This document shows positions 1 through 64,000 of a stretch of 64,000 bases of DNA, in pieces. The notes under the pieces were generated by a model that saw only the letters and a list, made by a program, of their open reading frames with translations, did not search any database and was not told where the DNA came from. The stretch's first letter is position 1. Each line of letters begins with the position of its first letter. Source of the DNA: an uncultured Alphaproteobacteria bacterium (GTDB taxonomy: Bacteria > Pseudomonadota > Alphaproteobacteria > Micropepsales > Micropepsaceae); contig CADEFU010000003.1 in NCBI GenBank assembly GCA_902826695.1, positions 62,001-126,000 of the forward strand, written 5' to 3'. Both the position numbers and the translations under genes were made by a program.

Positions 1-659
1 ATCGTCATCGGCTCATCGAGACTCGGCAGCCGCACCACCACGTCGATCGCGTCGATCCGCTGCACGGTCCCCGACCGTGCGTCGCGATAGGTCAAGACGC
101 CGTCGTCAATCCGGGCGTCCGCAAAGCTAATCTCGCCACCCGCCGCCGTCTTATCCGCGGGCGCCGCCGCCGCGGCTGTTCCCGTGTCGAACAGCCAGTT
201 CCCGCGACCTGCTTTATCGATCTCAAGATTGATCACGGGCTTGACGAACCGAACTTCCGTCACGCGCAGCGACCCGGACAGCAGCGGCAACAACTCCGCC
301 CCGATGATCATCGTGTCCATCGTCGCCATCTGCGGCTCGACCGCGCCGGCCGCATTCGCGAAGCTCACCTTCTCGACCCGAACCCCGAACGACGGCCAAA
401 ACGAAAGCCGCAAGTCCCCGTCGATCTTGAGTTCACGCCCGGTCGCCGATCGCGCTTGGGCGATGATCTGCTCCTTGTAGACGCTGACCGGGATCAAGAA
501 CGGCAGTAGGATCAAGATGGCGATCAGGACGACGGGCACCAGCAACGCCCACCGCAATACGCGCCACGTCACCCAGGGCCGCAGGCGCGCGCCGACCGGC
601 GCCAACGCATCCGCCAGCGCCTTCCAATTTCCCCACTTAGCGAGCAGCTCTTGAATCAT
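1..659 (-). CDS. AsmA family protein, N-terminal part (runs off the left edge)
   Basis: Reading the minus strand from the ATG at 659 gives an open frame to base 1 (about 219 residues, C-terminus outside the window). A short cytoplasmic stretch with an Arg/Trp-rich segment precedes one membrane helix at about residues 37-58. Then comes the AsmA N-terminal pattern: a 'TGRELKIDGDLRLSFWPSFG' segment near residue 73, followed by 'VSFANAAG' and alternating beta-strand sequence. AsmA-like proteins are inner-membrane-anchored periplasmic beta-rich proteins linked to outer-membrane assembly or phospholipid transport. Family assignment rests on the N-terminal motif only; full length and exact subfamily cannot be seen. 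Confidence 0.8.
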   Translation of the reverse strand, partial: MIQELLAKWGNWKALADALAPVGARLRPWVTWRVLRWALLVPVVLIAILILLPFLIPVSVYKEQIIAQARSATGRELKIDGDLRLSFWPSFGVRVEKVSFANAAGAVEPQMATMDTMIIGAELLPLLSGSLRVTEVRFVKPVINLEIDKAGRGNWLFDTGTAAAAAPADKTAAGGEISFADARIDDGVLTYRDARSGTVQRIDAIDVVVRLPSLDEPMT

Positions 660-805
660 TGCGGTAACTTAGGCGCACCGCGTGGCAGAATCACGGCCCC
701 GATGCGCGCAATTTGCGGCGCATTGCCTCGGTGGTGATAAAACCTGTGAGCGGACGTTCCCAAATCCGGCCCAACGCGAAGGGTCAAGTGGCTCGGACCT
801 TCGCC

Positions 806-2287
806 TTAAGCGACGCTCAACACGGGCCGCGACCGACCGGTGCTGCGCAAATTTTGCTGTGATGCCCTCAAAGTCTCGACCAGCGCCCGGGCATCGCTGC
901 TGGTGAGGTCGCGGATGCGCAAGCCACCCGCCGGTGCGCCAGCGCTATCGATGGCGACGGTCGCGAGATCGAGCCGCCGCTGTACGGGGCCGGTGTTGAG
1001 CGAGATTGATTGAATGTTGGCGACAGGCAGCAGCCAGTGATCTTGCGAGAACCAGCCTTCGCGGACATGAAGGACATCGCCCTCCAATCGCCAACCATGC
1101 GGCCTCGCCGCGATCAATTGCACGACTCCGATCACGACGGGGAGCGGCAACCCCCACCACGCCGGCGGATAGATGAAGCCTGCCGCCAACAAAATCAGCG
1201 CCAGCGGCAGCGCCTCGGTCAGCGCCTCTCGCCATCGATGAAGTGGTGCAACCGGCGCGAAACGCTCCGGCGCAATCCGTTCAAAGCGCCCGGCAAGCGC
1301 AAGGACCCTCTCCGTCTCGCTAGCGTTCGCGAGTGGCGCCAGATCCTGCATGCCGCCGATCGCGCTTCCGCCCATGGTCTGCACGTCCACACCGCACAAG
1401 CCATAACGGCGTTTCAGCCAATGGGCGCCGGTCCGCGCGGCTTGGATACGCCGGAGCGGGATGGCGACCTCGCTGCGTGTCAGCAACCCGCGCACCCGCC
1501 GCAGGGTTCGGCCGTCGACCGACAAGGTGAAGCCGTAGTTGCGCACGAACATCTCGATCACGCCCGCGACGGTCCCCAGCAATAGGAACAGCACGAGCGC
1601 CAGCACGACCGTCACGGGACTGACAAAGCCCAAGATCTCTTGCTGATGCAGCCCGATCCATTCTTCGATGTCGTCCATCGACCAAGGCAGCAGCTCGTCA
1701 AAATACTGGATCGCGCCGACGATAACGACGAGCCAGATCACCGAGAAATTGAACAGCCCAGCCTGAAGAATACGCGGGACCGTCATCTGGAACACCGGCG
1801 GCAGCTCGGCCGCCTCGTCATCGAGAGATGTCGCCGCCACCATGCCCCGCCGCGCCCTGATCTCGTCGCGCAAGGCGAGAGCGTCCGCGAGCGCGATCGA
1901 GTCGAGCAGCCCCTCGTCGCTGCCCGAGGCCCCCGTCTCCAACTTGACTTTCGCGAGCCCCAAAGCGCGGGCGAGCGGACCACGCTCGATGTCGACGTCT
2001 TGCACTCTGTCCCACGGAATGCTTCGCCGGTTCCGGGTGAAGACGCCGCTCTCGATGTACATCTCGTTGGGCAGCAGCCTGTAAGTGAACCGCCACCACG
2101 CCAAAATCTGGAATGCCAGCGCAACCGCCAGCAAAGCGCCGACCGCAAGAAGTAGCGTGCCGACGCCCTCGTCTCGCGCCAGCGCGATCAACCCGACGGC
2201 AGGTATCAACATCTCCGGCAATTGCTTGACGAGTGAGACGATGGGGATGATCGGATGGAGCCGCCGGGGCTGTGCTTCACCGTTCAT
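806..2287 (-). CDS. Bacterial PH domain (bPH2, YdbT-like) membrane protein
   Basis: 493 residues with hydrophobic segments near residues 25-63, about 175-235 and about 365-390. Between them are three copies of the bPH2 signature, each with a basic or hydrophobic run then Pro and an Ile/Val-Gln: 'SIPWDRVQDVDI', 'AIPLRRIQAARTG' and 'LLPVANIQSISLN'. This three-repeat layout matches YdbT-type proteins, inner-membrane proteins of unknown biochemical role. The start overlaps the stop of the upstream YdbS-like gene by 4 bases, so the two are almost certainly translated together, as in other bacteria where these proteins occur as a pair. Family call is strong; function is unknown. Confidence 0.88.
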   Translation of the reverse strand: MNGEAQPRRLHPIIPIVSLVKQLPEMLIPAVGLIALARDEGVGTLLLAVGALLAVALAFQILAWWRFTYRLLPNEMYIESGVFTRNRRSIPWDRVQDVDIERGPLARALGLAKVKLETGASGSDEGLLDSIALADALALRDEIRARRGMVAATSLDDEAAELPPVFQMTVPRILQAGLFNFSVIWLVVIVGAIQYFDELLPWSMDDIEEWIGLHQQEILGFVSPVTVVLALVLFLLLGTVAGVIEMFVRNYGFTLSVDGRTLRRVRGLLTRSEVAIPLRRIQAARTGAHWLKRRYGLCGVDVQTMGGSAIGGMQDLAPLANASETERVLALAGRFERIAPERFAPVAPLHRWREALTEALPLALILLAAGFIYPPAWWGLPLPVVIGVVQLIAARPHGWRLEGDVLHVREGWFSQDHWLLPVANIQSISLNTGPVQRRLDLATVAIDSAGAPAGGLRIRDLTSSDARALVETLRASQQNLRSTGRSRPVLSVA

Positions 2288-2760
2288 TCCGGCTCAGCCC
2301 GGATACGTTGACGAATCTCATCGCGCAGCGCCTCAGCGGTCGCGCGCGAAAGTCCCGGCAGACGAATGCGGCTGTTGAGCGTGCCTGACGTGTTCAGCAC
2401 CAGCTCCCACACCCCGCACATCCGTTCGATCGGCCCTTGCGCGACATCGATGTGCTGAACGCGGTGAAACGCGACCGAGGTCTCGGTATGCACAAGAACG
2501 CCGTGAGCGACATGCAGCTCATCCTCGGTTTTCGCATAACCCCAGCGCCGGAACCGCCGCGCCGGTGTGACGAAGACAAAGTGGAGCAGCACCAGCCCGA
2601 CCGGTACGGTCACCAGGCCGAACGGCATCTTCGCATTTAGGAGGAGCCCCACGTCGAGACCAATGGCGACGGCCAGCAGGATGGCGCCAGTGATGGCCGC
2701 GCTGATCCGCATGGCTTTCAATTGGCCTGGTTCCAGCGGCGTCCAAGTGATAGCGGTCAT
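2284..2760 (-). CDS. Bacterial PH domain (YdbS-like) membrane protein
   Basis: 158 residues from the ATG at 2760. An upstream in-frame start at 2814 would add an 18-residue polar leader that looks non-coding. Two membrane helices at about residues 18-36 and 44-64 are followed by one bPH2 domain with 'SVAFHRVQHIDVAQGPIER'. This is the short partner of the three-repeat bPH2 gene that follows with a 4-base ATGA overlap. The pair probably forms one membrane complex; substrate and role are unknown. The divergent aminotransferase starts 160 bp away, leaving room for a shared promoter region at 2761-2920. Confidence 0.85.
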   Translation of the reverse strand: MTAITWTPLEPGQLKAMRISAAITGAILLAVAIGLDVGLLLNAKMPFGLVTVPVGLVLLHFVFVTPARRFRRWGYAKTEDELHVAHGVLVHTETSVAFHRVQHIDVAQGPIERMCGVWELVLNTSGTLNSRIRLPGLSRATAEALRDEIRQRIRAEPE

Positions 2761-2920
2761 GGCATGATGGTCTGCGAAACGGTGAGTCTCGTCTAGGGCT
2801 CGAAACAGCCACATTAAGATATCAACAGATCGCTGTTCACTGCTTGTACCAGGGCTCTGTGCGCGTGGCGCCGGTACTGCGAAGTGCTATAAGCCCGCGC
2901 GCACGAATTCGGACCCGTAC

Positions 2921-4243
2921 ATGTCATCACCATCCAAGACCAACGCGCTTGAAGCCGTCTGGCTTCCCTTCACCGCCAACCGCCAGTTCAAGTCCGAGCC
3001 CCGCATGATCGCGCGCGGAGCGGGCATGTACTACTACGACCCGCAAGGGCGTGAGCTTCTGGACGGTCTCGCAGGCCTGTGGTGCTCGCTCGCCGGCCAC
3101 GGTCGCAATGAAATCACCGCCGCCGTTACCGCGCAGATGCAGGAGCTCGACTTCGCGCCGACGTTCCAATTCGCGCATCCGAAAATAGTCGAACTCGCAG
3201 GCCGCCTGACTGCAATCGCGCCGACCGGCCTCGACCATGTTTTCTTCTGCAACTCCGGCAGCGAAGCCGCGGATACGGCGCTGAAGATCGCGCTCGCCTA
3301 CTGGCGCGCGAAGGGCCAAGCACAGCGCACACGCCTCGTCGGCCGGGTGCGTGGCTATCACGGCACGAACTTCGGCGGCATGTCGGTCGGCGGCATCGCG
3401 AACAACCGCAAAGCGTTCGGCACATTGTTGGGCCAGGTCGATCACCTGCCAACGACGTACGACCGCACCAAACAAGCGTTCTCGAAGGGCGATCCCGACC
3501 ACGGCGCACACTTCGCGGACGCACTCGAAGAACTCGTGATGTTGCACGGCGACACGATCGCAGCCGTCATCGTCGAGCCGATGGCGGGCTCGACCGGCGT
3601 GCTCCCGCCGCCGAAGGGTTACCTGAAGCGGCTGCGCGAAATCTGTGACAAGCACGGCATCCTGCTGATGTTCGACGAAGTGATCACGATGTTCGGCCGC
3701 ATGGGCACGGCGACCGCGGCCGAACGCTATGGCGTCACCCCCGACATGATCACGTTCGCGAAGGGCGTGACCAATGGCGTGATACCGATGGGCGGCGTTA
3801 TTGCTTCAAAGACGATCTACGACGCGTTCGCGCAGGGTAACGACTGGCAAGTCGAGTTCTTCCACGGCTACACCTATTCCGGCCACCCTGTTGCCGCGGC
3901 GGCCGCGATCGCGACCCTCGACATCTACCGCGACGAAAACCTGTTCGAGCGCGGCAAACTGATCGAGCAGTGGCTTCAGGATGCAGTGCACAAATTGAAG
4001 GGCGCCCCGTTCGTCGCAGACATACGCAATTCGGGTGCGGCGGCGGCCATCGACATAGAGCCTGCGCCCGGTGCGCCAGGCAAACGCGGGCATGAAGCGA
4101 TCCGCCGCGCATTCTTCGACGAAAATATAGTGCTGCGCGTAGGCGGCGACACGATTGCCTTGGGCCCCGCTCTCATAGCAGAACAGGGCCACATCGAACG
4201 GCTGGTCGCGGGCGTTGAACGCGTGCTGCGCCGCCTCACGTAA
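2921..4243 (+). CDS. Class III aminotransferase (omega-amino acid / beta-alanine:pyruvate type)
   Basis: 440 residues, a PLP-dependent fold-type I enzyme. The PLP lysine is K281 in 'FAKGVTNG', the cofactor-ring aspartate lies in '[11 protein letters not shown]' (about 252), and the phosphate-binding '[11 protein letters not shown]' is at about 111. The N-terminus '[11 protein letters not shown]' and '[18 protein letters not shown]' are typical of beta-alanine:pyruvate transaminases, which move an omega-amino group to pyruvate and make alanine. Alanine dehydrogenase follows 25 bp downstream on the same strand, so alanine formed here could be oxidised back to pyruvate and ammonium. That pathway link is inference; the exact amine substrate cannot be read from sequence. 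Confidence 0.9.
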
Positions 4244-4268
4244 ACAACAAGCCACGAAGGGGAATCCA

Positions 4269-5390
4269 ATGCTCGTCGGCGTTCCGAAAGAAATCAAAGT
4301 CCACGAATACCGCGTCGGCCTCACGCCATCGAGCGTGCGCGAACTGATCACGCACGGCCACAAGGTGATCGTGCAATCGAACGCCGGTAACGGGATCGGC
4401 CTGACCGATGAGATGTACAAGGCCGCTGGCGCCGACATCGTGCCCACCGCGGCCGATGTCTTCGCCAAGGCCGACATGGTCGTAAAGGTGAAAGAACCGC
4501 AGGCGCCCGAAATCAAAATGCTTCGCCCCGGCCAGGTGCTCTTCACATATCTCCACCTCGCCCCCGATCCCGAACAAACCGAAGGCCTCATCAAATCGGA
4601 CTGTGTCGGCATCGCCTATGAAACCGTGACCGACGCGCGCGGTGGCTTGCCGCTGCTCGCGCCGATGTCGGAAGTCGCGGGCCGCATGTCGATCCAAGCG
4701 GGCGCGCATTGCCTGGAGATGGAGCAGGGCGGCCGCGGTATGTTGCTGGGCGGCGTGCCTGGCGTGCCGGCGGCGAAAGTCGTCATTATCGGCGGTGGCG
4801 TCGTCGGCGCGAACGCGGCCCGCATGGCGATGGGCCTCGAGGCACATGTCACGATCATCGACAAAAGCCTGCCGCGTCTCGCCGAACTCGACGGCCAATT
4901 CGGCGCGATGCTGAACACGATCTATTCGACGGTCGACGCGATCGAAGAAAACGTCCTCGCTGCCGACCTCGTCGTCGGCGCGGTCCTGCTGCCGGGTGCT
5001 GCAGCGCCGAAGCTGATCACCGAAGCGATGGTCAAGAAAATGAAGAAGGGCTCGGTCATTGTCGACGTCGCGATCGATCAAGGCGGCTGCGCCGAAACCT
5101 CCAAGGCGACGACCCACGCCCAACCCACCTATCGCGTCCACGACGTGGTGCACTACTGCGTCGCGAACATGCCCGGCGCCGTCGCCCGAACCTCGACATT
5201 CGCGCTCAACAACGCGACGCTGCCGTTCACGCTGGCCTTGGCCGACAAGGGTTATGCGAAAGCCTGCAAGGACAACCCGCATCTGATGGCGGGTCTGAAC
5301 ATCCACCGCGGCGCGCTTACCTACCAGGCGGTCGCCGAATTCCAGAAACGCGAATTCACCCCGCCGGAGCGCGCGCTAGGTCGGGCGTGA
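4269..5390 (+). CDS. ald: Alanine dehydrogenase
   Basis: 373 residues starting at the ATG at 4269, preceded by a GAAGGGGA ribosome site; a longer in-frame start at 4215 would overlap the aminotransferase and is unlikely. The enzyme interconverts L-alanine with pyruvate and ammonium using NAD. Visible family marks are 'VGVPKEIK', the pyruvate-binding Arg15 in 'EYRVGLTP', Lys75 in 'VKVKEPQ', His96 in 'YLHLA', the Rossmann loop '[12 protein letters not shown]' near 172 and '[10 protein letters not shown]' near 265. It lies between an alanine-forming aminotransferase and a sulfotransferase whose start overlaps the stop of this gene. Confidence 0.95.
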
Positions 5391-6334
5391 CGCACATACT
5401 TCGCCCACCGTCGCGCATCCTGCGCACCTGGCATATGGATAGCCGGCGGTGGGGGCACTTCCGCCCGCGCGAAGACGACATCGTCATCGCCACCTACCCG
5501 AAATGCGGCACGACATGGACGCAGCGCATCGTGAGCCTGCTCGTGTTTCAATCCGTCGACCCGCAGCCGCTCACGATCTCGCCGTGGATCGACTGTCGCT
5601 TCATCCAAGGGGCCGCCGAAACGCAAGCCCTAATCGAAGCCCAGACGCATCGCCGCTATCTGAAAAGCCATCTGCCGTTCGACGCGCTGCCGCACCACGC
5701 CCAAATCAAATATATCCACGTCGCGCGCGACGGCCTCGACGCGATGATGTCGTGGCACAATCATCAGGTGAAGTACAAGCGGATGGACTTGCTCGATCGC
5801 GCCGGCCTCGCCGATGAGACGGTCGCGCGCCCGTACCCGCGCCCGTCGGAAAATCCGCGCGATTTCTTTCACGACTGGATGGGCATGAACGGCGAGGGCA
5901 GGATGAGCGATGTCTCTGCCGAAGCCTTCTTCGACACAGAGCGCACCTACTGGGCCGCGCGCCGCCAGGCCAACATACTGATGGTCCACTACGCCGATCT
6001 TCTTGCCGATCTCGATGGCGAAATGCGCCGCATCGCCGACTTCCTCGAGATCGTCACAGCCCCTGCACTTTGGCCCGATCTTGTGCTCGCCGCGATGTTC
6101 GAACAAATGCGCCGCGACGGCGACGCACTGATGCCGACAGCGAAAGGCGGGTGGGCTGGCGGTGCCGCAGACTTCCTACATGCGGGCACGAACGAACGCT
6201 GGCGCGATGCGTTGACGGACGAAGACGTGGCGGCCTACCGTGCCCGAGCAGAGCATGAAATGAACCCCGCCCTGAACCGCTGGCTGCGCGAAGGCCGCCG
6301 AGGGGCAGGGGACCCCGCAACGTCACCGGAGTGA
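5387..6334 (+). CDS. Sulfotransferase domain protein
   Basis: 315 residues if the GTG at 5387 is used, which overlaps the ald stop as GTGA; an ATG at 5435 is the alternative and gives 299 residues. The PAPS 5'-phosphosulfate loop '[13 protein letters not shown]' lies near residue 37, and the 3'-phosphate site '[18 protein letters not shown]' near residue 110, as in cytosolic aryl/alcohol sulfotransferases. A '[15 protein letters not shown]' segment in the middle probably forms part of the acceptor pocket. The acceptor is unknown. Translational coupling to alanine dehydrogenase is odd, as no pathway links the two enzymes in an obvious way. Confidence 0.87.
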
Positions 6335-6340
6335 CAAGGC

Positions 6341-6895
6341 ATGCGCTTTAGTACCGCGACGCTTTTGGTCGCCGCGTTCGCACTGCTGGCCGCCTGCTCC
6401 CCCGCCAAACCACCCGACCCGCGCGACGCGGCCGGCAAGTGGCCGCCAAGAGACTGGGCAGAATTCAGCGCGCGTCCGCCGATGAGTGTCGGCGCCGAAC
6501 TTGATGACGAATGGAGCATGGCGATCGACGCCGAGCGCTGGTCCTACCAGATCGGCGTCGCGCTCATCGCCGCCGGCGCAACCCCGCCGATCGAAACCGG
6601 CACACCCGCAAAGGACTTTCTTCCGCGCGCGGCGCGCGGCCTGCGCAACGCCGCCACCCGCTTCGTCGCGCTGCAGAAGTTGACCTGCGGCACACCGCGC
6701 ATCGCCGAGGAAAAGCACTGCAGCACCTACGCGCCGCCGCCCTGGCTCTTGCTGCCGGACGCCAACACCCCGTCGAAAGACGAGTTGCAGATACGTCTCC
6801 TTTGGCTCCACGAAGTCGCCCCGCAATTCGTCTTCCCCGCTTGCGAGATCGCGATCAAACGCACCGGCGACAAACGCTATTGCGCCGTTGACTAA
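6341..6895 (+). CDS. Putative lipoprotein of unknown function
   Basis: 184 residues starting 7 bases after the sulfotransferase stop, so probably in the same transcript. The N-terminus 'MRFSTATLLVAAFALLAAC' is a lipoprotein signal with the lipobox Leu-Ala-Ala-Cys (Cys19). The mature part has four further Cys, in 'TCGTP', 'HCSTY', 'ACEIAIK' and 'YCAVD', which could form two disulfides. No catalytic motif was recognised. It is likely anchored to a membrane facing the periplasm. Confidence 0.7.
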   Translation: MRFSTATLLVAAFALLAACSPAKPPDPRDAAGKWPPRDWAEFSARPPMSVGAELDDEWSMAIDAERWSYQIGVALIAAGATPPIETGTPAKDFLPRAARGLRNAATRFVALQKLTCGTPRIAEEKHCSTYAPPPWLLLPDANTPSKDELQIRLLWLHEVAPQFVFPACEIAIKRTGDKRYCAVD

Positions 6896-6916
6896 GTCAA
6901 CTCGACGCGGTCGGGG

Positions 6917-7681
6917 TCATCCCCGGAACTTCCGGTTCAACTTCCGCATGCCCCCGATCCAGCGGCCGTAGTCGGCGGTCTTGCGGCGCATGTACTCCAG
7001 CACCTCCGGATGCGGAAGGATCAAAAACGCCTCCGCCTCTATCGCCCGCACGCAAGCCTCAGCCACGACCTCCGGCTCCATCATGCCGTCGATGCTGGCA
7101 ACACCGTCCGGATTGTCCTTCGTCATCTCGGTCCGCACCGCCTGCGGGCACAGCACCGACACCTTGATCCCCTCATCGCCGTGCGTGATCGAAAGCCACT
7201 CGGCCAGGCCCACCGCGGCATGCTTCGTCACGGCATAGGGGGCCGAACCGATCTGCGAGAGCAACCCGGCGGCTGACGACGTGTTCAGCAGATAGCCACC
7301 GCCGCGCGCGATCATCCGCGGCACGAGATGGCGCGCCGCCCACACATGCGCCATCACATTGATGTCCCATATCCGTTGCCAGTCCGCGGTCGAAGCCTCC
7401 GCCCCGCCGCGCACCCCGATCCCCGCATTCGAACAGAAAAGATCGATCGGCCCATGGTCGCGTTCCACCGTTTCGATCAGATGCTGAATATCGCTCTCTT
7501 TGGCGACGTTGGTTTCGAACGCGACGCCCTTGACCGCAGCAGCGACCGCGCGCGCGCCCGCACCGTTCACATCCGAGCAAACGACGAGCTTCGCTCCTTC
7601 GCGATGAAACCGCTCGGCCATCGCCTTGCCGATCCCGCTCGCCGCCCCGGTGACGACGATGATCTTATCTTTGAGTTGCAT
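6917..7681 (-). CDS. SDR family NAD(P)-dependent oxidoreductase
   Basis: 254 residues from the ATG at 7681; the frame extends to 7831 but the extra 50 residues look non-coding. It is a classical short-chain dehydrogenase: cofactor loop 'TGAASGIG' at 11-18, 'CSNAG' at about 83-87, catalytic Ser136 in 'NTSSAAG' and Tyr149/Lys153 in 'YAVTK'. It is the only gene between two convergent or facing units. The substrate cannot be predicted. Confidence 0.9.
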   Translation of the reverse strand: MQLKDKIIVVTGAASGIGKAMAERFHREGAKLVVCSDVNGAGARAVAAAVKGVAFETNVAKESDIQHLIETVERDHGPIDLFCSNAGIGVRGGAEASTADWQRIWDINVMAHVWAARHLVPRMIARGGGYLLNTSSAAGLLSQIGSAPYAVTKHAAVGLAEWLSITHGDEGIKVSVLCPQAVRTEMTKDNPDGVASIDGMMEPEVVAEACVRAIEAEAFLILPHPEVLEYMRRKTADYGRWIGGMRKLNRKFRG

Positions 7682-7782
7682 GCCTAAATCCTCAAGTGCG
7701 CCTACGCGCAGCCTATCGCGTCTCTGCCGCGCACACGAGAGGATTGAAGCGCTAAGGCGCGCCCCGGAACGCCGGTTGCCCG

Positions 7783-7835
7783 CTCCTTGCATTCGCCGGC
7801 GCGACAGCGCGCCGTCCGTCGACGAATGCAAGGAG
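7783..7835. repeat. Compound hairpin with perfect 13-bp outer arms
   Basis: The arms CTCCTTGCATTCG (7783-7795) and CGAATGCAAGGAG (7823-7835) are exact reverse complements. Inside them CGGCGCG and CGCGCCG pair again around a 4-base loop. It lies between the stop of the outer-membrane protein gene (7850) and the start of the SDR gene (7681), both minus strand. It could stop or pause transcription from the first gene, although no T-run follows either arm, or it could be a mobile repeat. Confidence 0.55.
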
Positions 7836-7849
7836 ACGTGCGGCCCCTG

Positions 7850-9760
7850 CTAGAATGTGAATGTTGTGCGCACGGTGCCCATGAACAGTTCCTGATTCTG
7901 AAACTCGATCTGCGTCCGATCGCCGGTTTCGCCCGTCCGGTTAGCGGTAGGATGGATGTCGTCCTCGCTGTACGACATGCCGAGCGACAGCGTCAGTGCC
8001 CGCACGCTGGGCGGCGTGTAGTTCAGGCCCATGTTCAAACGATAGCTGAACGTCGTGTCGTCCTTTGAAACGCCGATGCTCTGGGGCGCAAAGCCGGTGA
8101 AGTCGAGCCGGTCGGTCCCGTCGGCGGAGAGGAAGTTGACGCCGGCGCGCGCGCCGACGGCAACGCGAAAGCCCGAGAACTCGCCCGCATAACGCAGCGC
8201 CTCGTCCCACGAACCGTCGAGCGACACCTCCGCCTCAGTCGCAACGAAGAGCCCCCAGATCGCCGTCTCAAGATCGGTCTGATACGCGAAGTCTCTGGCA
8301 AAGCCTGGGATCGAACCTGAGAAGCTGTCCGATGTTTCTAGGCGGCCGGCATGCCCGCCGATCGCCAATGTTCCCGACCAGCACCGGTAGTGCTCCTCTT
8401 CCGCAAGCCCGAAGTGAAGCCTGTCCAATCGCGACTCGAACCGCTGATCGATCCCCGTCACGTCGTTGAACGTCGGGTTCGCCAAGAAATATCCGGCTGG
8501 GCTCGGGTGACCCGGATCGCCGGTTCCCGGAAGGCCGACGCCTTCGGTGGTCGTCGTAATTGACCCGCCCGACGATCTCATCGTGACGTCGTAAGTCTCG
8601 AGTTCGCCGAGTATCTTGTTGAAGCGGGAAAGCGGATGGCCAAGGCCGAGCGACTTACCGACACCCAGCTTCATCATGAAGTCCAAATCATAGCTTACCG
8701 CCAGCAGCATGACCGCGATCGCTTCGCGCCGCGTAACTTGCGCGACCCCAAGGCGCAAGTTGCCCGCGTCTTCGAGCGCGACATACGGTTTCTTCGGAAT
8801 CGTCACCTCGCCCGCGCCCGCCGCGACGCTGACCGAAGCGCCGTTGTTTCCGGGCAGCATACCGATCTCTTTCTTCGCATCGCCGCCGCACTTCTCGACT
8901 TCCATGTTGTCGCGCACGTCGACGTAGAGTCTCTCGGCCTGTCGGTACATCGCAAGATAAGCCTCGCGCTGTGCGATTGCGCCGTCGCGCAGCGCGCGCA
9001 GCGTGACAGCATCCCGGCGCTTGGCGCTGATACCGCTTTGCAACGCTTGCGCCCATGCCCAGGCGCGCTTCTCGTTCTCGATCATATCCTCGCGTTGCTT
9101 GCTGAGCGCGGTGAGCCACGCGAACTTCTCGTCGATGGAGCAAAAGCGGGGAGGGCGCGGCGGCACATTGACGGGCAGATAGCTTGCCGCCGGGATCGGC
9201 GGCTCAGCGGGCACGACCGGCGGGCTGCCGATGACGCCGGTCTTTTTGGTCGTCTCGCCGCAAAAGTCTTCCGGCGCCTTGGCGAGCTTCTCGCGCTTCT
9301 CGCTTAAGAGTTTGGCCGCTTCGTCGATGTTGTCGCGTTTCAGATTTATCCAGTGCTCCCTCTGCGTTACTTTGAAGCCGCGATACGTCGGATACTCGCC
9401 GCCCATCAACCTAGTCTCGGTCAGGTCGCCGCCAGAGGTGCCTTGCGTCGCGGCCTCGGTGCCGCTTTTGATGCGCTCGAATTCGCCGCGGAGCATCGCC
9501 AGCTCTTCTTCCAGCTGGTTCAAGCTCACTTCGTCGAACGTTTTGTCCCTCAGGTGCGTAGGCTTGCAGTAGCGCGGGCTAAGCCTGTAATCGCGAATGC
9601 GCAACGTAAGCTGGGCGGCGTCGCTCTGCCATTTTATCCGCTTGTCGACCCACTCGCGGCCCGTGCTTTCGGCCGCGTAGGCGGCCGTCGGAAGCAACGT
9701 CGCCATCGTGCCGGTGCTCGCGGCGATCGCAACCGTCGCCAACAATAGACTCCTGCGCAT
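7850..9760 (-). CDS. Outer-membrane beta-barrel protein with long N-terminal helical region
   Basis: 636 residues from the ATG at 9760, which has a GGGGATCGAGGGAT leader; the frame runs on to 9838 but this adds a poor basic leader. Signal peptide at 1-29, ending 'LLPTAAYA'. Residues about 30-330 are polar and helix/coiled-coil-like, with several Cys and a Pro-rich stretch near 195-210. The C-terminal part (about 400-636) has alternating beta-strand sequence and ends in Thr-Phe-Thr-Phe, the terminal aromatic typical of proteins inserted by the BAM complex. No passenger-cleavage or known transporter motif was recognised. The LuxR-type gene 107 bp upstream on the same strand may regulate it. Confidence 0.7.
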   Translation of the reverse strand: MRRSLLLATVAIAASTGTMATLLPTAAYAAESTGREWVDKRIKWQSDAAQLTLRIRDYRLSPRYCKPTHLRDKTFDEVSLNQLEEELAMLRGEFERIKSGTEAATQGTSGGDLTETRLMGGEYPTYRGFKVTQREHWINLKRDNIDEAAKLLSEKREKLAKAPEDFCGETTKKTGVIGSPPVVPAEPPIPAASYLPVNVPPRPPRFCSIDEKFAWLTALSKQREDMIENEKRAWAWAQALQSGISAKRRDAVTLRALRDGAIAQREAYLAMYRQAERLYVDVRDNMEVEKCGGDAKKEIGMLPGNNGASVSVAAGAGEVTIPKKPYVALEDAGNLRLGVAQVTRREAIAVMLLAVSYDLDFMMKLGVGKSLGLGHPLSRFNKILGELETYDVTMRSSGGSITTTTEGVGLPGTGDPGHPSPAGYFLANPTFNDVTGIDQRFESRLDRLHFGLAEEEHYRCWSGTLAIGGHAGRLETSDSFSGSIPGFARDFAYQTDLETAIWGLFVATEAEVSLDGSWDEALRYAGEFSGFRVAVGARAGVNFLSADGTDRLDFTGFAPQSIGVSKDDTTFSYRLNMGLNYTPPSVRALTLSLGMSYSEDDIHPTANRTGETGDRTQIEFQNQELFMGTVRTTFTF

Positions 9761-9867
9761 ATCCCTCGATCCCCTCGAAAATCGCGAAGCGATTCGCTTC
9801 ACGACCGAAAGGGTGCGGGCGCGCGCGGCGGCCCGCATGATGCAAACGCACTATGCGAACGGCTGGA

Positions 9868-10266
9868 TCAGGCCTTCAAAAGCAGGGAAACGAGTTCCGC
9901 TTGCCGGTGTGTGCCCGTTTTGCAATAGGCCGATTGCAGCTGATTGCGCGCCGTGTTGCGGCTGAGCCCGTGCGCTTTGGCATAGCTCGCGATCGTTCCG
10001 CCGTTGACGAGATAGGCGGTCAATCGGATCTCGGCGGGTGTCAGGCCGTACTTGCGCACCCAAGCGTCTTGGATTTCCGCGACGCGCGCATCCACGCGCT
10101 CGAGCATGAAGCCAAAACCGGCGCCGCGCAGATTCTTGTCCAACCAATCGATGACCCCGCGCAAACGATCCGGCATGTCGGGATAGGTGCGCGCGTACTC
10201 CGCCGACGGCACGGTCGCGATGTACTTCTCTTCGAGTATGCGCGAAATTTTCGAGCTTGTGGGCAT
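9868..10266 (-). CDS. LuxR-type helix-turn-helix regulator lacking a receiver domain
   Basis: 132 residues. The C-terminal half is a GerE/LuxR-type DNA-binding domain: 'YGLTPAEIRLTAYLVNGG', 'IASYAKAHGLSRNTARNQL' and a closing helix ending 'ELVSLLLKA'. In place of the usual phosphoacceptor or autoinducer domain, the N-terminal about 65 residues are short, charged and helical. The larger minus-strand frame 9851-10939 is an overlapping shadow. The gene is divergent from the esterase (76 bp apart) and upstream of the beta-barrel protein on the same strand, so either could be its target. Confidence 0.82.
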   Translation of the reverse strand: MPTSSKISRILEEKYIATVPSAEYARTYPDMPDRLRGVIDWLDKNLRGAGFGFMLERVDARVAEIQDAWVRKYGLTPAEIRLTAYLVNGGTIASYAKAHGLSRNTARNQLQSAYCKTGTHRQAELVSLLLKA

Positions 10267-10285
10267 GGCGCTTGGGCCTCGTGAC

Positions 10286-10299
10286 GCGAATCACTTCGC
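10286..10299. promoter_or_regulatory. Small palindrome in the divergent regulator-esterase gap
   Basis: GCGAATCACTTCGC has 5-bp inverted arms around a 4-base centre. It lies 20 bp upstream of the LuxR-type gene and 43 bp upstream of the esterase, where an operator for the regulator would be expected. Short GC-rich palindromes also arise by chance in such DNA. Confidence 0.25.
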
Positions 10300-10342
10300 A
10301 TGCATACACTAACATCGAGGCGACCACGGACCGGAGGCAGCC

Positions 10343-11365
10343 ATGATTGCGGCGATTGAAAGCGGACTGCGAATCGAGTGCGTGACGGCTGGCGCACCTT
10401 TGATGCCGCAACTCGCCAGACGCGCCTGGAGCGCGGTCAACCGCGCGATCGAACGAAGCGTCGTCGCAGGTGCGGTTCGCGCGATGGAGTCGGGCGACGC
10501 GGCACGTTTCGCCGCTTACATGAAACGCGCTCGCGCACTGCACGAGCGCTACAGCGCGCCGACGGCCGCGCAGATGAGCGCCGCGATGGCGGGCCTCGAC
10601 GTCGCTGTCGAACCGCGAACTGGCACAGCCGTCTTGCGGCACGCTGAGTTCGACGAAGGCGCGGTGCTGGTCTACGTGCACGGTGGCTCGTTTATCGCCG
10701 CGCGTAGTCCGCGACTGACGGCATTGATCGCACGCATCGCAAAGGCTGCGCGGATGAAGACCGTCATGGTCGACTATCGCCTGGCGCCCGAACATGCCTG
10801 CCCGGCCGCGGTCGACGACGTGGTTGCCGCGGTGCAAGGTTTGATCGAGCGCGGTCAAACGGCTGGACGCATTGGTGTGGTCGCGGAGTCGGCAGGCGCC
10901 GCGATCGCACTCGCGGCGACGCTGAGACTGCGCGACCACGGCGTGCGCTTAGGCGCACTCTGTTTCCTCTCGCCTTGGACCGATCTGGCGCTGACCGGGC
11001 GCTCGACGGCCGTGCGCTGCGTGACGGGCGAGAGTGCGATCAACATGGAGTCGATGGCGATTTGCGCGCACCTTTACCTGCAAGGGATGAGCGCGCTCAA
11101 TCCCGAAGCTTCGCCGGTCTACGGCGACCTCGCCGGCCTGGCGCCGATGTTGGTTCAAACCAGCCGCACCGACGCCTTGCACGACGATGCGCGCCACTTG
11201 GCAGCGCGCGCGCACGAAGCCGGCGTGGACACGACGCTGCGCGTCTGGTCGCGCGGCAGCCACGTCTTCGAACGCCTCTTCGACAAACAAAGCGAACGCG
11301 CGATCGCCGATGCGGGTGATTTCCTACGCAACCACCTAACCGCCGGCCGCGTCACACCTTCTTGA
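10343..11365 (+). CDS. Alpha/beta hydrolase, HSL (family IV) esterase-like
   Basis: 340 residues with a GGAGG site 5 bases before the ATG. It shows the hormone-sensitive-lipase family pattern: oxyanion segment 'VYVHGGSFIAARSP' (HGGS in place of the usual HGGG), 'VDYRLAPEHACPAAVDD', and the nucleophile elbow 'VAESAGAAIAL', a variant of GDSAGG that keeps the serine. The acid lies in 'QTSRTDALHDDA' and the histidine in 'RGSHVFERLF'. These enzymes hydrolyse short-chain esters in the cytoplasm. It is divergent from the LuxR-type gene. Confidence 0.87.
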   Translation: MIAAIESGLRIECVTAGAPLMPQLARRAWSAVNRAIERSVVAGAVRAMESGDAARFAAYMKRARALHERYSAPTAAQMSAAMAGLDVAVEPRTGTAVLRHAEFDEGAVLVYVHGGSFIAARSPRLTALIARIAKAARMKTVMVDYRLAPEHACPAAVDDVVAAVQGLIERGQTAGRIGVVAESAGAAIALAATLRLRDHGVRLGALCFLSPWTDLALTGRSTAVRCVTGESAINMESMAICAHLYLQGMSALNPEASPVYGDLAGLAPMLVQTSRTDALHDDARHLAARAHEAGVDTTLRVWSRGSHVFERLFDKQSERAIADAGDFLRNHLTAGRVTPS

Positions 11366-11538
11366 ACACCGCGATCAGCGTGCGGCGCAAACTGGCGCAT
11401 TTCGCTTTTTGGATGTGCGTACTCGCTTACTAGGCGAGCGCTGATGCCGTTCGGTTGTTGCGCTTCGGCGACTCGTCTCTAGGCGTTGCCGAGCCTACTA
11501 TCCGCTTGCACAATGCGCACGCATTTGGGGGGAACGAA

Positions 11539-12297
11539 ATGAAGAACGTGATGAAAGCCGCGGCTGCTGCTGCTGCGCTGTTGGCAACTGCCGGCCAGGT
11601 AACGGCTGCGGATTGGGATGGATTTTATGTCGGCTTGAATGCCGGCTTCGCCGATAGCTCGGCCGACTCGCTCACGCAAATGACGGGATCGGGCTACTTC
11701 GCGGCGGCGAACCTAACGTCGATCAACGCGAACGGTGCAACGACGCTGGACACGGACGGGTTCACCGGTGGCGCCCAGATCGGCTACAACGCGCAGATCG
11801 CGCCGTCGATCGTCTTAGGGCTCGAAGGTGACGTCAATTACTATGACGGCAGCGACGCGAAGTCGCTCACCGTGGTCTACCCGGTCAGCGCACCGTTCGC
11901 TTACACGCTGAACGCGGAAGTCGAACAGCAATACATCGCGACCATCCGCGCCCGCCTTGGCGTGACGATCGGTACGACCGGTTTGATCTATGCGACCGGC
12001 GGCTATGCGTACACGGATGCCGAGTACACGGTCAGCTTCCGGGACAACTTTCCGGGCGGCGTGCCGGTGGCGGTCCCGCACGCATCGGGAAGCGCCTCCG
12101 GATGGACGCTTGGCGCCGGTGGCGAGTGGATGATCGCGCCGACCACCTCGTTCAAGGTTGAGTACCTCCACACCGACCTCGGCACAGTCAGCGCGTCCGG
12201 CGCGATCGGTGGTGCCGGTGGTGCAACGCGGATCTTCAATGGCACGCTCGATCTGACGGAGCAAACGACCCGCATCGGTGTCAATTTCCACTTCTAA
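11539..12297 (+). CDS. Porin-family outer-membrane beta-barrel protein
   Basis: 252 residues from the ATG at 11539, preceded by GGGGGGAACGAA. The signal peptide ends around residue 23 ('GQVTA'). The mature chain begins 'ADWDGFYVGLNAG', the standard opening of small 8-strand OmpA/Omp31-type barrels in alphaproteobacteria, and ends 'TRIGVNFHF' with a terminal Phe. 'GGAQIGYNAQI' and 'RLGVTIG...IYATGGYAY' are typical strand pairs. It probably has a structural or minor porin role. A strong terminator follows. Confidence 0.88.
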   Translation: MKNVMKAAAAAAALLATAGQVTAADWDGFYVGLNAGFADSSADSLTQMTGSGYFAAANLTSINANGATTLDTDGFTGGAQIGYNAQIAPSIVLGLEGDVNYYDGSDAKSLTVVYPVSAPFAYTLNAEVEQQYIATIRARLGVTIGTTGLIYATGGYAYTDAEYTVSFRDNFPGGVPVAVPHASGSASGWTLGAGGEWMIAPTTSFKVEYLHTDLGTVSASGAIGGAGGATRIFNGTLDLTEQTTRIGVNFHF

Positions 12298-12324
12298 ACA
12301 TCTGCACCTTCCGGTGCATCCAGC

Positions 12325-12353
12325 AAGGCGGCGTGTAAACGCCGCCTTTTTCT
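12325..12353 (+). terminator. Rho-independent terminator after the beta-barrel gene
   Basis: A 9-bp stem AAGGCGGCG / CGCCGCCTT with a 6-base loop (12334-12339) is followed by TTTCTTT. It lies 28 bp past the stop at 12297. Confidence 0.88.
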
Positions 12354-12409
12354 TTGGGCTTCACGCTTCTTGTGCGCACGGGTCGGCGCACATTTCCGAT
12401 GCGCTATGC

Positions 12410-13921
12410 CTACCGCCACAACGAATGGCTGGTCAGCTTCCCCGTCTTGCTCTCCACCAACACGATCAGCGGCTCGCTGAGCTTATCCGGTATGGGCGGG
12501 CGCTCGCCGATGAACGCAAGAACGCCGTCGCCGGGCAGGATTTGCTTCAGGCGGAAACGATCGAGGCCGGTATCTGTGCTCCAGACTAGATTGCCCTGAT
12601 GGTCCACGCGCGACACCACGAGCGTGCCGGTGCCGCCCGACGCCGACGTGTGGATCATCAGTGCGCTGTCGGGGTTTTCCAGGCGCAGCGGTTCCGACTT
12701 GTCGTTCGTGCGCAGGAACGCGGCTTCGAGAAATTCGGTATCGCCGAGAGGCGCGATCGTGCGGACGCGATGACGAGCGCCGTCGGACGATGCTTCGAGA
12801 ACAGCTTTGGCCAAGCGGCGTGCGACCCTCTCTGCGCCGGCGCTTTCCACGGGCCTGATCCAGCGGCCGGGCGTGAACGCGCCCGCGAGCTCGGCCGGCG
12901 AATGCAGTCCGAGCCAGGCGCCCGGCGCAATCAGCACGCCCGCCGCCAAGTGATCCGCAGGCTCGCGCCGCTCGAAGCGTGCTTTGGAGTGCTTTGGCGT
13001 GGTGGACGTGGCCTTCCACGTGGACGGGTCGATGTCCACGGCAGCAGACCGATCGATGCGCATGACGTGGAGCCTTCCGTCGATGATGTCCATGCCGCGC
13101 GGATCCTCCCACCATGTTGGGTCAAGATCGGGGTTCGCCGCGCGAAGATGCTCCGGCGTGACCAAGCTGAGCTCATCCAAGCGCACGCCGTGAAATCCCA
13201 TGGCGTCGAACCAAACCGTGCGGCCGTCGCTGCCCATGATGCGTGCAAGCTGGTAGCCCTGCCCCGAGATCCGCGCCACGATTGGGATGAGATGCGGCGT
13301 CGAACCGTCCAGCGGGGTCACCAAGATGCTGAGGCTGGTGGTCGCGTTGCCGCCGCGCCCGCTTGTGTCGCGGTAGTGCGGATCGGTTGTCTGGATCAGC
13401 GTGGCGATGCCGCCCGGTCGCGCCGGATCGCTCGAGTCGAAACGCACGCTCTCGTTCAGGGGCACGCCGCTTGTGGGCGTGACCGTGAACGCCTTCTGAC
13501 CCAGCCACATCAAAACGGCGGCGATCAGCACAACCGCAAGAACGCCGGTGGCGAGCATTGCTTTGAGATCGCGCAGCCGATTCACGAAGGCCGCCGCCTT
13601 AGCTCGATCCGTAACGACGGGCGCCTGCGACGCCGCGCCCGGCGCTTGCCGAAGGAGGATGTCGCCGCCCTGCGTATCGATCTCCGCGGTGCAGGATGGC
13701 GCACGCTGACGGATCACTTCATCGGCGACGAAACGCAGAATGCTTGCCCGCTTCTCGACCGCCCAGGCATGCGAGCGCTGCCACGCCTCCGCCGAGCCCA
13801 TGCTCACGATGGTAACGACGTCGCCGCCGCCAAACGCCCAATAGCCGCTGATGGTGTGCAGCCCCTCGGCATACTCGACGCTGCCGTCGCGGCCGTTCTC
13901 AACGATGGTGACGTGCGCCAA
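12410..13921 (-). CDS. Membrane-anchored protein of unknown function (possibly PA2928-like)
   Basis: 503 residues. A cytoplasmic part of about 120 residues precedes a single membrane helix at about 121-140. A long extracytoplasmic part follows, rich in short beta strands with Trp/Gly-Asp turns ('GRTVWFDAMGFHGVRLDEL', 'LVWSTDTGLDRFRLKQIL'), which suggests a beta-propeller-like fold. From memory the extracytoplasmic part resembles the PA2928 family; I cannot confirm this. It stands alone on the minus strand between a terminator and the tonB gene, 110 bp from the latter. Confidence 0.6.
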   Translation of the reverse strand: MAHVTIVENGRDGSVEYAEGLHTISGYWAFGGGDVVTIVSMGSAEAWQRSHAWAVEKRASILRFVADEVIRQRAPSCTAEIDTQGGDILLRQAPGAASQAPVVTDRAKAAAFVNRLRDLKAMLATGVLAVVLIAAVLMWLGQKAFTVTPTSGVPLNESVRFDSSDPARPGGIATLIQTTDPHYRDTSGRGGNATTSLSILVTPLDGSTPHLIPIVARISGQGYQLARIMGSDGRTVWFDAMGFHGVRLDELSLVTPEHLRAANPDLDPTWWEDPRGMDIIDGRLHVMRIDRSAAVDIDPSTWKATSTTPKHSKARFERREPADHLAAGVLIAPGAWLGLHSPAELAGAFTPGRWIRPVESAGAERVARRLAKAVLEASSDGARHRVRTIAPLGDTEFLEAAFLRTNDKSEPLRLENPDSALMIHTSASGGTGTLVVSRVDHQGNLVWSTDTGLDRFRLKQILPGDGVLAFIGERPPIPDKLSEPLIVLVESKTGKLTSHSLWR

Positions 13922-14031
13922 TCCAGTCCCCCGCTTCGTGCTTCGAATGCGGTGACATCATACTTATCTGGCCGCCACCGTCACGGCACTTCTTCTATTG
14001 CACGCGGGATGGGCAACGATGGTGACGCCAA

Positions 14032-14811
14032 TCAATCCAGTTTGAATTCGATCTCCACGACCGTCGTGCTGATGCGGCCGGAAGATTCGTAGCGCCAGCG
14101 CTTCACCGCCGAAAGCGCCGCGGTCTCGAACCAGCCTTGCGGGCGTGCCGAGACGACGGCGGCCTCGCTCACCGTGCCGTTCGGTTGAATTGTAATGCGC
14201 ACCTGCACGACGCCCTCCCGGTTCGCGTCGATCGCGCGCTCCGGGTATGTTGGCGGCGGCTTTGAGGCCGCGCGCGGCGGCGTGTTGGAGACGGGCGGCG
14301 GATCCGGGGGCACCGGCTTTTCAGCAACAATGGTCGAAGCGTCGGCCGTGCTCTCAGCCGGCGGTTGGGGTTTCAGCGGAATGGGCTTCACGTGTTTCAC
14401 CGGCGCCGGCGGCGGCGGAACGGGCCGCGGGCGAAAACGCGGCTTCTCGATTTGTATGTCCGTGACCTCGGGTGGCGGTGGAGGCGGCGGCGGCGGCGGG
14501 GGTGGAGCCATGGTCATGACCTGGACCTCGGGCTCTTTCAGGAGACTCGGTACAATCCCCCACGTTGTCGCGACATAGGCAAGCAGACCCGCGTGCAGCA
14601 ACGTGGAGACCACAATCGTGACCAAGAGCGAACGCCTATCCATCGGCAATTCTGGCAAGCGCGCGGTCAGGTAATCAACGCGCAAGTGTCGGCTGAGCGA
14701 CCTGCGCCACGTGACCCGCCCTACGCGTTGCAACCAACGCGTCAGCGCGACAAGCGCGACCAAACCGTCGCGCACAACTGCCGTTATCATTGCTGCGAGG
14801 CGCTCTATCAT
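14032..14811 (-). CDS. TonB family energy transducer
   Basis: 259 residues. A membrane helix ('LLVTIVVSTLLHAGLLAYVA', about 61-82) is followed by a run of 12 prolines, further Pro/Lys/Arg-rich sequence spanning the periplasm, and a C-terminal TonB domain (about 175-259) with 'PPTYPERAIDANREGVVQV' and 'VSARPQGWFETAALSAVKRWRY'. It should pass proton-motive energy from ExbB/ExbD to TonB-dependent receptors; no exbBD is in the window, but a receptor lies at 30-32 kb. The usual TonB start would be the Met at 14643. The longer frame adds 56 basic and hydrophobic residues, and neither start has a clear ribosome site. Confidence 0.87.
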   Translation of the reverse strand: MIERLAAMITAVVRDGLVALVALTRWLQRVGRVTWRRSLSRHLRVDYLTARLPELPMDRRSLLVTIVVSTLLHAGLLAYVATTWGIVPSLLKEPEVQVMTMAPPPPPPPPPPPPEVTDIQIEKPRFRPRPVPPPPAPVKHVKPIPLKPQPPAESTADASTIVAEKPVPPDPPPVSNTPPRAASKPPPTYPERAIDANREGVVQVRITIQPNGTVSEAAVVSARPQGWFETAALSAVKRWRYESSGRISTTVVEIEFKLD

Positions 14812-14855
14812 GCTTGCCGGTCGACACTAGCGCACGATCAGCAGGCGCCTAACAA

Positions 14856-15266
14856 CTAGCGCAATGGCGTAGGATCGTATTTCACCACCGTCTCGCGCTC
14901 ACCGGGGTCGTTTCGCGCAACGATCGCAAGAGCCGCCTCAGTCGCGCTCAAGTTCACGGGCTGATGTGGAAGGCCGGGCGGGATGAAAAGAAAGTCACCC
15001 TCTACGTTCACAACCGAGCGCTTCAATCCTGCGCCGTCGCGCGTCTCGATCCGGCCCTTGAGTACATAGATCGCTGTTTCATACCCGCGATGGTAGTGCG
15101 GCTCGGCCTCACCGCCCGCCGGGATCACGACCATGTTCATCGACAGCACCTTCGACCCCGCGGTGGTGGCCGACACGCCGACGAAGTAGGGCAAGCGCTG
15201 CAGGGTCATGACCGATTCCGTTGGCCGCACGGTGACGATCTCAAGGTCGGGATTGCAGTCGTCCAT
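14856..15266 (-). CDS. Cupin domain protein
   Basis: 136 residues from the ATG at 15266, with AAGGAAG 6 bases upstream. Single-domain cupin with metal ligands in order: His57, His59 and Glu63 in 'PHYHRGYETAIYVLKG' and His101 in 'IPPGLPHQPVNLS'. It follows the Crp/Fnr gene by 39 bp on the same strand, so the two probably form an operon. Small cupins of this kind are often isomerases, dioxygenases or sensors; no substrate can be assigned. Confidence 0.85.
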   Translation of the reverse strand: MDDCNPDLEIVTVRPTESVMTLQRLPYFVGVSATTAGSKVLSMNMVVIPAGGEAEPHYHRGYETAIYVLKGRIETRDGAGLKRSVVNVEGDFLFIPPGLPHQPVNLSATEAALAIVARNDPGERETVVKYDPTPLR

Positions 15267-15305
15267 GGCGCTTCCTTTGCGTGTGTCCACGCGAAGTCGC
15301 GCGGA

Positions 15306-16040
15306 TCAGTCCTGCCCGTCCTTCATCGTGTGCGTCGGCACCTTGTCGCAAAGCTGCCGAAGCCGCTCGACCTGACGCACATAGAGCGTTTTCGATTTGC
15401 GCTCTGCAATCCCGTCGCCCGACAAGTGCGAGAGCACGCGCGCCACCGTCTCGCGCGTGGTCGACGCTTGCGCGGCGATCTGCGCCTGCGTCGGCAACGG
15501 ATAGATAAGCCACGACCCCTGCCGGACCGGATCGGGTTTGATGAGCTTCAAGAGTTCGGAATAAACCCGCTGGTACGCCGACAGCGTGGCCAGATCCATA
15601 ATCCGGTCGTCACTGGTCCGCACGATGCGCACCAGCTTTTCCATGATCACAAACCCGACTTTCGGGTGTTGTTCGACGAGGTCGCGGAACGCGGCGATCG
15701 GGATCGAACCCAAGATGCAGTCTTCAAGCGCAACCACGGTCGCCGACCGAGGCAGCCCGTCGATGGCCGCCATTTCGCCGAAGAAGTCGCCGGGGCCTGC
15801 AACCGCATACGCGACCTCGCGGCCGGACGGCGAGAAGTTCACGATCCGGCAGCGCCCTTTGACCACAAAGAACACGTCGCGCGAGTCAGAGTCCCGGCTA
15901 AGGATCGGCTCATTGGCGTGCGCCACCTTCCACGCACACTGCGCCTCGATACGGGCGATTGCGGCCCTGTCGAGCGGCGCCAGCATCTTGTTGCCGTTGA
16001 GCGTGAACTCGGCCCGCTGCGCTTCAGCGGTGGTCCCCAT
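15306..16040 (-). CDS. Crp/Fnr family transcriptional regulator
   Basis: 244 residues. The N-terminal cyclic-nucleotide-binding beta-roll spans about 20-140 and includes 'GPGDFFGEMAAIDGLPRSATV'. A C-terminal winged helix follows, with the recognition segment 'AAQASTTRETVARVLSHLSGDGI'. There is no cluster of Cys such as the FNR iron-sulfur motif, so a ligand other than oxygen is likely. The effector Arg-Ser pair in 'PRSATV' fits cAMP-type binding. A palindrome TTAGTC-CC-GACTAA lies 14 bp upstream and may be its own operator. The cupin gene follows. Confidence 0.9.
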   Translation of the reverse strand: MGTTAEAQRAEFTLNGNKMLAPLDRAAIARIEAQCAWKVAHANEPILSRDSDSRDVFFVVKGRCRIVNFSPSGREVAYAVAGPGDFFGEMAAIDGLPRSATVVALEDCILGSIPIAAFRDLVEQHPKVGFVIMEKLVRIVRTSDDRIMDLATLSAYQRVYSELLKLIKPDPVRQGSWLIYPLPTQAQIAAQASTTRETVARVLSHLSGDGIAERKSKTLYVRQVERLRQLCDKVPTHTMKDGQD

Positions 16041-16053
16041 GCCAGTCCTCTTC

Positions 16054-16067
16054 TTAGTCCCGACTAA
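16054..16067. promoter_or_regulatory. Possible operator upstream of the Crp/Fnr gene
   Basis: TTAGTCCCGACTAA has perfect 6-bp inverted arms around a CC centre and lies 14 bp upstream of the start at 16040. Its AT-containing arms stand out in this GC-rich DNA. It does not match the Crp (TGTGA) or Fnr (TTGAT) half-sites. Confidence 0.35.
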
Positions 16068-16133
16068 ACTTACCGCATGTTGTCGATGAACGGGGCCCGA
16101 ATGGGAAGCCTTAATTTTAGGGGGTGCCCCCTA

Positions 16134-16907
16134 TTAGACGGAGGTTACGCCGCCATCCACTACAATGGTTTGACCGGTCATGAACGCCGCAGCCTTTGAC
16201 GCCAGGTAGACGGCCGCCCCCGCAATCTCGTCCGGCTCGCCGATCCGCTTCAAAGGCGCGTTGGCGGTAGACCGCTTGAGAATCTCGGGGTTATCCCACA
16301 GCGCCTTCGCAAAATCGGTCTTCACAAGCCCCGGCGCGATGCAATTGGCACGCACGTTGTGCGCCCCGTACTCGCACGCGATGTTGCGCGCGAGCTGGAA
16401 GTCCGCAGCCTTTGAAATGCAGTAGGCGCCCAAGACCGGCGAGCCGCGCAGGCCCCCGATCGACGAGACAATGATGATCGAGCCGTCTTTGCGCTCAACC
16501 ATTTCGGGTATCACCATATTGCACAACTGATGGTTGGATCTGACGTTCGAGCCCATGATCTTGTCAAAAGCGTCATCTGGAATCTGTGACATCGAGCCGA
16601 ACACCGGATTGACCGCCGCGTTGCAGACGAGCACGTCAATGCGTCCCCACTTCGCGCGCGTCTTCGAAACCAAAAGTTCCAACTGTTCGCGCTGATTGAT
16701 GTTGCAAGGAACCGCGTAGGCGACTTCTTTTCCTTTGCCCCACTTCTGGTTGATATCGGCCGTCACTTTGTCGCACACGTCTGCTTTGCGCGAAGACACC
16801 ACCACCTTCGCGCCGTGCTCGGCCATGCGGTGCGCAATCGCCTCGCCGATCCCTTTCGTGGAGCCGGTGATAACCGCAATTTTTCCGCTGAGATCGAAGA
16901 GTTCCAT
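16134..16907 (-). CDS. SDR family oxidoreductase
   Basis: 257 residues from the ATG at 16907; the frame runs to 17087 but the extra 60 residues look non-coding. It carries 'TGSTKGIGEAIA' at 14-25, 'LVCNAAVNP' at 93-101, catalytic Ser149 in 'IVSSIGG', and Tyr162/Lys166 in 'AYCISKAAD'. The last residues 'MTGQTIVVDGGVTSV' are the standard SDR C-terminus. The opening 'MELFDLSGKIAVITGSTKG' is common in SDRs encoded near acyl-CoA catabolism genes. Substrate unknown. Confidence 0.9.
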   Translation of the reverse strand: MELFDLSGKIAVITGSTKGIGEAIAHRMAEHGAKVVVSSRKADVCDKVTADINQKWGKGKEVAYAVPCNINQREQLELLVSKTRAKWGRIDVLVCNAAVNPVFGSMSQIPDDAFDKIMGSNVRSNHQLCNMVIPEMVERKDGSIIIVSSIGGLRGSPVLGAYCISKAADFQLARNIACEYGAHNVRANCIAPGLVKTDFAKALWDNPEILKRSTANAPLKRIGEPDEIAGAAVYLASKAAAFMTGQTIVVDGGVTSV

Positions 16908-17117
16908 GGCGATGATGTCTCCCAAGATGAATGGCTGTTCATATTGCTCGAAAAGAGGGCGCTGAGCGGCGCACGTCAAGAAAAATGCATATTCGCCTTT
17001 CCCCAAGCCCCGCGCGCGCCACGTGATGAGCGCGTCTTGCCTGAACCCGGCCCACCGGCCTATGACGCGCGTGACCGGCGCCACCACGCGGGGCCTTCAA
17101 CAGAGGAAGTTACTTCG

Positions 17118-17783
17118 ATGCGTAAAGCTATTGCCATGATTGTCGTCGCGGCGTTCGCGCTCGGCGCCTGCCAGACCCAAGACCCCTACACCGGCGAACA
17201 AAAGACGAGCCACGCGACCCGCGGCGCGATCTTCGGCGCGCTGGGCGGCGCCGCAATCGGCGCACTCACGAACACCTCAAGCGGTAAGCAAGCAGCCCGC
17301 AACGCGCTCATCGGCGCGGGCATCGGCGCACTCGCCGGCGGCGCCATCGGCGGTTACATGGACCAACAGGAAGCCGAACTCCGTCAGCGCCTGCGCGCAG
17401 CCGGCGTGTCGGTCCAACGTAACGGCAACAACATCATGCTCGTCATGGCGAGCGACGTGACGTTCCCGGTCGACGGCGACCAGGTGAACCCGCAATTCTA
17501 CCAGACGCTGGCCGCGGTCGGCGAAGTGCTGGCCGAATACAACAAGACGACGATCGAAGTGTCGGGTCACACAGACTCGACCGGCGCCGCGCAGTACAAC
17601 CAAGATCTCTCGCAGCGCCGCGCGAACGCCGTCGCCTACATCCTCGCGCAGAACGGCGTGATGCCGCAGCGCATGTACGTCGTCGGCTTCGGCAAGACCC
17701 GTCCCGTCGCCACGAACGCGAACGCCGCCGGCCGGGCGAAGAACCGCCGCGTCGAAATTCAAATCGTTCCGTACACGTCGTAA
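17118..17783 (+). CDS. OmpA family lipoprotein with glycine-zipper (YiaD-like)
   Basis: 221 residues from the ATG at 17118. Lipoprotein signal with lipobox Leu-Gly-Ala-Cys (Cys18). Residues about 33-80 form glycine-zipper repeats ('GAIFGALGGAAIGAL', 'GAGIGALAGGAIGGYMDQQ'). The C-terminal OmpA domain (about 115-221) carries the peptidoglycan-binding 'SGHTDSTGAAQYNQDLSQRRA' and ends in 'KNRRVEIQIVP'. It should tether the outer membrane to peptidoglycan. It is monocistronic, with a convergent terminator just after it. Confidence 0.92.
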   Translation: MRKAIAMIVVAAFALGACQTQDPYTGEQKTSHATRGAIFGALGGAAIGALTNTSSGKQAARNALIGAGIGALAGGAIGGYMDQQEAELRQRLRAAGVSVQRNGNNIMLVMASDVTFPVDGDQVNPQFYQTLAAVGEVLAEYNKTTIEVSGHTDSTGAAQYNQDLSQRRANAVAYILAQNGVMPQRMYVVGFGKTRPVATNANAAGRAKNRRVEIQIVPYTS

Positions 17784-17802
17784 CGGTCTAAACAGACTGT
17801 CA

Positions 17803-17835
17803 AACGCCGCCGGCTCAACCCGGCGGCGTTTCTAT
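17803..17835. terminator. Terminator between convergent OmpA and glutathione peroxidase genes
   Basis: An 11-bp stem AACGCCGCCGG / CCGGCGGCGTT (17803-17813 and 17820-17830) is followed on the plus strand by TCTATTT. It lies 20 bp past the OmpA stop and ends at the stop codon of the minus-strand gene, so it can serve both directions. Confidence 0.82.
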
Positions 17836-18311
17836 TTGAGCGCTGCCTCGATTGCCTGCGTCAGTTCCGCCGCTTGCGGCTCTGTGCGCGAACCGAACGT
17901 GCCCGCCAAGTTGCCGTCCTTGCCGATCAGGTACTTGTGAAAGTTCCAGCGCGGGACTGCCGCCTCACCTAGCTCCTTCGCGATCCACTGATAGAGCGGA
18001 TGCGCCGCCGCGCCGATGACGTGCTCCTTCTTCGTCAGCGGAAAGTCGACCCCGTACCGCACCTCGCAAAACGACTGGATCTCGGCTTCGGTTCCGGGCT
18101 CCTGCGCACCGAAATCGTTCGATGGCACGCCGAGAACGACGAGCCCCTTGTCGCGATAGGCCTGCCACAGCGCCTCAAGCCCCTTGTATTGCGGCGTCAG
18201 CCCGCACGCGCTCGCCGTGTTCACAAGCAGAATGGCCTTGCCCTTGAACGTTGTCATGGGCAGTGGCTTGCCTTCTATAGAGGTGAAGGAAAATGCATGC
18301 GCGTTGGCCAT
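17832..18311 (-). CDS. Glutathione peroxidase (thiol peroxidase-like)
   Basis: 159 residues from the ATG at 18311. The catalytic tetrad is visible: Cys36 in 'NTASACGLTPQ' (Cys in place of selenocysteine), Gln70 in 'FGAQEPGTE', and Trp122-Asn123 in 'PRWNFHKYLI'. A second Cys at 82 ('SFCEVRYG') sits where a resolving Cys occurs in thioredoxin-dependent members, so thioredoxin rather than glutathione may be the reductant. It reduces peroxides. Single gene, divergent from the EAL gene. Confidence 0.93.
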   Translation of the reverse strand: MANAHAFSFTSIEGKPLPMTTFKGKAILLVNTASACGLTPQYKGLEALWQAYRDKGLVVLGVPSNDFGAQEPGTEAEIQSFCEVRYGVDFPLTKKEHVIGAAAHPLYQWIAKELGEAAVPRWNFHKYLIGKDGNLAGTFGSRTEPQAAELTQAIEAALK

Positions 18312-18395
18312 AGAGGCACTCCCACCATGAATGTTTAACACCTTGGTAACACTTAGGCCCGGACACTGAAAACAACGAAGAATCAGGGGATTTCC

Positions 18396-19628
18396 GTGCC
18401 GCGTTTAGACCTTATAGTCGTGCCGGGCGTAGCGCTTCTCGCCGGCATAGTGATCGGCGCGCTCCTTTATCGCGTCGGGGCAACGGACGCCGTCGGCGCC
18501 ATGCTGGTCGCGGGCTTCATCACGATCGTTGCCTCGTACTGCGACCTGATCCTCGACCGCACGGCCGAGCGCGCCCGCACACAAGCCGCACACCATCAAA
18601 TCCGCTCCGACGCCGAGCTAACCCGCCGCGCCGTCATCGAGCTGAAGCACCACATCGATACTGGCATCGCCTCGCGCAACGATCGCATGGCAAGCGAAGT
18701 GAGAGTGCTGGAGGCGCTTGTCCGCAAACTCGCCGAAGGCATCGCCGAGCGCGCAAAGGGCATCGCGTCCCCCGACGGCACCGCCGCGCTGACCGTGAGC
18801 AGCGCCCCGCACGACGACATCACGCTCGAGGTCGTGCGCCGTTCGCTCGAAGAAAACCGCATCGACCTTTACCTGCAACCGGTCGTCAGTCTGCCGCAAC
18901 GCAAGATCCGCTTCTACGAAGCCTTGACGCGCCTGCGCACCGAAGACGGCACGATCATCATGCCGTCGCAATACATCCATGTCGCCGAGCCCGCGGGCTT
19001 GATGTCGGTCGTGGACAACGTCCTCTTGTTCCGCTGCATCCAGATCCTAGGCTCCCTCAATCACCGCAAAGACATCGGCGTCTTCTGCAACCTCTCACGC
19101 GAGACGCTGCAGGATTCGATGTTCTTCGGCCAGTTCATCGAGTTCATGAAGCAGCACCGCGAACTCGCGGGCTCCCTCATCTTCGAAATCTCGCAAGAAA
19201 CGATGACCGAAGGCACGCCTGCCGAAATCGCCAATCTGAGCCAGCTCGCCGACCTCGACTTCACGTTCTCCGTGGACAAGATCACGACGCTCGACATCGA
19301 CTTCGCAAGCGCGCGCGCCCGCCACGTCCGCTACTTCAAAGTGCCGGCACGCCTGCTGCTTGATACGAAGGATGCGGGCGGCCGCGTCCACCCGTCGGAC
19401 CTTAAAGAACTGCTTGCCCGCTTCGGCATGAACCTTATCGCCGAGCGCGTCGAGAACGAGCGCGACGTCATCCGCCTCCTCGACCACGACGTCGACTATG
19501 GCCAAGGTTTCCTGTTCGGCGAGCCGCAGCAGATCAAGGACACCATGCTGACGCAGCGTGCGCCGCGCCCGGTGCCAGCCGCGGCCCCGCAGCAGCGCCT
19601 GCGCGCGGTCGCAGGCCGCAGCGCCTAA
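18396..19628 (+). CDS. TipF-like membrane EAL protein with degenerate metal site
   Basis: 410 residues from a GTG with an AGGGGAT site. Two N-terminal membrane helices (about 6-25 and 33-53) are followed by a charged coiled-coil-like segment (about 55-125) and an EAL domain (about 143-390). The EAL tripeptide is kept at 175-177, as are Asn232, Glu264 and Gln370. The double-aspartate motif DDFGTG is replaced by 'SVDKITT' near 292-298, which removes metal ligands needed to hydrolyse cyclic di-GMP. Two helices, coiled coil and degenerate EAL match Caulobacter TipF, a cyclic di-GMP receptor for flagellar assembly. No flagellar gene is in the window, so the TipF link is inference. Confidence 0.75.
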   Translation: MPRLDLIVVPGVALLAGIVIGALLYRVGATDAVGAMLVAGFITIVASYCDLILDRTAERARTQAAHHQIRSDAELTRRAVIELKHHIDTGIASRNDRMASEVRVLEALVRKLAEGIAERAKGIASPDGTAALTVSSAPHDDITLEVVRRSLEENRIDLYLQPVVSLPQRKIRFYEALTRLRTEDGTIIMPSQYIHVAEPAGLMSVVDNVLLFRCIQILGSLNHRKDIGVFCNLSRETLQDSMFFGQFIEFMKQHRELAGSLIFEISQETMTEGTPAEIANLSQLADLDFTFSVDKITTLDIDFASARARHVRYFKVPARLLLDTKDAGGRVHPSDLKELLARFGMNLIAERVENERDVIRLLDHDVDYGQGFLFGEPQQIKDTMLTQRAPRPVPAAAPQQRLRAVAGRSA

Positions 19629-19672
19629 AGATTGACGCAGGCCAAGCGATCTGCACACCTGCCGCCGCACAC

Positions 19673-20536
19673 ATGACGGCAATCTCGATCATCACCGGCC
19701 TGCGCGGGCTCAGCGCCAACTATGACGTCCTCGTTTGCGACATCTGGGGCGTCATTCACAACGGGCGCGAAGCGTTCCCGGGCGTCGTCGAGACGCTGCG
19801 CCGCTTTCGCGAAAACGGGCTCGTTCTCTTGCTCTCCAACGCGCCGCGCCCGAACGGCCCGATCCGCGAGCAACTGGCCGCGCTCGAAGTAGGCGAAGAG
19901 GCCTACGACACGCTCGTCACGTCGGGGGACCTCACCCGCCGCCTGCTCATCGAACGCGCGCCGCTGAGCGTCCATCACGTCGGCCCGCACCGCGACCTGC
20001 CGCTGTTCGAGAACTTGGCCGTCCATCGCGTCGCGCTGGAAGAGGCCGACGCGATCGTCTGCACCGGCCCGTTCGACGACACGAAGGAAGGCCCTGACGA
20101 TTACCGCGACTACTGGAAGGGCGCGCTCAAGCGGCGTCTGCCGTTCTATTGCGCGAATCCCGACCTCGTCGTGCAGCGCGGCGATCACATGATCTACTGC
20201 GCCGGCGCGCTCGCGCACCAATACGAAGATCAGGGCGGTGAAGTGCACTACCTCGGCAAGCCGCATGCGCCCGCCTATGCATTCGTGGCTGAGCGCCTGC
20301 ACGAACTCACGAAGCGCGATATTCCCCGCGCGAAGTGGCTCGCGGTCGGCGACGGTCTGAAGACCGACATCCTCGGCGCGACGCGCGCCGGCATCGATTC
20401 GCTGCTTATCACCGGCGGCATCCACGAGCGCGAACTTAGCGCTGACGACAACACGCCCGATCCCGCAAAGATCGAACGCGTCTTCGCGGCCCAAAACCTG
20501 AAGTCCGTAGCGGCCATGCGCCGCTTGCTCTGGTAG
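19673..20536 (+). CDS. HAD superfamily class IIA hydrolase (TIGR01459-like)
   Basis: 287 residues. HAD motif I is 'VCDIWGVIHNG' with the nucleophile Asp at about residue 22. Motif II is 'LLLSNAPRP', and motifs III/IV are the Lys in 'YLGKPHAPAY' and 'AVGDGLKTDILGATRAG'. The Trp after the nucleophile (DxWG) is typical of this alphaproteobacterial HAD-IIA group, annotated as predicted sugar phosphatases. It probably dephosphorylates a small cytoplasmic phosphate ester. It is followed on the same strand by a MaoC gene and ribF, with gaps of 57 and 20 bp. Confidence 0.88.
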   Translation: MTAISIITGLRGLSANYDVLVCDIWGVIHNGREAFPGVVETLRRFRENGLVLLLSNAPRPNGPIREQLAALEVGEEAYDTLVTSGDLTRRLLIERAPLSVHHVGPHRDLPLFENLAVHRVALEEADAIVCTGPFDDTKEGPDDYRDYWKGALKRRLPFYCANPDLVVQRGDHMIYCAGALAHQYEDQGGEVHYLGKPHAPAYAFVAERLHELTKRDIPRAKWLAVGDGLKTDILGATRAGIDSLLITGGIHERELSADDNTPDPAKIERVFAAQNLKSVAAMRRLLW

Positions 20537-20593
20537 TGTGCCCACGCATAGATTGCCGCGAGCTTTCCCCGCACAAAGAAGGACGAGGCCGCC

Positions 20594-21019
20594 ATGACGA
20601 ACGGCTACTTCATCGAAGACCTGAAGACGGGCATGTCGGCCTCCTACGGCAAGACGATCACCGACGCCGACATCGTGCTGTTCGCGGGCGTTTCCGGCGA
20701 CACCAACCCCGTCCACCTCGACCAAGAGTTCGCGGCCAAGACGCCGTTCAAGGCGCGCATTGCGCACGGCATGCTGTCGGCAAGCTTCATCTCGACGGTC
20801 ATCGGCACGAAACTGCCAGGCCCCGGCGCGATCTACATGAGCCAAAATCTGCGCTTCAAAGCGCCGGTGAAAATCGGCGACACGGTGCAGACCACCTGCA
20901 CGATCACCGAGATCATCGCTGAGAAGCGCCGCATCGTGCTCTCGACGATTTGCAAGGTCGGCGAAACGGTCGTGATCGAGGGCGACGCTCTCATCATGGT
21001 CCCCTCGCGCGGCAAGTAA
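20594..21019 (+). CDS. MaoC family (R)-specific enoyl-CoA hydratase
   Basis: 141 residues with the hotdog-fold hydratase motif: 'FAGVSGDTNPVHLDQEFA' holds the catalytic Asp36 and His41, followed by 'RIAHGMLSASFIS'. This is the PhaJ-like short form, which hydrates trans-2-enoyl-CoA to (R)-3-hydroxyacyl-CoA, a step feeding polyhydroxyalkanoate or fatty-acid metabolism. It sits between the HAD gene and ribF on the same strand. Confidence 0.9.
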   Translation: MTNGYFIEDLKTGMSASYGKTITDADIVLFAGVSGDTNPVHLDQEFAAKTPFKARIAHGMLSASFISTVIGTKLPGPGAIYMSQNLRFKAPVKIGDTVQTTCTITEIIAEKRRIVLSTICKVGETVVIEGDALIMVPSRGK

Positions 21020-21039
21020 GAGATCGAAGCGCCGGCCGC

Positions 21040-21954
21040 ATGCAGATTTTCCGCCACTACGAGAACCTGCCGGCGGCCGCGCAGGGCGCGACCGTCGCGA
21101 TCGGCAATTTCGACGGCGTTCACCTCGGTCACCAGGCGTTGCTGAAGCACGCCAAGGCGCCGGGAACAAAACTCGGCGTCCTTGTTTTCGAGCCGCACCC
21201 GCAAGAGTTCTTCAAGCCCGGCGGCGAACGCTTCCGCCTCACCCCATTCCGCGCCAAGGCAAGACTGCTCGAACGCTTCGGCGTCGACGTTCTCTATGCG
21301 CTCCACTTCGACGCCGCCTTCGCCGCGTTGAGCGCGGAAGACTTCGTCGCGAAAGTTCTCGCGCAAGGCCTCGGCGCGAAGCACATCGTTGTCGGCCAAG
21401 ACTTCCAGTTCGGGAAGGGCAGGGCCGGGAACATCGAACTGCTGAAATCGCGCGGGCCGGAGCACGGCTTCACGGTCTCGACGTTCGACCTCGTCGGCGC
21501 AGGCCCCGAAGCGAAAATCTCTTCCACCCGCATCCGCGAAGCCTTGCGCGAAGGTAAGCCCGAAGTTGCCGCCGAACTTTTGGGCCACGCCTGGACGGTG
21601 GAGGGCAGGGTAGAGCAGGGCGACCAACGCGGCCGCACGATCGGCTTTCCAACCGCCAACGTCAGCCTCGAGGGCTATCTGGAACCGGCGCTCGGCGTCT
21701 ATGCCGTGCGCGTCGAGCTTGGCGGCAAGGCCTACAACGGCGTCGCCAACTTCGGGCGCCGTCCGACGTTCGACAAGAAAGACGTACTCCTCGAAGTCCA
21801 CATCTTCGACTATGCGGGCGACGCCTACGGCCAACAGATCGTCGTCTCCTTCGTTCACTACCTGCGCCCGGAAATGAAGTTCTCAGGCCTCGACGCCCTC
21901 AAAGCGCAAATCGCGAAAGACAGTGAGCGCGCGCGCACACTTTTGCAGCAATGA
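21040..21954 (+). CDS. ribF: Bifunctional riboflavin kinase / FAD synthetase
   Basis: 304 residues starting at the ATG at 21040. The N-terminal adenylyltransferase part has 'VAIGNFDGVHLGHQALL' (HxGH nucleotide site) and 'ISSTRIREALREG'. The C-terminal riboflavin kinase part (about 185-304) has 'GRTIGFPTANV', 'GVYAVRVEL' and 'GVANFGRRPTF'. It converts riboflavin to FMN and then FAD in the cytoplasm. In many proteobacteria ribF lies next to ileS-lspA; here those genes are 13 kb away. An inverted pair of repeats follows the stop by 2 bp. Confidence 0.96.
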   Translation: MQIFRHYENLPAAAQGATVAIGNFDGVHLGHQALLKHAKAPGTKLGVLVFEPHPQEFFKPGGERFRLTPFRAKARLLERFGVDVLYALHFDAAFAALSAEDFVAKVLAQGLGAKHIVVGQDFQFGKGRAGNIELLKSRGPEHGFTVSTFDLVGAGPEAKISSTRIREALREGKPEVAAELLGHAWTVEGRVEQGDQRGRTIGFPTANVSLEGYLEPALGVYAVRVELGGKAYNGVANFGRRPTFDKKDVLLEVHIFDYAGDAYGQQIVVSFVHYLRPEMKFSGLDALKAQIAKDSERARTLLQQ

Positions 21955-21956
21955 CT

Positions 21957-22037
21957 TCCTGGGAGCGCCGGCCTCCGGCCGGCCCTTACTGAGTCTCAAC
22001 CGCCGAAAGTGCCGGCCGGAGGCCGGCGCTCCCAGGA
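21957..22037. repeat. Perfect 27-bp inverted repeat built of two hairpin-repeat copies
   Basis: The arms at 21957-21983 and 22011-22037 are exact reverse complements with a 27-base spacer. Each arm contains a self-complementary hairpin, GCCGGC-CTCCG-GCCGGC. The 25-nt core GAGCGCCGGC...CCTT (21963-21987, and 22007-22031 on the other strand) matches the repeats at 26390 and 62491 with paired stem changes. It lies directly after the ribF stop. The layout is like a BIME (two REP units head to head). Confidence 0.85.
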
Positions 22038-22232
22038 CTCTTTGCAACTCGCGCACGAACGCGCCACGTCGGTATCTCCCGGACGCGTTCGCTACTCGCC
22101 TTTCGAGCGAGCAATGCGCGCAAACCTCACCAGGCCGCGACAGCTTTCACCATCGCTGTCGCGCCCACGCGACAGCTTCTCGAGCCCGCTTCACGTAGGT
22201 TTCGCGCTGGGGAAGTTCGGGGGAGCGCTGTC

Positions 22233-23030
22233 GTGGAACAAGAGTTGCTGGCGCGTCTGAGTGAGGCGGCGTTTATCGTTGGCGGTATCGTTGCGTCCGG
22301 CGTCGATCTCGTTTCCGAAGCCAAGCAAATGCTCGCCGACCCGCGCGCGCTCGGCCGCGATATCGTGCTGCAGCTCATCATGTTCACGATCACGACCGTC
22401 ATCTTGGGCGGCCTTTATCACACGTTCATCTTGAAACCGCGCGAACGGCGCGAGATCAAACTTGCCGAAGACCGCCGCGCGAAGCTGATGGAGCCGTTCC
22501 GCCGCATGCTCGTGATGCGCTTGGCGAGCGCCCACGGCGGCGTCTACGACGCGCTCACCCACTACGACGATTGGTCCGGCAACTGGGGCCGCCCGCGCAT
22601 TCGCACACTGTCGGGTGCCATCGCCCACATCTGCGCCGAGCTCTCAAGCACGATCATCTCGAACGCAGACCTCTTGCGTCCCGAAGAACAACAAGCCGTC
22701 GGCAAATACTCCTCCGACCTCTTCGCACTCCAAGCAAAGCTCGAAGAGATCGAAAAGTCGCTGCCGACATTGAACGCAGGCACGATCGCCGCACTGCGCG
22801 ACCTCGTCTCGGAGTCGAACCTCGCGATCACCAGAATTGCGGCCTCCTTCGACGAAGCATACAAACACCAGGTCGCCGACCTTCTCTGGGACGACGAAGA
22901 TCGCGCCGCTGTGGAAGAGCACCTGATGGCCCCGCTTGACCTGCGCGTCGCCCGTATCGCTGAGCGCGCCGCTGCCGAAGCCGCCCCACCCGCCGAAGCA
23001 GCGCCCACGCCTGCGATGGCCGCGGAATAG
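22233..23030 (+). CDS. Membrane protein of unknown function with helical cytoplasmic part
   Basis: 265 residues from a GTG start. One clear membrane helix at about 44-65 is preceded by a partly hydrophobic helix (about 12-25) and followed by a long, mostly helical soluble region. This includes 'ERREIKLAEDRRAKLMEPFRR' (split here: ERREIKLAEDRR then AKLMEPFRRM) and a conserved-looking 'HGGVYDALTHYDDWSG' segment. The last 25 residues are Ala/Pro-rich and probably disordered. No known domain was recognised. It stands alone after the repeat region. Confidence 0.6.
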   Translation: MEQELLARLSEAAFIVGGIVASGVDLVSEAKQMLADPRALGRDIVLQLIMFTITTVILGGLYHTFILKPRERREIKLAEDRRAKLMEPFRRMLVMRLASAHGGVYDALTHYDDWSGNWGRPRIRTLSGAIAHICAELSSTIISNADLLRPEEQQAVGKYSSDLFALQAKLEEIEKSLPTLNAGTIAALRDLVSESNLAITRIAASFDEAYKHQVADLLWDDEDRAAVEEHLMAPLDLRVARIAERAAAEAAPPAEAAPTPAMAAE

Positions 23031-23147
23031 GCTCAAGCGGCGCCGCCGCGCTGTTGGAAATGGGGTCAAGCGCAGGGCCAGCCGGCGCTCTTGGGCTAAG
23101 CGCGCGCTTCCCGCGGCGGTGTCCTGCGATTAAGTTCCGAATCGACC

Positions 23148-23669
23148 ATGGCCAACAAGCTCAAGCTTCACCCGGACTCGCGCTGCCAAGCGATCAACGC
23201 CATCACCGCTGAGATCGCGCGCCCAAAGCCGGGCCTGCTGCGCCTCACCTACCGCATCGACGGCACGCTCACCGCCGTCGCATGGCCACATCACGACCAG
23301 CCCGGGCGCATGGACGATCTCTGGCACCACACCTGCTTCGAAGCCTTCATCGGCACTGCATCGAATCCCGCCTATCAGGAATTCAACCTCGCACCGTCCA
23401 AATCATGGGCGGCATACAGCTTCACGAGCTATCGCGAGGGCATGGCCAATACGCAGCTCCCCTGGGCGCCACGGATCACGATCGATAAAAGCGCCGACGT
23501 ATTCACGCTCACCGCCGAATGCCCCATCCTGATCCCCATGCCCTGGCGCATCGGCGTCACAACCGTCCTCGAAGAAACAAACGACAACAAATCCTACTGG
23601 GCGCTTGCGCATCCCAGCCCAAAGCCTGATTTTCACAACGCCGCCGGCTTCACCGTCGAACTCAGCTGA
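23148..23669 (+). CDS. DOMON-like domain protein (MurB-associated type)
   Basis: 173 residues, no signal peptide. It fits the DOMON-like group in which 'RMDDLWHHTCFEAFIG' is followed by 'YQEFNLAPSKSWAAYSFTSYREGM' (split here: YQEFNLAPSKSW and AAYSFTSYREGM) and a closing 'YWALAHPSPKPDFHNAAGFTVEL'-type strand ending 'PDFHNAAGFTVEL'. These proteins have an immunoglobulin-like beta sandwich of unknown ligand, and some databases name them after murB neighbours. It lies 8 bp before the NamZ gene, which supports a role tied to cell-wall sugars; that is inference. Confidence 0.78.
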   Translation: MANKLKLHPDSRCQAINAITAEIARPKPGLLRLTYRIDGTLTAVAWPHHDQPGRMDDLWHHTCFEAFIGTASNPAYQEFNLAPSKSWAAYSFTSYREGMANTQLPWAPRITIDKSADVFTLTAECPILIPMPWRIGVTTVLEETNDNKSYWALAHPSPKPDFHNAAGFTVELS

Positions 23670-23677
23670 GCCCATCC

Positions 23678-24883
23678 ATGAAATTCGGTATCGACCGCCT
23701 CGTCTCCGAGCCAGCGCTGCGCGCGCCGTTGAAAGGCAAGCGCGTCGCTCTGGTCGCGCACCCCGCCTCGGTGACGCAAGACCTGACGCACTCGCTCGAT
23801 GCGCTGGCCGCAACGGGCGACATCAACCTCACCGCAGCGTTCGGTCCGCAGCACGGGCTGCGCGGCGACAAGCAAGACAATATGGTCGAAAGCCCGGACT
23901 TCAACGATCCGGCGCTCGGCATCCCGGTCTTCAGCCTCTACGGCCAAGTGAGAAGGCCCACCGGCCAAAGCATGGGAACGTTCGACGTCGTGCTCGTCGA
24001 TCTGCAAGACCTCGGCTGCCGCATCTACACGTTCATCACGACGCTGCTCTACATGCTCGAAGCGGCGGCCGAGCATAAGAAGGCGGTCTGGGTGCTCGAC
24101 CGCCCGAACCCGGCAGGCCGACCGGTCGAAGGTCTGCGCCTGCGCGCCGGATGGGAAAGCTTCGTCGGCGCAGGCCCCATGCCGATGCGCCACGGCCTCA
24201 CGCTCGGCGAACTAGGCCTCTGGTTCATCAAGACGAAGAAGCTCGACGTCGACTACCGCATCATCGAAATGGAAGGCTACCGCCCCGACGAAGCGCCCGG
24301 CTACGGCTGGCCCTTGGGCGAGCGCACCTGGGTGAACCCAAGCCCGAACGCGCCGAATCTCTGGATGGCCCGCGCCTACGCCGGCACGGTGATGCTCGAA
24401 GGCACGACGCTCTCCGAAGGTCGCGGCACCACGCGTCCGCTCGAGCTTTTCGGCGCCCCCGACATCGACGCGAAGAAGGTCATCGCCGAGATGCACCGCC
24501 TTGGCGCCCACTGGCTGAAAGGCTGCACGCTGCGCGACTGCTGGTTCGAACCGACGTTCCACAAGCACGTTGGCAAACTCTGCAACGGCGTCCAAATCCA
24601 CACCGAAGACCCGCGAGCGTACGACCACGCCGCGTTCAAACCCTGGCGCCTCCAATCGCTCGCGTTCAAAGCGATCCGCAACCTCCACGGCGATTACCCG
24701 CTCTGGCGCGACTTCCCCTACGAATACGAACTCGGCAAACTCGCCATCGACGTCATCAACGGCGGGCCGTTGTTGCGCGAATGGGTGGATGACAAAGCGG
24801 CAACCCCAAACGACCTCGACGCAATCACGCAGCCGGATGAGAAGTCGTGGGCGGCTGAGCGGCAACCGTTCCTGAGGTACTGA
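23678..24883 (+). CDS. DUF1343 protein, exo-beta-N-acetylmuramidase NamZ family
   Basis: 401 residues. The DUF1343 hallmarks are in order: 'GKRVALVAHPASV' near 19, 'AFGPQHGLRGDKQDNMV' near 55, 'DVVLVDLQDLGCRIYTFI' near 103, 'WVLDRPNPAGRPVEG' near 140 and 'LSEGRGTTRPLELFGAP' near 246. Characterised members (NamZ) remove terminal N-acetylmuramic acid from peptidoglycan fragments. There is no signal peptide, so here it would act in the cytoplasm on imported muropeptides. It is preceded by the DOMON-like gene and followed 2 bp later by a small secreted-protein gene. Confidence 0.88.
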   Translation: MKFGIDRLVSEPALRAPLKGKRVALVAHPASVTQDLTHSLDALAATGDINLTAAFGPQHGLRGDKQDNMVESPDFNDPALGIPVFSLYGQVRRPTGQSMGTFDVVLVDLQDLGCRIYTFITTLLYMLEAAAEHKKAVWVLDRPNPAGRPVEGLRLRAGWESFVGAGPMPMRHGLTLGELGLWFIKTKKLDVDYRIIEMEGYRPDEAPGYGWPLGERTWVNPSPNAPNLWMARAYAGTVMLEGTTLSEGRGTTRPLELFGAPDIDAKKVIAEMHRLGAHWLKGCTLRDCWFEPTFHKHVGKLCNGVQIHTEDPRAYDHAAFKPWRLQSLAFKAIRNLHGDYPLWRDFPYEYELGKLAIDVINGGPLLREWVDDKAATPNDLDAITQPDEKSWAAERQPFLRY

Positions 24884-24885
24884 GT

Positions 24886-25305
24886 TTGAGAAGAGCGGCC
24901 ACCCTGGTTGCAATGTTGCTGGGAGCCACGGTCACGCCGGTGGCCCATGCAGAGGCAGGGTCCGTATCGCTGAGCGTTCGCATTGTGTCGTCAGGCGTGC
25001 TCGATGTGGTGGTCAAGAACGATGGATTGACCTCCATTTGCCTGGGTCCAAACCAAGCCGCGAACAGGCGCGTCACCGCAACTCTTTACGGACAGCCACT
25101 GAAGCAAACGAACGCATTTGAAGGTAGACCCATCTCGGACTGTAACGTACTCCCGGCAGGACACACCGAGCGGTTCAGCTACGATCTGATCGCCCTCTAC
25201 CCCGGATGGGACCTTCGCAGCGGTCGCGTGTGTTACACGCTGCCTTGGAGGCCGAATCCTGGCGACGCGTTGCGACGGCTGACACGCTGTAGAGCGCCGA
25301 ACTGA
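24886..25305 (+). CDS. Small secreted protein of unknown function
   Basis: 139 residues from a TTG start 2 bases after the NamZ stop. The signal peptide ends near residue 22 ('TPVAHA'). The mature chain has four Cys ('TSICLGP', 'SDCNVLP', 'RVCYTLP', 'TRCRAPN'), probably two disulfides, and alternating beta-strand sequence. Base composition is visibly lower in GC than its neighbours. No family was recognised; an envelope or inhibitor-like role is possible but unsupported. Confidence 0.6.
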   Translation: MRRAATLVAMLLGATVTPVAHAEAGSVSLSVRIVSSGVLDVVVKNDGLTSICLGPNQAANRRVTATLYGQPLKQTNAFEGRPISDCNVLPAGHTERFSYDLIALYPGWDLRSGRVCYTLPWRPNPGDALRRLTRCRAPN

Positions 25306-25411
25306 CCGCCCTGCTTATTGGTCACTCGTGGCGGTCCTCCGACTAGACCAATCCCTTGTCCCGTGCCATTGAATCGCTACCAAGCCATTCACACCACGGA
25401 GCCACAGCCCC

Positions 25412-26383
25412 ATGAAAACCCGCATCACCGAAATGTTCGGCATCGAGCATCCGATCATCCAAGGCGGCATGCACTTCGTCGGCTTTGCCGAGATGGCCGC
25501 CGCCGTGTCGAACGCGGGCGGGCTCGGCATCATCACCGGCCTGACGCAAGGCTCCCCCGAAAACCTGGCGAAGGAAATCGCCCGTTGCCGTCAGATGACG
25601 TCGAAACCGTTCGGCGTGAACCTGACGTTCCTGCCCGCGCTCACGCAACCCGACTATCCCGGCTACATCAAGGCGATCATCGACGGCGGCGTGAAGGCGG
25701 TCGAGACCGCGGGCAACAACCCGCAAAAATGGATGCCCGCACTCAAAGAAGCAGGCATCAAGGTCATTCATAAATGCACATCCGTCCGCCACTCGCTGAA
25801 AGCCGAAGCAATCGGCTGCGACGCGGTCTCGGTCGACGGCTTCGAATGCGGCGGCCATCCGGGCGAAGACGACGTACCGAATTTCATCCTGCTCCCGCGC
25901 GCGGCGGACGAGTTGAAAATCCCGTTCGTGGCCTCGGGCGGCATGGCCGACGGGCGCAGCCTGGTCGCCGCCCTCGCGATGGGCGCCGATGGCATGAACA
26001 TGGGCACGCGCTTCATCGCGACGAAAGAAGCCCCGGTCCATGAGAACGTGAAGAAAGCGATCGTCGCTGCCAACGAGCTCGACACCCGCCTCATCATGCG
26101 CCCCTTACGCAACACGGAACGCGTTCTGAAGAACGCCGCCGTCGAGCGTCTCCTGGAAAAGGAAAAGGCCCTCGGTGCGAAGATCCAGTTCCAAGACATC
26201 ATCGGCGAAGTCGCCGGCGTCTACCCGAAGATCATGAAGGACGGCGACATGGAAGCCGGCGCCTGGTCCTGCGGCATGGTCGTGGGGCTGATCAACGACG
26301 TGCCGACTGTGAAGGAACTGATCGACCGCATCATGAAACAAGCCCACGACATCATCGCGGGCCGCCTGGCGAAGTTCGCGTAA
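25412..26383 (+). CDS. Nitronate monooxygenase-type flavin oxidoreductase
   Basis: 323 residues, TIM-barrel FMN enzyme. Marks are 'HPIIQGGMHFVGFAEMA' near 13, 'GGLGIITGL' near 36, the active-site region 'VSVDGFECGGHPGEDDV' near 143, and FMN-phosphate loops 'FVASGGMADGRSLVAALAMGADG' (split: FVASGGMADGRS, AALAMGADG) and 'MGTRFIAT'. Members oxidise nitronates or act as NAD(P)H-quinone or enoyl reductases; the exact reaction is not certain. It is monocistronic, followed 6 bp later by a hairpin repeat. Confidence 0.88.
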   Translation: MKTRITEMFGIEHPIIQGGMHFVGFAEMAAAVSNAGGLGIITGLTQGSPENLAKEIARCRQMTSKPFGVNLTFLPALTQPDYPGYIKAIIDGGVKAVETAGNNPQKWMPALKEAGIKVIHKCTSVRHSLKAEAIGCDAVSVDGFECGGHPGEDDVPNFILLPRAADELKIPFVASGGMADGRSLVAALAMGADGMNMGTRFIATKEAPVHENVKKAIVAANELDTRLIMRPLRNTERVLKNAAVERLLEKEKALGAKIQFQDIIGEVAGVYPKIMKDGDMEAGAWSCGMVVGLINDVPTVKELIDRIMKQAHDIIAGRLAKFA

Positions 26384-26389
26384 GTCTGT

Positions 26390-26414
26390 GAGCGCGGGCG
26401 TCCCGCCCGCTCTT
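26390..26414 (+). repeat. Dispersed 25-nt hairpin repeat, copy after the flavin oxidoreductase
   Basis: GAGCGCGGGC-GTCCC-GCCCGCTCTT: the stem GCGGGC / GCCCGC has a 5-base loop. It begins 7 bases after the stop at 26383. The same frame of bases recurs at 21963 (and inverted at 22031) and at 62491, with the third stem pair changed from G-C to C-G or A-T. Confidence 0.75.
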
Positions 26415-26436
26415 CTAGCTACGAAATACTCAGCCT

Positions 26437-26838
26437 CTACTTCACCATCGAAGAGAAGAAGTCCGTCGGATCTCGGATGATCTGACGGACGATCCAAGCG
26501 ATCAAGCGCTTGGCGGTTTGAACGGCAGCCGCAATTGCTGTCATCAGCGCAATCAAAAACGCCACGTTGCAAGCGATCTCCTCGCGATCCCTGCCGAGAT
26601 CGTCCCAACCAGCCACCGCAAGGGTTCCGACAATCACGGCCAGTGTCGCAGCGACGCCGACCAGAACCACGTCGCGCCAGCGGTTCACGATAAGCGCGCC
26701 AGCAAACAGAATGAGCTGGGGCGCCCCTATTGCGAAAAAGCTCTCCTCGAACGAGCAGTAGGTTGCAAAACACGACACCGGCAAAATGTGAGCAGGAGGT
26801 GCTGGGGCAACCGCGCTGATGAGCGTGACGACTGGCAT
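26437..26838 (-). CDS. Small membrane protein of unknown function
   Basis: 133 residues with hydrophobic segments at about 31-50, 57-77 and 90-112. Arg-rich ends suggest an inner-membrane protein with a cytoplasmic C-terminus. 'CSFEESFFAIGAPQLILFAG' at the first helix and 'DDLGRDREEIACNVAFL' before the last are the only distinctive parts. GC content is lower than in the neighbouring genes. It is upstream of nothing on its strand except the repeat region and lies 42 bp from the ABC permease stop. Confidence 0.55.
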   Translation of the reverse strand: MPVVTLISAVAPAPPAHILPVSCFATYCSFEESFFAIGAPQLILFAGALIVNRWRDVVLVGVAATLAVIVGTLAVAGWDDLGRDREEIACNVAFLIALMTAIAAAVQTAKRLIAWIVRQIIRDPTDFFSSMVK

Positions 26839-26880
26839 GGCACCATGCTAACCACGCCCCAGACTCGAAACAATCCCCGG

Positions 26881-27657
26881 CTAATTCTTCAGCCGGTATC
26901 CCGTCTTAAATATCCAGGCGACCACGCCGAGAAACACCAGAAACATCGCAAACGTCGCCGCCAAGCTCACCTCGATCCCGACGTCGCCCTTGCCGAAGAA
27001 GCTCCAGCGGAACCCCGAGATCAAATAGACGACCGGGTTGAAGTGCGCGACCGTCTGCCAGAACGGCGCCAGCATATTGATCGAGTAGAACGCGCCGCCG
27101 AGGAACGTCAGCGGCGTCACCACCAGCATCGGCACGACCTGCATCTGCTCGAAATTGTTCGACAGCACGCCGATGATGAATCCGAACAGACAAAACGTCG
27201 CCGAAATCAGAACCAAGAACGTAAGCATCGCGAACGGATGCTCGATATGGATCGGCACGATCAGCGACGCGGTACCAAGGATCACCAATCCCAGCACGAC
27301 GGATTTCGTCACCGCCGCCCCCACATAGGCGAGCACCGCCTCGAACGCCGACACTGGCGCCGAGAGCAGTTCGTAAATCGTGCCCGTAAACTTCGGAAAA
27401 TAGATGCCGAAGGCGGCGTTGAATATGCTCTCCGTAAACACGGTCAGCATAATCAAGCCTGGCACGATATAGGCGCCGTAACTCACACCCTCGATGTCGC
27501 CCATGCGCGACCCGATCGCCGTACCGAACACGACGAAGTAGAGCGACGTCGTGATCACCGGCGTGGCCAGGCTCTGCCAAATCGTGCGGAACCAGCGCCC
27601 CAACTCGAAGCGATAGATCGCCCAAACCCCATGCGCGTTGAAAGATGGCGCGTTCAT
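26881..27657 (-). CDS. ABC-2 type transporter permease
   Basis: 258 residues with about six membrane helices and the ABC-2 permease signature near the C-terminus ('[20 protein letters not shown]', then '[13 protein letters not shown]'). It has the length of the DrrB/YadH-type permease domain. Its ATG overlaps the stop of the ATP-binding gene by 4 bases (27654-27657), so the two make one exporter. The cargo is not indicated by sequence; relatives move drugs, lipids or polysaccharides out of the cell. Confidence 0.92.
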
Positions 27658-28586
27658 GCCCGACCCCGCTCGCTGACCAAACTCACGAAAATATCCTCAA
27701 GCGAACTTTGCGTCGTGTGCACGTCGCGAAAGCCGATATTCAAATCCGTCACCCGCCGCAGCAACGACGCGATGCCTTTGCGCTCCGCATTGGCGTCGAA
27801 CGTGTACTCAAGCTCATGCCCGCCGTCCTTAAGCGCTAAGTTCCATTCGGCGAGTTCAGCGGGCACGGCGGTCATCGGCTCCTGCAAAACCAGCGTCAGC
27901 TGTTTCTTGCCGAGCTTCTTGATCAGCGTCGCCTTCTCTTCGACCAAGATCAGCTCGCCCTTATTGATCACGCCGATACGGTCGGCCATCTCCTCCGCCT
28001 CGTCGATGTAGTGCGTGGTCAAAATGATCGTGACCCCATCGTCGCGAAGCCGCCGCACCAGCGCCCACATATCGCGCCGAAGCTCCACGTCCACGCCTGC
28101 GGTCGGCTCGTCCAGAAACAGAATCGACGGTTCGTGGGAGAGCGCCTTCGCGATCATCACCCGCCGCTTCATCCCACCCGACAAAGTCTGCAGAATATCC
28201 TTCCGCTTCTCCCACAGCGTAAGGTCGCGCAGCACCTTCTCGATATAGGCGTCATCCGGCGCGCGCCCGAAAAGCCCGCGCGAGAACCTGACCGTGTTCC
28301 ACACGGTCTCGAACCGGTCCGAGGTTAGCTCCTGCGGCACCAGGCCGATTTTCATCCGTGCATCGCGATACTCTTCCTGGATGTCGTGCCCGTCGGCGAT
28401 CACGGTGCCGCTCGTCGGCGTCACGATCCCGCAGATGATGCTGATGAGCGTCGTCTTGCCCGCGCCATTCGGGCCGAGCAGCGCGAAGATCTCCCCGGGC
28501 CGAATGTCGAGCGACGTGGGCTTAAGCGCCTGAAGCCCGGACTTGTACGTCTTGGTCAGGTTCTGAATCGAAACAATAGGTGTCAT
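27654..28586 (-). CDS. ABC transporter ATP-binding protein
   Basis: 310 residues from the ATG at 28586; the frame runs to 28829 but this lies opposite the YceI gene. Walker A '[12 protein letters not shown]', signature '[15 protein letters not shown]', Walker B '[17 protein letters not shown]' and the switch His in '[10 protein letters not shown]' are intact. The C-terminal extension of about 80 residues is typical of DrrA/CcmA-type exporter ATPases. It pairs with the overlapping permease and is divergent from the yceI-like gene, 79 bp apart. Confidence 0.94.
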
Positions 28587-28665
28587 GCAACTGTACGTGC
28601 CAAACCCACGCCGTTTGCGCAACCATGCCACCGCCGCTAGGGTCCCCCCAACTCCGGAGAAACCG

Positions 28666-29370
28666 ATGAAAAAGTTTGTACTTGTTGCCTGCGCGCTTTT
28701 GCTCGCCGCCTGCGGCCCCGCTGACGAACCCAAGAAGGAAACCCAAGCTGAGCCAGCGCCGGCACCGATTGCGGCACCGGCCGAACCGGCGCCGATCGTG
28801 CCGATGAAAACGGAGGCACCGGCCGGCACCTACAAGCTCGACAAGTCGCACGCGAGCTTGGATTTCCGCGTCAGCCATGTCGGCTTCTCGAACTACACGG
28901 CGCGCTTCGCGAGCTTCGATGCCGAACTCAATTTGGATACGGCGAATCCCGCTGCATCGAGCGTCACGGCGACGATCGACCCGCGTTCGCTCATGCTGCC
29001 TGCGCCGCCCAAGGGCTTCCTCGACGAGCTCTTGAACGAGAAATGGCTCGGCGCCGCGAAGTTCCCGCACATGACTTTTAAGTCGACGAAGGTCGAACTC
29101 ACCGGCGCGAACACCGCACGCATCACCGGCGACCTCGCGCTCAAAGGCGTGACGGCACCCGTCACGCTCGACGCGACGTTCAACGGTGGCTATGCGAGCC
29201 ATCCCTTCGAACCCAACGCGCGCATCGGCTTCTCTGCCAAAGGCACGCTAAATCGCACCGCGTTCGGCGTCAGCGAAGGCGTTCCCGCGCCGGGCACAAC
29301 GATGGGCGTCAGCGACGCCGTCGAAATCATCATCGAGGCGGAATTCACCGGCCCGCCGAAAGCGCCTTAG
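28666..29370 (+). CDS. YceI family lipoprotein
   Basis: 234 residues from the ATG at 28666. Lipoprotein signal with lipobox Leu-Ala-Ala-Cys (Cys16), then an Ala/Pro/Glu-rich linker to about residue 48. The YceI lipocalin-like domain starts at '[21 protein letters not shown]' (split: [26 protein letters not shown]) and includes '[12 protein letters not shown]' and 'RTAFGVSEG'. YceI proteins bind polyisoprenoids in the periplasm. The stop overlaps the convergent gene by 4 bases. Confidence 0.9.
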
Positions 29371-29885
29371 GGCAGCGGCCCCGGTGTCCCGACGTCGATC
29401 CAAATCTTCCACGCACCTTGCGCGTCGCGCCGCCACACCGTGGTGTAGCGCGACGTGAACGCGACAGGCTTGCCCTTGTCGTCCTTATCGGTGATGAGGG
29501 CGATCCCCCACGTGACCCCAAGGTCGCCGTTCGCGACGGCCTGAACCGGCGCCCATTCCCACTGCGCCTTGTCGTCTTTGAACAGCGCGCGCGTGGCCTC
29601 AGGCCCGACGACGATCGGCGAGCGCGGCGGAAACATCTTGCTGTCCGGATGCATCCGGTCGCCGAACGCTGCCGCGGAGCCGCGCTTGGCGCAATCGGCT
29701 GCAAACGCGAGATCGGCCTCGACGATCGCCTTTTCCTCGGCGTTCTTCGCGTTCGCGCGCGAGCTTGCCGCCGCCGCCACGATCTTTGCGCGCGCCCCAG
29801 CTATGTCGACCGGCGGCGGTGCATCTGCCGCAACCGCCAAATGCGGGGCCAGAATAAGCCCCGCGATAAAGATCAAGCGTCTCAT
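29367..29885 (-). CDS. Secreted SnoaL/NTF2-like (DUF4440-type) protein
   Basis: 172 residues. Signal peptide 1-19 ('LAPHLAVA'). A helical segment (about 28-65) precedes the cone-shaped NTF2-like part: 'IVEADLAFAADCAKRGSAAAF', then 'GVTWGIALI' and 'AFTSRYTTVWRRDAQGAWKIWIDVGT' (split: AFTSRYTTVWRRDAQ, GAWKIWIDVGT). The Trp-Arg and Trp-Lys-Ile strand pair is the usual end of this fold. It may bind a small ligand in the periplasm. Convergent with yceI, overlapping by 4 bases. Confidence 0.78.
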   Translation of the reverse strand: MRRLIFIAGLILAPHLAVAADAPPPVDIAGARAKIVAAAASSRANAKNAEEKAIVEADLAFAADCAKRGSAAAFGDRMHPDSKMFPPRSPIVVGPEATRALFKDDKAQWEWAPVQAVANGDLGVTWGIALITDKDDKGKPVAFTSRYTTVWRRDAQGAWKIWIDVGTPGPLP

Positions 29886-30021
29886 AGATCAACCCTCTCC
29901 CGTGAGAAGCGAAGTCTGACCCATTGCTACGTGTTGCGCGACAGCCTCAAGCGAAAGTGTTCGGCAGGGCGGATCGTCGCTCCGTTGATTTGGATCATTG
30001 ATCCCAGACGCCCTACTTGCT

Positions 30022-30046
30022 AATGCAGTTGCAACTCATTCGCAAT
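30022..30046. promoter_or_regulatory. Possible iron-responsive operator upstream of the TonB receptor
   Basis: AATGCAGTTGCAACTCATTC followed by GCAAT, 21 bp before the receptor start. The right half CTCATTCGCA resembles a Fur-box half-site and the left TGCAGTTGCA is an imperfect mirror. The region is more AT-rich than its surroundings. A Fur or related iron regulator would fit the receptor class, but the match is partial. Confidence 0.35.
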
Positions 30047-30066
30047 AAGTTCATAGGGAATGTACC

Positions 30067-32307
30067 GTGATGTTGGGTCGGGGCCTACCGTTTTTCGCTG
30101 TTTTCTGCGCTTCCGTTGCCTGGGCCGACGCCCCTTCGCCCGCGTCGCCAGCCGATCGACCAGCCGCGCCGCCTGAGAAAGGGGTGGAACAGGTCGAAGT
30201 CACCGCGTCCCGCCAACCCGACGTCGTTGTCATCGGAGCGCGCAAAAACCTGCTCCGCATTCCGGGTTCTGGCGCAACGATCGAAGCCGACCAGCTCGAG
30301 CGTTCCCGCGTCTTCACCGTCAACGAAGCGCTGCGCTCCGTGCCCGGCGCCTATCCGCGCGACGAAGAAGGCATGGGGCTTAGACCCAACATCGGCTTCC
30401 GCGGCATGAACCCGACGCGTTCGACGAAGGTGCTGCTGCTCGAAGACGGCATTCCGCTCGCCTTTGCGCCTTACGGTGACAACGCCACGTACTTCCATCC
30501 GCCCGTCGAGCGCTACAGCCGCATCGAAGTGCTCAAAGGCGCCAGCCAAGTCCGCTTCGGACCCCACACGGTCGGCGGCGTCGTCAACTACATCACCCCT
30601 CAAGCCCCCGATGCCTTCGAAGGGCAAGCGACAATCGCCGCCGGCAACCGCGGGTACCTGGAGGTCGATGCGACGGTCGGCGGCCCGTTCCTCGGCGGCC
30701 GCGCGCTTGCGCATGGCCAGATCAAGGAAAGCGATGGCGCGCGCGACAACACACGTATCCGCGTCAACGACGTAGCGCTCAAGGTCGAATGGGACATTGC
30801 GCCCGACCAGGCGTTGACCGCCCGCGTCAGCCGCTACGCGGAGGACAGCAAGATCACCTACTCGGGACTGCGTCTCGCTGAGTTCCAAGCCGACCCTTAC
30901 GCCAATCCATTCAAGAACGACCGCTACGAAGCCGAGCGCTACGGCGGCGCGCTCAGCCACGCCTGGTTCATCGACGACGCTACGACGCTCAAGACGACAC
31001 TCTACGGCTCCTACTTCACGCGCGATTGGTGGCGCCAATCCTCGAACTCGGGCCAGCGCCCCAATGACTCGAGCGACCCCGCTTGTGGCAGCCTTGTGAA
31101 TCTAAGCACGACCTGCGGCAACGAAGGCCGACTGCGCGACTACGTCGCCGCTGGGGCCGAAAGCCGCCTCGCGTTTGAACACACGCTGTTCGGTCTGCCG
31201 ACGCGCACCGAAACGGGCGTCCGCTACCACGTCGAAGATCAGCACCGCCGCCAATGGAACGGCGATACGCCCTTTGCCAGGTTTCCCGGCGTTGGCGTGA
31301 ACGCGGGCGTCCGCGAAGACAACGACCGCAACATCTACGCGACTTCGGGCTTCCTCACGACTGAGATCGACCTCGGCGGCTTCCTGATCGAACCCGGCGT
31401 CCGCTTCGAGCACATCGAGTTCGAACGTAGAAATCGTCTGAACGGCGCCGAGGGGGAAACCGATCTCGACGTCGTCATTCCGGGCTTGGGGCTTATTTAC
31501 GAACTCACCGAGAAAGCGGTGATCTACGCCGGCGTCCACAAGGGCTTCTCCCCGCCGCGCGTCGAAGACATCATCTCGAACGTGGACGGCGCAACCGTCG
31601 ATCTCGCCGAGGAAGAAAGCGTCAACTGGGAACTTGGCGTCCGCGGCGGCATCGCGAACGGTCTCTACGGCGACCTGACCTACTTCCGCATGGACTTCTC
31701 GAACCAGATCATCCCGGCAAGCGCCGCCGGCGGCATCGGCAGCATCCTCACGAGCGCCGGCGAAACGCTTCACGAAGGCGTGGAACTGTTGCTGCGCGGC
31801 TCGGCCCGCGACGCAGGTCTCTTGGCGCAAGACGATGTCTATTTGCGGACAGCGCTCACCTATGTGCCGACGGCCGAGTTCAAAGGCCGCCGCTTCTCGA
31901 CGGTTCCGGGCTTCAACTGCGCAGGCATCGTGCCGCCCGTGGAAGGCCCCACCTGCGATCTCATCACCGGCAACCGTCTGCCCTACGCGCCGGAGTGGCT
32001 GCTGTCGACAGCCGTCGGCTACGACTGGAACAAGCGCGCCTCGTTCGAGGTCGAAGCGCAGTACACCGGTGCCATGTACACCGACGACCGCGAGACGATT
32101 CCGGTCACCGCCGATGGCCAACGCGGCCGTATCAAGAACGCGCTGATCTGGAACGCGACCGTGAACGTCGACATCCCCGACACGCCCTTGACGGCTTACG
32201 TGACGGTCAAGAACGTGTTCGACGAAGTCTACGTCGTCGACCAAACGCGCGGCATGATCCCCGGCGCGCCGCGCTTGGTCCAAGCAGGCGTGTCAGTACG
32301 ATTTTGA
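30067..32307 (+). CDS. TonB-dependent receptor (FecA-like siderophore/ferric chelate type)
   Basis: 746 residues. Signal peptide 1-20 ('ASVAWA'); a likely TonB box region at about 44-58 ('VEVTASRQ', 'DVVVIGARK'). The plug domain holds 'IGFRGMNPTRSTKVLLLEDG' and 'RIEVLKGASQVRFGPHTVGG', close in pattern to FecA, then a 22-strand barrel ending 'LVQAGVSVRF'. A Cys pair at about 338/349 sits in an extracellular loop. It should import a ferric chelate across the outer membrane with energy from TonB, for which a gene exists at 14 kb. There is no N-terminal signalling domain as in FecA itself, so sigma/anti-sigma control is unlikely. Confidence 0.92.
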   Translation: MMLGRGLPFFAVFCASVAWADAPSPASPADRPAAPPEKGVEQVEVTASRQPDVVVIGARKNLLRIPGSGATIEADQLERSRVFTVNEALRSVPGAYPRDEEGMGLRPNIGFRGMNPTRSTKVLLLEDGIPLAFAPYGDNATYFHPPVERYSRIEVLKGASQVRFGPHTVGGVVNYITPQAPDAFEGQATIAAGNRGYLEVDATVGGPFLGGRALAHGQIKESDGARDNTRIRVNDVALKVEWDIAPDQALTARVSRYAEDSKITYSGLRLAEFQADPYANPFKNDRYEAERYGGALSHAWFIDDATTLKTTLYGSYFTRDWWRQSSNSGQRPNDSSDPACGSLVNLSTTCGNEGRLRDYVAAGAESRLAFEHTLFGLPTRTETGVRYHVEDQHRRQWNGDTPFARFPGVGVNAGVREDNDRNIYATSGFLTTEIDLGGFLIEPGVRFEHIEFERRNRLNGAEGETDLDVVIPGLGLIYELTEKAVIYAGVHKGFSPPRVEDIISNVDGATVDLAEEESVNWELGVRGGIANGLYGDLTYFRMDFSNQIIPASAAGGIGSILTSAGETLHEGVELLLRGSARDAGLLAQDDVYLRTALTYVPTAEFKGRRFSTVPGFNCAGIVPPVEGPTCDLITGNRLPYAPEWLLSTAVGYDWNKRASFEVEAQYTGAMYTDDRETIPVTADGQRGRIKNALIWNATVNVDIPDTPLTAYVTVKNVFDEVYVVDQTRGMIPGAPRLVQAGVSVRF

Positions 32308-32588
32308 ATGCGTCACTGCAGCGCACGATACGCTGCTGTTGAAAACTCGAACGCCCGTCCTTTGCGTGCGCCGCGTCTCTCGCGTGCAACGCAAGTCGCC
32401 GCGCAGCGCGAGAATCGCGCGCGCTCAAACGAATGTGAAGCGGCGCGGACGAGTGTGTGACCGCGCTGCCAAGCCGTGTGTTTTCATCCGCCGATCACAA
32501 CGCGGTCATACGACCTTGATCGACGACGGCCACTTCTCCCGCGCGTTCGAATGCCTTCCGAACGCAAACCGCATCTGAGGAGAGACTG

Positions 32589-32933
32589 ATGAGAAAGTCG
32601 TTGATCGTACTGTTGCTCGCAGTGTCGAGCTTGCCTCTCGCCGCGCAAGCCAAGCCCGGCGACAGCTTGCTGGGAGTAAATACGGTCGCTGTGCCTTACG
32701 GCGACCTAAATCTGTCGCACCCGATAGGTGCACAGACGATGCTGAGGCGCATCAAAGCGGCCGCGACCGAGGTTTGCGGCGCGCCTGGCTCGCACGACTT
32801 GCGTGAGCGCAGGGATATCCGCCACTGCATGCGCGACGCGGTCGAAAATGCCCTGGCGCAGCTGCGCGCCCCGCTCGTGACTGCACTCTATCAAGGTCGC
32901 GAGGTTCGCGACGAGCAAGTCGCCGTTCGTTAG
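32589..32933 (+). CDS. UrcA family protein, copy 1
   Basis: 114 residues; signal peptide ending 'LPLAAQA' near residue 20. The UrcA pattern is present: 'VAVPYGDLNLSHPIGAQTMLRRIKAAATEVCG' (split: VAVPYGDLNLSHPIGAQ, MLRRIKAAATEVCG), then 'LRERRDIRHCMRDAVENAL' with the second Cys. UrcA proteins are small secreted proteins of unknown function found mainly in Caulobacterales and Sphingomonadales, with two conserved Cys. The ribosome site lies in TGAGGAGAGAC, a leader shared with the second copy at 33941. Confidence 0.85.
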   Translation: MRKSLIVLLLAVSSLPLAAQAKPGDSLLGVNTVAVPYGDLNLSHPIGAQTMLRRIKAAATEVCGAPGSHDLRERRDIRHCMRDAVENALAQLRAPLVTALYQGREVRDEQVAVR

Positions 32934-32945
32934 GCCCAAAAGAAG

Positions 32946-32973
32946 CCGCCGCGGAGAGCGATCTCCGCGGCGG
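32946..32973 (-). terminator. Strong hairpin between urcA copy 1 and the convergent hydrolase
   Basis: 12-bp perfect stem (32946-32957 with 32962-32973) around the loop GCGA. On the minus strand it is followed by CTTCTTTT, a U-rich tail, so it best serves the hydrolase gene ending at 32997. It is also 12 bp past the urcA stop on the plus strand, though without a T-run in that direction. Confidence 0.78.
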
Positions 32974-32996
32974 ATGTCGACCGGGCGTCTGCAGTT

Positions 32997-33713
32997 CTAT
33001 GCGAACACTTCTTTCAAGAAGTCTGTCGTCGCCGCCCATGAGCGGCGGTCGGCTTGTCTGTCGTACTTGACGCCGCGCTCCGGCGCATTCGCACCTTCGC
33101 TTGTGAAGGCGTGGAGCGTGTGCCCGTAGGCGTGGACCTGCCAGTCGGCTTTCGCCGCCGTCATCTCTTTGGCCAAGGCCAGTACCGAGTCCGGCGTCGC
33201 CATCGGGTCGTCCCACCCGTGCAGCACAAGAACTTTCGTCTTGATCGGCGCTTGCGGCCCCAAATTCGGCGGCGTGAATAGCCCGTGCATGCTCACGACG
33301 CCCCGCACGTCGCCCGTGCCCGAACGCGCCACGTCGAGAACGCACAGCCCGCCAAAGCAGTAGCCGATCATGGCGATGCGGTTCGGATCCACCGACGGAT
33401 GAGCCTTCGCAGCCTGAACAGCTGCAAAAAGCCGCTGCTTCAGCTTCCCCCGATCGTTCAGCCAAGGTCCCATCAGCGCACTATTGTCGCCCATCGGATC
33501 TCCTTTGATCCCCTTGCCATAGACGTCGAGCGCAAATCCCACATAGCCCATGCTGGCGCACGCATCGGCCACCTGGCGCTCTTGATCGAATATTCCCGCC
33601 CACGCGTGTGAGATCAAAACGCATGGCTTCTTCGCGCCCGGCTCATGGGCAATGTAGCCTTCGCAAACCGTGCTGCCGTCCTTGTATTCCAGGGACTCTT
33701 TGCGCATCGCCAA
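32997..33713 (-). CDS. Dienelactone hydrolase family protein
   Basis: 238 residues, no signal peptide. The nucleophile elbow 'IGYCFGGLCVLD' carries the catalytic Cys of the dienelactone hydrolase family. The Asp lies in 'VLHGWDDPMATPDS' and the His in 'YGHTLHAFTSEGAN'. The family hydrolyses dienelactones or related esters in aromatic degradation; close homologues often have no known substrate. It lies between two urcA genes and points against the first, which may be a chance insertion. Confidence 0.9.
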   Translation of the reverse strand: MAMRKESLEYKDGSTVCEGYIAHEPGAKKPCVLISHAWAGIFDQERQVADACASMGYVGFALDVYGKGIKGDPMGDNSALMGPWLNDRGKLKQRLFAAVQAAKAHPSVDPNRIAMIGYCFGGLCVLDVARSGTGDVRGVVSMHGLFTPPNLGPQAPIKTKVLVLHGWDDPMATPDSVLALAKEMTAAKADWQVHAYGHTLHAFTSEGANAPERGVKYDRQADRRSWAATTDFLKEVFA

Positions 33714-33940
33714 CTTCTCCTCGTTCGTGACTGTGATGGAGGCACACTAGCAAATCGCCGACCCACCTATGCAAGAACCGCATGGGTTGCAGGCACGTCA
33801 TAATCCACACGCGAAGGTGACCCACCGGCACGTGATGGTGATCATCTTTTTTTCCGAACCGACTCATACTATCTGCGTCCTAAGCCGCCTGACCAACGGC
33901 AGGACGCTTTGGGGAACCAATCTTTTGAGGAGAGACCACA

Positions 33941-34288
33941 ATGAGAATGCAGTTTATTGCTGCCGCGCTCGCCGCGATAACGCTTTCCACCGCCGCGCAA
34001 GCTGACTCGATCCAAGCCTATGGCGACGCCGTTAGCGTCGACATCCGCTATGGCGACCTCGACGTGAAACGCCCGGCCGGCGCCGAGATCTTGCTCAGCC
34101 GCGTGAAACACGCAGCGACGGTCGTCTGCGGTGGCGTCCCAAGCATCCGCTCGTTGCGCGAACGCCGGGAGTTCAAGGCCTGCTTCAACGAAACGACCAA
34201 GAACATCGTCAACGACCTCAACATGCCGCTCGTCAACGCGGTGTACCTGCAAAAGGTCGAGGAAGACCGCTTCGCAGCGGCTGATTGA
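33941..34288 (+). CDS. UrcA family protein, copy 2
   Basis: 115 residues; signal peptide ending 'LSTAAQA' near residue 22. The family core is 'VSVDIRYGDLDVKRPAGAEI', then 'HAATVVCGGVPSIRSLRERRE' (split: HAATVVCGG, PSIRSLRERRE) and 'FKACFNETTKNIVNDL'. It aligns with copy 1 over the whole length, including both Cys and the 'LRERR' basic block, so the two are paralogues. The leader TGAGGAGAGAC is also shared. Function unknown. Confidence 0.85.
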   Translation: MRMQFIAAALAAITLSTAAQADSIQAYGDAVSVDIRYGDLDVKRPAGAEILLSRVKHAATVVCGGVPSIRSLRERREFKACFNETTKNIVNDLNMPLVNAVYLQKVEEDRFAAAD

Positions 34289-34305
34289 ACAGTCCCGCCG
34301 GCGCC

Positions 34306-34332
34306 GAAGGGCCTCCAAAAAGGGGGCCCTTC
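34306..34332 (+). terminator. Hairpin after urcA copy 2
   Basis: GAAGGGCC pairs with GGCCCTTC, and a T-G, C-G, C-G extension closes an A5 loop (34317-34321). It starts 18 bp after the stop at 34288. The T-run behind it is weak (TGCCGTTG). Confidence 0.55.
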
Positions 34333-34606
34333 TGCCGTTGCGGCCCGCTTTGACCGCTGCCCTCACCTTTGCTAGAAGCGCGCGCCGTCGGCAAAGCAGG
34401 TGCTTCGCCGGGCGAGGCAAGCCACAAATCCCGCGTAAGCCCAAAGGCGACGCGAGATGGGTCCCGAGGGGGATGGCATGGAACGGATGATGACGCTCTT
34501 CATATCGGCACGAATTAGCCGCGCGACCGCCTAGACCGCGGATCGCTCCCAAGCCCGCGTGCGCGCGGCAGCCGGCATTTCGTCAACGCAATCGAAGAGC
34601 ATTCCC
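34333..34606. other. Intergenic leader before ileS, no gene seen
   Basis: Together with the preceding hairpin this is a 318-bp gap. No ORF with plausible coding character or a clear riboswitch fold was found. It should contain the ileS promoter. T-box leaders for ileS are a Gram-positive feature, and I see no T-box sequence here. Confidence 0.4.
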
Positions 34607-37492
34607 ATGACCACTGACACCGCCCAACCGGCGCGCGAATACAAAGACACGTTGTTCCTGCCCGACACCGACTTCCCGATGAAGGCGGGCCTGCCGAAGG
34701 CTGAGCCCGAGTGGCTGGCCTGGTGGGAAAAGATCGGCTTCTACAAGCGCCTGCGCGAAACCGCGAAAGGCCGCCCGAAGTTCATCTTCCACGACGGCCC
34801 GCCCTACGCGAACGGCCACATCCACCTCGGCACCGGCATGAACAAGATCCTGAAGGATTTTGTCGTGCGCTCCCAAGGCATGCTGGGCAACGACGTGCCC
34901 TACATCCACGGCTGGGACTGTCACGGCCTGCCGATCGAATGGAAGGTCGAGGAGAAGTACCGTGCCGCGGGCCAGGACAAAGACAAGGTTCCGCTGATCG
35001 AGTTCCGCAAGGAATGCCGCGACTTCGCAAACCACTGGCTGAACGTCCAACGCGCGGAGTTCAAGCGCTTGGGCTCAACTGGCGAATGGGACAACCCGTA
35101 CGTCACGATGGCGCCGAAGAGCGAAGCCATCATCGTGCGCGAGATCCAGAAGTTCGCCATGAACGGCGCGCTCTATCGCGGCTCGAAGCCCGTGATGTGG
35201 TCGGTCGTCGAGAAAACCGCCCTCGCCGAAGCCGAGGTCGAGTACCACGAGAAACTCTCGCCGACGATCTTCGTGAAGTTTCAGGTTAAGAGCGGTGCAA
35301 CGGGCGATGTCGCGAAGGCTAAGATCGTCATCTGGACGACCACCCCGTGGACGATCCCTGGCAACCGCGCGATCTGCTACTCGCCGAAAATCTCCTACGG
35401 CCTCTACCGCGTGACCGCGGTGGGCGAGGGGAGTGGCGCAGCCGTGGGTGAACTGCTTCTGCTCGCCGACACGCTTGCCGATACTGCGAAGAACGCGGCA
35501 AAGATCGAGGCCTGGGAGCGCGTGAGCGACGCGGACCCGGCAGGCCTCGTCTGCGCGCATCCGTTCGCAGGCCAAGGCTATGACTTCCCGGTTCCGCTTT
35601 TCGCGGGCGAACATGTGACCGACGACACCGGCACGGGTTTCGTTCACACGGCACCCGGCCACGGCGAAGAAGACTTCGAAATCTGGATGCAGAACCCCAA
35701 GGCGCATCCGAAAGAAGGGCCGCCGATCCCCTTCACCGTGTCGGAAGACGGCTCGTTCTATGCGCACGTGCCGATCTTCGCGGGCAAGAAAGTGTTGAAT
35801 CCGGACGGCAAGGACGGCGACGCGAACGGCGCCGTCATCGGCGAACTGATCAAGGCAGGCGCGCTGCTCGCAAAGGGCAAGCTGCGCCACGACTATCCGC
35901 ACTCCTGGCGCTCGAAGGCGCCGGTCATCTTCCGCAACACGCCGCAGTGGTTCATCGCGATGGACCGCCCCATCGCGAACCTGGGCGGCAAGACGCTGCG
36001 CGAACTCGCATTGAAAGCGATCGACGACACGAACTTCGTACCGGCCCAAGGCCGCAACCGCCTACGCGCCATGGTCGAGAAGCGGCCCGATTGGGTGATC
36101 TCGCGCCAGCGCGCCTGGGGAGTCCCGATCCCGATCTTCGTGCGCAAAGCCGATGGCGAGATCCTGCGCGATGCCGACGTCAATGCGCGCGTCGCGGCAG
36201 CAGTGGAAAAGGGCAGCACGGACGTGTGGTTCACCACCGACCCGCAAGACTTCCTGGGCGACAAGTACAAGGCCGCCGACTTCGAGAAGGTCGACGACAT
36301 CATCGACGTTTGGTTCGAGTCCGGCTCGACCCACGCCTTCGTCATCGAATCCGAAATCGGCTGGCCGGCGGACCTCTACCTCGAAGGCTCTGACCAGCAT
36401 CGCGGCTGGTTCCAATCCTCGCTGCTCGAAGCGTGCGGCACGCGCGGCCGCGCGCCGTTCAAGACCGTGCTCACCCACGGCTTCGTGCTGGATGAAAAGG
36501 GCTACAAACAGTCGAAGTCGATGGGCAACACCGTCGAACCGCAAAAAGTCGCCGAGCAGAACGGCATCGAGATTATGCGGATCTGGGCAGCGTCGTCCGA
36601 TTTCACGGAAGACCTGCGGCTGGGCCCGGAGATCCTGAAGGCAAACGTCGAGAGCTACCGCAAACTCCGCAACACGATGCGCTACATCCTGGCGAACCTG
36701 AGCGGCTTTGCGGACGGCGAACGCGTCGCGGCCAAGGACATGCCCGAACTCGAACGCTGGATGCTGCACCGCCTGAGCGAACTCGATCAAACGGTCCGCC
36801 AAGGCTATGCGGCATTCGACTTCAACCGCGTGTTCACGGCGCTCTTCAACTTCTGCACCACCGACCTGTCGGCGATCTACTTCGACATCCGCAAGGACAC
36901 GCTGTACTGCGATGCGCCCTCGTCGCTCCGCCGGCGCGCCGCGCGCACGGTTCTCGACCACCTGTTCAACCACCTAACGGCATGGCTCGCGCCAGTCATG
37001 GTGTTCACGATGGAAGAGGTCTGGCGCACGCGTCACAAGGGCGAGTTCGACAGCGTCCACCTGCGCACGTTCCCAGCCGTGCCGGGGGAATGGTCCAACA
37101 AACCGCTCGCTGAGAAATGGCAGCGCATCCGCGATTTGCGCCGCGTCGTCACCGGCGCGCTCGAAGTCGCTCGCCGCGAAAAGACAATCGGAGCGAGTCT
37201 CGAGGCGTTTCCGACCCTTCACGTTGCAGACGCGAAGGACGCAGAGCTGCTGAAGTCGATCGACCTTGCCGAAATCGCCATCACATCCGGTGCCGCCGTT
37301 TCAACCGGCCCAGCCCCCGCCGATGCCTTCAAGATCGAAGACGTCCAGGGCGCTGCTGTCGTTTTTGCCAAGGCCCCGGGTTCGAAATGCGCCCGCTGCT
37401 GGCGTATCCTGCCCGAGGTAGGCAAAAGCGCTGTCCACCCGCATCTCTGTCTTAGATGCGAAGGCGCCGTCGCGGAGCATGACGCCAAGTGA
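34607..37492 (+). CDS. ileS: Isoleucyl-tRNA synthetase
   Basis: 961 residues from the ATG at 34607. Class I synthetase: the HIGH region is 'PYANGHIHLGTGMNKILKD' near residue 65 and the KMSKS loop is 'GYKQSKSMGNTVEPQ' near residue 634, with the CP1 editing domain between ('TTPWTIPGN', 'DDTGTGFVHTAPGHG'). The C-terminus has the four-Cys zinc site, 'CARCWR' and 'LCLRC'. It charges tRNA-Ile with isoleucine. Its stop overlaps lspA by 4 bases, the classic ileS-lspA arrangement of proteobacteria. Confidence 0.97.
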   Translation: MTTDTAQPAREYKDTLFLPDTDFPMKAGLPKAEPEWLAWWEKIGFYKRLRETAKGRPKFIFHDGPPYANGHIHLGTGMNKILKDFVVRSQGMLGNDVPYIHGWDCHGLPIEWKVEEKYRAAGQDKDKVPLIEFRKECRDFANHWLNVQRAEFKRLGSTGEWDNPYVTMAPKSEAIIVREIQKFAMNGALYRGSKPVMWSVVEKTALAEAEVEYHEKLSPTIFVKFQVKSGATGDVAKAKIVIWTTTPWTIPGNRAICYSPKISYGLYRVTAVGEGSGAAVGELLLLADTLADTAKNAAKIEAWERVSDADPAGLVCAHPFAGQGYDFPVPLFAGEHVTDDTGTGFVHTAPGHGEEDFEIWMQNPKAHPKEGPPIPFTVSEDGSFYAHVPIFAGKKVLNPDGKDGDANGAVIGELIKAGALLAKGKLRHDYPHSWRSKAPVIFRNTPQWFIAMDRPIANLGGKTLRELALKAIDDTNFVPAQGRNRLRAMVEKRPDWVISRQRAWGVPIPIFVRKADGEILRDADVNARVAAAVEKGSTDVWFTTDPQDFLGDKYKAADFEKVDDIIDVWFESGSTHAFVIESEIGWPADLYLEGSDQHRGWFQSSLLEACGTRGRAPFKTVLTHGFVLDEKGYKQSKSMGNTVEPQKVAEQNGIEIMRIWAASSDFTEDLRLGPEILKANVESYRKLRNTMRYILANLSGFADGERVAAKDMPELERWMLHRLSELDQTVRQGYAAFDFNRVFTALFNFCTTDLSAIYFDIRKDTLYCDAPSSLRRRAARTVLDHLFNHLTAWLAPVMVFTMEEVWRTRHKGEFDSVHLRTFPAVPGEWSNKPLAEKWQRIRDLRRVVTGALEVARREKTIGASLEAFPTLHVADAKDAELLKSIDLAEIAITSGAAVSTGPAPADAFKIEDVQGAAVVFAKAPGSKCARCWRILPEVGKSAVHPHLCLRCEGAVAEHDAK

Positions 37493-38037
37493 TGACGTGG
37501 CTGAAGAAACTAAACGCGCCGCAACTGGGTTACCTGGTTGCGGTGCTCACGCTGGTCTTGGATCAAGGCTGGAAACTAACGTTTCTGCACGCGCTCGGCT
37601 GGATCGAAACTCTCAGCGGCAGTGTCGCCGGACCCAACATTGAGATACTTCCGTTCTTCTCCATCGTAATGGTGTGGAACAAGGGCATCTCTTACGGTTT
37701 GTTACAGGCCGACACCGGGTTCGAGCGCGCGCTCCTGGCAATTTTCGCACTCGGCATAACTGGCTTCCTCATTTGGTGGTTGCGGGGTATCAAGGACACA
37801 CGATTGGCGCTTTCCCTGGGGCTGATCATTGGCGGCGCCGTAGGAAATGTGATCGACCGCATCCTTTACGGCGCCGTTGCGGACTTTTTTTATCTGCACA
37901 CTTTCGATAAAAGTACGGGCTGGTATGTATTCAATATCGCCGACACGGCGGTGGTGATCGGCGTCGCGATCATGGTACTTGACCTTGTGATCAGCGAATG
38001 GCGTGCGCGCACGCGCACGAAGGAGGATCGGACGTGA
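37489..38037 (+). CDS. lspA: Lipoprotein signal peptidase (signal peptidase II)
   Basis: 182 residues, four membrane helices. Conserved elements are 'LVLDQGWKLTF' near 23, 'VWNKGISYGLLQ' near 62, 'IIGGAVGNVIDRILYGAVADFF' (split: GGAVGNVIDR with one catalytic Asp, YGAVADFFYLH) and 'YVFNIADTAV' with the second catalytic Asp. It removes the signal peptide from diacylglyceryl prolipoproteins; the following gene encodes one such substrate. Start and stop overlap both neighbours. A second ATG at 37492 would give a protein one residue shorter. Confidence 0.96.
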   Translation: MMTWLKKLNAPQLGYLVAVLTLVLDQGWKLTFLHALGWIETLSGSVAGPNIEILPFFSIVMVWNKGISYGLLQADTGFERALLAIFALGITGFLIWWLRGIKDTRLALSLGLIIGGAVGNVIDRILYGAVADFFYLHTFDKSTGWYVFNIADTAVVIGVAIMVLDLVISEWRARTRTKEDRT

Positions 38038-38630
38038 CGATAGTTCTGGGTAAGCTTGCTCCTGTGTCCGGACAAGCCCTTGTCATTGTGATCGTTGGCG
38101 CGCTCGCGCTCAGTGGCTGTGGGGGCGTGAAGGAATCTCTCGGCGCCGCCAAGCAAGCGCCGGACGAAACCGCGGTCACCACGCGCGCGCCGCTGGTCGT
38201 GCCCGCGACTTTCGACCTAAAGAACCCGCAACCCGGTGCTCCGCGCCCGCAAGACGCCGATGTGGCCACGGCCGCGCAAAAGGTCTTGGGTGGCCCGCCG
38301 AAACAAACCGTTGCCTCCGAAGGCGAGCAAGCGCTCTTGAGCGCAAGCGGCGCCACAAAGGCCGATCCGAAAATTCGTCAGGATCTGCGCAACGAGGTGC
38401 TCCAAGCCGGCAAGCGCAAATCCTACGCCGACGGCGTGCTGTTCTGGCGCGGCAAGAAGGGCGACCCCGGCAACCCGCTCGACGCCGGTGAGGAAGCTCA
38501 ACGCCTGAACGTGGCGATGCCCGCCAAACCCGCGGAAGCCACAATTGAAAAAGGCACCGGCACGACGGAAGCCGCGCCCGCCGAAAAGAAAAAGAAGGAA
38601 GAGTCGGGCGGCTGGTTCGACTGGTTCTAA
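38034..38630 (+). CDS. DUF3035 family lipoprotein
   Basis: 198 residues from a GTG at 38034 that overlaps the lspA stop as GTGA and has AAGGAGG 8 bases before it. The frame is open to 37998, but the shorter start gives a good signal 'VIVIVGALALSGC' with lipobox Leu-Ser-Gly-Cys (Cys29). The mature protein is Pro/Ala/Lys-rich with 'PLVVPATFDLKNPQPGAPRP', typical of DUF3035 proteins encoded after lspA in alphaproteobacteria. The end is 'KKKKEESGGWFDWF'-like, with aromatic residues last. Function unknown; BamF-like outer-membrane assembly roles have been proposed for some members. Confidence 0.85.
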   Translation: MTIVLGKLAPVSGQALVIVIVGALALSGCGGVKESLGAAKQAPDETAVTTRAPLVVPATFDLKNPQPGAPRPQDADVATAAQKVLGGPPKQTVASEGEQALLSASGATKADPKIRQDLRNEVLQAGKRKSYADGVLFWRGKKGDPGNPLDAGEEAQRLNVAMPAKPAEATIEKGTGTTEAAPAEKKKKEESGGWFDWF

Positions 38631-38658
38631 AGCAATCCACAGCTGTGGATGAGGTTCA

Positions 38659-38683
38659 CGGGGGCGGTTTTCCGCCCCCGTTT
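38659..38683 (+). terminator. Terminator of the ileS-lspA operon
   Basis: 9-bp stem CGGGGGCGG / CCGCCCCCG with a TTTT loop, followed by TTTGCTTT, 28 bp past the DUF3035 stop. Confidence 0.85.
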
Positions 38684-38737
38684 GCTTTCGCGCCAAACGC
38701 TTCCCCCTCAGGGGGGGAAGCGCTAAGTGATGTGCCC

Positions 38738-40021
38738 ATGACCTTGTTCACCCACAATATTGCCCCGGCCCTCGCGCTGCCGAAGCTGCGCGCCGCTTTC
38801 GACAAACGCTTGGCCGAGAGCCAAGCCGCGTTGGCCCACTGGCGCACTGCGCAAAGCCCCGACTTCGCCGCGCTTCGTCATTCCGTGGACTCCACGGACG
38901 ACCTGGCCCGCGCCGCCGAAGTCGCCGAGCACCTGATGAAGAACACGACCGACCTCGTCGTCTTCGGCATCGGCGGCTCGAGCCTGGGTGCCCAAACGCT
39001 GGCCCAGTTGGCCTTCTGGAGCACCGAGGCTTACAAGCCCCGCACCGGCCACCCGCGCCTGCATATCGTGGAGGGCATCGACAGCGCAGTCTTCCGCACG
39101 ATGCTGACGCTGCTCGACCTGCGCACCACGCGCTTCTTCATCGTCTCGAAGTCAGGCTCGACCACCGAAACGCTGATGCAGCTCCTCGTGGCCATCGAAG
39201 CTCTGGAGGAAGAGGGCGGCGGCAAATACCTCAAGCACCACTTCGCCGGCATGGTGGAAGAAGGCGCGAACCCGCTTCGCGCGATCCTAACCGACATGGG
39301 CGCGCCGATCATCGCGCACGACCCGAACCTCGGCGGTCGCTTTTCCGCGTTCTCAAGCGTTGCCCTCGTTCCTGCACTGGTCGCAGGCCTCGACGCCAAA
39401 GCAATCCGCGCCGGCGCCCTTGAAACACTGAACGCGGCGATGGCCGGCTCGGCGCCCGCCATTGACGGTGCAGCGCTCAGCGTCGCCGCCCGCGACGTGG
39501 GCCTCTCGCAAAGCGTCATGTGGGTCTATCGCGATCGCCTCGCGCGGTTGCCGAAATGGTGGCGCCAACTCTGGGCCGAAAGTCTCGGCAAGAACGGCCA
39601 AGGCACGACCCCGATCGACGCCCAAGGCCCGGTCGACCAGCACAGCCAGCTCCAACTCTACCTCGATGGTCCGAACGACAAGCTGTTCACGCTCATCGAC
39701 GCCCCAGCCCTCTCCGACGCGAAGGCGAGCAAGGCCTGGGCGGAAAAACACGACCTTCCTCTGCTCGCCGGTCGCGGCATGTCCGATGTCGTCGCCGCCC
39801 AAGTCCGCGCAACCGCCGAAACGCTCGCGAACGCGGGCAGGGCGGTGCGTCGCATCTCGTTCGCTGCGCCGCTCGATGAGCGCTACCTCGGCGCGCTAAT
39901 GATGCATTTCATTCTGGAGACGCTGATCGCGGCCCGGCTCTGGAACGTTGACCCGTTCGGCCAACCCGCCGTGGAAGCAGGCAAGCACCTCACGCGGAAA
40001 TTCCTGGAAGGCAAAGCGTGA
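38738..40021 (+). CDS. pgi: Glucose-6-phosphate isomerase
   Basis: 427 residues from the ATG at 38738. Phosphoglucose isomerase motifs: '[15 protein letters not shown]' near 84, '[16 protein letters not shown]' near 135 (sugar-phosphate site), '[16 protein letters not shown]' near 200 and '[19 protein letters not shown]' near 296. It is about 120 residues shorter than the E. coli-type enzyme and close to the 430-450-residue form of Bacillus and some alphaproteobacteria. It interconverts glucose 6-phosphate and fructose 6-phosphate. The mutL GTG overlaps its stop by 4 bases. Confidence 0.93.
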
Positions 40022-41829
40022 AGATCCGCCGCCTCGCCGAGGGCACGATCAACCGCATCGCCGCGGGTGAAGTGGTCGAGCGCCCGGCCTCTGCGGTGAA
40101 GGAACTCGTCGAAAACGCGATCGACGCGGGTGCCCGCAACGTCGAGATCGCGATCGCGGGCGGCGGCATGAGCCTGATCCGCATCGCCGACGATGGCATC
40201 GGCATGAGCGCGGAAGAGTTGACGCTCGCCGTCGAACGCCACGCAACCTCGAAGCTCCCCCGCGACGAAGCCGGGGCCGACGACCTCATGTCGATCGCAA
40301 CCTTAGGCTTCCGCGGCGAGGCGCTTCCCTCGATCGGCGCCATCGCAAGGCTCACCATCACCTCGCGCGCGAAGGGCGCCAAGGAAGCGTTCGCCATCAC
40401 CGTCGAAGGCGGCAAGGTCTCGGGCCCTCGTCCTGCGCCGTTCGAAGGGCACGGCCAGCACGGCACGATCGTCGAAGTCCGCGACCTCTTCTACGCGACG
40501 CCCGCGCGCCTCAAGTTCCTGAAGTCCGAACGCGCCGAAACCGCGGCCGTCATCGAAATCGTGAAGCGCCTCGCGCTCGCCCGCGCCGACGTCGGCTTCC
40601 GCCTCGCCACCGAAGAGCGCACGGTCGTCAAAGCCGTCGCCGAACCCGGCGACCTGTTCGACGGCAGGCTCCGCCGCTTGGCCGCCATCCTCGGCGCCGA
40701 CTTCGCCGAGAACGCACTTCCCGTCGATGTCGCGCGCGAAAACACAAAGCTCAGCGGCTACGCGGGTCTGCCGACTTACGCCCGCGGCACGGCCGCTCAA
40801 CAATTCCTGTTCGTGAACGGACGCCCCGTCCGCGACAAGCTCATCGTTGGCGCCGTGCGCGGCGCCTATGCCGACGTGCTCGCGCGCGACCGCCACCCGG
40901 TCGTGGCACTGTTCCTCGATCTCCCGGCGCACGACGTCGACGTCAACGTCCACCCTGCGAAAACCGAAGTCCGCTTCCGCGACGCAGCCCTGATCCGCGG
41001 CCTGATCGTAAGCGCCTTGAAGGCAGCGATCCACGCAGGCGGAACGCGCACATCGACGACGGTCGCGACCAGCACGCTTGAACGCCTCGCGCCGACGCAA
41101 ACCTACGCCTTCGCCGAACCGCGCCCGAGCCCAGGCCTGCTGCGCGAAGCCGCCGCGCTCTACGAACCGTTACAGCGCGGCTTCATCGACGCCCCGCCGC
41201 TCGCAAGGCCCCTCGACCAGCCGCAGGCCCCGCCGCCAAACGCTGAGCGTTTCCCCTTGGGCGTCGCGCGCGGCCAGGTGCACAACACCTACATCGTCGC
41301 GCAAACCGGCGACGGCATCGTTATCGTTGATCAGCACGCAGCTCACGAGCGTCTGATGCTCGACCGCATGCAGCGCGCAATCGCCGCCAAAGGCATCGAA
41401 CGTCAAGCGCTGCTGATCCCCGAAGTCGTGGACCTCGACGGCCCCTCCGTCGACCGCCTGACAAGCCGCGCCGGCGAGCTCGCCGAACTAGGCCTCATCC
41501 TCGAACAATTCGGCGCCGACGCCGTCCTCGTTCGCGAAGTCCCAGCCCTCCTGAAAGGAGGCGACATCAAAGGCCTGGTCCAAGACCTCGCCGACGAAAT
41601 CGCCGAATACGGAAGCAGCCTCTCCCTCAAAGAACGCCTCGACGAAATCTGCTCGACCATGGCCTGCCACAGCGCGGTGAGGGCAGGGCGAAGCCTCACC
41701 CTCGAAGAAATGAACGCGCTGCTCCGCGAAATGGAACAAACCCCGCTCAGCGGCCAATGCAACCACGGCCGTCCGACGTACGTGGAACTGAAGCTAGCGG
41801 ACGTCGAAAAGCTCTTCGGCCGCCGCTAG
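40018..41829 (+). CDS. mutL: DNA mismatch repair protein MutL
   Basis: 603 residues from a GTG overlapping the pgi stop (GTGA). N-terminal GHKL ATPase: '[16 protein letters not shown]', 'IADDGIGMS', '[13 protein letters not shown]'. The C-terminal part has the endonuclease-type elements '[14 protein letters not shown]', '[12 protein letters not shown]' and '[12 protein letters not shown]'. In DQHA(X2)E(X4)E the last Glu is Asp here. The species therefore probably uses the MutH-independent nicking form of MutL. It links MutS recognition to strand excision. Confidence 0.95.
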
Positions 41830-41904
41830 GCTCAGGTCGAAGCCCAGCGCTGGGGGTTGAACGCTGCTGCCAACGACGCCAAGTAATGTCGACAGGGAGG
41901 CTCG

Positions 41905-42225
41905 ATGGACTTTCAGAGCGTGATCACTCTGGCCGCCGGGCTCGCGTTGGTGAGCGTGGTCATGGCGTACTGGCTGGCCGCGTACGGCATGGTGATGGAA
42001 TCTCGCTTCGGGCGGGTAGTCTTCAGCTGCACCGTTCTGTCGGCTGGCCTGTGGGTTTTCCTCAGCGAGATCACACCCCGTGCGTTGCGCACGCTTGGCG
42101 TTTCATCGTTCGATCTTGCCCTTCTCCTCGTCGGGGCGGTCTTCCTTGCCGGTGCCGTCGCGGCCTTCTTCGACCTTGTCGGTTGGTTGCGCGGCGAATG
42201 GCGCACGCCGCCGCCATTCGAGTAG
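41905..42225 (+). CDS. Small membrane protein of unknown function
   Basis: 106 residues with three hydrophobic segments, at about 5-27, 38-55 and 70-93, and a short cytoplasmic tail 'RGEWRTPPPFE'. GGGAGG precedes the ATG. It is monocistronic, 75 bp after mutL and convergent with the esterase gene. No family was recognised. Confidence 0.6.
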   Translation: MDFQSVITLAAGLALVSVVMAYWLAAYGMVMESRFGRVVFSCTVLSAGLWVFLSEITPRALRTLGVSSFDLALLLVGAVFLAGAVAAFFDLVGWLRGEWRTPPPFE

Positions 42226-42235
42226 CGCACGTGAG

Positions 42236-43012
42236 CTACCGCCCTGCGTAATACACCCCCGGCTTCCGCGGAAAGAACGGCGCCACAAGCTTCGACGGTT
42301 TGAACGGCTTCCACGTCCCCCACTTCTGCCCGAGCCGATCCGCAATTACCCACAGCGCCGGCGGGTGAAACCCGAGCCCGATATGCGTCGAGCGCACCTC
42401 GATGTTCTCCCGACCCTCCCCCTCACGTTCGAGGCACGCCTTCCACGCGACCACGCCATCAGCCTTCGTGTAGATCGCCGTTGCCGGCACGGGAATTGGT
42501 TCGGCAAGTTGTTTGATCCGTTCCGGATTGCGCGGCACGTCCTCGCCCGTCAGGATTTTCCAGATCACACCGACATTGTTCGCGGTCGGATCGGCGAACG
42601 GACTGCCCAGTGTGATCACCATCCGCACATCGTCCGGAACCTGCCGCGCAATCTCGCGCGCCATGATCCCGCCACGGCTCCAACCGATCAGCGTCACCTC
42701 GGCTTTGTGCTTCGCCTTCAGCGCCTTGATCTGCGCGATCACCGCTGGCAAATCCTCGCCCGGCTTGCGAACGTTCAGCCCGCGCTTCCACCCGTGCACG
42801 TCGTAGCCGAGCAGCGACAAGTACCGTCGGAGCAACAACGTCGACCGGTCGTCCGCTCCAAACCCGGGCAGCACGATAATCCCATGCTTCCGCCCGCGCG
42901 GCGCCGTCATCAGAAATGGCGCCGTCACGAACAGCGTCGGAATGTCGATCAGCCCCCACGGTTCCAAAAGCAAGAACCGCCGCGGCGGCGGCGAAAGCGG
43001 CTCGTCGGTCAT
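42236..43012 (-). CDS. Alpha/beta hydrolase (esterase/lipase-like)
   Basis: 258 residues. 'GIIVLPGFGADDRSTLLLRR' supplies the oxyanion region. The nucleophile elbow is 'LIGWSRGGIMAREIA' with Ser in GxSxG. The acid is likely Asp in 'YTKADGVVAW' and the base His in 'RSTHIGLGFHP'. The N-terminal 35 residues include a hydrophobic stretch, 'LIDIPTLFVTAPFLM', that could touch the membrane. This pattern occurs in lipase/PHA-depolymerase-like hydrolases of unknown substrate. The 125-bp inverted-repeat element lies just upstream. Confidence 0.83.
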   Translation of the reverse strand: MTDEPLSPPPRRFLLLEPWGLIDIPTLFVTAPFLMTAPRGRKHGIIVLPGFGADDRSTLLLRRYLSLLGYDVHGWKRGLNVRKPGEDLPAVIAQIKALKAKHKAEVTLIGWSRGGIMAREIARQVPDDVRMVITLGSPFADPTANNVGVIWKILTGEDVPRNPERIKQLAEPIPVPATAIYTKADGVVAWKACLEREGEGRENIEVRSTHIGLGFHPPALWVIADRLGQKWGTWKPFKPSKLVAPFFPRKPGVYYAGR

Positions 43013-43057
43013 GGGGCAAGCTTATCACACATGTCGCGCGTCAGCGTCGAAAGATGT

Positions 43058-43182
43058 CTCACACAATGAAACAATGACACAATGAAGGAAAGTTTATTGG
43101 CGCGCAGCGCGAGTTCGACGCTGACAGCGCGCTAACGCGCGCGAACGATCACTCTCATAGTTTCATTGTTCCATTGTGTGAG
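43058..43182. mobile_element. 125-bp MITE-like element with terminal inverted repeats
   Basis: The left end reads CTCACACAATGAAACAATG inward from 43058; the right end, read on the minus strand from 43182, gives CTCACACAATGGAACAATG. The repeat continues as an ATGA(C/A)AC(A/T)ATGA pattern, with about 5 differences in 31 bases between the two ends. The same ends bound the gene-carrying element at 50329-50889. The interior is GC-only palindromic DNA. A GCGCGC-GTTA-GCGCGCTGTC stretch, read on the minus strand near the right end, matches the left-end interior of the larger element. It looks like a non-autonomous deletion derivative. The right arm overlaps the rsmD 3' end. A GTC flanks both sides if the element is taken to start one base further in. 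Confidence 0.72.
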
Positions 43183-43757
43183 TCATTCTTTGGGACAGTC
43201 AGCAACACCACCTTCGTATCGCCATAAGTCCGCTCGTCGAGTGCCGAAAACCCCGCAGGCACCACCAACGCCTCATCTGCCGCCATCTCGGCAACAACGA
43301 TCGCCGTCTCGGCCAGCCACCCGCCGTCGCGCGCGCTCGCGAGCGCAAGCTCCACGAGCCCCTTGCGATACGGCGGATCGAGAAACACGAGATCGAACGG
43401 ACCGCCAGCATTCGCCGGCATCTCGCTCAACCCCGTCGCGTCGCGCCGCCAGATCTTCGTGGCCCCCGTCGCATGCGCGGCCTCGACGTTCCGCCGCACC
43501 AACGCCCGGCTCTCCGCGTGATCGTCGACGAAGAGCACATACTTCGCCCCGCGCGACAGCGCCTCCAGCCCAAGCGCACCCGTACCCGCAAACAGATCGA
43601 GCACCCGCGCACCTTCGACCGTAAACCCAACCCCGAAATCGTTGTGCGCGAGTACGTTGAACAGCGCCTCGCGCACGCGGTCCGACGTCGGCCGTACGCG
43701 CGCGTCCTTCGGCGTGGCGAGCGAAAGGCCCCGATGCTTGCCGGCAACGATCCGCAT
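43155..43757 (-). CDS. rsmD: 16S rRNA (guanine966-N2)-methyltransferase RsmD
   Basis: 200 residues from the ATG at 43757, which overlaps the pseudouridine synthase stop by 1 base. 'MRIVAGKHRGLSL' opens the protein. The SAM loop is 'VLDLFAGTGALGLEALSRG' near 53, and the N6/N2-methylase motif 'LVFLDPPYRKG' is near 128. It methylates G966 of 16S rRNA. The last nine or so residues ('DSHNGTMKL') and the stop are encoded by the terminal repeat of the 125-bp element, so the native end was replaced. Confidence 0.92.
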   Translation of the reverse strand: MRIVAGKHRGLSLATPKDARVRPTSDRVREALFNVLAHNDFGVGFTVEGARVLDLFAGTGALGLEALSRGAKYVLFVDDHAESRALVRRNVEAAHATGATKIWRRDATGLSEMPANAGGPFDLVFLDPPYRKGLVELALASARDGGWLAETAIVVAEMAADEALVVPAGFSALDERTYGDTKVVLLTVPKNDSHNGTMKL

Positions 43758-44509
43758 TAGGCCCAGCCCGCACCCTTCTTGATGCCGAGCAATTCGCGAA
43801 ACGTCTTCGTGGGAATCTCGTCCACCTGGCCTTCTTTCAGCTGCCCCAAATGAAACGGCCCGAACGTCACGCGGATCAGCCGGTTCACCTTCACCCCGAT
43901 ATGCTCCATCAAGCGCCGCACCTCGCGGTTCTTGCCCTCTTTGAGCGCGATCGTCGCCCACGCGTTGCCGCCTTGCTGACGATCCATCTTCGCCTCGACA
44001 GGCTGATAGCGCACGCCGTCGATTTCCACGCCCTTCAAGATCCGGTCGAGATCCTCTTGCGTCAGCTTCCCGAACACGCGCACGCGATAGCGCCGGATCC
44101 ACCCGCCGGACGGCAGCTCCAACTTGCGTGCCAGCTCGCCATCGTTCGTGAGCAGCAGCAACCCTTCCGAATTGTAGTCGAGCCGCCCGATTGAAATCAC
44201 CCGCGGCATGCCTGCCGGCAGGCTCTCGAACACCGTCGCGCGACCTTTCTCGTCGCGGTGCGTTGTCACAAGCCCTTTGGGCTTGTGATAGCGGAAGAGC
44301 CGTGCCCGCTCCGGCTCCTTCACCGGCTTCCCGTCGACGGTGATCTTCGCCCCGGCCTTAACCTTGAACGCAGGCGTGGATAGCTTGTGACCGTCGACAG
44401 TCACCCGCCCCTCCGCAATCAACCGCTCAGCATCCCGGCGCGAGCAAACGCCCGCCCGCGCTAACACTTTTGCGATCCGGTCGCCGTCTTCCGCCTCTTT
44501 GTCGCTCAT
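43757..44509 (-). CDS. Pseudouridine synthase, RluB/RsuA family
   Basis: 250 residues from the ATG at 44509; the longer frame to 44764 lies opposite tadA. N-terminal S4 RNA-binding domain (about 10-60: 'RIAKVLARAGVCSRRDAERLI', split: RIAKVLARAG, CSRRDAERLI). Catalytic motif II 'SIGRLDYNSEGLLLLTNDG' has the active Asp near residue 108, and 'LKEGKNREVRRLMEHIG' is near 198. It makes a pseudouridine in 23S (RluB-type) or 16S (RsuA-type) rRNA; RluB-like is the more likely. It is joined to rsmD and divergent from tadA. Confidence 0.92.
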   Translation of the reverse strand: MSDKEAEDGDRIAKVLARAGVCSRRDAERLIAEGRVTVDGHKLSTPAFKVKAGAKITVDGKPVKEPERARLFRYHKPKGLVTTHRDEKGRATVFESLPAGMPRVISIGRLDYNSEGLLLLTNDGELARKLELPSGGWIRRYRVRVFGKLTQEDLDRILKGVEIDGVRYQPVEAKMDRQQGGNAWATIALKEGKNREVRRLMEHIGVKVNRLIRVTFGPFHLGQLKEGQVDEIPTKTFRELLGIKKGAGWA

Positions 44510-44549
44510 GGCCGGGGTTGTACCAGGAAGCTCGAAACGGCATACGGAA

Positions 44550-45017
44550 ATGATGACGCAAGCCGACGACCGTTGGATGGATGTCGCCCTCGCCGAGGCC
44601 GAGGCCGCGGCCGCGCGCGGCGAGGTACCGGTGGGCGCCGTGCTCGTGGGCCCGAACCCCGGCGAGATGCTCGCCTCCGCCGGAAACACGATCGTCGAAA
44701 CCAAGGACCCGACCGCGCACGCCGAGATGCTGGTCATCCGCTCGGCCGCCAAGCGTCTCGGCAACGAACGCCTCGTCGGCGCGACGCTCTACGTAACACT
44801 CGAACCCTGCGCGATGTGCGCGGGCGCGATCTCCTTCGCCCGCATCAAGCGCGTGGTCTACGCGGCACCAGACCCGAAGGGCGGCGCCGTCGCCCACGGC
44901 CCCAAGTTCTTCGAACAGCCGACCTGCCATCACCGGCCCGAGGTTGTGCGCATGGGCAGCGACACGGAGGCCAAGGCGGCGACGCTTCTCAGGGACTTTT
45001 TCCGTGCCCGGCGTTGA
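44550..45017 (+). CDS. tadA: tRNA-specific adenosine deaminase
   Basis: 155 residues (ATG at 44550, or the next ATG at 44553). The zinc site of the deaminase fold is complete: 'TAHAEMLVIRSA' with His and the proton-shuttling Glu, and 'LEPCAMCAGAISFARI' with both Cys. 'VPVGAVLVGP' and 'VYAAPDPKGGAVAH' are TadA-like. It deaminates the wobble adenosine of tRNA-Arg(ACG) to inosine. The divergent pseudouridine synthase begins 41 bp away, so RNA-modifying genes cluster here. Confidence 0.93.
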   Translation: MMTQADDRWMDVALAEAEAAAARGEVPVGAVLVGPNPGEMLASAGNTIVETKDPTAHAEMLVIRSAAKRLGNERLVGATLYVTLEPCAMCAGAISFARIKRVVYAAPDPKGGAVAHGPKFFEQPTCHHRPEVVRMGSDTEAKAATLLRDFFRARR

Positions 45018-45085
45018 TCTAGGCCCTGGAGGCGCACGGCCCACCCCGCTAAGGTCCCCCATCGATATTGAAACAGGAGGACCAG

Positions 45086-46327
45086 ATGGATTTCGACTAC
45101 ACCCCCCGCCAAAAGGAATGGATGCGCCGCGTCGGCGAGTTCATGGACAAGTACGTCCACCCGGCGGAGAAGGTCTACAACGACCAGATGGCCGAAGCCC
45201 GCGCGAAGGGCAATCCGTGGATCGTCGTGCCGGTCGTCGAGGAGCTGAAGGCCAAAGCAAAGGCGCAAGGCCTTTGGAACCTGTTCCTCAACGAAAGCAA
45301 ACACGGCGCGGGGCTGACGAACCTCGAATACGCGCCGCTCGCCGAAATGATGGGCGGCGTCGGCTTCGCATCGGAAGTGTTCAACTGCTCGGCGCCCGAC
45401 ACCGGCAACATGGAAGTGCTGGAGCGCTACGGCAACGAAGCGCAGCAGAAGAAGTGGCTGACGCCGCTCCTCGCGGGCGAAATCCGTTCGGCCTTCATCA
45501 TGACGGAGCCTGAGGTCGCCTCATCCGACGCGTCGAACATCCGCACGCGTATCGAACGCCAAGGCGATCATTACATCATCAACGGCCGCAAGTGGTGGTC
45601 CTCGGGCATGGGCGATCCGCGCTGCAAGATCATGATCGTGATGGGCAAGACCGACCCCAGCGCTGACAAGTATCGCCAGCAAAGCCAAATCCTCGTCGAA
45701 ACGAACACGCCGGGCGTCCACGTCAAGCGCATGCTGCCCGTGTTCGGCTTCGACGATGCGCCGCACGGCCACGCCGAAATCGTGTTCGAGAACGTCAAGG
45801 TTCCGGTTGAGAACATGATCCTGGGCGAAGGCCGCGGCTTCGAGATCGCGCAAGGGCGCTTAGGCCCGGGCCGCATCCACCACTGCATGCGCACGATCGG
45901 CGCTGCCGAACGCGCGCTGGCCTCGATGTGCAAACGCTTGATGACGCGCGAAGCATTCGGCAAGCGCATCTCCGAACACTCGGTGTGGGAGCAGCGCGTG
46001 GCCGAGGCGCGCATCAACATCGAGATGTGCCGCCTGCTCACGCTGAAGGCCGCCGACATGATGGACAAGGTCGGCAACAAGGTCGCCCGCACCGAAATCG
46101 CGATGATCAAAGTCGCCGCGCCGCGTATGGCGTTGCAGGTGATCGACGACGCGATCCAAGCCTGGGGCGGCGCCGGCGTGACGACGGACTCCGGGTTGGC
46201 ACGCCTCTATGCCGGTCAGCGCACGCTGCGCCTCGCCGACGGCCCGGACGAAGTGCACAACCGCACGATCGCACGGCTTGAGTTCGGCAAGCACTCCAAC
46301 CAAATGCGCATGGAAGCGGCGGAGTAG
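45086..46327 (+). CDS. Acyl-CoA dehydrogenase (ACAD10/11-like)
   Basis: 413 residues from the ATG at 45086 with AGGAGGA 4 bases upstream. '[20 protein letters not shown]' and '[19 protein letters not shown]' are the flavin-binding middle domain, '[17 protein letters not shown]' and '[32 protein letters not shown]' (split: [32 protein letters not shown]) the C-terminal helical domain. The form resembles ACAD11, which works on 4-phosphorylated acyl-CoAs made by an attached kinase. Two kinase-like phosphotransferases lie at 48-50 kb. Substrate is inference. Confidence 0.92.
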
Positions 46328-46352
46328 GCCCGCCCGCAGGCATCGGCAAGTC

Positions 46353-46384
46353 AAGGCGCACCTCAACGGTGCGCCTTTTTTTGC
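46353..46384 (+). terminator. Terminator after the acyl-CoA dehydrogenase
   Basis: 10-bp stem AAGGCGCACC / GGTGCGCCTT with loop TCAAC, then seven T, 26 bp after the stop. Confidence 0.92.
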
Positions 46385-46437
46385 GGTGCCGATCCTGGCG
46401 AAGCTACGCGAAGGGTATTACCGCGCTAACGGCGGGC

Positions 46438-47979
46438 TCAAGCCGCCCGAGTCGCGCTCTTCGCCAGCGGAAGGGTCACGGTCACCGTCGTGCCGTGTCC
46501 CTCTTGGCTTTCAAGCGCGAACTGCCCGCCGTGCAGCTGCGCGAGCGACTTGACGAGCGCAAGACCCAACCCCGAACCGCCATGTGCGCGTGCCGGATCG
46601 TTCGAGACCTGCTCGAACGGGTGCGCCAGCCGCGGCAGGATGTCGGCCGGAATTCCGATGCCGTTGTCGCGCACGACGAGGCGCATGTAGTCGTCCTCAG
46701 CCGACGCCTCGATCTCGATCGCGCCGCCGGAATTGGTGAACTTGACCGCGTTCGATACCAGGTTGAGCAAGATTTGTTTGAACGCACGCGGATCGGCCGC
46801 CAGAACCAAATCGTCCGGCGTCACACGCGTGTTGATCGTCACCTGCCGGTCTTCCGCGCGCATCGCAAGCAGCCGGACGCTGTTTGCGATCACCTCGCTT
46901 GCCGAGAATTCCTCGATGTGCAGTTCGAATTTTCCGGCCTCGATCTTCGACATGTCGAGCAGGTCGTTGATGAGATCGAGCAGCAGGCTGCCCGACTCGT
47001 GGATCAGCTTCGCATACTCGCCATAGCGCTCGTTGCCGAGCGGGCCGAACATCTCGCGGCCGATAATGTCCGAGAACCCCATAATCGCATTTAAGGGCGT
47101 GCGAAGCTCATGGCTCATATTGGCCAAGAAACGCGATTTTGTGTGGCTTGCGAACTCCGCCCGCTCGCGCGCGGCTTGCAATACGCTTTCGTGCTTCTTG
47201 TGCTCGGTCACGTCGCGTGAGATCGAGATCGCGCCCAAGTGATCGCCCGTCGCCGGATCGAACACGAAACGTACCCGCGTTTCCGCCCAAACATAGTGAC
47301 CCTGAGTGTTTAGGAGGCGGTGCGTCAGCGTCGCGGTTCTACGGTTGTCCCGCGCCTCCTGGAGCACACGCTTGACCATATCGAGGTCGTCCGGATGGCA
47401 GCGTGTATACGCAGGCTCTCGCAAATACTCGTCCGGCTCGCACCCGAGCAGCTGAAGCACAGCCGGCGATACAAAGACCGGCGAGCCGTCGCGCTCATGA
47501 CGGACGATCATATCCGTCGCCTCCTCGGCGAGGAAGCGATAGGCGGCCTCGCGCGCGCGTGTCTCGAGCACCGCGGCGACTTCCGCCGTCACGTCGCGCA
47601 CCACGCCCAGCAACGCCACAACCTTGCCCGCCGCGTCGCGTTCAACGTCGCCATGAGTATCGATCACGCGCTCGCCGTGTCCGACATCGATGCGGCAGCG
47701 ATAGTGGAAAGGTTTGCCGTCGGCCATGCCGCTTGCAACGCCAAGCGCCACCGCGACACGATCGTCTTCGTGAATATGCCGAACCAGATAGTCCGCCGAC
47801 GGTTTCACGCGCGCCGGATCAAGGCCCAAAAGCGCAAAGAAGCCCGGTGACCAGTGCGGATCCGCCTCGCCCACTTGGTGCCGCCAATAGCCCATGTTTG
47901 CCGCGCGCTCGGCCAGCGCAAAGTGCGCCCCGAGTTCGAGCAGCTGCACGGCCTGAGAGGTTGGCGGCTTCAGGGACAT
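46438..47979 (-). CDS. PAS domain sensor histidine kinase (cytoplasmic)
   Basis: 513 residues from the ATG at 47979. Two PAS domains: about 28-140 ('MGYWRHQVGEADPHWSPGFF') and about 155-280 ('MIVRHERDGSPVFVSPAVLQ', ending 'GAISISRDVTEHKKHE'). These are followed by a HisKA dimerisation helix with the phospho-acceptor His in 'ANMSHELRTPLNAIMG' and a HATPase with 'NLVSNAVKFT', 'DNGIGIPADI' and 'GSGLGLALV'. There are no membrane helices, so it senses a cytoplasmic signal. No response regulator lies beside it, so it is an orphan here. Confidence 0.94.
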   Translation of the reverse strand: MSLKPPTSQAVQLLELGAHFALAERAANMGYWRHQVGEADPHWSPGFFALLGLDPARVKPSADYLVRHIHEDDRVAVALGVASGMADGKPFHYRCRIDVGHGERVIDTHGDVERDAAGKVVALLGVVRDVTAEVAAVLETRAREAAYRFLAEEATDMIVRHERDGSPVFVSPAVLQLLGCEPDEYLREPAYTRCHPDDLDMVKRVLQEARDNRRTATLTHRLLNTQGHYVWAETRVRFVFDPATGDHLGAISISRDVTEHKKHESVLQAARERAEFASHTKSRFLANMSHELRTPLNAIMGFSDIIGREMFGPLGNERYGEYAKLIHESGSLLLDLINDLLDMSKIEAGKFELHIEEFSASEVIANSVRLLAMRAEDRQVTINTRVTPDDLVLAADPRAFKQILLNLVSNAVKFTNSGGAIEIEASAEDDYMRLVVRDNGIGIPADILPRLAHPFEQVSNDPARAHGGSGLGLALVKSLAQLHGGQFALESQEGHGTTVTVTLPLAKSATRAA

Positions 47980-48070
47980 GGGCCTAGGTTCACGCAACAC
48001 CAACGCAGCCTACGGGTATTGCGTAAACTTGCGCTGAGTAACGATGCTTAAGCGCCGGTTAATCGCGCGA

Positions 48071-49114
48071 CTAACCTGCCGTGCGCGCTAGCCGCCAAGC
48101 GCGCTCGGCAAGGAATTGGCAAGTATTTCCGAACTGAGCTGCGGTTTCCGAGCTCGCGTTCCCGTCGAGCCCGCGCTTGTAAACACCTTGCGCGATCGAG
48201 GCGAGCCGGAAGATCGCAAAGCTCAGATAGAACGCCCAGTTCTCGATCCGATCGCGCCCCGCGCGCGCGCAGTACTTCGCAAGATACTCGGCCTCCGAGG
48301 GGATGCCCGTTGCCGCAAAGTCGACACCCACAAGCCCACCTTGGCGCGGGTTCTGCACGTGATAGCCCATGCAGTTGTACGCAACGTCTGCCAGCGGATG
48401 CCCGATCGTCGAAAGCTCCCAATCGAGCACCGCGATCATGCGCGGCTCGCTGGGGTGAAAGATCGTGTTCTCAAGCCGGTAGTCGCCATGCGCGATCGAA
48501 ACGCTGTCGTCGGCCGGAATGTTGTGCGGCATCCACTCGATCAGCTTTTCCATCTCCGCAATCTGATCGGTCTGCGCCGCCCGGTACTGCGTGATCCAGC
48601 GCGCGATCTGCCGGTCGAAGTAGTTGCCGGGTCTCCCGAAGTCGCCAAGCCCAACGCGCGCGAAGTCCACCTTGTGCAGCCGCGCCATAACGTCGTTCAT
48701 GCTGTCATAGATCGCCGCGCGCTCGGCCGGAGCGACGTCGGGCAACCGCGGATCGCGGAAAATGCGTCCCTCGAGAAAGTCCATCACATAAAACGAAGTG
48801 CCGACGACGCTCTCGTCCTCGCACAGCACATGCATCGTGGGCACCGGTACGTCGGTTGCGGCCAGCGCCTTCATGATCCGGTATTCGCGATCGACCTGGT
48901 GCGCACTCTTGAGCAATACGCCAGGCGGCTTCTTGCGCATCACATAGCGCTTGCCACCGGCCGAGAGCAGGAACGTCGGGTTCGACTGCCCGCCGCCGAA
49001 TTGCTGCACCGCGAGCGTGCCTTCGAAGGCCGGCATATTGGCCCTTAGATAGCGCTCCAGCGCCGCCTCGTCGAAGCGGTGCGCAGCGCGAACGGCTCCG
49101 GGCTCGTAGCTCAT
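48071..49114 (-). CDS. ACAD10-type phosphotransferase (APH/ChoK family), copy 1
   Basis: 347 residues from the ATG at 49114; a GTG at 49132 would add six. Kinase-fold signatures: 'LAVQQFGGGQSNPTF' near 40, the Lys-containing 'YVMRKKPPGVLLKSAH', Brenner motif 'SIAHGDYRLENTIFHP' with catalytic Asp, and 'VLDWELSTIGHPLADVAY' with the metal Asp. This subgroup accompanies acyl-CoA dehydrogenases and phosphorylates 4-hydroxyacyl-CoA in characterised cases. It follows the second copy by 27 bp on the same strand. Confidence 0.9.
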   Translation of the reverse strand: MSYEPGAVRAAHRFDEAALERYLRANMPAFEGTLAVQQFGGGQSNPTFLLSAGGKRYVMRKKPPGVLLKSAHQVDREYRIMKALAATDVPVPTMHVLCEDESVVGTSFYVMDFLEGRIFRDPRLPDVAPAERAAIYDSMNDVMARLHKVDFARVGLGDFGRPGNYFDRQIARWITQYRAAQTDQIAEMEKLIEWMPHNIPADDSVSIAHGDYRLENTIFHPSEPRMIAVLDWELSTIGHPLADVAYNCMGYHVQNPRQGGLVGVDFAATGIPSEAEYLAKYCARAGRDRIENWAFYLSFAIFRLASIAQGVYKRGLDGNASSETAAQFGNTCQFLAERAWRLARTAG

Positions 49115-49141
49115 GGGTTCACGCAGTCGCACATCGCCGGA

Positions 49142-50230
49142 TCAATCCTTCGCACCCGCACGCTTCGCGTAGTGCCAACCAAGTTCGGCAAGCGGCTTGA
49201 CCGATGCCGCCATCGTCGTTGCATGCGCGCTCGCGGCGGTTCCATCGCGCACGCGCCCGGCGATCCCCTGCAAGATGCCGGCGATGCGGAAGAAGTTGTA
49301 GGCGAAATAGAAGTCGAGTCCCTCGATCCCCGGCCGTCCCGTGCGCTTGCAATACATCGCGACATACTCGCTCTCCGTCGGAATGCCGAGCGCGGGCAGA
49401 TCGGCATCCGACAGGCTGCCTGTTCCCCCGCCGGTCCCGCCCGCAGGCATGCGCCACTGCATGATGTGATAGGTGAAATCCGCAAGCGGATCGCCGATTG
49501 TCGAGATCTCCCAATCGAGCACCGCCAACACCTTCGGTTCGGTCGGATGCAGGATCATATTGTCGAGCCGGTAGTCTCCGTGCACGATCGCCGCGCGCTC
49601 GCCCGGCGGAATATGCTCGGGCAACCAGGCCATCAGCTTGTTCATCGCCGGTATGGATTCGGTCTCGGAGGCGACATACTGCTTGCCCCACCGCGAAATC
49701 TGCCGCGCGAAATAGCTCCCGGGCTTCCCGAAATCCTCAAGCCCCAATTTCACGTGATCGAGCTGATGCAATTTCGCGAGCGTTTCGTTCATCGCGTCGT
49801 AAATGGCGTGTCGCTGTTTCGGCTCCAGGCCGGGCAGCTGCGGCTCCCAGATGACCCGTCCCTCAACGCACTCCATCACATAGAACATCGTGCCCACGAT
49901 GCTCTCGTCCTGACAAAGCACGTAAGGTTTCGGCACCGGAAACCCGGTCGGATAAAGCGCCGAGATAATCCGAAACTCCCGGTCGACCGCATGCGCCGAC
50001 GGCAACAGCTTCCCGGGCGGCTTACGCCGAAGCACATACTTGGCCTTCGGCGTGATCAGTTGATAGGTGGGATTGGATTGCCCCCCCTTGAATTGCCTGA
50101 TCGAAAGCGGCCCCTCGAACCCCTTGATGTGTTCGCTCAGATAAGCCTCAAGCTTCGCAACATCCAGCGCATGCTGCGGCGTCACCTCTTTGGTGCCGCT
50201 GAACTGTTCCTGACGCGACGGTTGAGACAT
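49142..50230 (-). CDS. ACAD10-type phosphotransferase (APH/ChoK family), copy 2
   Basis: 362 residues from the ATG at 50230. It aligns with copy 1 throughout: 'SIRQFKGGQSNPTYQLI', 'YVLRRKPPGKLLPSAHAVDR', 'AIVHGDYRLDNMILHP', 'VLDWEISTIGDPLADFTYH' and 'AMYCKRTGRPGIEGLDFYFA'. The N-terminus has an extra 'SRQEQFSGTKEVTPQ' segment. The shared motifs suggest an old tandem duplication with divergence, perhaps for different acyl chain types. The GxxExxY element lies 98 bp upstream. Confidence 0.9.
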   Translation of the reverse strand: MSQPSRQEQFSGTKEVTPQHALDVAKLEAYLSEHIKGFEGPLSIRQFKGGQSNPTYQLITPKAKYVLRRKPPGKLLPSAHAVDREFRIISALYPTGFPVPKPYVLCQDESIVGTMFYVMECVEGRVIWEPQLPGLEPKQRHAIYDAMNETLAKLHQLDHVKLGLEDFGKPGSYFARQISRWGKQYVASETESIPAMNKLMAWLPEHIPPGERAAIVHGDYRLDNMILHPTEPKVLAVLDWEISTIGDPLADFTYHIMQWRMPAGGTGGGTGSLSDADLPALGIPTESEYVAMYCKRTGRPGIEGLDFYFAYNFFRIAGILQGIAGRVRDGTAASAHATTMAASVKPLAELGWHYAKRAGAKD

Positions 50231-50328
50231 GGGCGTGGGCCTCGCTGATTTGCGGGCCACATTCATAACCATTCCGGGCGGGGAGGGAAGGGCGCTTTTC
50301 CGATGTCCGGCCACGAGAAGAAAGGAAT

Positions 50329-50889
50329 CTCACACAGTGAAACAATGAAACGATGGCGCGCCTACGGCGCGCTGTCGTCCGGTTGCTTCCACACGTGAAT
50401 GCTGGTCAGGTCCGCTCGCACGTTGATCACCCTTTGGGCGCCTTTCTTGAAGGTCGCGGCTCCAAAGTTAAGCAGGAGGCCAAGCGGTAGGTGGAGCAGC
50501 CTTAGGTAGGTCAAAACTTGCTTCGGATGCACAGGTGCAACCTTCTCAACGGACTTCAACTCGATCAGCAGCCTGCCTTCGATGAGCAAATCCGCCTTGA
50601 AGACATCCTCCAATCGGATGCCCCCGTAGACGAGCGGAATCGGCTTTTGCCGTTCTACCTGTAGTCCTTGCTTCGCCAGCAGCTCTGCCATCACGGCCTC
50701 ATAGGCCGACTCCAAAAGTCCTGGCCCAAGGGCGCGATGAATTGCTAGGCCAACCCCAAGTGCGTAGCGCGCGAGTTGCTCGATGTCTTTCATTCTCTCA
50801 TCGAATGATCGAAAGGCGGCAAAAGAACGACGCACGCACAGGGCGCACCCGAGAGGGCACGCCATAGTTTCATTGTTTCATTGTGTGAG
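50329..50889. mobile_element. 561-bp element with terminal inverted repeats carrying a GxxExxY gene
   Basis: Left end from 50329: CTCACACAGTGAAACAATG, continuing AAACGATGGCGCGC. Right end, read on the minus strand from 50889: CTCACACAATGAAACAATG, continuing AAACTATGGCGTGC. There are about 3-4 mismatches in 33 bases. The one gene inside fills almost the whole element; its stop lies in the left inner palindrome GCGCGCCTACGGCGCGC and its frame opens inside the right repeat. The element sits between the purD stop (9 bp away) and a phosphotransferase gene. The sibling at 43058-43182 has the same ends. No target duplication is clear. No transposase is present. Confidence 0.78.
50362..50793 (-). CDS. 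GxxExxY protein (PD-(D/E)XK nuclease-like fold)
   Basis: 143 residues from the ATG at 50793 with GAGAG before it; the frame is open to 50865 inside the right terminal repeat. 'LAIHRALGPGLLESAYEAVM' contains the naming motif Gly25-x-x-Glu28-x-x-Tyr31. 'VFKADLLIEGRLLIELKSVE' gives the candidate active site Asp68, Glu78 and Lys80, and 'LTYLRLLHLPLGLLLNFG' is the family's C-terminal core. The family (PDDEXK_3 / TIGR04256) has no settled function. Here it is the only gene of an inverted-repeat-bounded element, which suggests that it acts on, or is carried by, those repeats. Confidence 0.88.
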   Translation of the reverse strand: MKDIEQLARYALGVGLAIHRALGPGLLESAYEAVMAELLAKQGLQVERQKPIPLVYGGIRLEDVFKADLLIEGRLLIELKSVEKVAPVHPKQVLTYLRLLHLPLGLLLNFGAATFKKGAQRVINVRADLTSIHVWKQPDDSAP

Positions 50890-50897
50890 TATTCTGC

Positions 50898-52169
50898 TTA
50901 CGCCCGCTTCACCGCACGCCACCCGATATCGCGGCGAGCGAACCCTTCCGGCCAGTCGATCAAATCCACCGCGCGGTATGCGCGCGCCTGCGCCTCGGCC
51001 ACGTCGCGCCCCAGTGCCGTAACGTTCAACACGCGCCCGCCGTTTGCGACCACAGCGCCTTCCTTCACGACCGTTCCCGCGTGAAAGATCTCAACGCCCT
51101 CGACCGCCGCAGCCTTTTCGAGACCCCGGATCGCGGTCCCCTTGAGCGGCGCTTCCGGATAGCCCTTGGCCGCCATCACGACGGTGAGCGCTGCTTCGTC
51201 CCGCCAGCGCGCATCGACCGTTTTCAACGCCCCGTCGGCGACCGCAAGCAGCAGAGGCACAATGTCCGACTTGAGCCGCATCATCAGGACCTGACACTCC
51301 GGATCCCCGAACCGCGCGTTGTATTCGATGAGCTTTGGCCCTTCCTTTGTCAGCATCAACCCGGCGAACAACACACCCTTGAACGGTCGCCCCAGCGCCT
51401 TCATCGCGCGAACGGTTGGAAGAATGATCCGCTCTAGCGTCTGCTTCTCGATTGCCGCCGTAAACACCGGCGCCGGCGAGTACGCGCCCATTCCACCGGT
51501 ATTGGGCCCGACGTCGCCGTCACCCACACGCTTATGATCCTGCGCCGCGCCAAACGGCAGCACCGTCTCGCCGTCGCAAAGTGCGAAGAAGCTCGCTTCC
51601 TCGCCCTCCATAAACTCTTCGATGACGACGCTCTGGCCCGACGCACCGAACGCGCCGGAGAACATCGAGTCGATTGCTGCCGACGCTTCGGCGCGCGTAG
51701 ACGCGATGATCACGCCTTTGCCCAGTGCCAATCCATCCGCCTTCACAACAACCGGCAACGGATGATCCGCCGCATAGTCCTTCGCCGCCGCCGCGTCGTT
51801 GAACCGGCGGAACCGCGCCGTTGGAATTCCCTCCGCTTCGCACAGCTCCTTCGTAAACCCCTTCGACCACTCAAGTTCGGCGGCAGCCTTCGACGGTCCG
51901 AAGTGCTTGATCCCGGCTGCCGCCAATCGATCAGCCAATCCGCCTGCCAGCGGATTGTCCGGTCCGATCACGACGAAGTCGATGCGCGTCTCGCGCGCAA
52001 ACGCCACGATCCGGTCGAAGTCCATCGCATCGATCGCGACGCATTCCGCGACCTTCGCAATCCCCGCATTCCCGGGCGCGCAATAAAGCTTGGTCGTCAG
52101 CGGCGACGCCGCAATCGCCCAACACAGCGAGTGCTCCCGCCCACCCGAACCGATAACGAGGATTTTCAT
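50898..52169 (-). CDS. purD: Phosphoribosylamine-glycine ligase
   Basis: 423 residues. '[19 protein letters not shown]' opens the protein; then '[17 protein letters not shown]', ATP-grasp elements '[15 protein letters not shown]' near 134 and '[16 protein letters not shown]' near 200, '[21 protein letters not shown]' (split: [22 protein letters not shown]) and '[18 protein letters not shown]'. It makes glycinamide ribonucleotide, the second step of purine synthesis. Its stop lies 9 bp from the GxxExxY element. Confidence 0.97.
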
Positions 52170-52227
52170 GCTGGCAGCCCGTCCAAAGTTGGCGTGGTCT
52201 TAGGGGCGCCCGGCGTATGTTGTCCAG

Positions 52228-52635
52228 TCAATGCGCGACGATCGTCAGCGTCACGCGGTTGCTCTCCCCAACTCGCGCATACGACACGTCGGCGCACAGC
52301 CCCATCACCATGGAAATGCCCGCTTGCCCAACCGGTCGCTCGCCCGGCGATTGCAGCGGCGGCGTCCACGCGGTCAAGTCGAACGGTGGCGCGTCGTCTT
52401 CGAAGGTGAGGGTCAAAGCGCCGGCGGCTACTCCAGACAACCGCACCGGCCGTTCGCTTTCGCCGCCGTAGCCGTACTTGATTGTGTTGGTAAACAGCTC
52501 CTCGACCACGACGCGCGCCCGCCGAGCCACGTCGCTTGCAACGCTGCGCCCGTCACAAAACGCGTCGAGGGCCTCTAGCGCAACCTGCAAGCCCCTTGTG
52601 GTCGCCGGGACGTTCACGTCAAGATCGGCAGGCAT
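52228..52635 (-). CDS. Anti-sigma-factor-type serine kinase (HATPase_c_2)
   Basis: 135 residues, RsbW/SpoIIAB-like GHKL ATPase. N-box 'VVVEELFTNTIKYGYGG' with Glu45 and Asn50, then 'FEDDAPPFDLTAW' at 79-90 in place of the D-x-G box, and the Gly-rich lid 'PVGQAGISMVMGL' at 101-113. Such kinases phosphorylate a STAS partner, and a PP2C phosphatase reverses it; both partners lie at 53.7-57.2 kb. It is divergent from the FecR gene, 31 bp apart. The sigma factor or other target is not in the window. Confidence 0.87.
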   Translation of the reverse strand: MPADLDVNVPATTRGLQVALEALDAFCDGRSVASDVARRARVVVEELFTNTIKYGYGGESERPVRLSGVAAGALTLTFEDDAPPFDLTAWTPPLQSPGERPVGQAGISMVMGLCADVSYARVGESNRVTLTIVAH

Positions 52636-52666
52636 TCATCGGTCCTGTCACGGGAATCCGCGAGCA

Positions 52667-53140
52667 ATGGCTATCATGACAACAAGCCTCACGCGAAGCC
52701 TCATCGTTGCCGCTGCCCTGTCGGTCGCCTCGCACGCGCAAGCGGCCGACCCGATCGGTCAGATCAAGACGGCGACGGGCGCAGTGACGATCGAGCGGTC
52801 GGGGCAGGCAAAGCCCGCCGCCATCGGTGACCGCGTTTATGAGACCGACACGATCGTCACAGCCGATGGCACGGTCGGCATCACGTTCGCCGACAATTCG
52901 ATGATGGCGCTCGGGCCGCAGAGCCGCCTTTCACTCGACCAATTCGCATTCAACCCGACGACACATGATGGCCGCTTCAACGCCTCGCTCGCGAAGGGGA
53001 CGTTGACGGTGAAGTCCGGTCAGATCGTAAAGCAGACGCCCGAAGCCATGCGCATCAAGACGCCGGCAGCACTGCTCGGCGTGCGCGGGACGGAATTCGC
53101 CGTCCGTGCCGATGATGCGGCCCCGGCCACCACGCCATGA
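52667..53140 (+). CDS. FecR domain protein, secreted
   Basis: 157 residues from the ATG at 52667 (an ATG at 52676 is possible). Signal peptide ends 'ASHAQA'. The FecR domain begins 'IGQIKTATGAVTIERSG', with 'IGDRVYETDTIVTADGTVGI', 'FADNSMMALGPQSRLSLDQF' and 'IKTPAALLGVRGTEFAV', the standard FecR end. It is in the periplasm with no membrane anchor. The next gene, an OmpA lipoprotein, overlaps its stop by 4 bases. FecR-only proteins often sit beside CHASE2 sensors, as here. Confidence 0.88.
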   Translation: MAIMTTSLTRSLIVAAALSVASHAQAADPIGQIKTATGAVTIERSGQAKPAAIGDRVYETDTIVTADGTVGITFADNSMMALGPQSRLSLDQFAFNPTTHDGRFNASLAKGTLTVKSGQIVKQTPEAMRIKTPAALLGVRGTEFAVRADDAAPATTP

Positions 53141-53745
53141 CGCGCCGCGCGCTACTTCCGCTGTTGGCCGCTACCGCGCTCTCGGCGTGCTGCAGCGTGC
53201 CGCGCAACGACCTCATAGTCGTGCTGCCCGGCGCCGATGGCCATGTCGGCGCCATTTCGGTCGAGGCGGCCGGCACGAAGATGGTACTCGACAAGGCCTT
53301 TGCTGGCGCGAAGCCCGGCGCGGGCGGTATGGCGCCAGTCGAAGTCAGCGAATCCGAAGTCAATCAAGTGTTCGGCGAAGCCTTGGCTGCGCGGCCCGTG
53401 CCACCGAAGAGCTACACGCTCTACTTCCTGACCGGCGGCACCGACCTGTCGCCGGATTCGCAAGCCACGATGGACGCGATGCTCGCCGACATGGCCGCGC
53501 GCAAAGCGGCCGAAGTCTTGATCACCGGCCACACCGACACGGTGGGCGCTGGGGCTGACAACGACCGACTATCGCTCGCCCGCGCAAAGGCCGTGGCGGC
53601 GACGCTAAGCGAGACCTTCGCTGCGAAAGGCGTCAAATCCGACGCGATTACGACGGCCGGCCGTGGCGAGCGCGCACTGCTGGTGGAAACGCCGGATCAA
53701 ACCGCCGAACCAAAGAACCGCCGCGTCGAAATCACGGTGCGCTAA
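53137..53745 (+). CDS. OmpA family lipoprotein
   Basis: 202 residues. Signal with lipobox-like Leu-Ser-Ala-Cys (Cys17, followed by a second Cys). The middle part is unassigned. The C-terminal OmpA domain (about 85-202) has 'LTGGTDLSPDSQATMDAML', peptidoglycan motif 'ITGHTDTVGAGADNDRLSLARA' (split: ITGHTDTVGAGADND, RLSLARAKAV) and 'KNRRVEITVR'. It is coupled to fecR and its stop overlaps the convergent CHASE2 gene by 4 bases, so the two units share their 3' ends. Confidence 0.88.
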   Translation: MTRRALLPLLAATALSACCSVPRNDLIVVLPGADGHVGAISVEAAGTKMVLDKAFAGAKPGAGGMAPVEVSESEVNQVFGEALAARPVPPKSYTLYFLTGGTDLSPDSQATMDAMLADMAARKAAEVLITGHTDTVGAGADNDRLSLARAKAVAATLSETFAAKGVKSDAITTAGRGERALLVETPDQTAEPKNRRVEITVR

Positions 53746-55835
53746 GGCCCGTTCCAGCGGATGGCGAGAACGGTGAGATCGTCGGACGCTTCCGCCCCGC
53801 CGACAAAGCGCCCGACGGCCTTGTAGAGTTCGTCCACGACTTCGTTTGCGTTCGCGTCGCGGGGCATAGCCGCCAAAATCTGCTTCGTGCGCTCGGCGCC
53901 CAGCAGCGCCCCGCTCGCATCCATCGCCTCGCCGACGCCGTCTGTCGTTATGCACAGCATCTCGCCCGGCTTAAGCCGCAGGCGCTCGGTCTTGTAGCCG
54001 AAGTCTTCAACCACGCAGAGCGGCGGCCCGCCCTCCGCGACAACCGAAACCGGTGTGCCGCCGGGCCTGAGCACGTAAGGCGCATCGTGCCCCGCATTGC
54101 AGAACTGCACCTCGCCCGACCCAAGGTCGAGGATGCCCGCAAACATCGTGATGAACAGCATCTCGGGATTGTCGCGGGCGATCTCCGCGTTCGCGAGATT
54201 GATGATCGACCCGATATCGCTCGTTCCGCGCGAGGCATACGAACGGCAGAGCGACTTGCCCAGCGCCATGAACAGCGCCGCCGGCACGCCCTTGCCGCTG
54301 ACGTCGCCGACCGCGAAGAACAGCCGCTCCTCGTCGATCTTGAAGAAGTCATAAAGGTCGCCGCCGATCTGCCGCGCCGGCACCATCAGCGCGCCGAGGT
54401 CGAAGCGATTGTCGCCGGCAACGCTTGCGGCCCCCGGCAGCATTCCCATCTGGATCCGCCGCCCAGCCTCCATCTCGCCTTCGGCCTTGGCGAGCGCAAG
54501 TTTGCGTTCTTCGAGCTCGCGCCGCAGCTGCTGCTTCTGCGTGCGGTCTTGCGCCGAGTTGCCGGCGAGAAATGCAAGGAAGACGAGCCCTTGCCCAAGC
54601 GCAGGCGTCGCGACATCGAGCAGCGTGAGCGAACGCCAGAACCAAAGCCCGAGCCCGCCCAGCACCGTGATCGTCGCGATTGTCATCAGAATCTGCCACG
54701 GCACGCTCACAAGGCGCAGAAGCACGATCAACGTTACGCCGAACAACAGCGTCAGCGCGGGCTCCGCAAACCGCGTCCATACCGGCCGCTGTACCAGTCG
54801 CCCATCCAAGACGTTCTCGATAAGCTGCGCTGTGATCTCCGTCCCCGGCATCACGCCGACGGGCGTCGGCCGCTGATCGGTGAGGCCCAAGCCGGTCACG
54901 CCCACAAGCACGATCCGCTTCTCGAACGCAGTCGCCTCTACCTTGCCGCCGAGCACGTCCGCCGCAGCCACATAGCGCCTCGGATCGTGAGGCGAGAAAT
55001 GCACCCACGCACTGCCGTCGGCTTGCGTAGGAATATCGAGCGGCCCGACGCCCACGCCCGTCACCCGATCGGCCTCGCTATAAAGCGTGGCGAACGGCGC
55101 GTTCGAAACCAACCGAAGCAGCTCCAGCGTCATTGATGGCGCGAGCCGGTTTGCCACAACGGACACCAGCGGCACGCGCCGGAACACGCCGTCGCCATCC
55201 GCGTCGACCGAGAGCAACCCATGCCCTCGCGCCGCCTTGTCGAGTGTAGCCACGCTGCGAAGCGCGCCGTTGAACGACGGCAGCGTCGGCGGCGACGTCT
55301 TGGCACCGGCCGGATCGACCAGCCGGAACGGCACGAACGGCCCGTTGTCGGTTTGCATCTGATCGAGCCGAAGCCCCCCGACGCCGATCATTACCGGCCC
55401 TCCCGCCAAAGCGCGTGCCAAGATGTCGTCGTGCTTCGGCAGTGCCCGCACAGCCGCACTCAGCACGCCCGGCATATCGCCCGCCTCTTTCAGCCACTCC
55501 TCCGGCGACGTGCGGTCGGCCTCCGGCATGATCATGTCGAGACCAAGCGCCGCCGGCCGCCCCTCCAATATCTTCGTGACGAGTTGCGCCAGCTTTTGCC
55601 GCGGCCATGGCCATTGGCCCACGCTCTTCAAACTCGCCTCGTCGATCGCCACAATTACGACCGGACTGGCATGCTCAAGCCGCGGCTGCGTCGTCTGATA
55701 AAGATCGAAGAGCGAAAGCCGCGTCGGCTCGAACCACGACGGCACCACCAATTGCGCGAGCACGAACGCGAGCAGCGCAGCCCATGCCGCTTGCCGCCCC
55801 CAGCCGCCGAAAAGAAGTTTGAACGCCCGCTGCAT
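53742..55835 (-). CDS. CHASE2 sensor with SpoIIE-type PP2C phosphatase
   Basis: 697 residues. A membrane helix near 15-33, an extracytoplasmic CHASE2 domain (about 40-335) with 'VVIVAIDEASLKSVGQWPWPR' (split: VVIVAIDEASL, SVGQWPWPRQ) and 'IVLVGVTGLGLTDQRPTPVG', and then three helices (about 355-430). A coiled coil (about 430-465, 'LRRELEERKLALAKAEGE') leads into a PP2C/SpoIIE domain with 'IGGDLYDFFKID', 'VGDVSGKGVPAALFMAL' and 'SDDLTVLAIRW'. It should dephosphorylate a STAS protein when CHASE2 senses an envelope signal. It follows the STAS and MBL genes with overlaps on each side. Confidence 0.93.
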   Translation of the reverse strand: MQRAFKLLFGGWGRQAAWAALLAFVLAQLVVPSWFEPTRLSLFDLYQTTQPRLEHASPVVIVAIDEASLKSVGQWPWPRQKLAQLVTKILEGRPAALGLDMIMPEADRTSPEEWLKEAGDMPGVLSAAVRALPKHDDILARALAGGPVMIGVGGLRLDQMQTDNGPFVPFRLVDPAGAKTSPPTLPSFNGALRSVATLDKAARGHGLLSVDADGDGVFRRVPLVSVVANRLAPSMTLELLRLVSNAPFATLYSEADRVTGVGVGPLDIPTQADGSAWVHFSPHDPRRYVAAADVLGGKVEATAFEKRIVLVGVTGLGLTDQRPTPVGVMPGTEITAQLIENVLDGRLVQRPVWTRFAEPALTLLFGVTLIVLLRLVSVPWQILMTIATITVLGGLGLWFWRSLTLLDVATPALGQGLVFLAFLAGNSAQDRTQKQQLRRELEERKLALAKAEGEMEAGRRIQMGMLPGAASVAGDNRFDLGALMVPARQIGGDLYDFFKIDEERLFFAVGDVSGKGVPAALFMALGKSLCRSYASRGTSDIGSIINLANAEIARDNPEMLFITMFAGILDLGSGEVQFCNAGHDAPYVLRPGGTPVSVVAEGGPPLCVVEDFGYKTERLRLKPGEMLCITTDGVGEAMDASGALLGAERTKQILAAMPRDANANEVVDELYKAVGRFVGGAEASDDLTVLAIRWNGP

Positions 55836-56794
55836 CAGACGTCGATCACAAGCCCATCATAGGCCGCGCAAATCTCAAGCGGTGCGCCCGTGCGCGTAAT
55901 CTCCTCGAACCGGACTGTCTCGGCCAGGATCGCATCGATCCGCTCGTCGTCGTTGACCGGCTCATGGTGAAACAGCGCAAGCCGCTTTGCGCCCGCCATT
56001 TGGCAGAGTTCGACGCCCAAGATGTTGCTCGAATGCCCCCAGTCCTCTTTCACCGAAATGGACTCGGCAAGCGAATACATCGCATCGAAGATCACGAGAT
56101 CGGCCCCGCGAAAGAACGCAGCCGCGCGCCCCATCTCTACCGCGTTCTCGGGCTTGTGCTCCGCGTCGGTAGAATAGACGACGCTCTTGCCATCCTTCTC
56201 GATGCGGTAGCCGTAGGAATCGTTCCCGTGCAGCTGCTCGAATCCGGTGACCGTCGTCCCCGCGATCTCGTAACGCCTCTCAGGCACCAACGTGTGAAAC
56301 TCGATCGCGGCGCCGAGTTTCTCGAACTCAACCGGGAAGCACGGCCCCTTGTTTTGTCCCCGTATCGCCTGCTCCAAATGCGCGTGACAGCTATAGAGCT
56401 TGATCTTATTGCCGGGAATGAACGCAGGCACGAAGAACGGAAACCCCATAATGTGGTCCCAGTGCACGTGGCTGACGAGCACGTGATAGGTCTGCGGCTT
56501 CGCGGGCCCATGCTTGCCAAGCGCCGTGAGCGAAAACTCGCGCACGCCCGAACCCAAGTCGCAAAGCAGATACTCGGATCCTCCGGTATCGATCTGAACG
56601 CATGACGTGTTTCCGCCATAGGTCCGCGCTTCCGCAAACCGAAGCTCGTTCGTGCAAAACGCCTGCGCCCGTTCCAGTGTGGACAGGTCTGCGCTCGCCC
56701 CCTTGACCAGCGCGTTGACGATCTTGCGCTCGACCGCGCGCGCGTTGAGCGGTGCAGGCAACGATCCGCGCGTGCCCCAGAAGGTTGCTTTCAC
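55835..56794 (-). CDS. MBL-fold metallohydrolase in the partner-switch operon
   Basis: 319 residues. Metallo-beta-lactamase fold with the metal motif 'LVSHVHWDHIMGFPFF' near 107-115, then further ligands in 'YSTDAEHKPEN', 'VIFDAMYSLAE', 'DWGHSS' and 'ALFHHEPVNDD'. 'GTRGSLPAPL' at the start and 'TYGGNTSCVQID' match the RNase Z / class II cyclic-nucleotide phosphodiesterase-like subgroup. A nucleotide or phosphodiester substrate is therefore possible. The gene overlaps STAS by 4 bases upstream and shares base 55835 with the CHASE2 gene downstream. It could set a second-messenger input; that is inference. Confidence 0.86.
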   Translation of the reverse strand: MKATFWGTRGSLPAPLNARAVERKIVNALVKGASADLSTLERAQAFCTNELRFAEARTYGGNTSCVQIDTGGSEYLLCDLGSGVREFSLTALGKHGPAKPQTYHVLVSHVHWDHIMGFPFFVPAFIPGNKIKLYSCHAHLEQAIRGQNKGPCFPVEFEKLGAAIEFHTLVPERRYEIAGTTVTGFEQLHGNDSYGYRIEKDGKSVVYSTDAEHKPENAVEMGRAAAFFRGADLVIFDAMYSLAESISVKEDWGHSSNILGVELCQMAGAKRLALFHHEPVNDDERIDAILAETVRFEEITRTGAPLEICAAYDGLVIDV

Positions 56795-57150
56795 GGCCGC
56801 AGTTCCCGCACCGCCGCCGGCGCAAACTTCTCGACCGCACCACGCACGCTATCGAACATCGGGAACACAAGATTGAACCGGCTGATCGTAAAGATCTCCA
56901 TCAGCAACGGCCCAAGCGCCGCCAGCGCCAGAACCTTGCCGTCGGTCTTCGCTGCCTTGTGCACGATCATGAGCGAACGCAAACCCGCGCTCGAAATGTA
57001 ATCGACCCCGGAAAGATCGACGACAAGCGTCTTTGCCTTCGCAAGCACGGCGCTCATCGCCTCTCGAAACGCATCCGCGTTTGAAAGATCGATCCGCCCC
57101 TGGACCGAGGCCACAACCGCATCACCGATTTGCTGCTCACTCCACTTCAT
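56791..57150 (-). CDS. STAS domain anti-sigma factor antagonist
   Basis: 119 residues, SpoIIAA/RsbV-like. 'VASVQGRIDLSNADAFREAM' and 'LVVDLSGVDYISSAGLRSLM' surround the phosphorylatable Ser53/Ser54. It is the first gene of a three-gene operon with the MBL enzyme and the CHASE2 phosphatase. Unphosphorylated it would bind the HATPase kinase (52228-52635) and free its target. Confidence 0.93.
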   Translation of the reverse strand: MKWSEQQIGDAVVASVQGRIDLSNADAFREAMSAVLAKAKTLVVDLSGVDYISSAGLRSLMIVHKAAKTDGKVLALAALGPLLMEIFTISRFNLVFPMFDSVRGAVEKFAPAAVRELRP

Positions 57151-57269
57151 CGCAGCCCTGCGTTAAGCGATGCGGCAGCCTCTCACAGCCCGGCCGCCCT
57201 GTGCAAAGGGATATACCCCAAGGCGATGCGTCAAGCGTCACAATCCAGGCGCGCAAAAGCTGCGCGCCC

Positions 57270-57800
57270 TCAGGGCTTGGCCTCTAACGCGGCAAGCTTG
57301 TCCTTAAGAATTTTCACAAGCCCTTCATTCCCGGGGTTGCGCCCGAGCGCCTCGCGATAGTCGGCGATCGCAAGCGCCGTCTGCCCCGTCTTCGCATAGA
57401 CGTCGGCTCGAAACACAAACCCCCAATAGTCGTCCGGCGCGGCTTTGATCGCCGCCGTGAACTCGCGGATCGCCGACGCGGTATCGCCCTTGCGCTCGAA
57501 CAACAGCCCCCGATAGTTCATCGCGCTCGCGTCGCGCGGGTTTTCCTTCAGCGTCGCTCCGAAAATGTCGATCGCCCGGTCGATCTCATCGCCCTTCTTT
57601 GCAAGGTGCACGCACCGGACAACACGATCTTCGTCCTTCGCGATCGACTGCGCGCAAGTCTGCTCGCTCGCAAACCGCTGCGAGTCGATTGCCAGCGATG
57701 GAAGCACTTCAAGCCGATACCAACCCGCGCGCGTAAACGCTGCTGCGAACGCAGGCTGAGCGGCAATCAACAGCAAAGCGGCGGCGAGCGCCCGGTTCAT
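57270..57800 (-). CDS. Secreted tetratricopeptide repeat protein
   Basis: 176 residues from the ATG at 57800. Signal peptide 1-20 ('AAQPAFA'). Three TPR units follow, with 'EIDRAIDIFGATLKENPRDAS', 'AMNYRGLLFERKGDTASAIREF' and 'VFRADVYAKTGQTALAIADYREAL' type helices (each cited in part: ATLKENPRDASAMNYRG, ALIADYREALGRNPGNEG-like end). Two Cys lie in the linker before them. It may scaffold periplasmic partners. Single gene, 119 bp before the STAS operon on the same strand. Confidence 0.82.
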   Translation of the reverse strand: MNRALAAALLLIAAQPAFAAAFTRAGWYRLEVLPSLAIDSQRFASEQTCAQSIAKDEDRVVRCVHLAKKGDEIDRAIDIFGATLKENPRDASAMNYRGLLFERKGDTASAIREFTAAIKAAPDDYWGFVFRADVYAKTGQTALAIADYREALGRNPGNEGLVKILKDKLAALEAKP

Positions 57801-57868
57801 GGCAAACGACTCCAAGCGCCAATTCTGCCGCGTGTTCGTTTGCAAAGTCTAAACGGCGCTTGCCCCGC

Positions 57869-59044
57869 TCACCAAAACCGCATGTCGCCGTAGTGCCAAC
57901 GCCAGGGTGCCCCCGTCTCGCCCAGCGCAAACTTCACGAGCCGGGGATAAGCAGCCTCGGTGCGAACGTCGTTTGAAAGGAAGAGGACACACCGCCGGCG
58001 CGCCTCGACACAGACCCACGTGTTGCCGGTGATGTCGTCGTGGCCGCCTTTCTCGAAGCCGCGCCCTTGCGGTCCGTTGAAGACGTTGACGCCAAGCCCA
58101 GCCGCAAGGTCCGCGCGCCTCTGCGCCGCCGGCAGATCCGGCTGTAACGTCGGAAACTGGGTCGCCGTCGTGATCGCCAGCTGCGGCTTGGTCAGCTCCG
58201 CGCGTCCCGCCGGCGAAAGCCCGACACCCGAAACGTAGCCGGCGGCGAACTTCGCCATGTCGGCGATCGTCGTATCCATGGAGCCCGACGCACGTGTGCG
58301 GCTGCGTTCGTCGTGCGGATGAGGTTTGCCCGCGATGTCCCACCCGTCGGCGAGGTTGGCGGCAAAGTCCGCGCGCCACATCATGCTCGTCGTTTTCATG
58401 CCGAAGCGATCGAATACGCGCCGTTGCATCTCCGCACCGACGTCGAGCCCAAGCCCGTACTCAAGCACGAATTGCAGCAGGATGATGCCGTCGCCGGAAT
58501 AGGCATAGCGCGCGCCCGGCTCGAAGTGGAATCTGAGCTTGCCGTCCGGCTCCAGGAACCCGAAATTCGCGAACCCCGCGCCGTGATTGAGCAGAATGCG
58601 CGGGGTCAGCTTGCGCCAACGCTCGTCCCCCGCAAGGTCGCTCCAGCGCGCATACTTGTCCTCGACCTCGGGCGCCGTATAGGCGGGGAGCGGCTTCGGC
58701 AGATAGGTCGCGATCGACGCGTCCAGGTCGATCCGCCGCTCCTCGACCAGCTGCATGACCATGTAACCGAAGGCGGCTTTGGTGATCGATGCCCCGTACA
58801 TCACCGTATCGGTCTGAAGCGGCTGCCCCGCCGCGTTGCGCGCGCCGTAGCTCTGCACGTAGACGACGCGCCCCTCGTCGACGAGCGCGACGGCCATGCC
58901 CTTCGCCCCCGTCGCCGCCATCGCGCGCGCGATCTCCGCGTCCAGCGCCGCAGGCGAGGGCAGGGCAGCCGTCCCCTGCATTGCCCAAGCCCAGCCCCCG
59001 ATCATCACAAGTGCCGCTGAAACCACGGCCGTCCGAATCGTCAT
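57869..59044 (-). CDS. Serine hydrolase, beta-lactamase/class C family
   Basis: 391 residues from the ATG at 59044 with GGAGG before it. Signal peptide 1-21 ('IGGWAWA'). The penicillin-binding fold shows 'YGASITKAAFGYMVMQLVEE' with the SxxK nucleophile (Ser-Ile-Thr-Lys), the YxN-type motif as 'YAYSGDGI' and the third motif as 'EKGGHDD'. It is likely a periplasmic esterase or D-aminopeptidase rather than a true beta-lactamase. The membrane AraC regulator lies immediately upstream on the same strand (23 bp). Confidence 0.87.
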   Translation of the reverse strand: MTIRTAVVSAALVMIGGWAWAMQGTAALPSPAALDAEIARAMAATGAKGMAVALVDEGRVVYVQSYGARNAAGQPLQTDTVMYGASITKAAFGYMVMQLVEERRIDLDASIATYLPKPLPAYTAPEVEDKYARWSDLAGDERWRKLTPRILLNHGAGFANFGFLEPDGKLRFHFEPGARYAYSGDGIILLQFVLEYGLGLDVGAEMQRRVFDRFGMKTTSMMWRADFAANLADGWDIAGKPHPHDERSRTRASGSMDTTIADMAKFAAGYVSGVGLSPAGRAELTKPQLAITTATQFPTLQPDLPAAQRRADLAAGLGVNVFNGPQGRGFEKGGHDDITGNTWVCVEARRRCVLFLSNDVRTEAAYPRLVKFALGETGAPWRWHYGDMRFW

Positions 59045-59067
59045 GCTCGCCTCCGAAATCCTCAAGC

Positions 59068-60198
59068 CTAGGTGCCGGGCGAACGCGCGTTCGGCGCCTC
59101 AGATCCCGGCGAACCCGCAGATTTTTGCGATTTGAGCCGCAGACGATAGTCGCTTGGGCTGATCCCATGCACGGTCCGAAAGGCGCGATTGAACGTGGCC
59201 TTCGAGTTGAATCCCGCCTCCAGCGCGAGCTGCATGAAGTTAGGGTCATCGGCGGCTTGGATCTGCCGCGCCACCTCCTCAGCCCGCATCCGGTTGATCA
59301 GCTCGTTGAAGTTGAGGCCCAACCCTTCGTTGATCGCCCGCGAAAGATAGGTGGTGTTCGTCCCAACCCGCCGCGCCGCCTCGGCCAGCGAAAGGTCCGG
59401 CTGGCGCCACCACGCCTGGGCCTCGATCTCTTGGCGCCAGCGCTGCCCCAGCGCCGCCCAATCCGGCCCCCCAGCCTGCGCGACCTCGGCGGCAGGCGCC
59501 GCCGCCGGCATCGCCGGATACCGGCGGTCGCACTGGCGCCAGCCCTCAATCCCAAGCCAAGCGCTCAATCCCGCGAACCACAAATAAAGCGCGGTCGTAT
59601 CCAACTCCCCCACAAACGACGTGTAGAACCGCACCAATCCCAAAGCCGTTGTCGTCAGCGCAAGCGTCACCATGACGGCCCCGATCCACCGCGCCGCATA
59701 CCTGTCCGCATCGCTGCGCTGCTGCGCCAACCAAGCACGATACGCGCGCAGCAACCGAAGCCCCGCGACCGTGTAAGCCACAAGCGAAACCACAGTCGCA
59801 ATCTCGACCAGCGGCTTCACCGCCGCATCGTGCACGCCCGTCTTCCACGCAGCCTGCGTCGCCTCCGGCAACAGTTGCAGCACCATCAAATAGAAAAAGT
59901 GAATTGCCGCCGGCGCGAAGTGCCAGCGCCCGAGAGCTTCATCGCGCACCAAGCCCAAGATGTAGGCAAACAGAGCCGGCCCCAATGCCAACGGCAAATT
60001 CACCGGCAGGAACGCAAGCCAAGGCGAAACTTCGACCCGCCCCGTCCACCCCAGCACGAACACCGACATCATCCCCGCCAGCACGGCGAGCGTCAGTGCC
60101 AAGAACCTATTCGCAATCGAGTCCCTGCCCATCGCCAAGATGGCGGCCGCGAGCCCCACGCTCTGCAAAACGCCGCCAAGCAATACCCCGCCAATCAT
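59068..60198 (-). CDS. AraC-type regulator with N-terminal multi-helix membrane domain
   Basis: 376 residues. The first 230 residues contain six or seven membrane helices, ending near 'ALYLWFAGLSAWLGIEG'. The C-terminal AraC domain (about 265-360) has 'SLAEAARRVGTNTTYLSRAI' and 'QLALEAGFNSKATFNRAFR', then 'HGISPSDYRLRL'. A membrane-embedded sensor fused to an AraC domain is a known but little-studied architecture. The following serine hydrolase, 23 bp away, is a likely target or partner. Confidence 0.88.
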   Translation of the reverse strand: MIGGVLLGGVLQSVGLAAAILAMGRDSIANRFLALTLAVLAGMMSVFVLGWTGRVEVSPWLAFLPVNLPLALGPALFAYILGLVRDEALGRWHFAPAAIHFFYLMVLQLLPEATQAAWKTGVHDAAVKPLVEIATVVSLVAYTVAGLRLLRAYRAWLAQQRSDADRYAARWIGAVMVTLALTTTALGLVRFYTSFVGELDTTALYLWFAGLSAWLGIEGWRQCDRRYPAMPAAAPAAEVAQAGGPDWAALGQRWRQEIEAQAWWRQPDLSLAEAARRVGTNTTYLSRAINEGLGLNFNELINRMRAEEVARQIQAADDPNFMQLALEAGFNSKATFNRAFRTVHGISPSDYRLRLKSQKSAGSPGSEAPNARSPGT

Positions 60199-60354
60199 CG
60201 CAACCGCACCATCCGCAAGACGGAAGCATGATAGGACATTCTCCGCGGCGTCGCGTGCCGATCCGTGATGACCCTCTGCCGCACGCGCTTGTCCGCAATC
60301 GTGTTAAACTCGACCCAAAATCACCGGGATTCTCCGGCGCACGGGAGTTCACCC

Positions 60355-60936
60355 ATGACCCATCTGCGGCTAGCCGCGGCAACACTTGCCGCATTGTCGA
60401 TTGCCGGCGCGGCAGCGAAAGACGAATGGAAGACGCTGACCCTGCGCGGTGAGCCGGGCTTGACGATCTCCATACCCTCGGTCGCCGACAACATGCTCGA
60501 CGAAAAAAGCCCCGACGACTTGATGTTCGTCTCCGTCACGGCAGGTTTTCACGGTGCGCTAACGTGCATGGCGCATCGCAACGACTACCCGCAGGGCACG
60601 ACACGCGCGAGCTTCGCCGCCGGTATCGCCACAGAGCGCCGCGAGGTCTTCTGCAAGCATGACAAGAAGACCATCAGCGACGTCAGCATCGCAAGCTCGC
60701 ACTCGTTCACGCGCAACGGCTCGCAAGGCGCGGTCTGCACGGCAAGCTTTACCGACAGCGCCGAAAAATCCCCCGGACGCGTCCAAAGCCAATTGATGAT
60801 TGCAGCAGCCAGCAAAGTCTACGTCCTAACCTGCATCACCGAAGACGAAGACCAAGAGACCGCCGAATACGAATGGTCCACCTTCTGGGGCGAAAAGGTC
60901 CGCCACATCCAAGACAGCTTCAACGTGCCCGACTAA
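60355..60936 (+). CDS. Secreted protein of unknown function
   Basis: 193 residues from the ATG at 60355. Signal peptide ends around residue 20 ('SIAGAAA'). The mature chain has four Cys ('TCMAHR', 'FCKHDKK', 'VCTASF', 'TCITEDE'), likely two disulfides, and beta-rich sequence with 'GAVCTASFTDSAEKSPGRVQ'. No known domain was recognised. It is monocistronic and divergent from the AraC regulator, 156 bp apart. Confidence 0.68.
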   Translation: MTHLRLAAATLAALSIAGAAAKDEWKTLTLRGEPGLTISIPSVADNMLDEKSPDDLMFVSVTAGFHGALTCMAHRNDYPQGTTRASFAAGIATERREVFCKHDKKTISDVSIASSHSFTRNGSQGAVCTASFTDSAEKSPGRVQSQLMIAAASKVYVLTCITEDEDQETAEYEWSTFWGEKVRHIQDSFNVPD

Positions 60937-61013
60937 TGCCGCGCCAGCCCGCCCTCAACAAAGGATGCGCGTCTGGCCCAATAACTTCGCGCGCCCGCGA
61001 AGTAGCTGAACCG

Positions 61014-61124
61014 TCAAGTCTCGCCCGCGCGGAACCGTTTCAGCTCTTCGACCGAATACTCCGGCTCCGCGTCGATGAGCGGATCGCGCATGAAATCTTC
61101 GCCAGGCGGCTTCTTCTTCGCCAT
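61014..61124 (-). CDS. Possible 36-residue small protein
   Basis: The frame from the ATG at 61124 encodes 36 charged residues ('MAKKKPPGEDFMRDPLIDAE', then 'PEYSVEELKRFRAGET'). It looks like a tail or linker peptide and has a plausible composition, but the ribosome site is weak. An upstream ATG at 61172 would give 52 residues. The opposite-strand ORF over the same DNA looks like a shadow. Confidence 0.3.
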   Translation of the reverse strand: MAKKKPPGEDFMRDPLIDAEPEYSVEELKRFRAGET

Positions 61125-61209
61125 GCTCGCGGCGAGCGCGACGAGCAGGCGAAGCCGCAGAAAGCGGGGCATAGCAGAGTGGGCCGAGTCTTCTTGCGCA
61201 TCGGTGCGG

Positions 61210-61629
61210 TCACATCGCGCACTGCGGGCACTCATGCCACTCGCTTTCGTCGAAGTGCCATTCTTCGCCCGCGCGAATCCGGCGGCGAATCTCCTCGATG
61301 GGCCTGATCAAGCCGTGGGAGTTGTCGATCATCGTACCCGGCGGTGCCGGCAGCAATTCGATAGCGCGATTGACCAACGCCGGCACGCTGTACCGAATGC
61401 CCGCAAAGTACACCGGCCCCATCTTCGCCTCGATCTGCGCCAACTCATTCGGGCAGTAGTCGCCTCTGGTGTACTTGTCATCGGTCCAAAAAAAGAAGAC
61501 GCCAAGTGGCCCCTCAATCGACGTCCACACGTCCGGTTGTGTGTGTACGCGGCCGAGGGCGCGAAATGCGTCCTCCACCTGCTTCAGCTCAAGCGGCACT
61601 GGGCTTAGAATGACCAACGACGGCGCCAT
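61210..61629 (-). CDS. Protein of unknown function, 139 residues
   Basis: From the ATG at 61629; the frame runs to 61662. It has natural composition and strand/helix alternation: 'SLVILSPVPLELKQVEDAFR', 'SIEGPLGVFFFWTDDKYTRG', 'VYFAGIRYSVPALVNRAIEL' and a C-terminal 'GEEWHFDESEWHECPQCAM' with a Cys-x-x-Cys. There is no signal peptide, so it is cytoplasmic. It could be an immunity-like or regulatory protein, but nothing in the neighbourhood decides this. Confidence 0.6.
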   Translation of the reverse strand: MAPSLVILSPVPLELKQVEDAFRALGRVHTQPDVWTSIEGPLGVFFFWTDDKYTRGDYCPNELAQIEAKMGPVYFAGIRYSVPALVNRAIELLPAPPGTMIDNSHGLIRPIEEIRRRIRAGEEWHFDESEWHECPQCAM

Positions 61630-61825
61630 GCAACACCTGTTTCGAAACCAAGGACGCAGCAATCCAACCTACTCGCGGAGGGTCGAGCCGCCTTGCTCGC
61701 AAGTCAACGGGCCCAACGCGCCAGGCATCCGATCAACCCGCCGTCTAATCAAGCCCAACCACTCCCTTGATTGAGCTCTGCACGAGCGCGTGATACTAAA
61801 TCAGCTCCACGCTCTGGATTCGCCA

Positions 61826-62050
61826 ATGGCCTCTGACCCTACGCCGAACACCGGCCTGTCCGGCACGCTGAAATTGGTCGCGATGTTTGCGGTTCTCGCG
61901 CTGGCGACCCTGGCCGGTCTGCTGGTGCTCGAAGTGATCCCGCGCGCGGCCTTTACCGAACTGCTCGCCAAGGTGGTTCTGCTGGCGTTGATTGTAGCGC
62001 TCGCGGTGTTTGCCATCGGCATGCTGATGCGCAGCGGCCGCGGCGGCTGA
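61826..62050 (+). CDS. Small two-helix membrane protein
   Basis: 74 residues from the ATG at 61826. Two hydrophobic segments at about 18-38 and 47-66 are separated by a short loop, ending in 'MRSGRGG'. The N-terminus is polar. No family recognised. Confidence comes from the regular helix-loop-helix pattern and lack of a better frame. Confidence 0.5.
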   Translation: MASDPTPNTGLSGTLKLVAMFAVLALATLAGLLVLEVIPRAAFTELLAKVVLLALIVALAVFAIGMLMRSGRGG

Positions 62051-62175
62051 ACGGGTAGCGACGGCACGCTCAGCAGCTTTTGCGTCGTGTGAAACGCGGC
62101 AGCACTTTCAAGGCGTGCACCCTCTTCTGCGGCTGAGGAAACCCGCACGTCTGGCGCTTACGTTGCTCACACACC

Positions 62176-62372
62176 AGCGCCGAAGTCCGGCTCGCCGCGC
62201 GCAACGATCCCGCCCTCGCCGGCGGCCTCAGGCCCGCGATCGAGAAGTACAAACGCATCTGCGCATCGGCGCAAGCAAGGAGGCGGAAGCCTTCTACCAC
62301 CTGGCCTGCGAAACGATGATCGGCCTTGCCACGACCCAGGGCAGCGCACCGCTGTCACATGAAAGACAGTGA
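62176..62372 (+). pseudogene. Probable decayed gene with a frameshift
   Basis: One frame reads 'RLAARNDPALAGGLRP' then 'AIEKYKRICASA'; near 62266-62275 the sense moves to another frame that reads 'GASKEAEAFYHLACETMIGL' and then 'ATTQGSAPLSHERQ' with a stop at 62372. Both parts have the composition of a real helical protein, but neither frame is long on its own, and there is no start. The rest of 62051-62513 shows no gene. A sequencing error is an alternative to decay. Confidence 0.3.
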
Positions 62373-62490
62373 TAGACGAACTCCGCGCGCTCGCCAGAAA
62401 GGTGACGCGATTGGCCGCGCGGCATTCCCCGCTCACGGGCTCGAGACTCTGTCGTACGCGCAACCGTCAAAGAACGAACCCAAGTCCTAG

Positions 62491-62515
62491 GACCGCAGGC
62501 AGCCCGCCTGCTCTT
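62491..62515 (+). repeat. Dispersed 25-nt hairpin repeat, copy at the 62.5 kb gene end
   Basis: GACCGCAGGC-AGCCC-GCCTGCTCTT: stem GCAGGC / GCCTGC, 5-base loop. It matches the copies at 26390 and 21963 in layout; its third stem pair is A-T where they have G-C and C-G. Its last bases overlap the stop codon of the 273-residue gene (62514-62516). Confidence 0.72.
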
Positions 62516-63335
62516 AGAAGAGTTGCCGTTGGGTCTCATAGGGGATCGGCAGCACACCAATGATAACCCACGGATTCGGTGCAACCTGATGGTACTGTTG
62601 TGTCGTACCGAGAAAGAAATGCAAGTCGGTCTTCAGGAACTGGGTCAGGTATTTGGTCCTTACCTTCGCGAGGGCCGCCGTCTCGTCACCCTCACACTGG
62701 CGCACACAGTTCCAGAACAATGCACCGATTTCCCAATCCAGTATCTGAAGCGTCGATTCCCTGCCGTCTGCATCCGTGAACCGGTATGAAAAGCTGTAAG
62801 GCAGCTTAGGGATGATATCAAACGTCTCCCGCCAACGCTCATCACTGAATAGTTCGACCTGTTTTGATTTGGCGCGCATCTCCGCGACTTTGGCGACTTT
62901 CCATTCTCGCTCTTCGTCTTCGATAGTAAACTCAAGGATTTTCGCAGGTTTGAACACGGCAAGTGAGGCCTTGTTCGCCTTGGCTGCATCGATAAGCGGC
63001 TGAAGTCGCGTCTCTACCGCCGCAGTTTTCAAAAGAAGCTTACGGCGGTCGCGCCAGTTGTCAGCGGTGCCGATATGTCCAGTTGGCGTAAGCTCGTTGA
63101 AGTCTGCCGGGTTGCGAGTTTCTGGTCGCGGATCGGTCTTGCTTTTCACGAGCTTGCAATCCACCCAATCGTACTTGGAGTACTGCTCGGTTTCATTCAA
63201 GCGGCGAAATGGAACAGGGTAGATCCGGACCCATGAGCCGTCCGCGCGAACGCCAGCTGTGCACACTGTCTCTCCGTATTTGCGCGACAGTGTGGGGTAG
63301 GTTTTAACTGTTATAAGAACGCGCTCTTTGGACAT
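62514..63335 (-). CDS. Protein of unknown function, partner of a DUF488 gene
   Basis: 273 residues with AGAGGG before the ATG at 63335. It is soluble, with no signal peptide. The N-terminal part 'VLITVKTYPTLSRKYGETV' and 'CTAGVRADGSWVRIYPVPFR' looks like a beta-barrel binding domain (OB or PUA-like guess only). The C-terminal part 'LQILDWEIGALFWNCVRQCE' and 'LTQFLKTDLHFFLGTTQQYH' is mixed alpha/beta. It starts 12 bp after the DUF488 stop on the same strand, so the two are co-transcribed. GC content is clearly below the window average. Confidence 0.7.
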   Translation of the reverse strand: MSKERVLITVKTYPTLSRKYGETVCTAGVRADGSWVRIYPVPFRRLNETEQYSKYDWVDCKLVKSKTDPRPETRNPADFNELTPTGHIGTADNWRDRRKLLLKTAAVETRLQPLIDAAKANKASLAVFKPAKILEFTIEDEEREWKVAKVAEMRAKSKQVELFSDERWRETFDIIPKLPYSFSYRFTDADGRESTLQILDWEIGALFWNCVRQCEGDETAALAKVRTKYLTQFLKTDLHFFLGTTQQYHQVAPNPWVIIGVLPIPYETQRQLF

Positions 63336-63347
63336 AGCCCTCTCTGG

Positions 63348-64000
63348 CTACAGGTGGAGTATGTTCCATTTGTTCCGCGCCCCGTTTTTGAGCGCTTCCG
63401 CGACGCAATGGCGGTGGCACTGCTCGGGGAGATTTTCGTAGCAGGTGAGCGCTACCCGGTCTCCATTCGCGATCCATCCGCGGATTTTGTCCAACGCTTC
63501 GCTTTGCTTGGGCAGATCTCTCTTTTCGTAAATTGCAAACAGAGCGTCGTAGTCCGCCTGGGTATTCAGTTGACGGCGCCGGTCGCCGGCTATCCCCAAC
63601 TCTGGCAGATGCTCGTACCGTACGCCCACGCCTTCGCAACTCTTGGACAACGTCCCCTTGGAGAATCCGTATTTGCGGCTCAAAGGATTGCGGCGGACGT
63701 CGCAAAGTACGGTCACCCCGGCAAGAAGGAGCCGGTTGAGGTACGTTTCCAACGACAAGCCCTCGTACCCAAGTGTACAGAGGCCAGGGCTACTCGCTGG
63801 GCGCGCCGCCTTGATAGCCTTTAGCGTCTCCGGTTCGCGCTTGAGCAGACGACCTGCCATTTCGCTGTGGATAGCGTAGTACGGATATCGGCGATACACC
63901 TCGGCAACGAGCGCGTCCCCTCGCAAATGCGCGTGCTTCTTCGCGAATGATTTCATGTCGGAGAGCACTGGCGCAGACACCGATGCGGCCGCCTTGCCGC
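63348..64000 (-). CDS. DUF488 family protein (5' end probably outside the window)
   Basis: At least 210 residues from a GTG at 63980; the frame stays open to the window edge, so the true start may lie beyond it. DUF488 signatures: 'LCTLGYEGLSLETYLNRLL' near 68, 'VLCDVRRNPLSRKYGFSKG' near 91, 'RYEHLPELGIAGDRRRQL' near 121, and the C-terminal 'LTCYENLPEQCHRHCVAEAL' with Cys and His residues. The family has no settled biochemistry; it is common in variable genome regions. An extra N-terminal helical part of about 60 residues precedes the core. Confidence 0.82.
   Translation of the reverse strand, partial: GKAAASVSAPVLSDMKSFAKKHAHLRGDALVAEVYRRYPYYAIHSEMAGRLLKREPETLKAIKAARPASSPGLCTLGYEGLSLETYLNRLLLAGVTVLCDVRRNPLSRKYGFSKGTLSKSCEGVGVRYEHLPELGIAGDRRRQLNTQADYDALFAIYEKRDLPKQSEALDKIRGWIANGDRVALTCYENLPEQCHRHCVAEALKNGARNKWNILHL

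Follow-up and report, generated by a model that had tools for sequence, protein, structure and literature searches.

In the window analysed here (the whole stretch of DNA examined, 64,000 nucleotides long), a 561-bp unit at 50329-50889 consists of inverted arms that enclose one gene of the GxxExxY family. GxxExxY genes are packaged similarly in many bacterial phyla, which points to a type of small repeat element, mobile now or in the past, that has so far gone unrecognised. On balance, and with modest confidence, the element is read as a REPIN/RAYT-like pair formed by a hairpin repeat and its cognate protein, the latter being of a Cas4/RecB-like nuclease fold as predicted from its sequence, and not of the HUH type. 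To our knowledge, no role has been assigned to GxxExxY proteins. Should they prove to recognise their own iterated-repeat hairpins and to spread them, a widespread family of nuclease fold would gain a function, many orphan intergenic hairpins would have an origin, and repeats would be seen to spread by a route that needs no transposase. The same idea would make a testable prediction for two more orphan families, TIGR02436 and DUF559, whose genes are packaged alike.

Architecture and position of the element

The element is located between purD and a phosphotransferase-like gene, not within an rRNA gene, and the two host genes and the element gene are all on the same strand. Its features are listed below (window positions).

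50329..50362, plus strand: left terminal arm, CTCACACAGTG-AAACAATG-AAACGATG-GCGCGCC, made of 8-nt iterated units
50856..50889, minus strand: right terminal arm, inverted copy, CTCACACAATG-AAACAATG-AAACTATG-GCGTGCC
50362..50865, minus strand: GxxExxY (PF13366/TIGR04256) open reading frame, 167 aa in its longest form, likely start at 50793 (143 aa)
50356..50372, no strand: inner palindrome GCGCGCC-TAC-GGCGCGC, containing the stop codon (50364-50362)
50318..50328, plus strand: purine-rich AAGA outer flank, conserved beside the arms of the window hairpin family
50890..50899, minus strand: matching AAGCAGAATA outer flank on the other side, overlapping the purD stop codon (50898-50900)
50898..52169, minus strand: purD, upstream host gene, its stop codon 8 bp before the arm start
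49142..50314, minus strand: phosphotransferase-like gene (aph), downstream host gene, open reading frame from a GTG at 50314; the true start may be further in

The two arms, of 34 nt each, are 91% complementary at a spacing of 493 nt; no other inverted repeat in the 1.7 kb searched comes close to them. The initial annotation of this DNA, which had proposed terminal inverted repeats of about 31-33 bp around a single GxxExxY gene with its stop codon at the inner palindrome, is borne out on these three points, the identity of the gene being established by its matches to PF13366 and TIGR04256. Its statement that the reading frame opens inside a repeat holds for the longest form, which begins in the right arm, and not for the likelier 143-aa form. 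Translation probably starts at the internal ATG at 50793, which is inside the element and outside the arm; several relatives begin just before the DIE.LA stretch, which favours this start. An Rfam search of the element region matched no family.

The GxxExxY protein

Profile matches were well above the curated cut-offs for both PF13366 (E 3e-34, 118 bits for a cut-off of 22) and TIGR04256 (E 6e-35, 120 bits for a cut-off of 35). Alignment of 20 relatives showed that E41, D81, E91-x-K93 and Q105xxxY109 (alignment numbering) are invariant, and these nuclease motifs, which correspond to the PD-(D/E)XK signature (E, D, ExK, QxxxY), are intact in the window protein. The AlphaFold model of the protein (pLDDT 88) found its best PDB structure match in Cas4 SSO0001 (Z 8.5 over 102 residues). 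Lower-ranking matches included restriction-type enzymes, Hjc resolvases, MGME1 and viral-type exonucleases; as modelled, the protein is a PD-(D/E)XK nuclease fold of Cas4/RecB-like build. The likeness to Cas4, RecB and MGME1 lies in the core that carries the four motifs, whereas the window protein is only about 140 aa long, lacks invariant Fe-S cysteines and has no CRISPR or helicase context. It was not considered as a Cas4, because the 20 aligned sequences hold no invariant or near-invariant cysteine and thus no conserved set for an Fe-S cluster. A sequence search of solved structures found no homologue, and PADLOC and PHROGs searches with the window protein returned weak matches only.

At the loci L021, L022, L023, L024, L025, L030 and L032, the C-terminus (S)ASPRLRVNQ is apparently translated straight through the iterated arm (TCCGCGTCTCCGCGCCTCCGCGTGAA), and the repeat is therefore partly coding in those GxxExxY genes.

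Inverted arms around GxxExxY genes across bacteria

A set of 80 GxxExxY loci was collected by a scan of species genomes and covered alphaproteobacteria, Verrucomicrobia, Bacteroidetes, Planctomycetes, Cyanobacteria, Chloroflexi, desulfobacterial and other groups. An inverted repeat was counted as bracketing the gene at a local score of at least 14, and 132 displaced windows of the same geometry, taken from the same loci, were used as control. Bracketing repeats were found at 80% of the 80 loci and in 2.3% of the displaced windows, with median scores of 20.75 and 9.5, respectively. A second comparison gave 77% for 31 alphaproteobacterial GxxExxY loci and 7% for 28 genes of UPF0102, a control family chosen for its similar size and which we take to have a nuclease-like fold. 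GxxExxY genes are thus repeatedly flanked in this way across phyla, and the approximately 20-25% of loci that lack a bracketing repeat are counted against the preferred reading.

Most GxxExxY genes of the relatives are bracketed by inverted arms of 8-nt units, for instance CACGCGGAG-ACGCGGAG, CACGCCAAG-ACGCCAAG, CACGAAGGACACGAAG and CACACAAAG-AAACAAAG. Identity within the arms reaches 48% at lag 8, against 23-33% at other lags, and the units are mostly of the form CRCNRAG when read from outside inward (82 of the 92 loci; 82:10). The exact 31-bp end sequence on which the initial annotation had focused is specific to one genus, and the general rule is that of inward-reading, 8-nt iterated arms. 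The median element length is 507 bp, and some loci present a complete hairpin on either side.

The gene itself is patchily distributed (24 of the 387 genomes of the class sample). Within this sample, triples of the iterated unit were detected in 12/24 GxxExxY-positive and 17/363 negative genomes (p=4e-9), some of the hairpins in the 17 gene-negative genomes being plain tandem repeats. The presence of hairpins in genomes that lack the gene implies either that relics persist or that something else can spread them.

Among six plasmid matches, the two that were inspected yielded no empty-site pair, and the Bacteroides "plasmid" with a GxxExxY match bears chromosomal-looking genes. A phage origin was unsupported, with no match in 50,697 phage records and one locus in 2.9 million viral contigs.

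Gene-less hairpins in the genome of the window

Repeats were counted in the 4.3-Mb genome of the window (G000) by pattern search and reading of stretches. The 14-mer TGAAACAATGAAAC, allowing 0-1 mismatch, occurs 26 times, mostly in facing inverted pairs, for a single occurrence of the same pattern read backwards; the repeat family is therefore not due to chance. In addition to the element, 13 complete hairpins of about 75-138 bp carry the ends of the element and no gene, and two further ends are unpaired. One of these hairpins lies inside the window and has an orthologous copy in the congener G002:

43058..43182, no strand: gene-less hairpin of the window repeat family

The consensus form is AAGA-N3/4-YTCACACAATG-AAACAATG-NAACAATG, followed by a variable core, often with small GC-rich stems, and by the inverted arm. 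On either side the AAGA flank shows a conservation of about 0.8 bit per position. Each element of the family in this genome folds into a long hairpin, and the dispersed inverted pairs are extragenic and hairpin-forming. The genome holds only three GxxExxY genes, each with its own, differing inverted arms.

Inner hairpins of the ACAATG type were also observed nested in outer 8-nt-iterated arms of other types (L044, L046, L047, L048, L050 and L051), which suggests insertion into the loops of pre-existing hairpins. One of them, L050, lies within outer arms of TTGAAACGCCAAG-CGCGCCAAG, the type that flanks L009, a paralogous GxxExxY gene.

Empty sites and evidence of movement

Empty sites, which the initial annotation had named as a check on mobility, were found in relatives for the element, for two gene-less hairpins and at a second locus in another genus. 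The purD-aph site is without the element in the congeners G002, G003, G006 and G008. Comparison with G002 (about 80% identity) showed that two gene-less hairpins of G000 are shared, and that two others and the window element are absent while the flanks align; at this identity, the flanks are too diverged to place the exact junction or a target-site duplication. G002 has 63 matches to the window-family ends, and at C10:551309-551626 it carries intact arms around joined C- and N-terminal remnants of a window-like gene, an internally deleted copy that corresponds to the expected path from gene-bearing to gene-less copies.

In the other genus, fabD and fabG are separated by an empty gap of 2 nt in G483, G484 and G486, and G435 and G485 have a GxxExxY element exactly between these genes. 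The two filled copies differ in arm sequence, each being altered on both arms, and G435 and G485 are the only ones of the fabD-fabG genomes compared that hold dispersed copies of the ends.

The mobile or repeat-spreading part of the earlier proposal, that of a self-mobilising or repeat-maintaining element, is well supported because gene-less hairpins abound and one internal-deletion derivative was found. We infer the mobility of the element from these sequence comparisons and regard it as well supported.

Elements between fabD and fabG were seen in at least two lineages (L179, on the Sphingomonas parapaucimobilis plasmid NZ_CP155749.1, L209 and L223); this repeated occupancy reflects either a hot spot or an old insertion, sister species having the empty 2-nt gap. 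A different long palindrome (CTTCCTGGGACCGCCGGCATCCTGCCGGC...) follows purD at L164 (G007:C271), near the site of the G000 element.

Co-variation of protein and arms

Protein similarity and arm similarity are correlated over 91 loci (Mantel r=0.47, p=0.001), with a partial correlation of 0.46 once GC is taken into account. The nearest congener protein (L036, 65%) also has the nearest arms, CTCACACAAAG-AAACAAAG. Such a correlation fits co-descent and would be expected under recognition of the arms by the protein, but may reflect joint descent instead. The two arms of one element resemble each other little more than arms taken from different elements do (p=0.05), a point against the preferred reading; homogenisation within elements is at most weak.

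Mismatches between arms, read on the sense strand, show no G-U bias (205 vs 215), which favours an action on DNA; a hairpin acting at the RNA level, for which an excess of G-U among arm mismatches was looked for, was unsupported. Element genes are codirectional with tandem neighbours in a ratio of 52:18 (p=6e-5), a bias that suggests expression by read-through.

Comparison with known systems and proposed mechanism

REPIN/RAYT systems consist of palindromic repeats in inverted pairs that form hairpins, with a gene flanked by cognate repeats, many dispersed extragenic gene-less copies, and co-variation of repeat and protein (PMC3116915, PMC8266576). The GxxExxY elements resemble them in their inverted hairpin pairs, single associated gene, dispersed gene-less copies and repeat/protein co-variation, and their way of working is proposed, by analogy, to be similar. 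They differ in that the sole gene of the element encodes a PD-(D/E)XK protein (PDDEXK_3) in place of the HUH/Y1 transposase, in that this gene is inside the hairpin loop, and in that the arms are iterated in 8-nt units and end in CTCACAC plus an AAGA flank, with no GTAG/CGTC tag. The element was thus not assigned to REPIN/RAYT, because its gene is not an HUH transposase and its ends are without REP tags. The element has in common with MITEs and IS its terminal inverted repeats, its empty sites and the existence of derivatives that lack the gene, one of them by internal deletion, but it has no transposase gene, and its arms are internally iterated and vary between copies. Homing endonuclease elements and 23S rRNA intervening sequences (IVS) similarly hold one small open reading frame in a hairpin-forming insertion, with a nuclease fold in the present case; unlike these, GxxExxY elements are not in rRNA or tRNA genes and not allelic only, being spread over intergenic sites. 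The element was rated as a new kind because the features tested for REPIN/RAYT, IS and IVS (transposase gene, REP tags, rRNA location) were not found in it. No description of the association of GxxExxY genes with repeats, nor of that of TIGR02436 or DUF559, was found in the open-access literature searched; an earlier description elsewhere is possible.

The protein may process its own repeats, as its intact motifs, its co-variation with the repeats and the analogy with REPIN/RAYT suggest; that it acts on DNA, recognises the hairpin, cuts it and drives the spread is what we infer. The arms would pair in single-stranded DNA or in an extruded cruciform, and the protein, made from transcripts that run through from the upstream host gene, would recognise the hairpin of its cognate iterated arms and cut or trim at it. 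Repair or replication would then place a copy of the hairpin at another intergenic site. Where an internal deletion removes the gene, the copy would keep its arms, and gene-less hairpins would spread in trans, as REPINs do by RAYTs.

Alternative explanations

According to the main alternative, which is unlikely on the present evidence, the hairpins belong to the host as regulatory, terminator or RNA-processing palindromes and are multiplied by another enzyme (a RAYT or an IS) or by replication slippage, and the GxxExxY gene merely rides in a loop. The gene-less hairpins of the 17 class genomes without the gene would fit this explanation, as would the location of the elements in intergenic gaps with the gene running the same way as its tandem neighbours, and the nesting of iterated hairpins within one another. 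It does not explain why one protein family should be found with one arm grammar in many phyla when 2-7% of controls are bracketed, nor the co-variation of arm and protein, and the G-U bias expected of an RNA hairpin is absent.

A homing-type element was considered less probable still. The nuclease would cut the element-free target and repair would copy the repeat-bounded element by gene conversion, the arms being the borders of the conversion tract, which agrees with the intact PD-(D/E)XK motifs, with the presence or absence of the element among relatives at one site, and with the filling of the fabD-fabG site in G435, G485 and the Sphingomonas plasmid. However, homing returns elements to one allelic site and explains neither the iterated arms nor the gene-less hairpins that share the ends of the element and are scattered by the dozen.

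Least probable, and held to be quite improbable, is a nuclease serving the host in repair or anti-phage defence, with the repeats as mobilisation borders or autoregulatory site: the active site is intact and there is a weak match (E 0.03) to a PDDEXK protein of defence reverse-transcriptase systems, but no defence family was significantly matched, the presence in class genomes is patchy, and gene-less arm copies are unexplained by a benefit to the host.

Other small-protein families between inverted repeats

Two other families were examined in the class sample. For TIGR02436, the four-helix protein of 23S IVS, 20/27 genes (L264-L293) are enclosed by inverted arms whose period is strictly 7 (73% at lag 7), a grammar that differs from the 8-nt arms of GxxExxY genes. 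For DUF559, 20/26 genes (L302-L331) are enclosed by long inverted palindromes of the CCCTCTCCCC...GGGGAGAGGG...GGGTGAGGG type. If this flanking holds in wider samples, a class of such elements would be concerned and not one element. It is proposed, tentatively and with somewhat more doubt than belief, that the unrelated families GxxExxY, TIGR02436 and DUF559 (endonuclease-like; CCCTCTCCCC/GGGTGAGGG) each have their own hairpin-repeat system, and form a pan-bacterial, transposase-free class to which much of the intergenic palindromic repeat content so far unexplained in bacterial genomes would be due. Several copies of TIGR02436 in G410 are without arms. The DUF559 set includes a gene of the window's own genome, at G000:C1:383211-383531.
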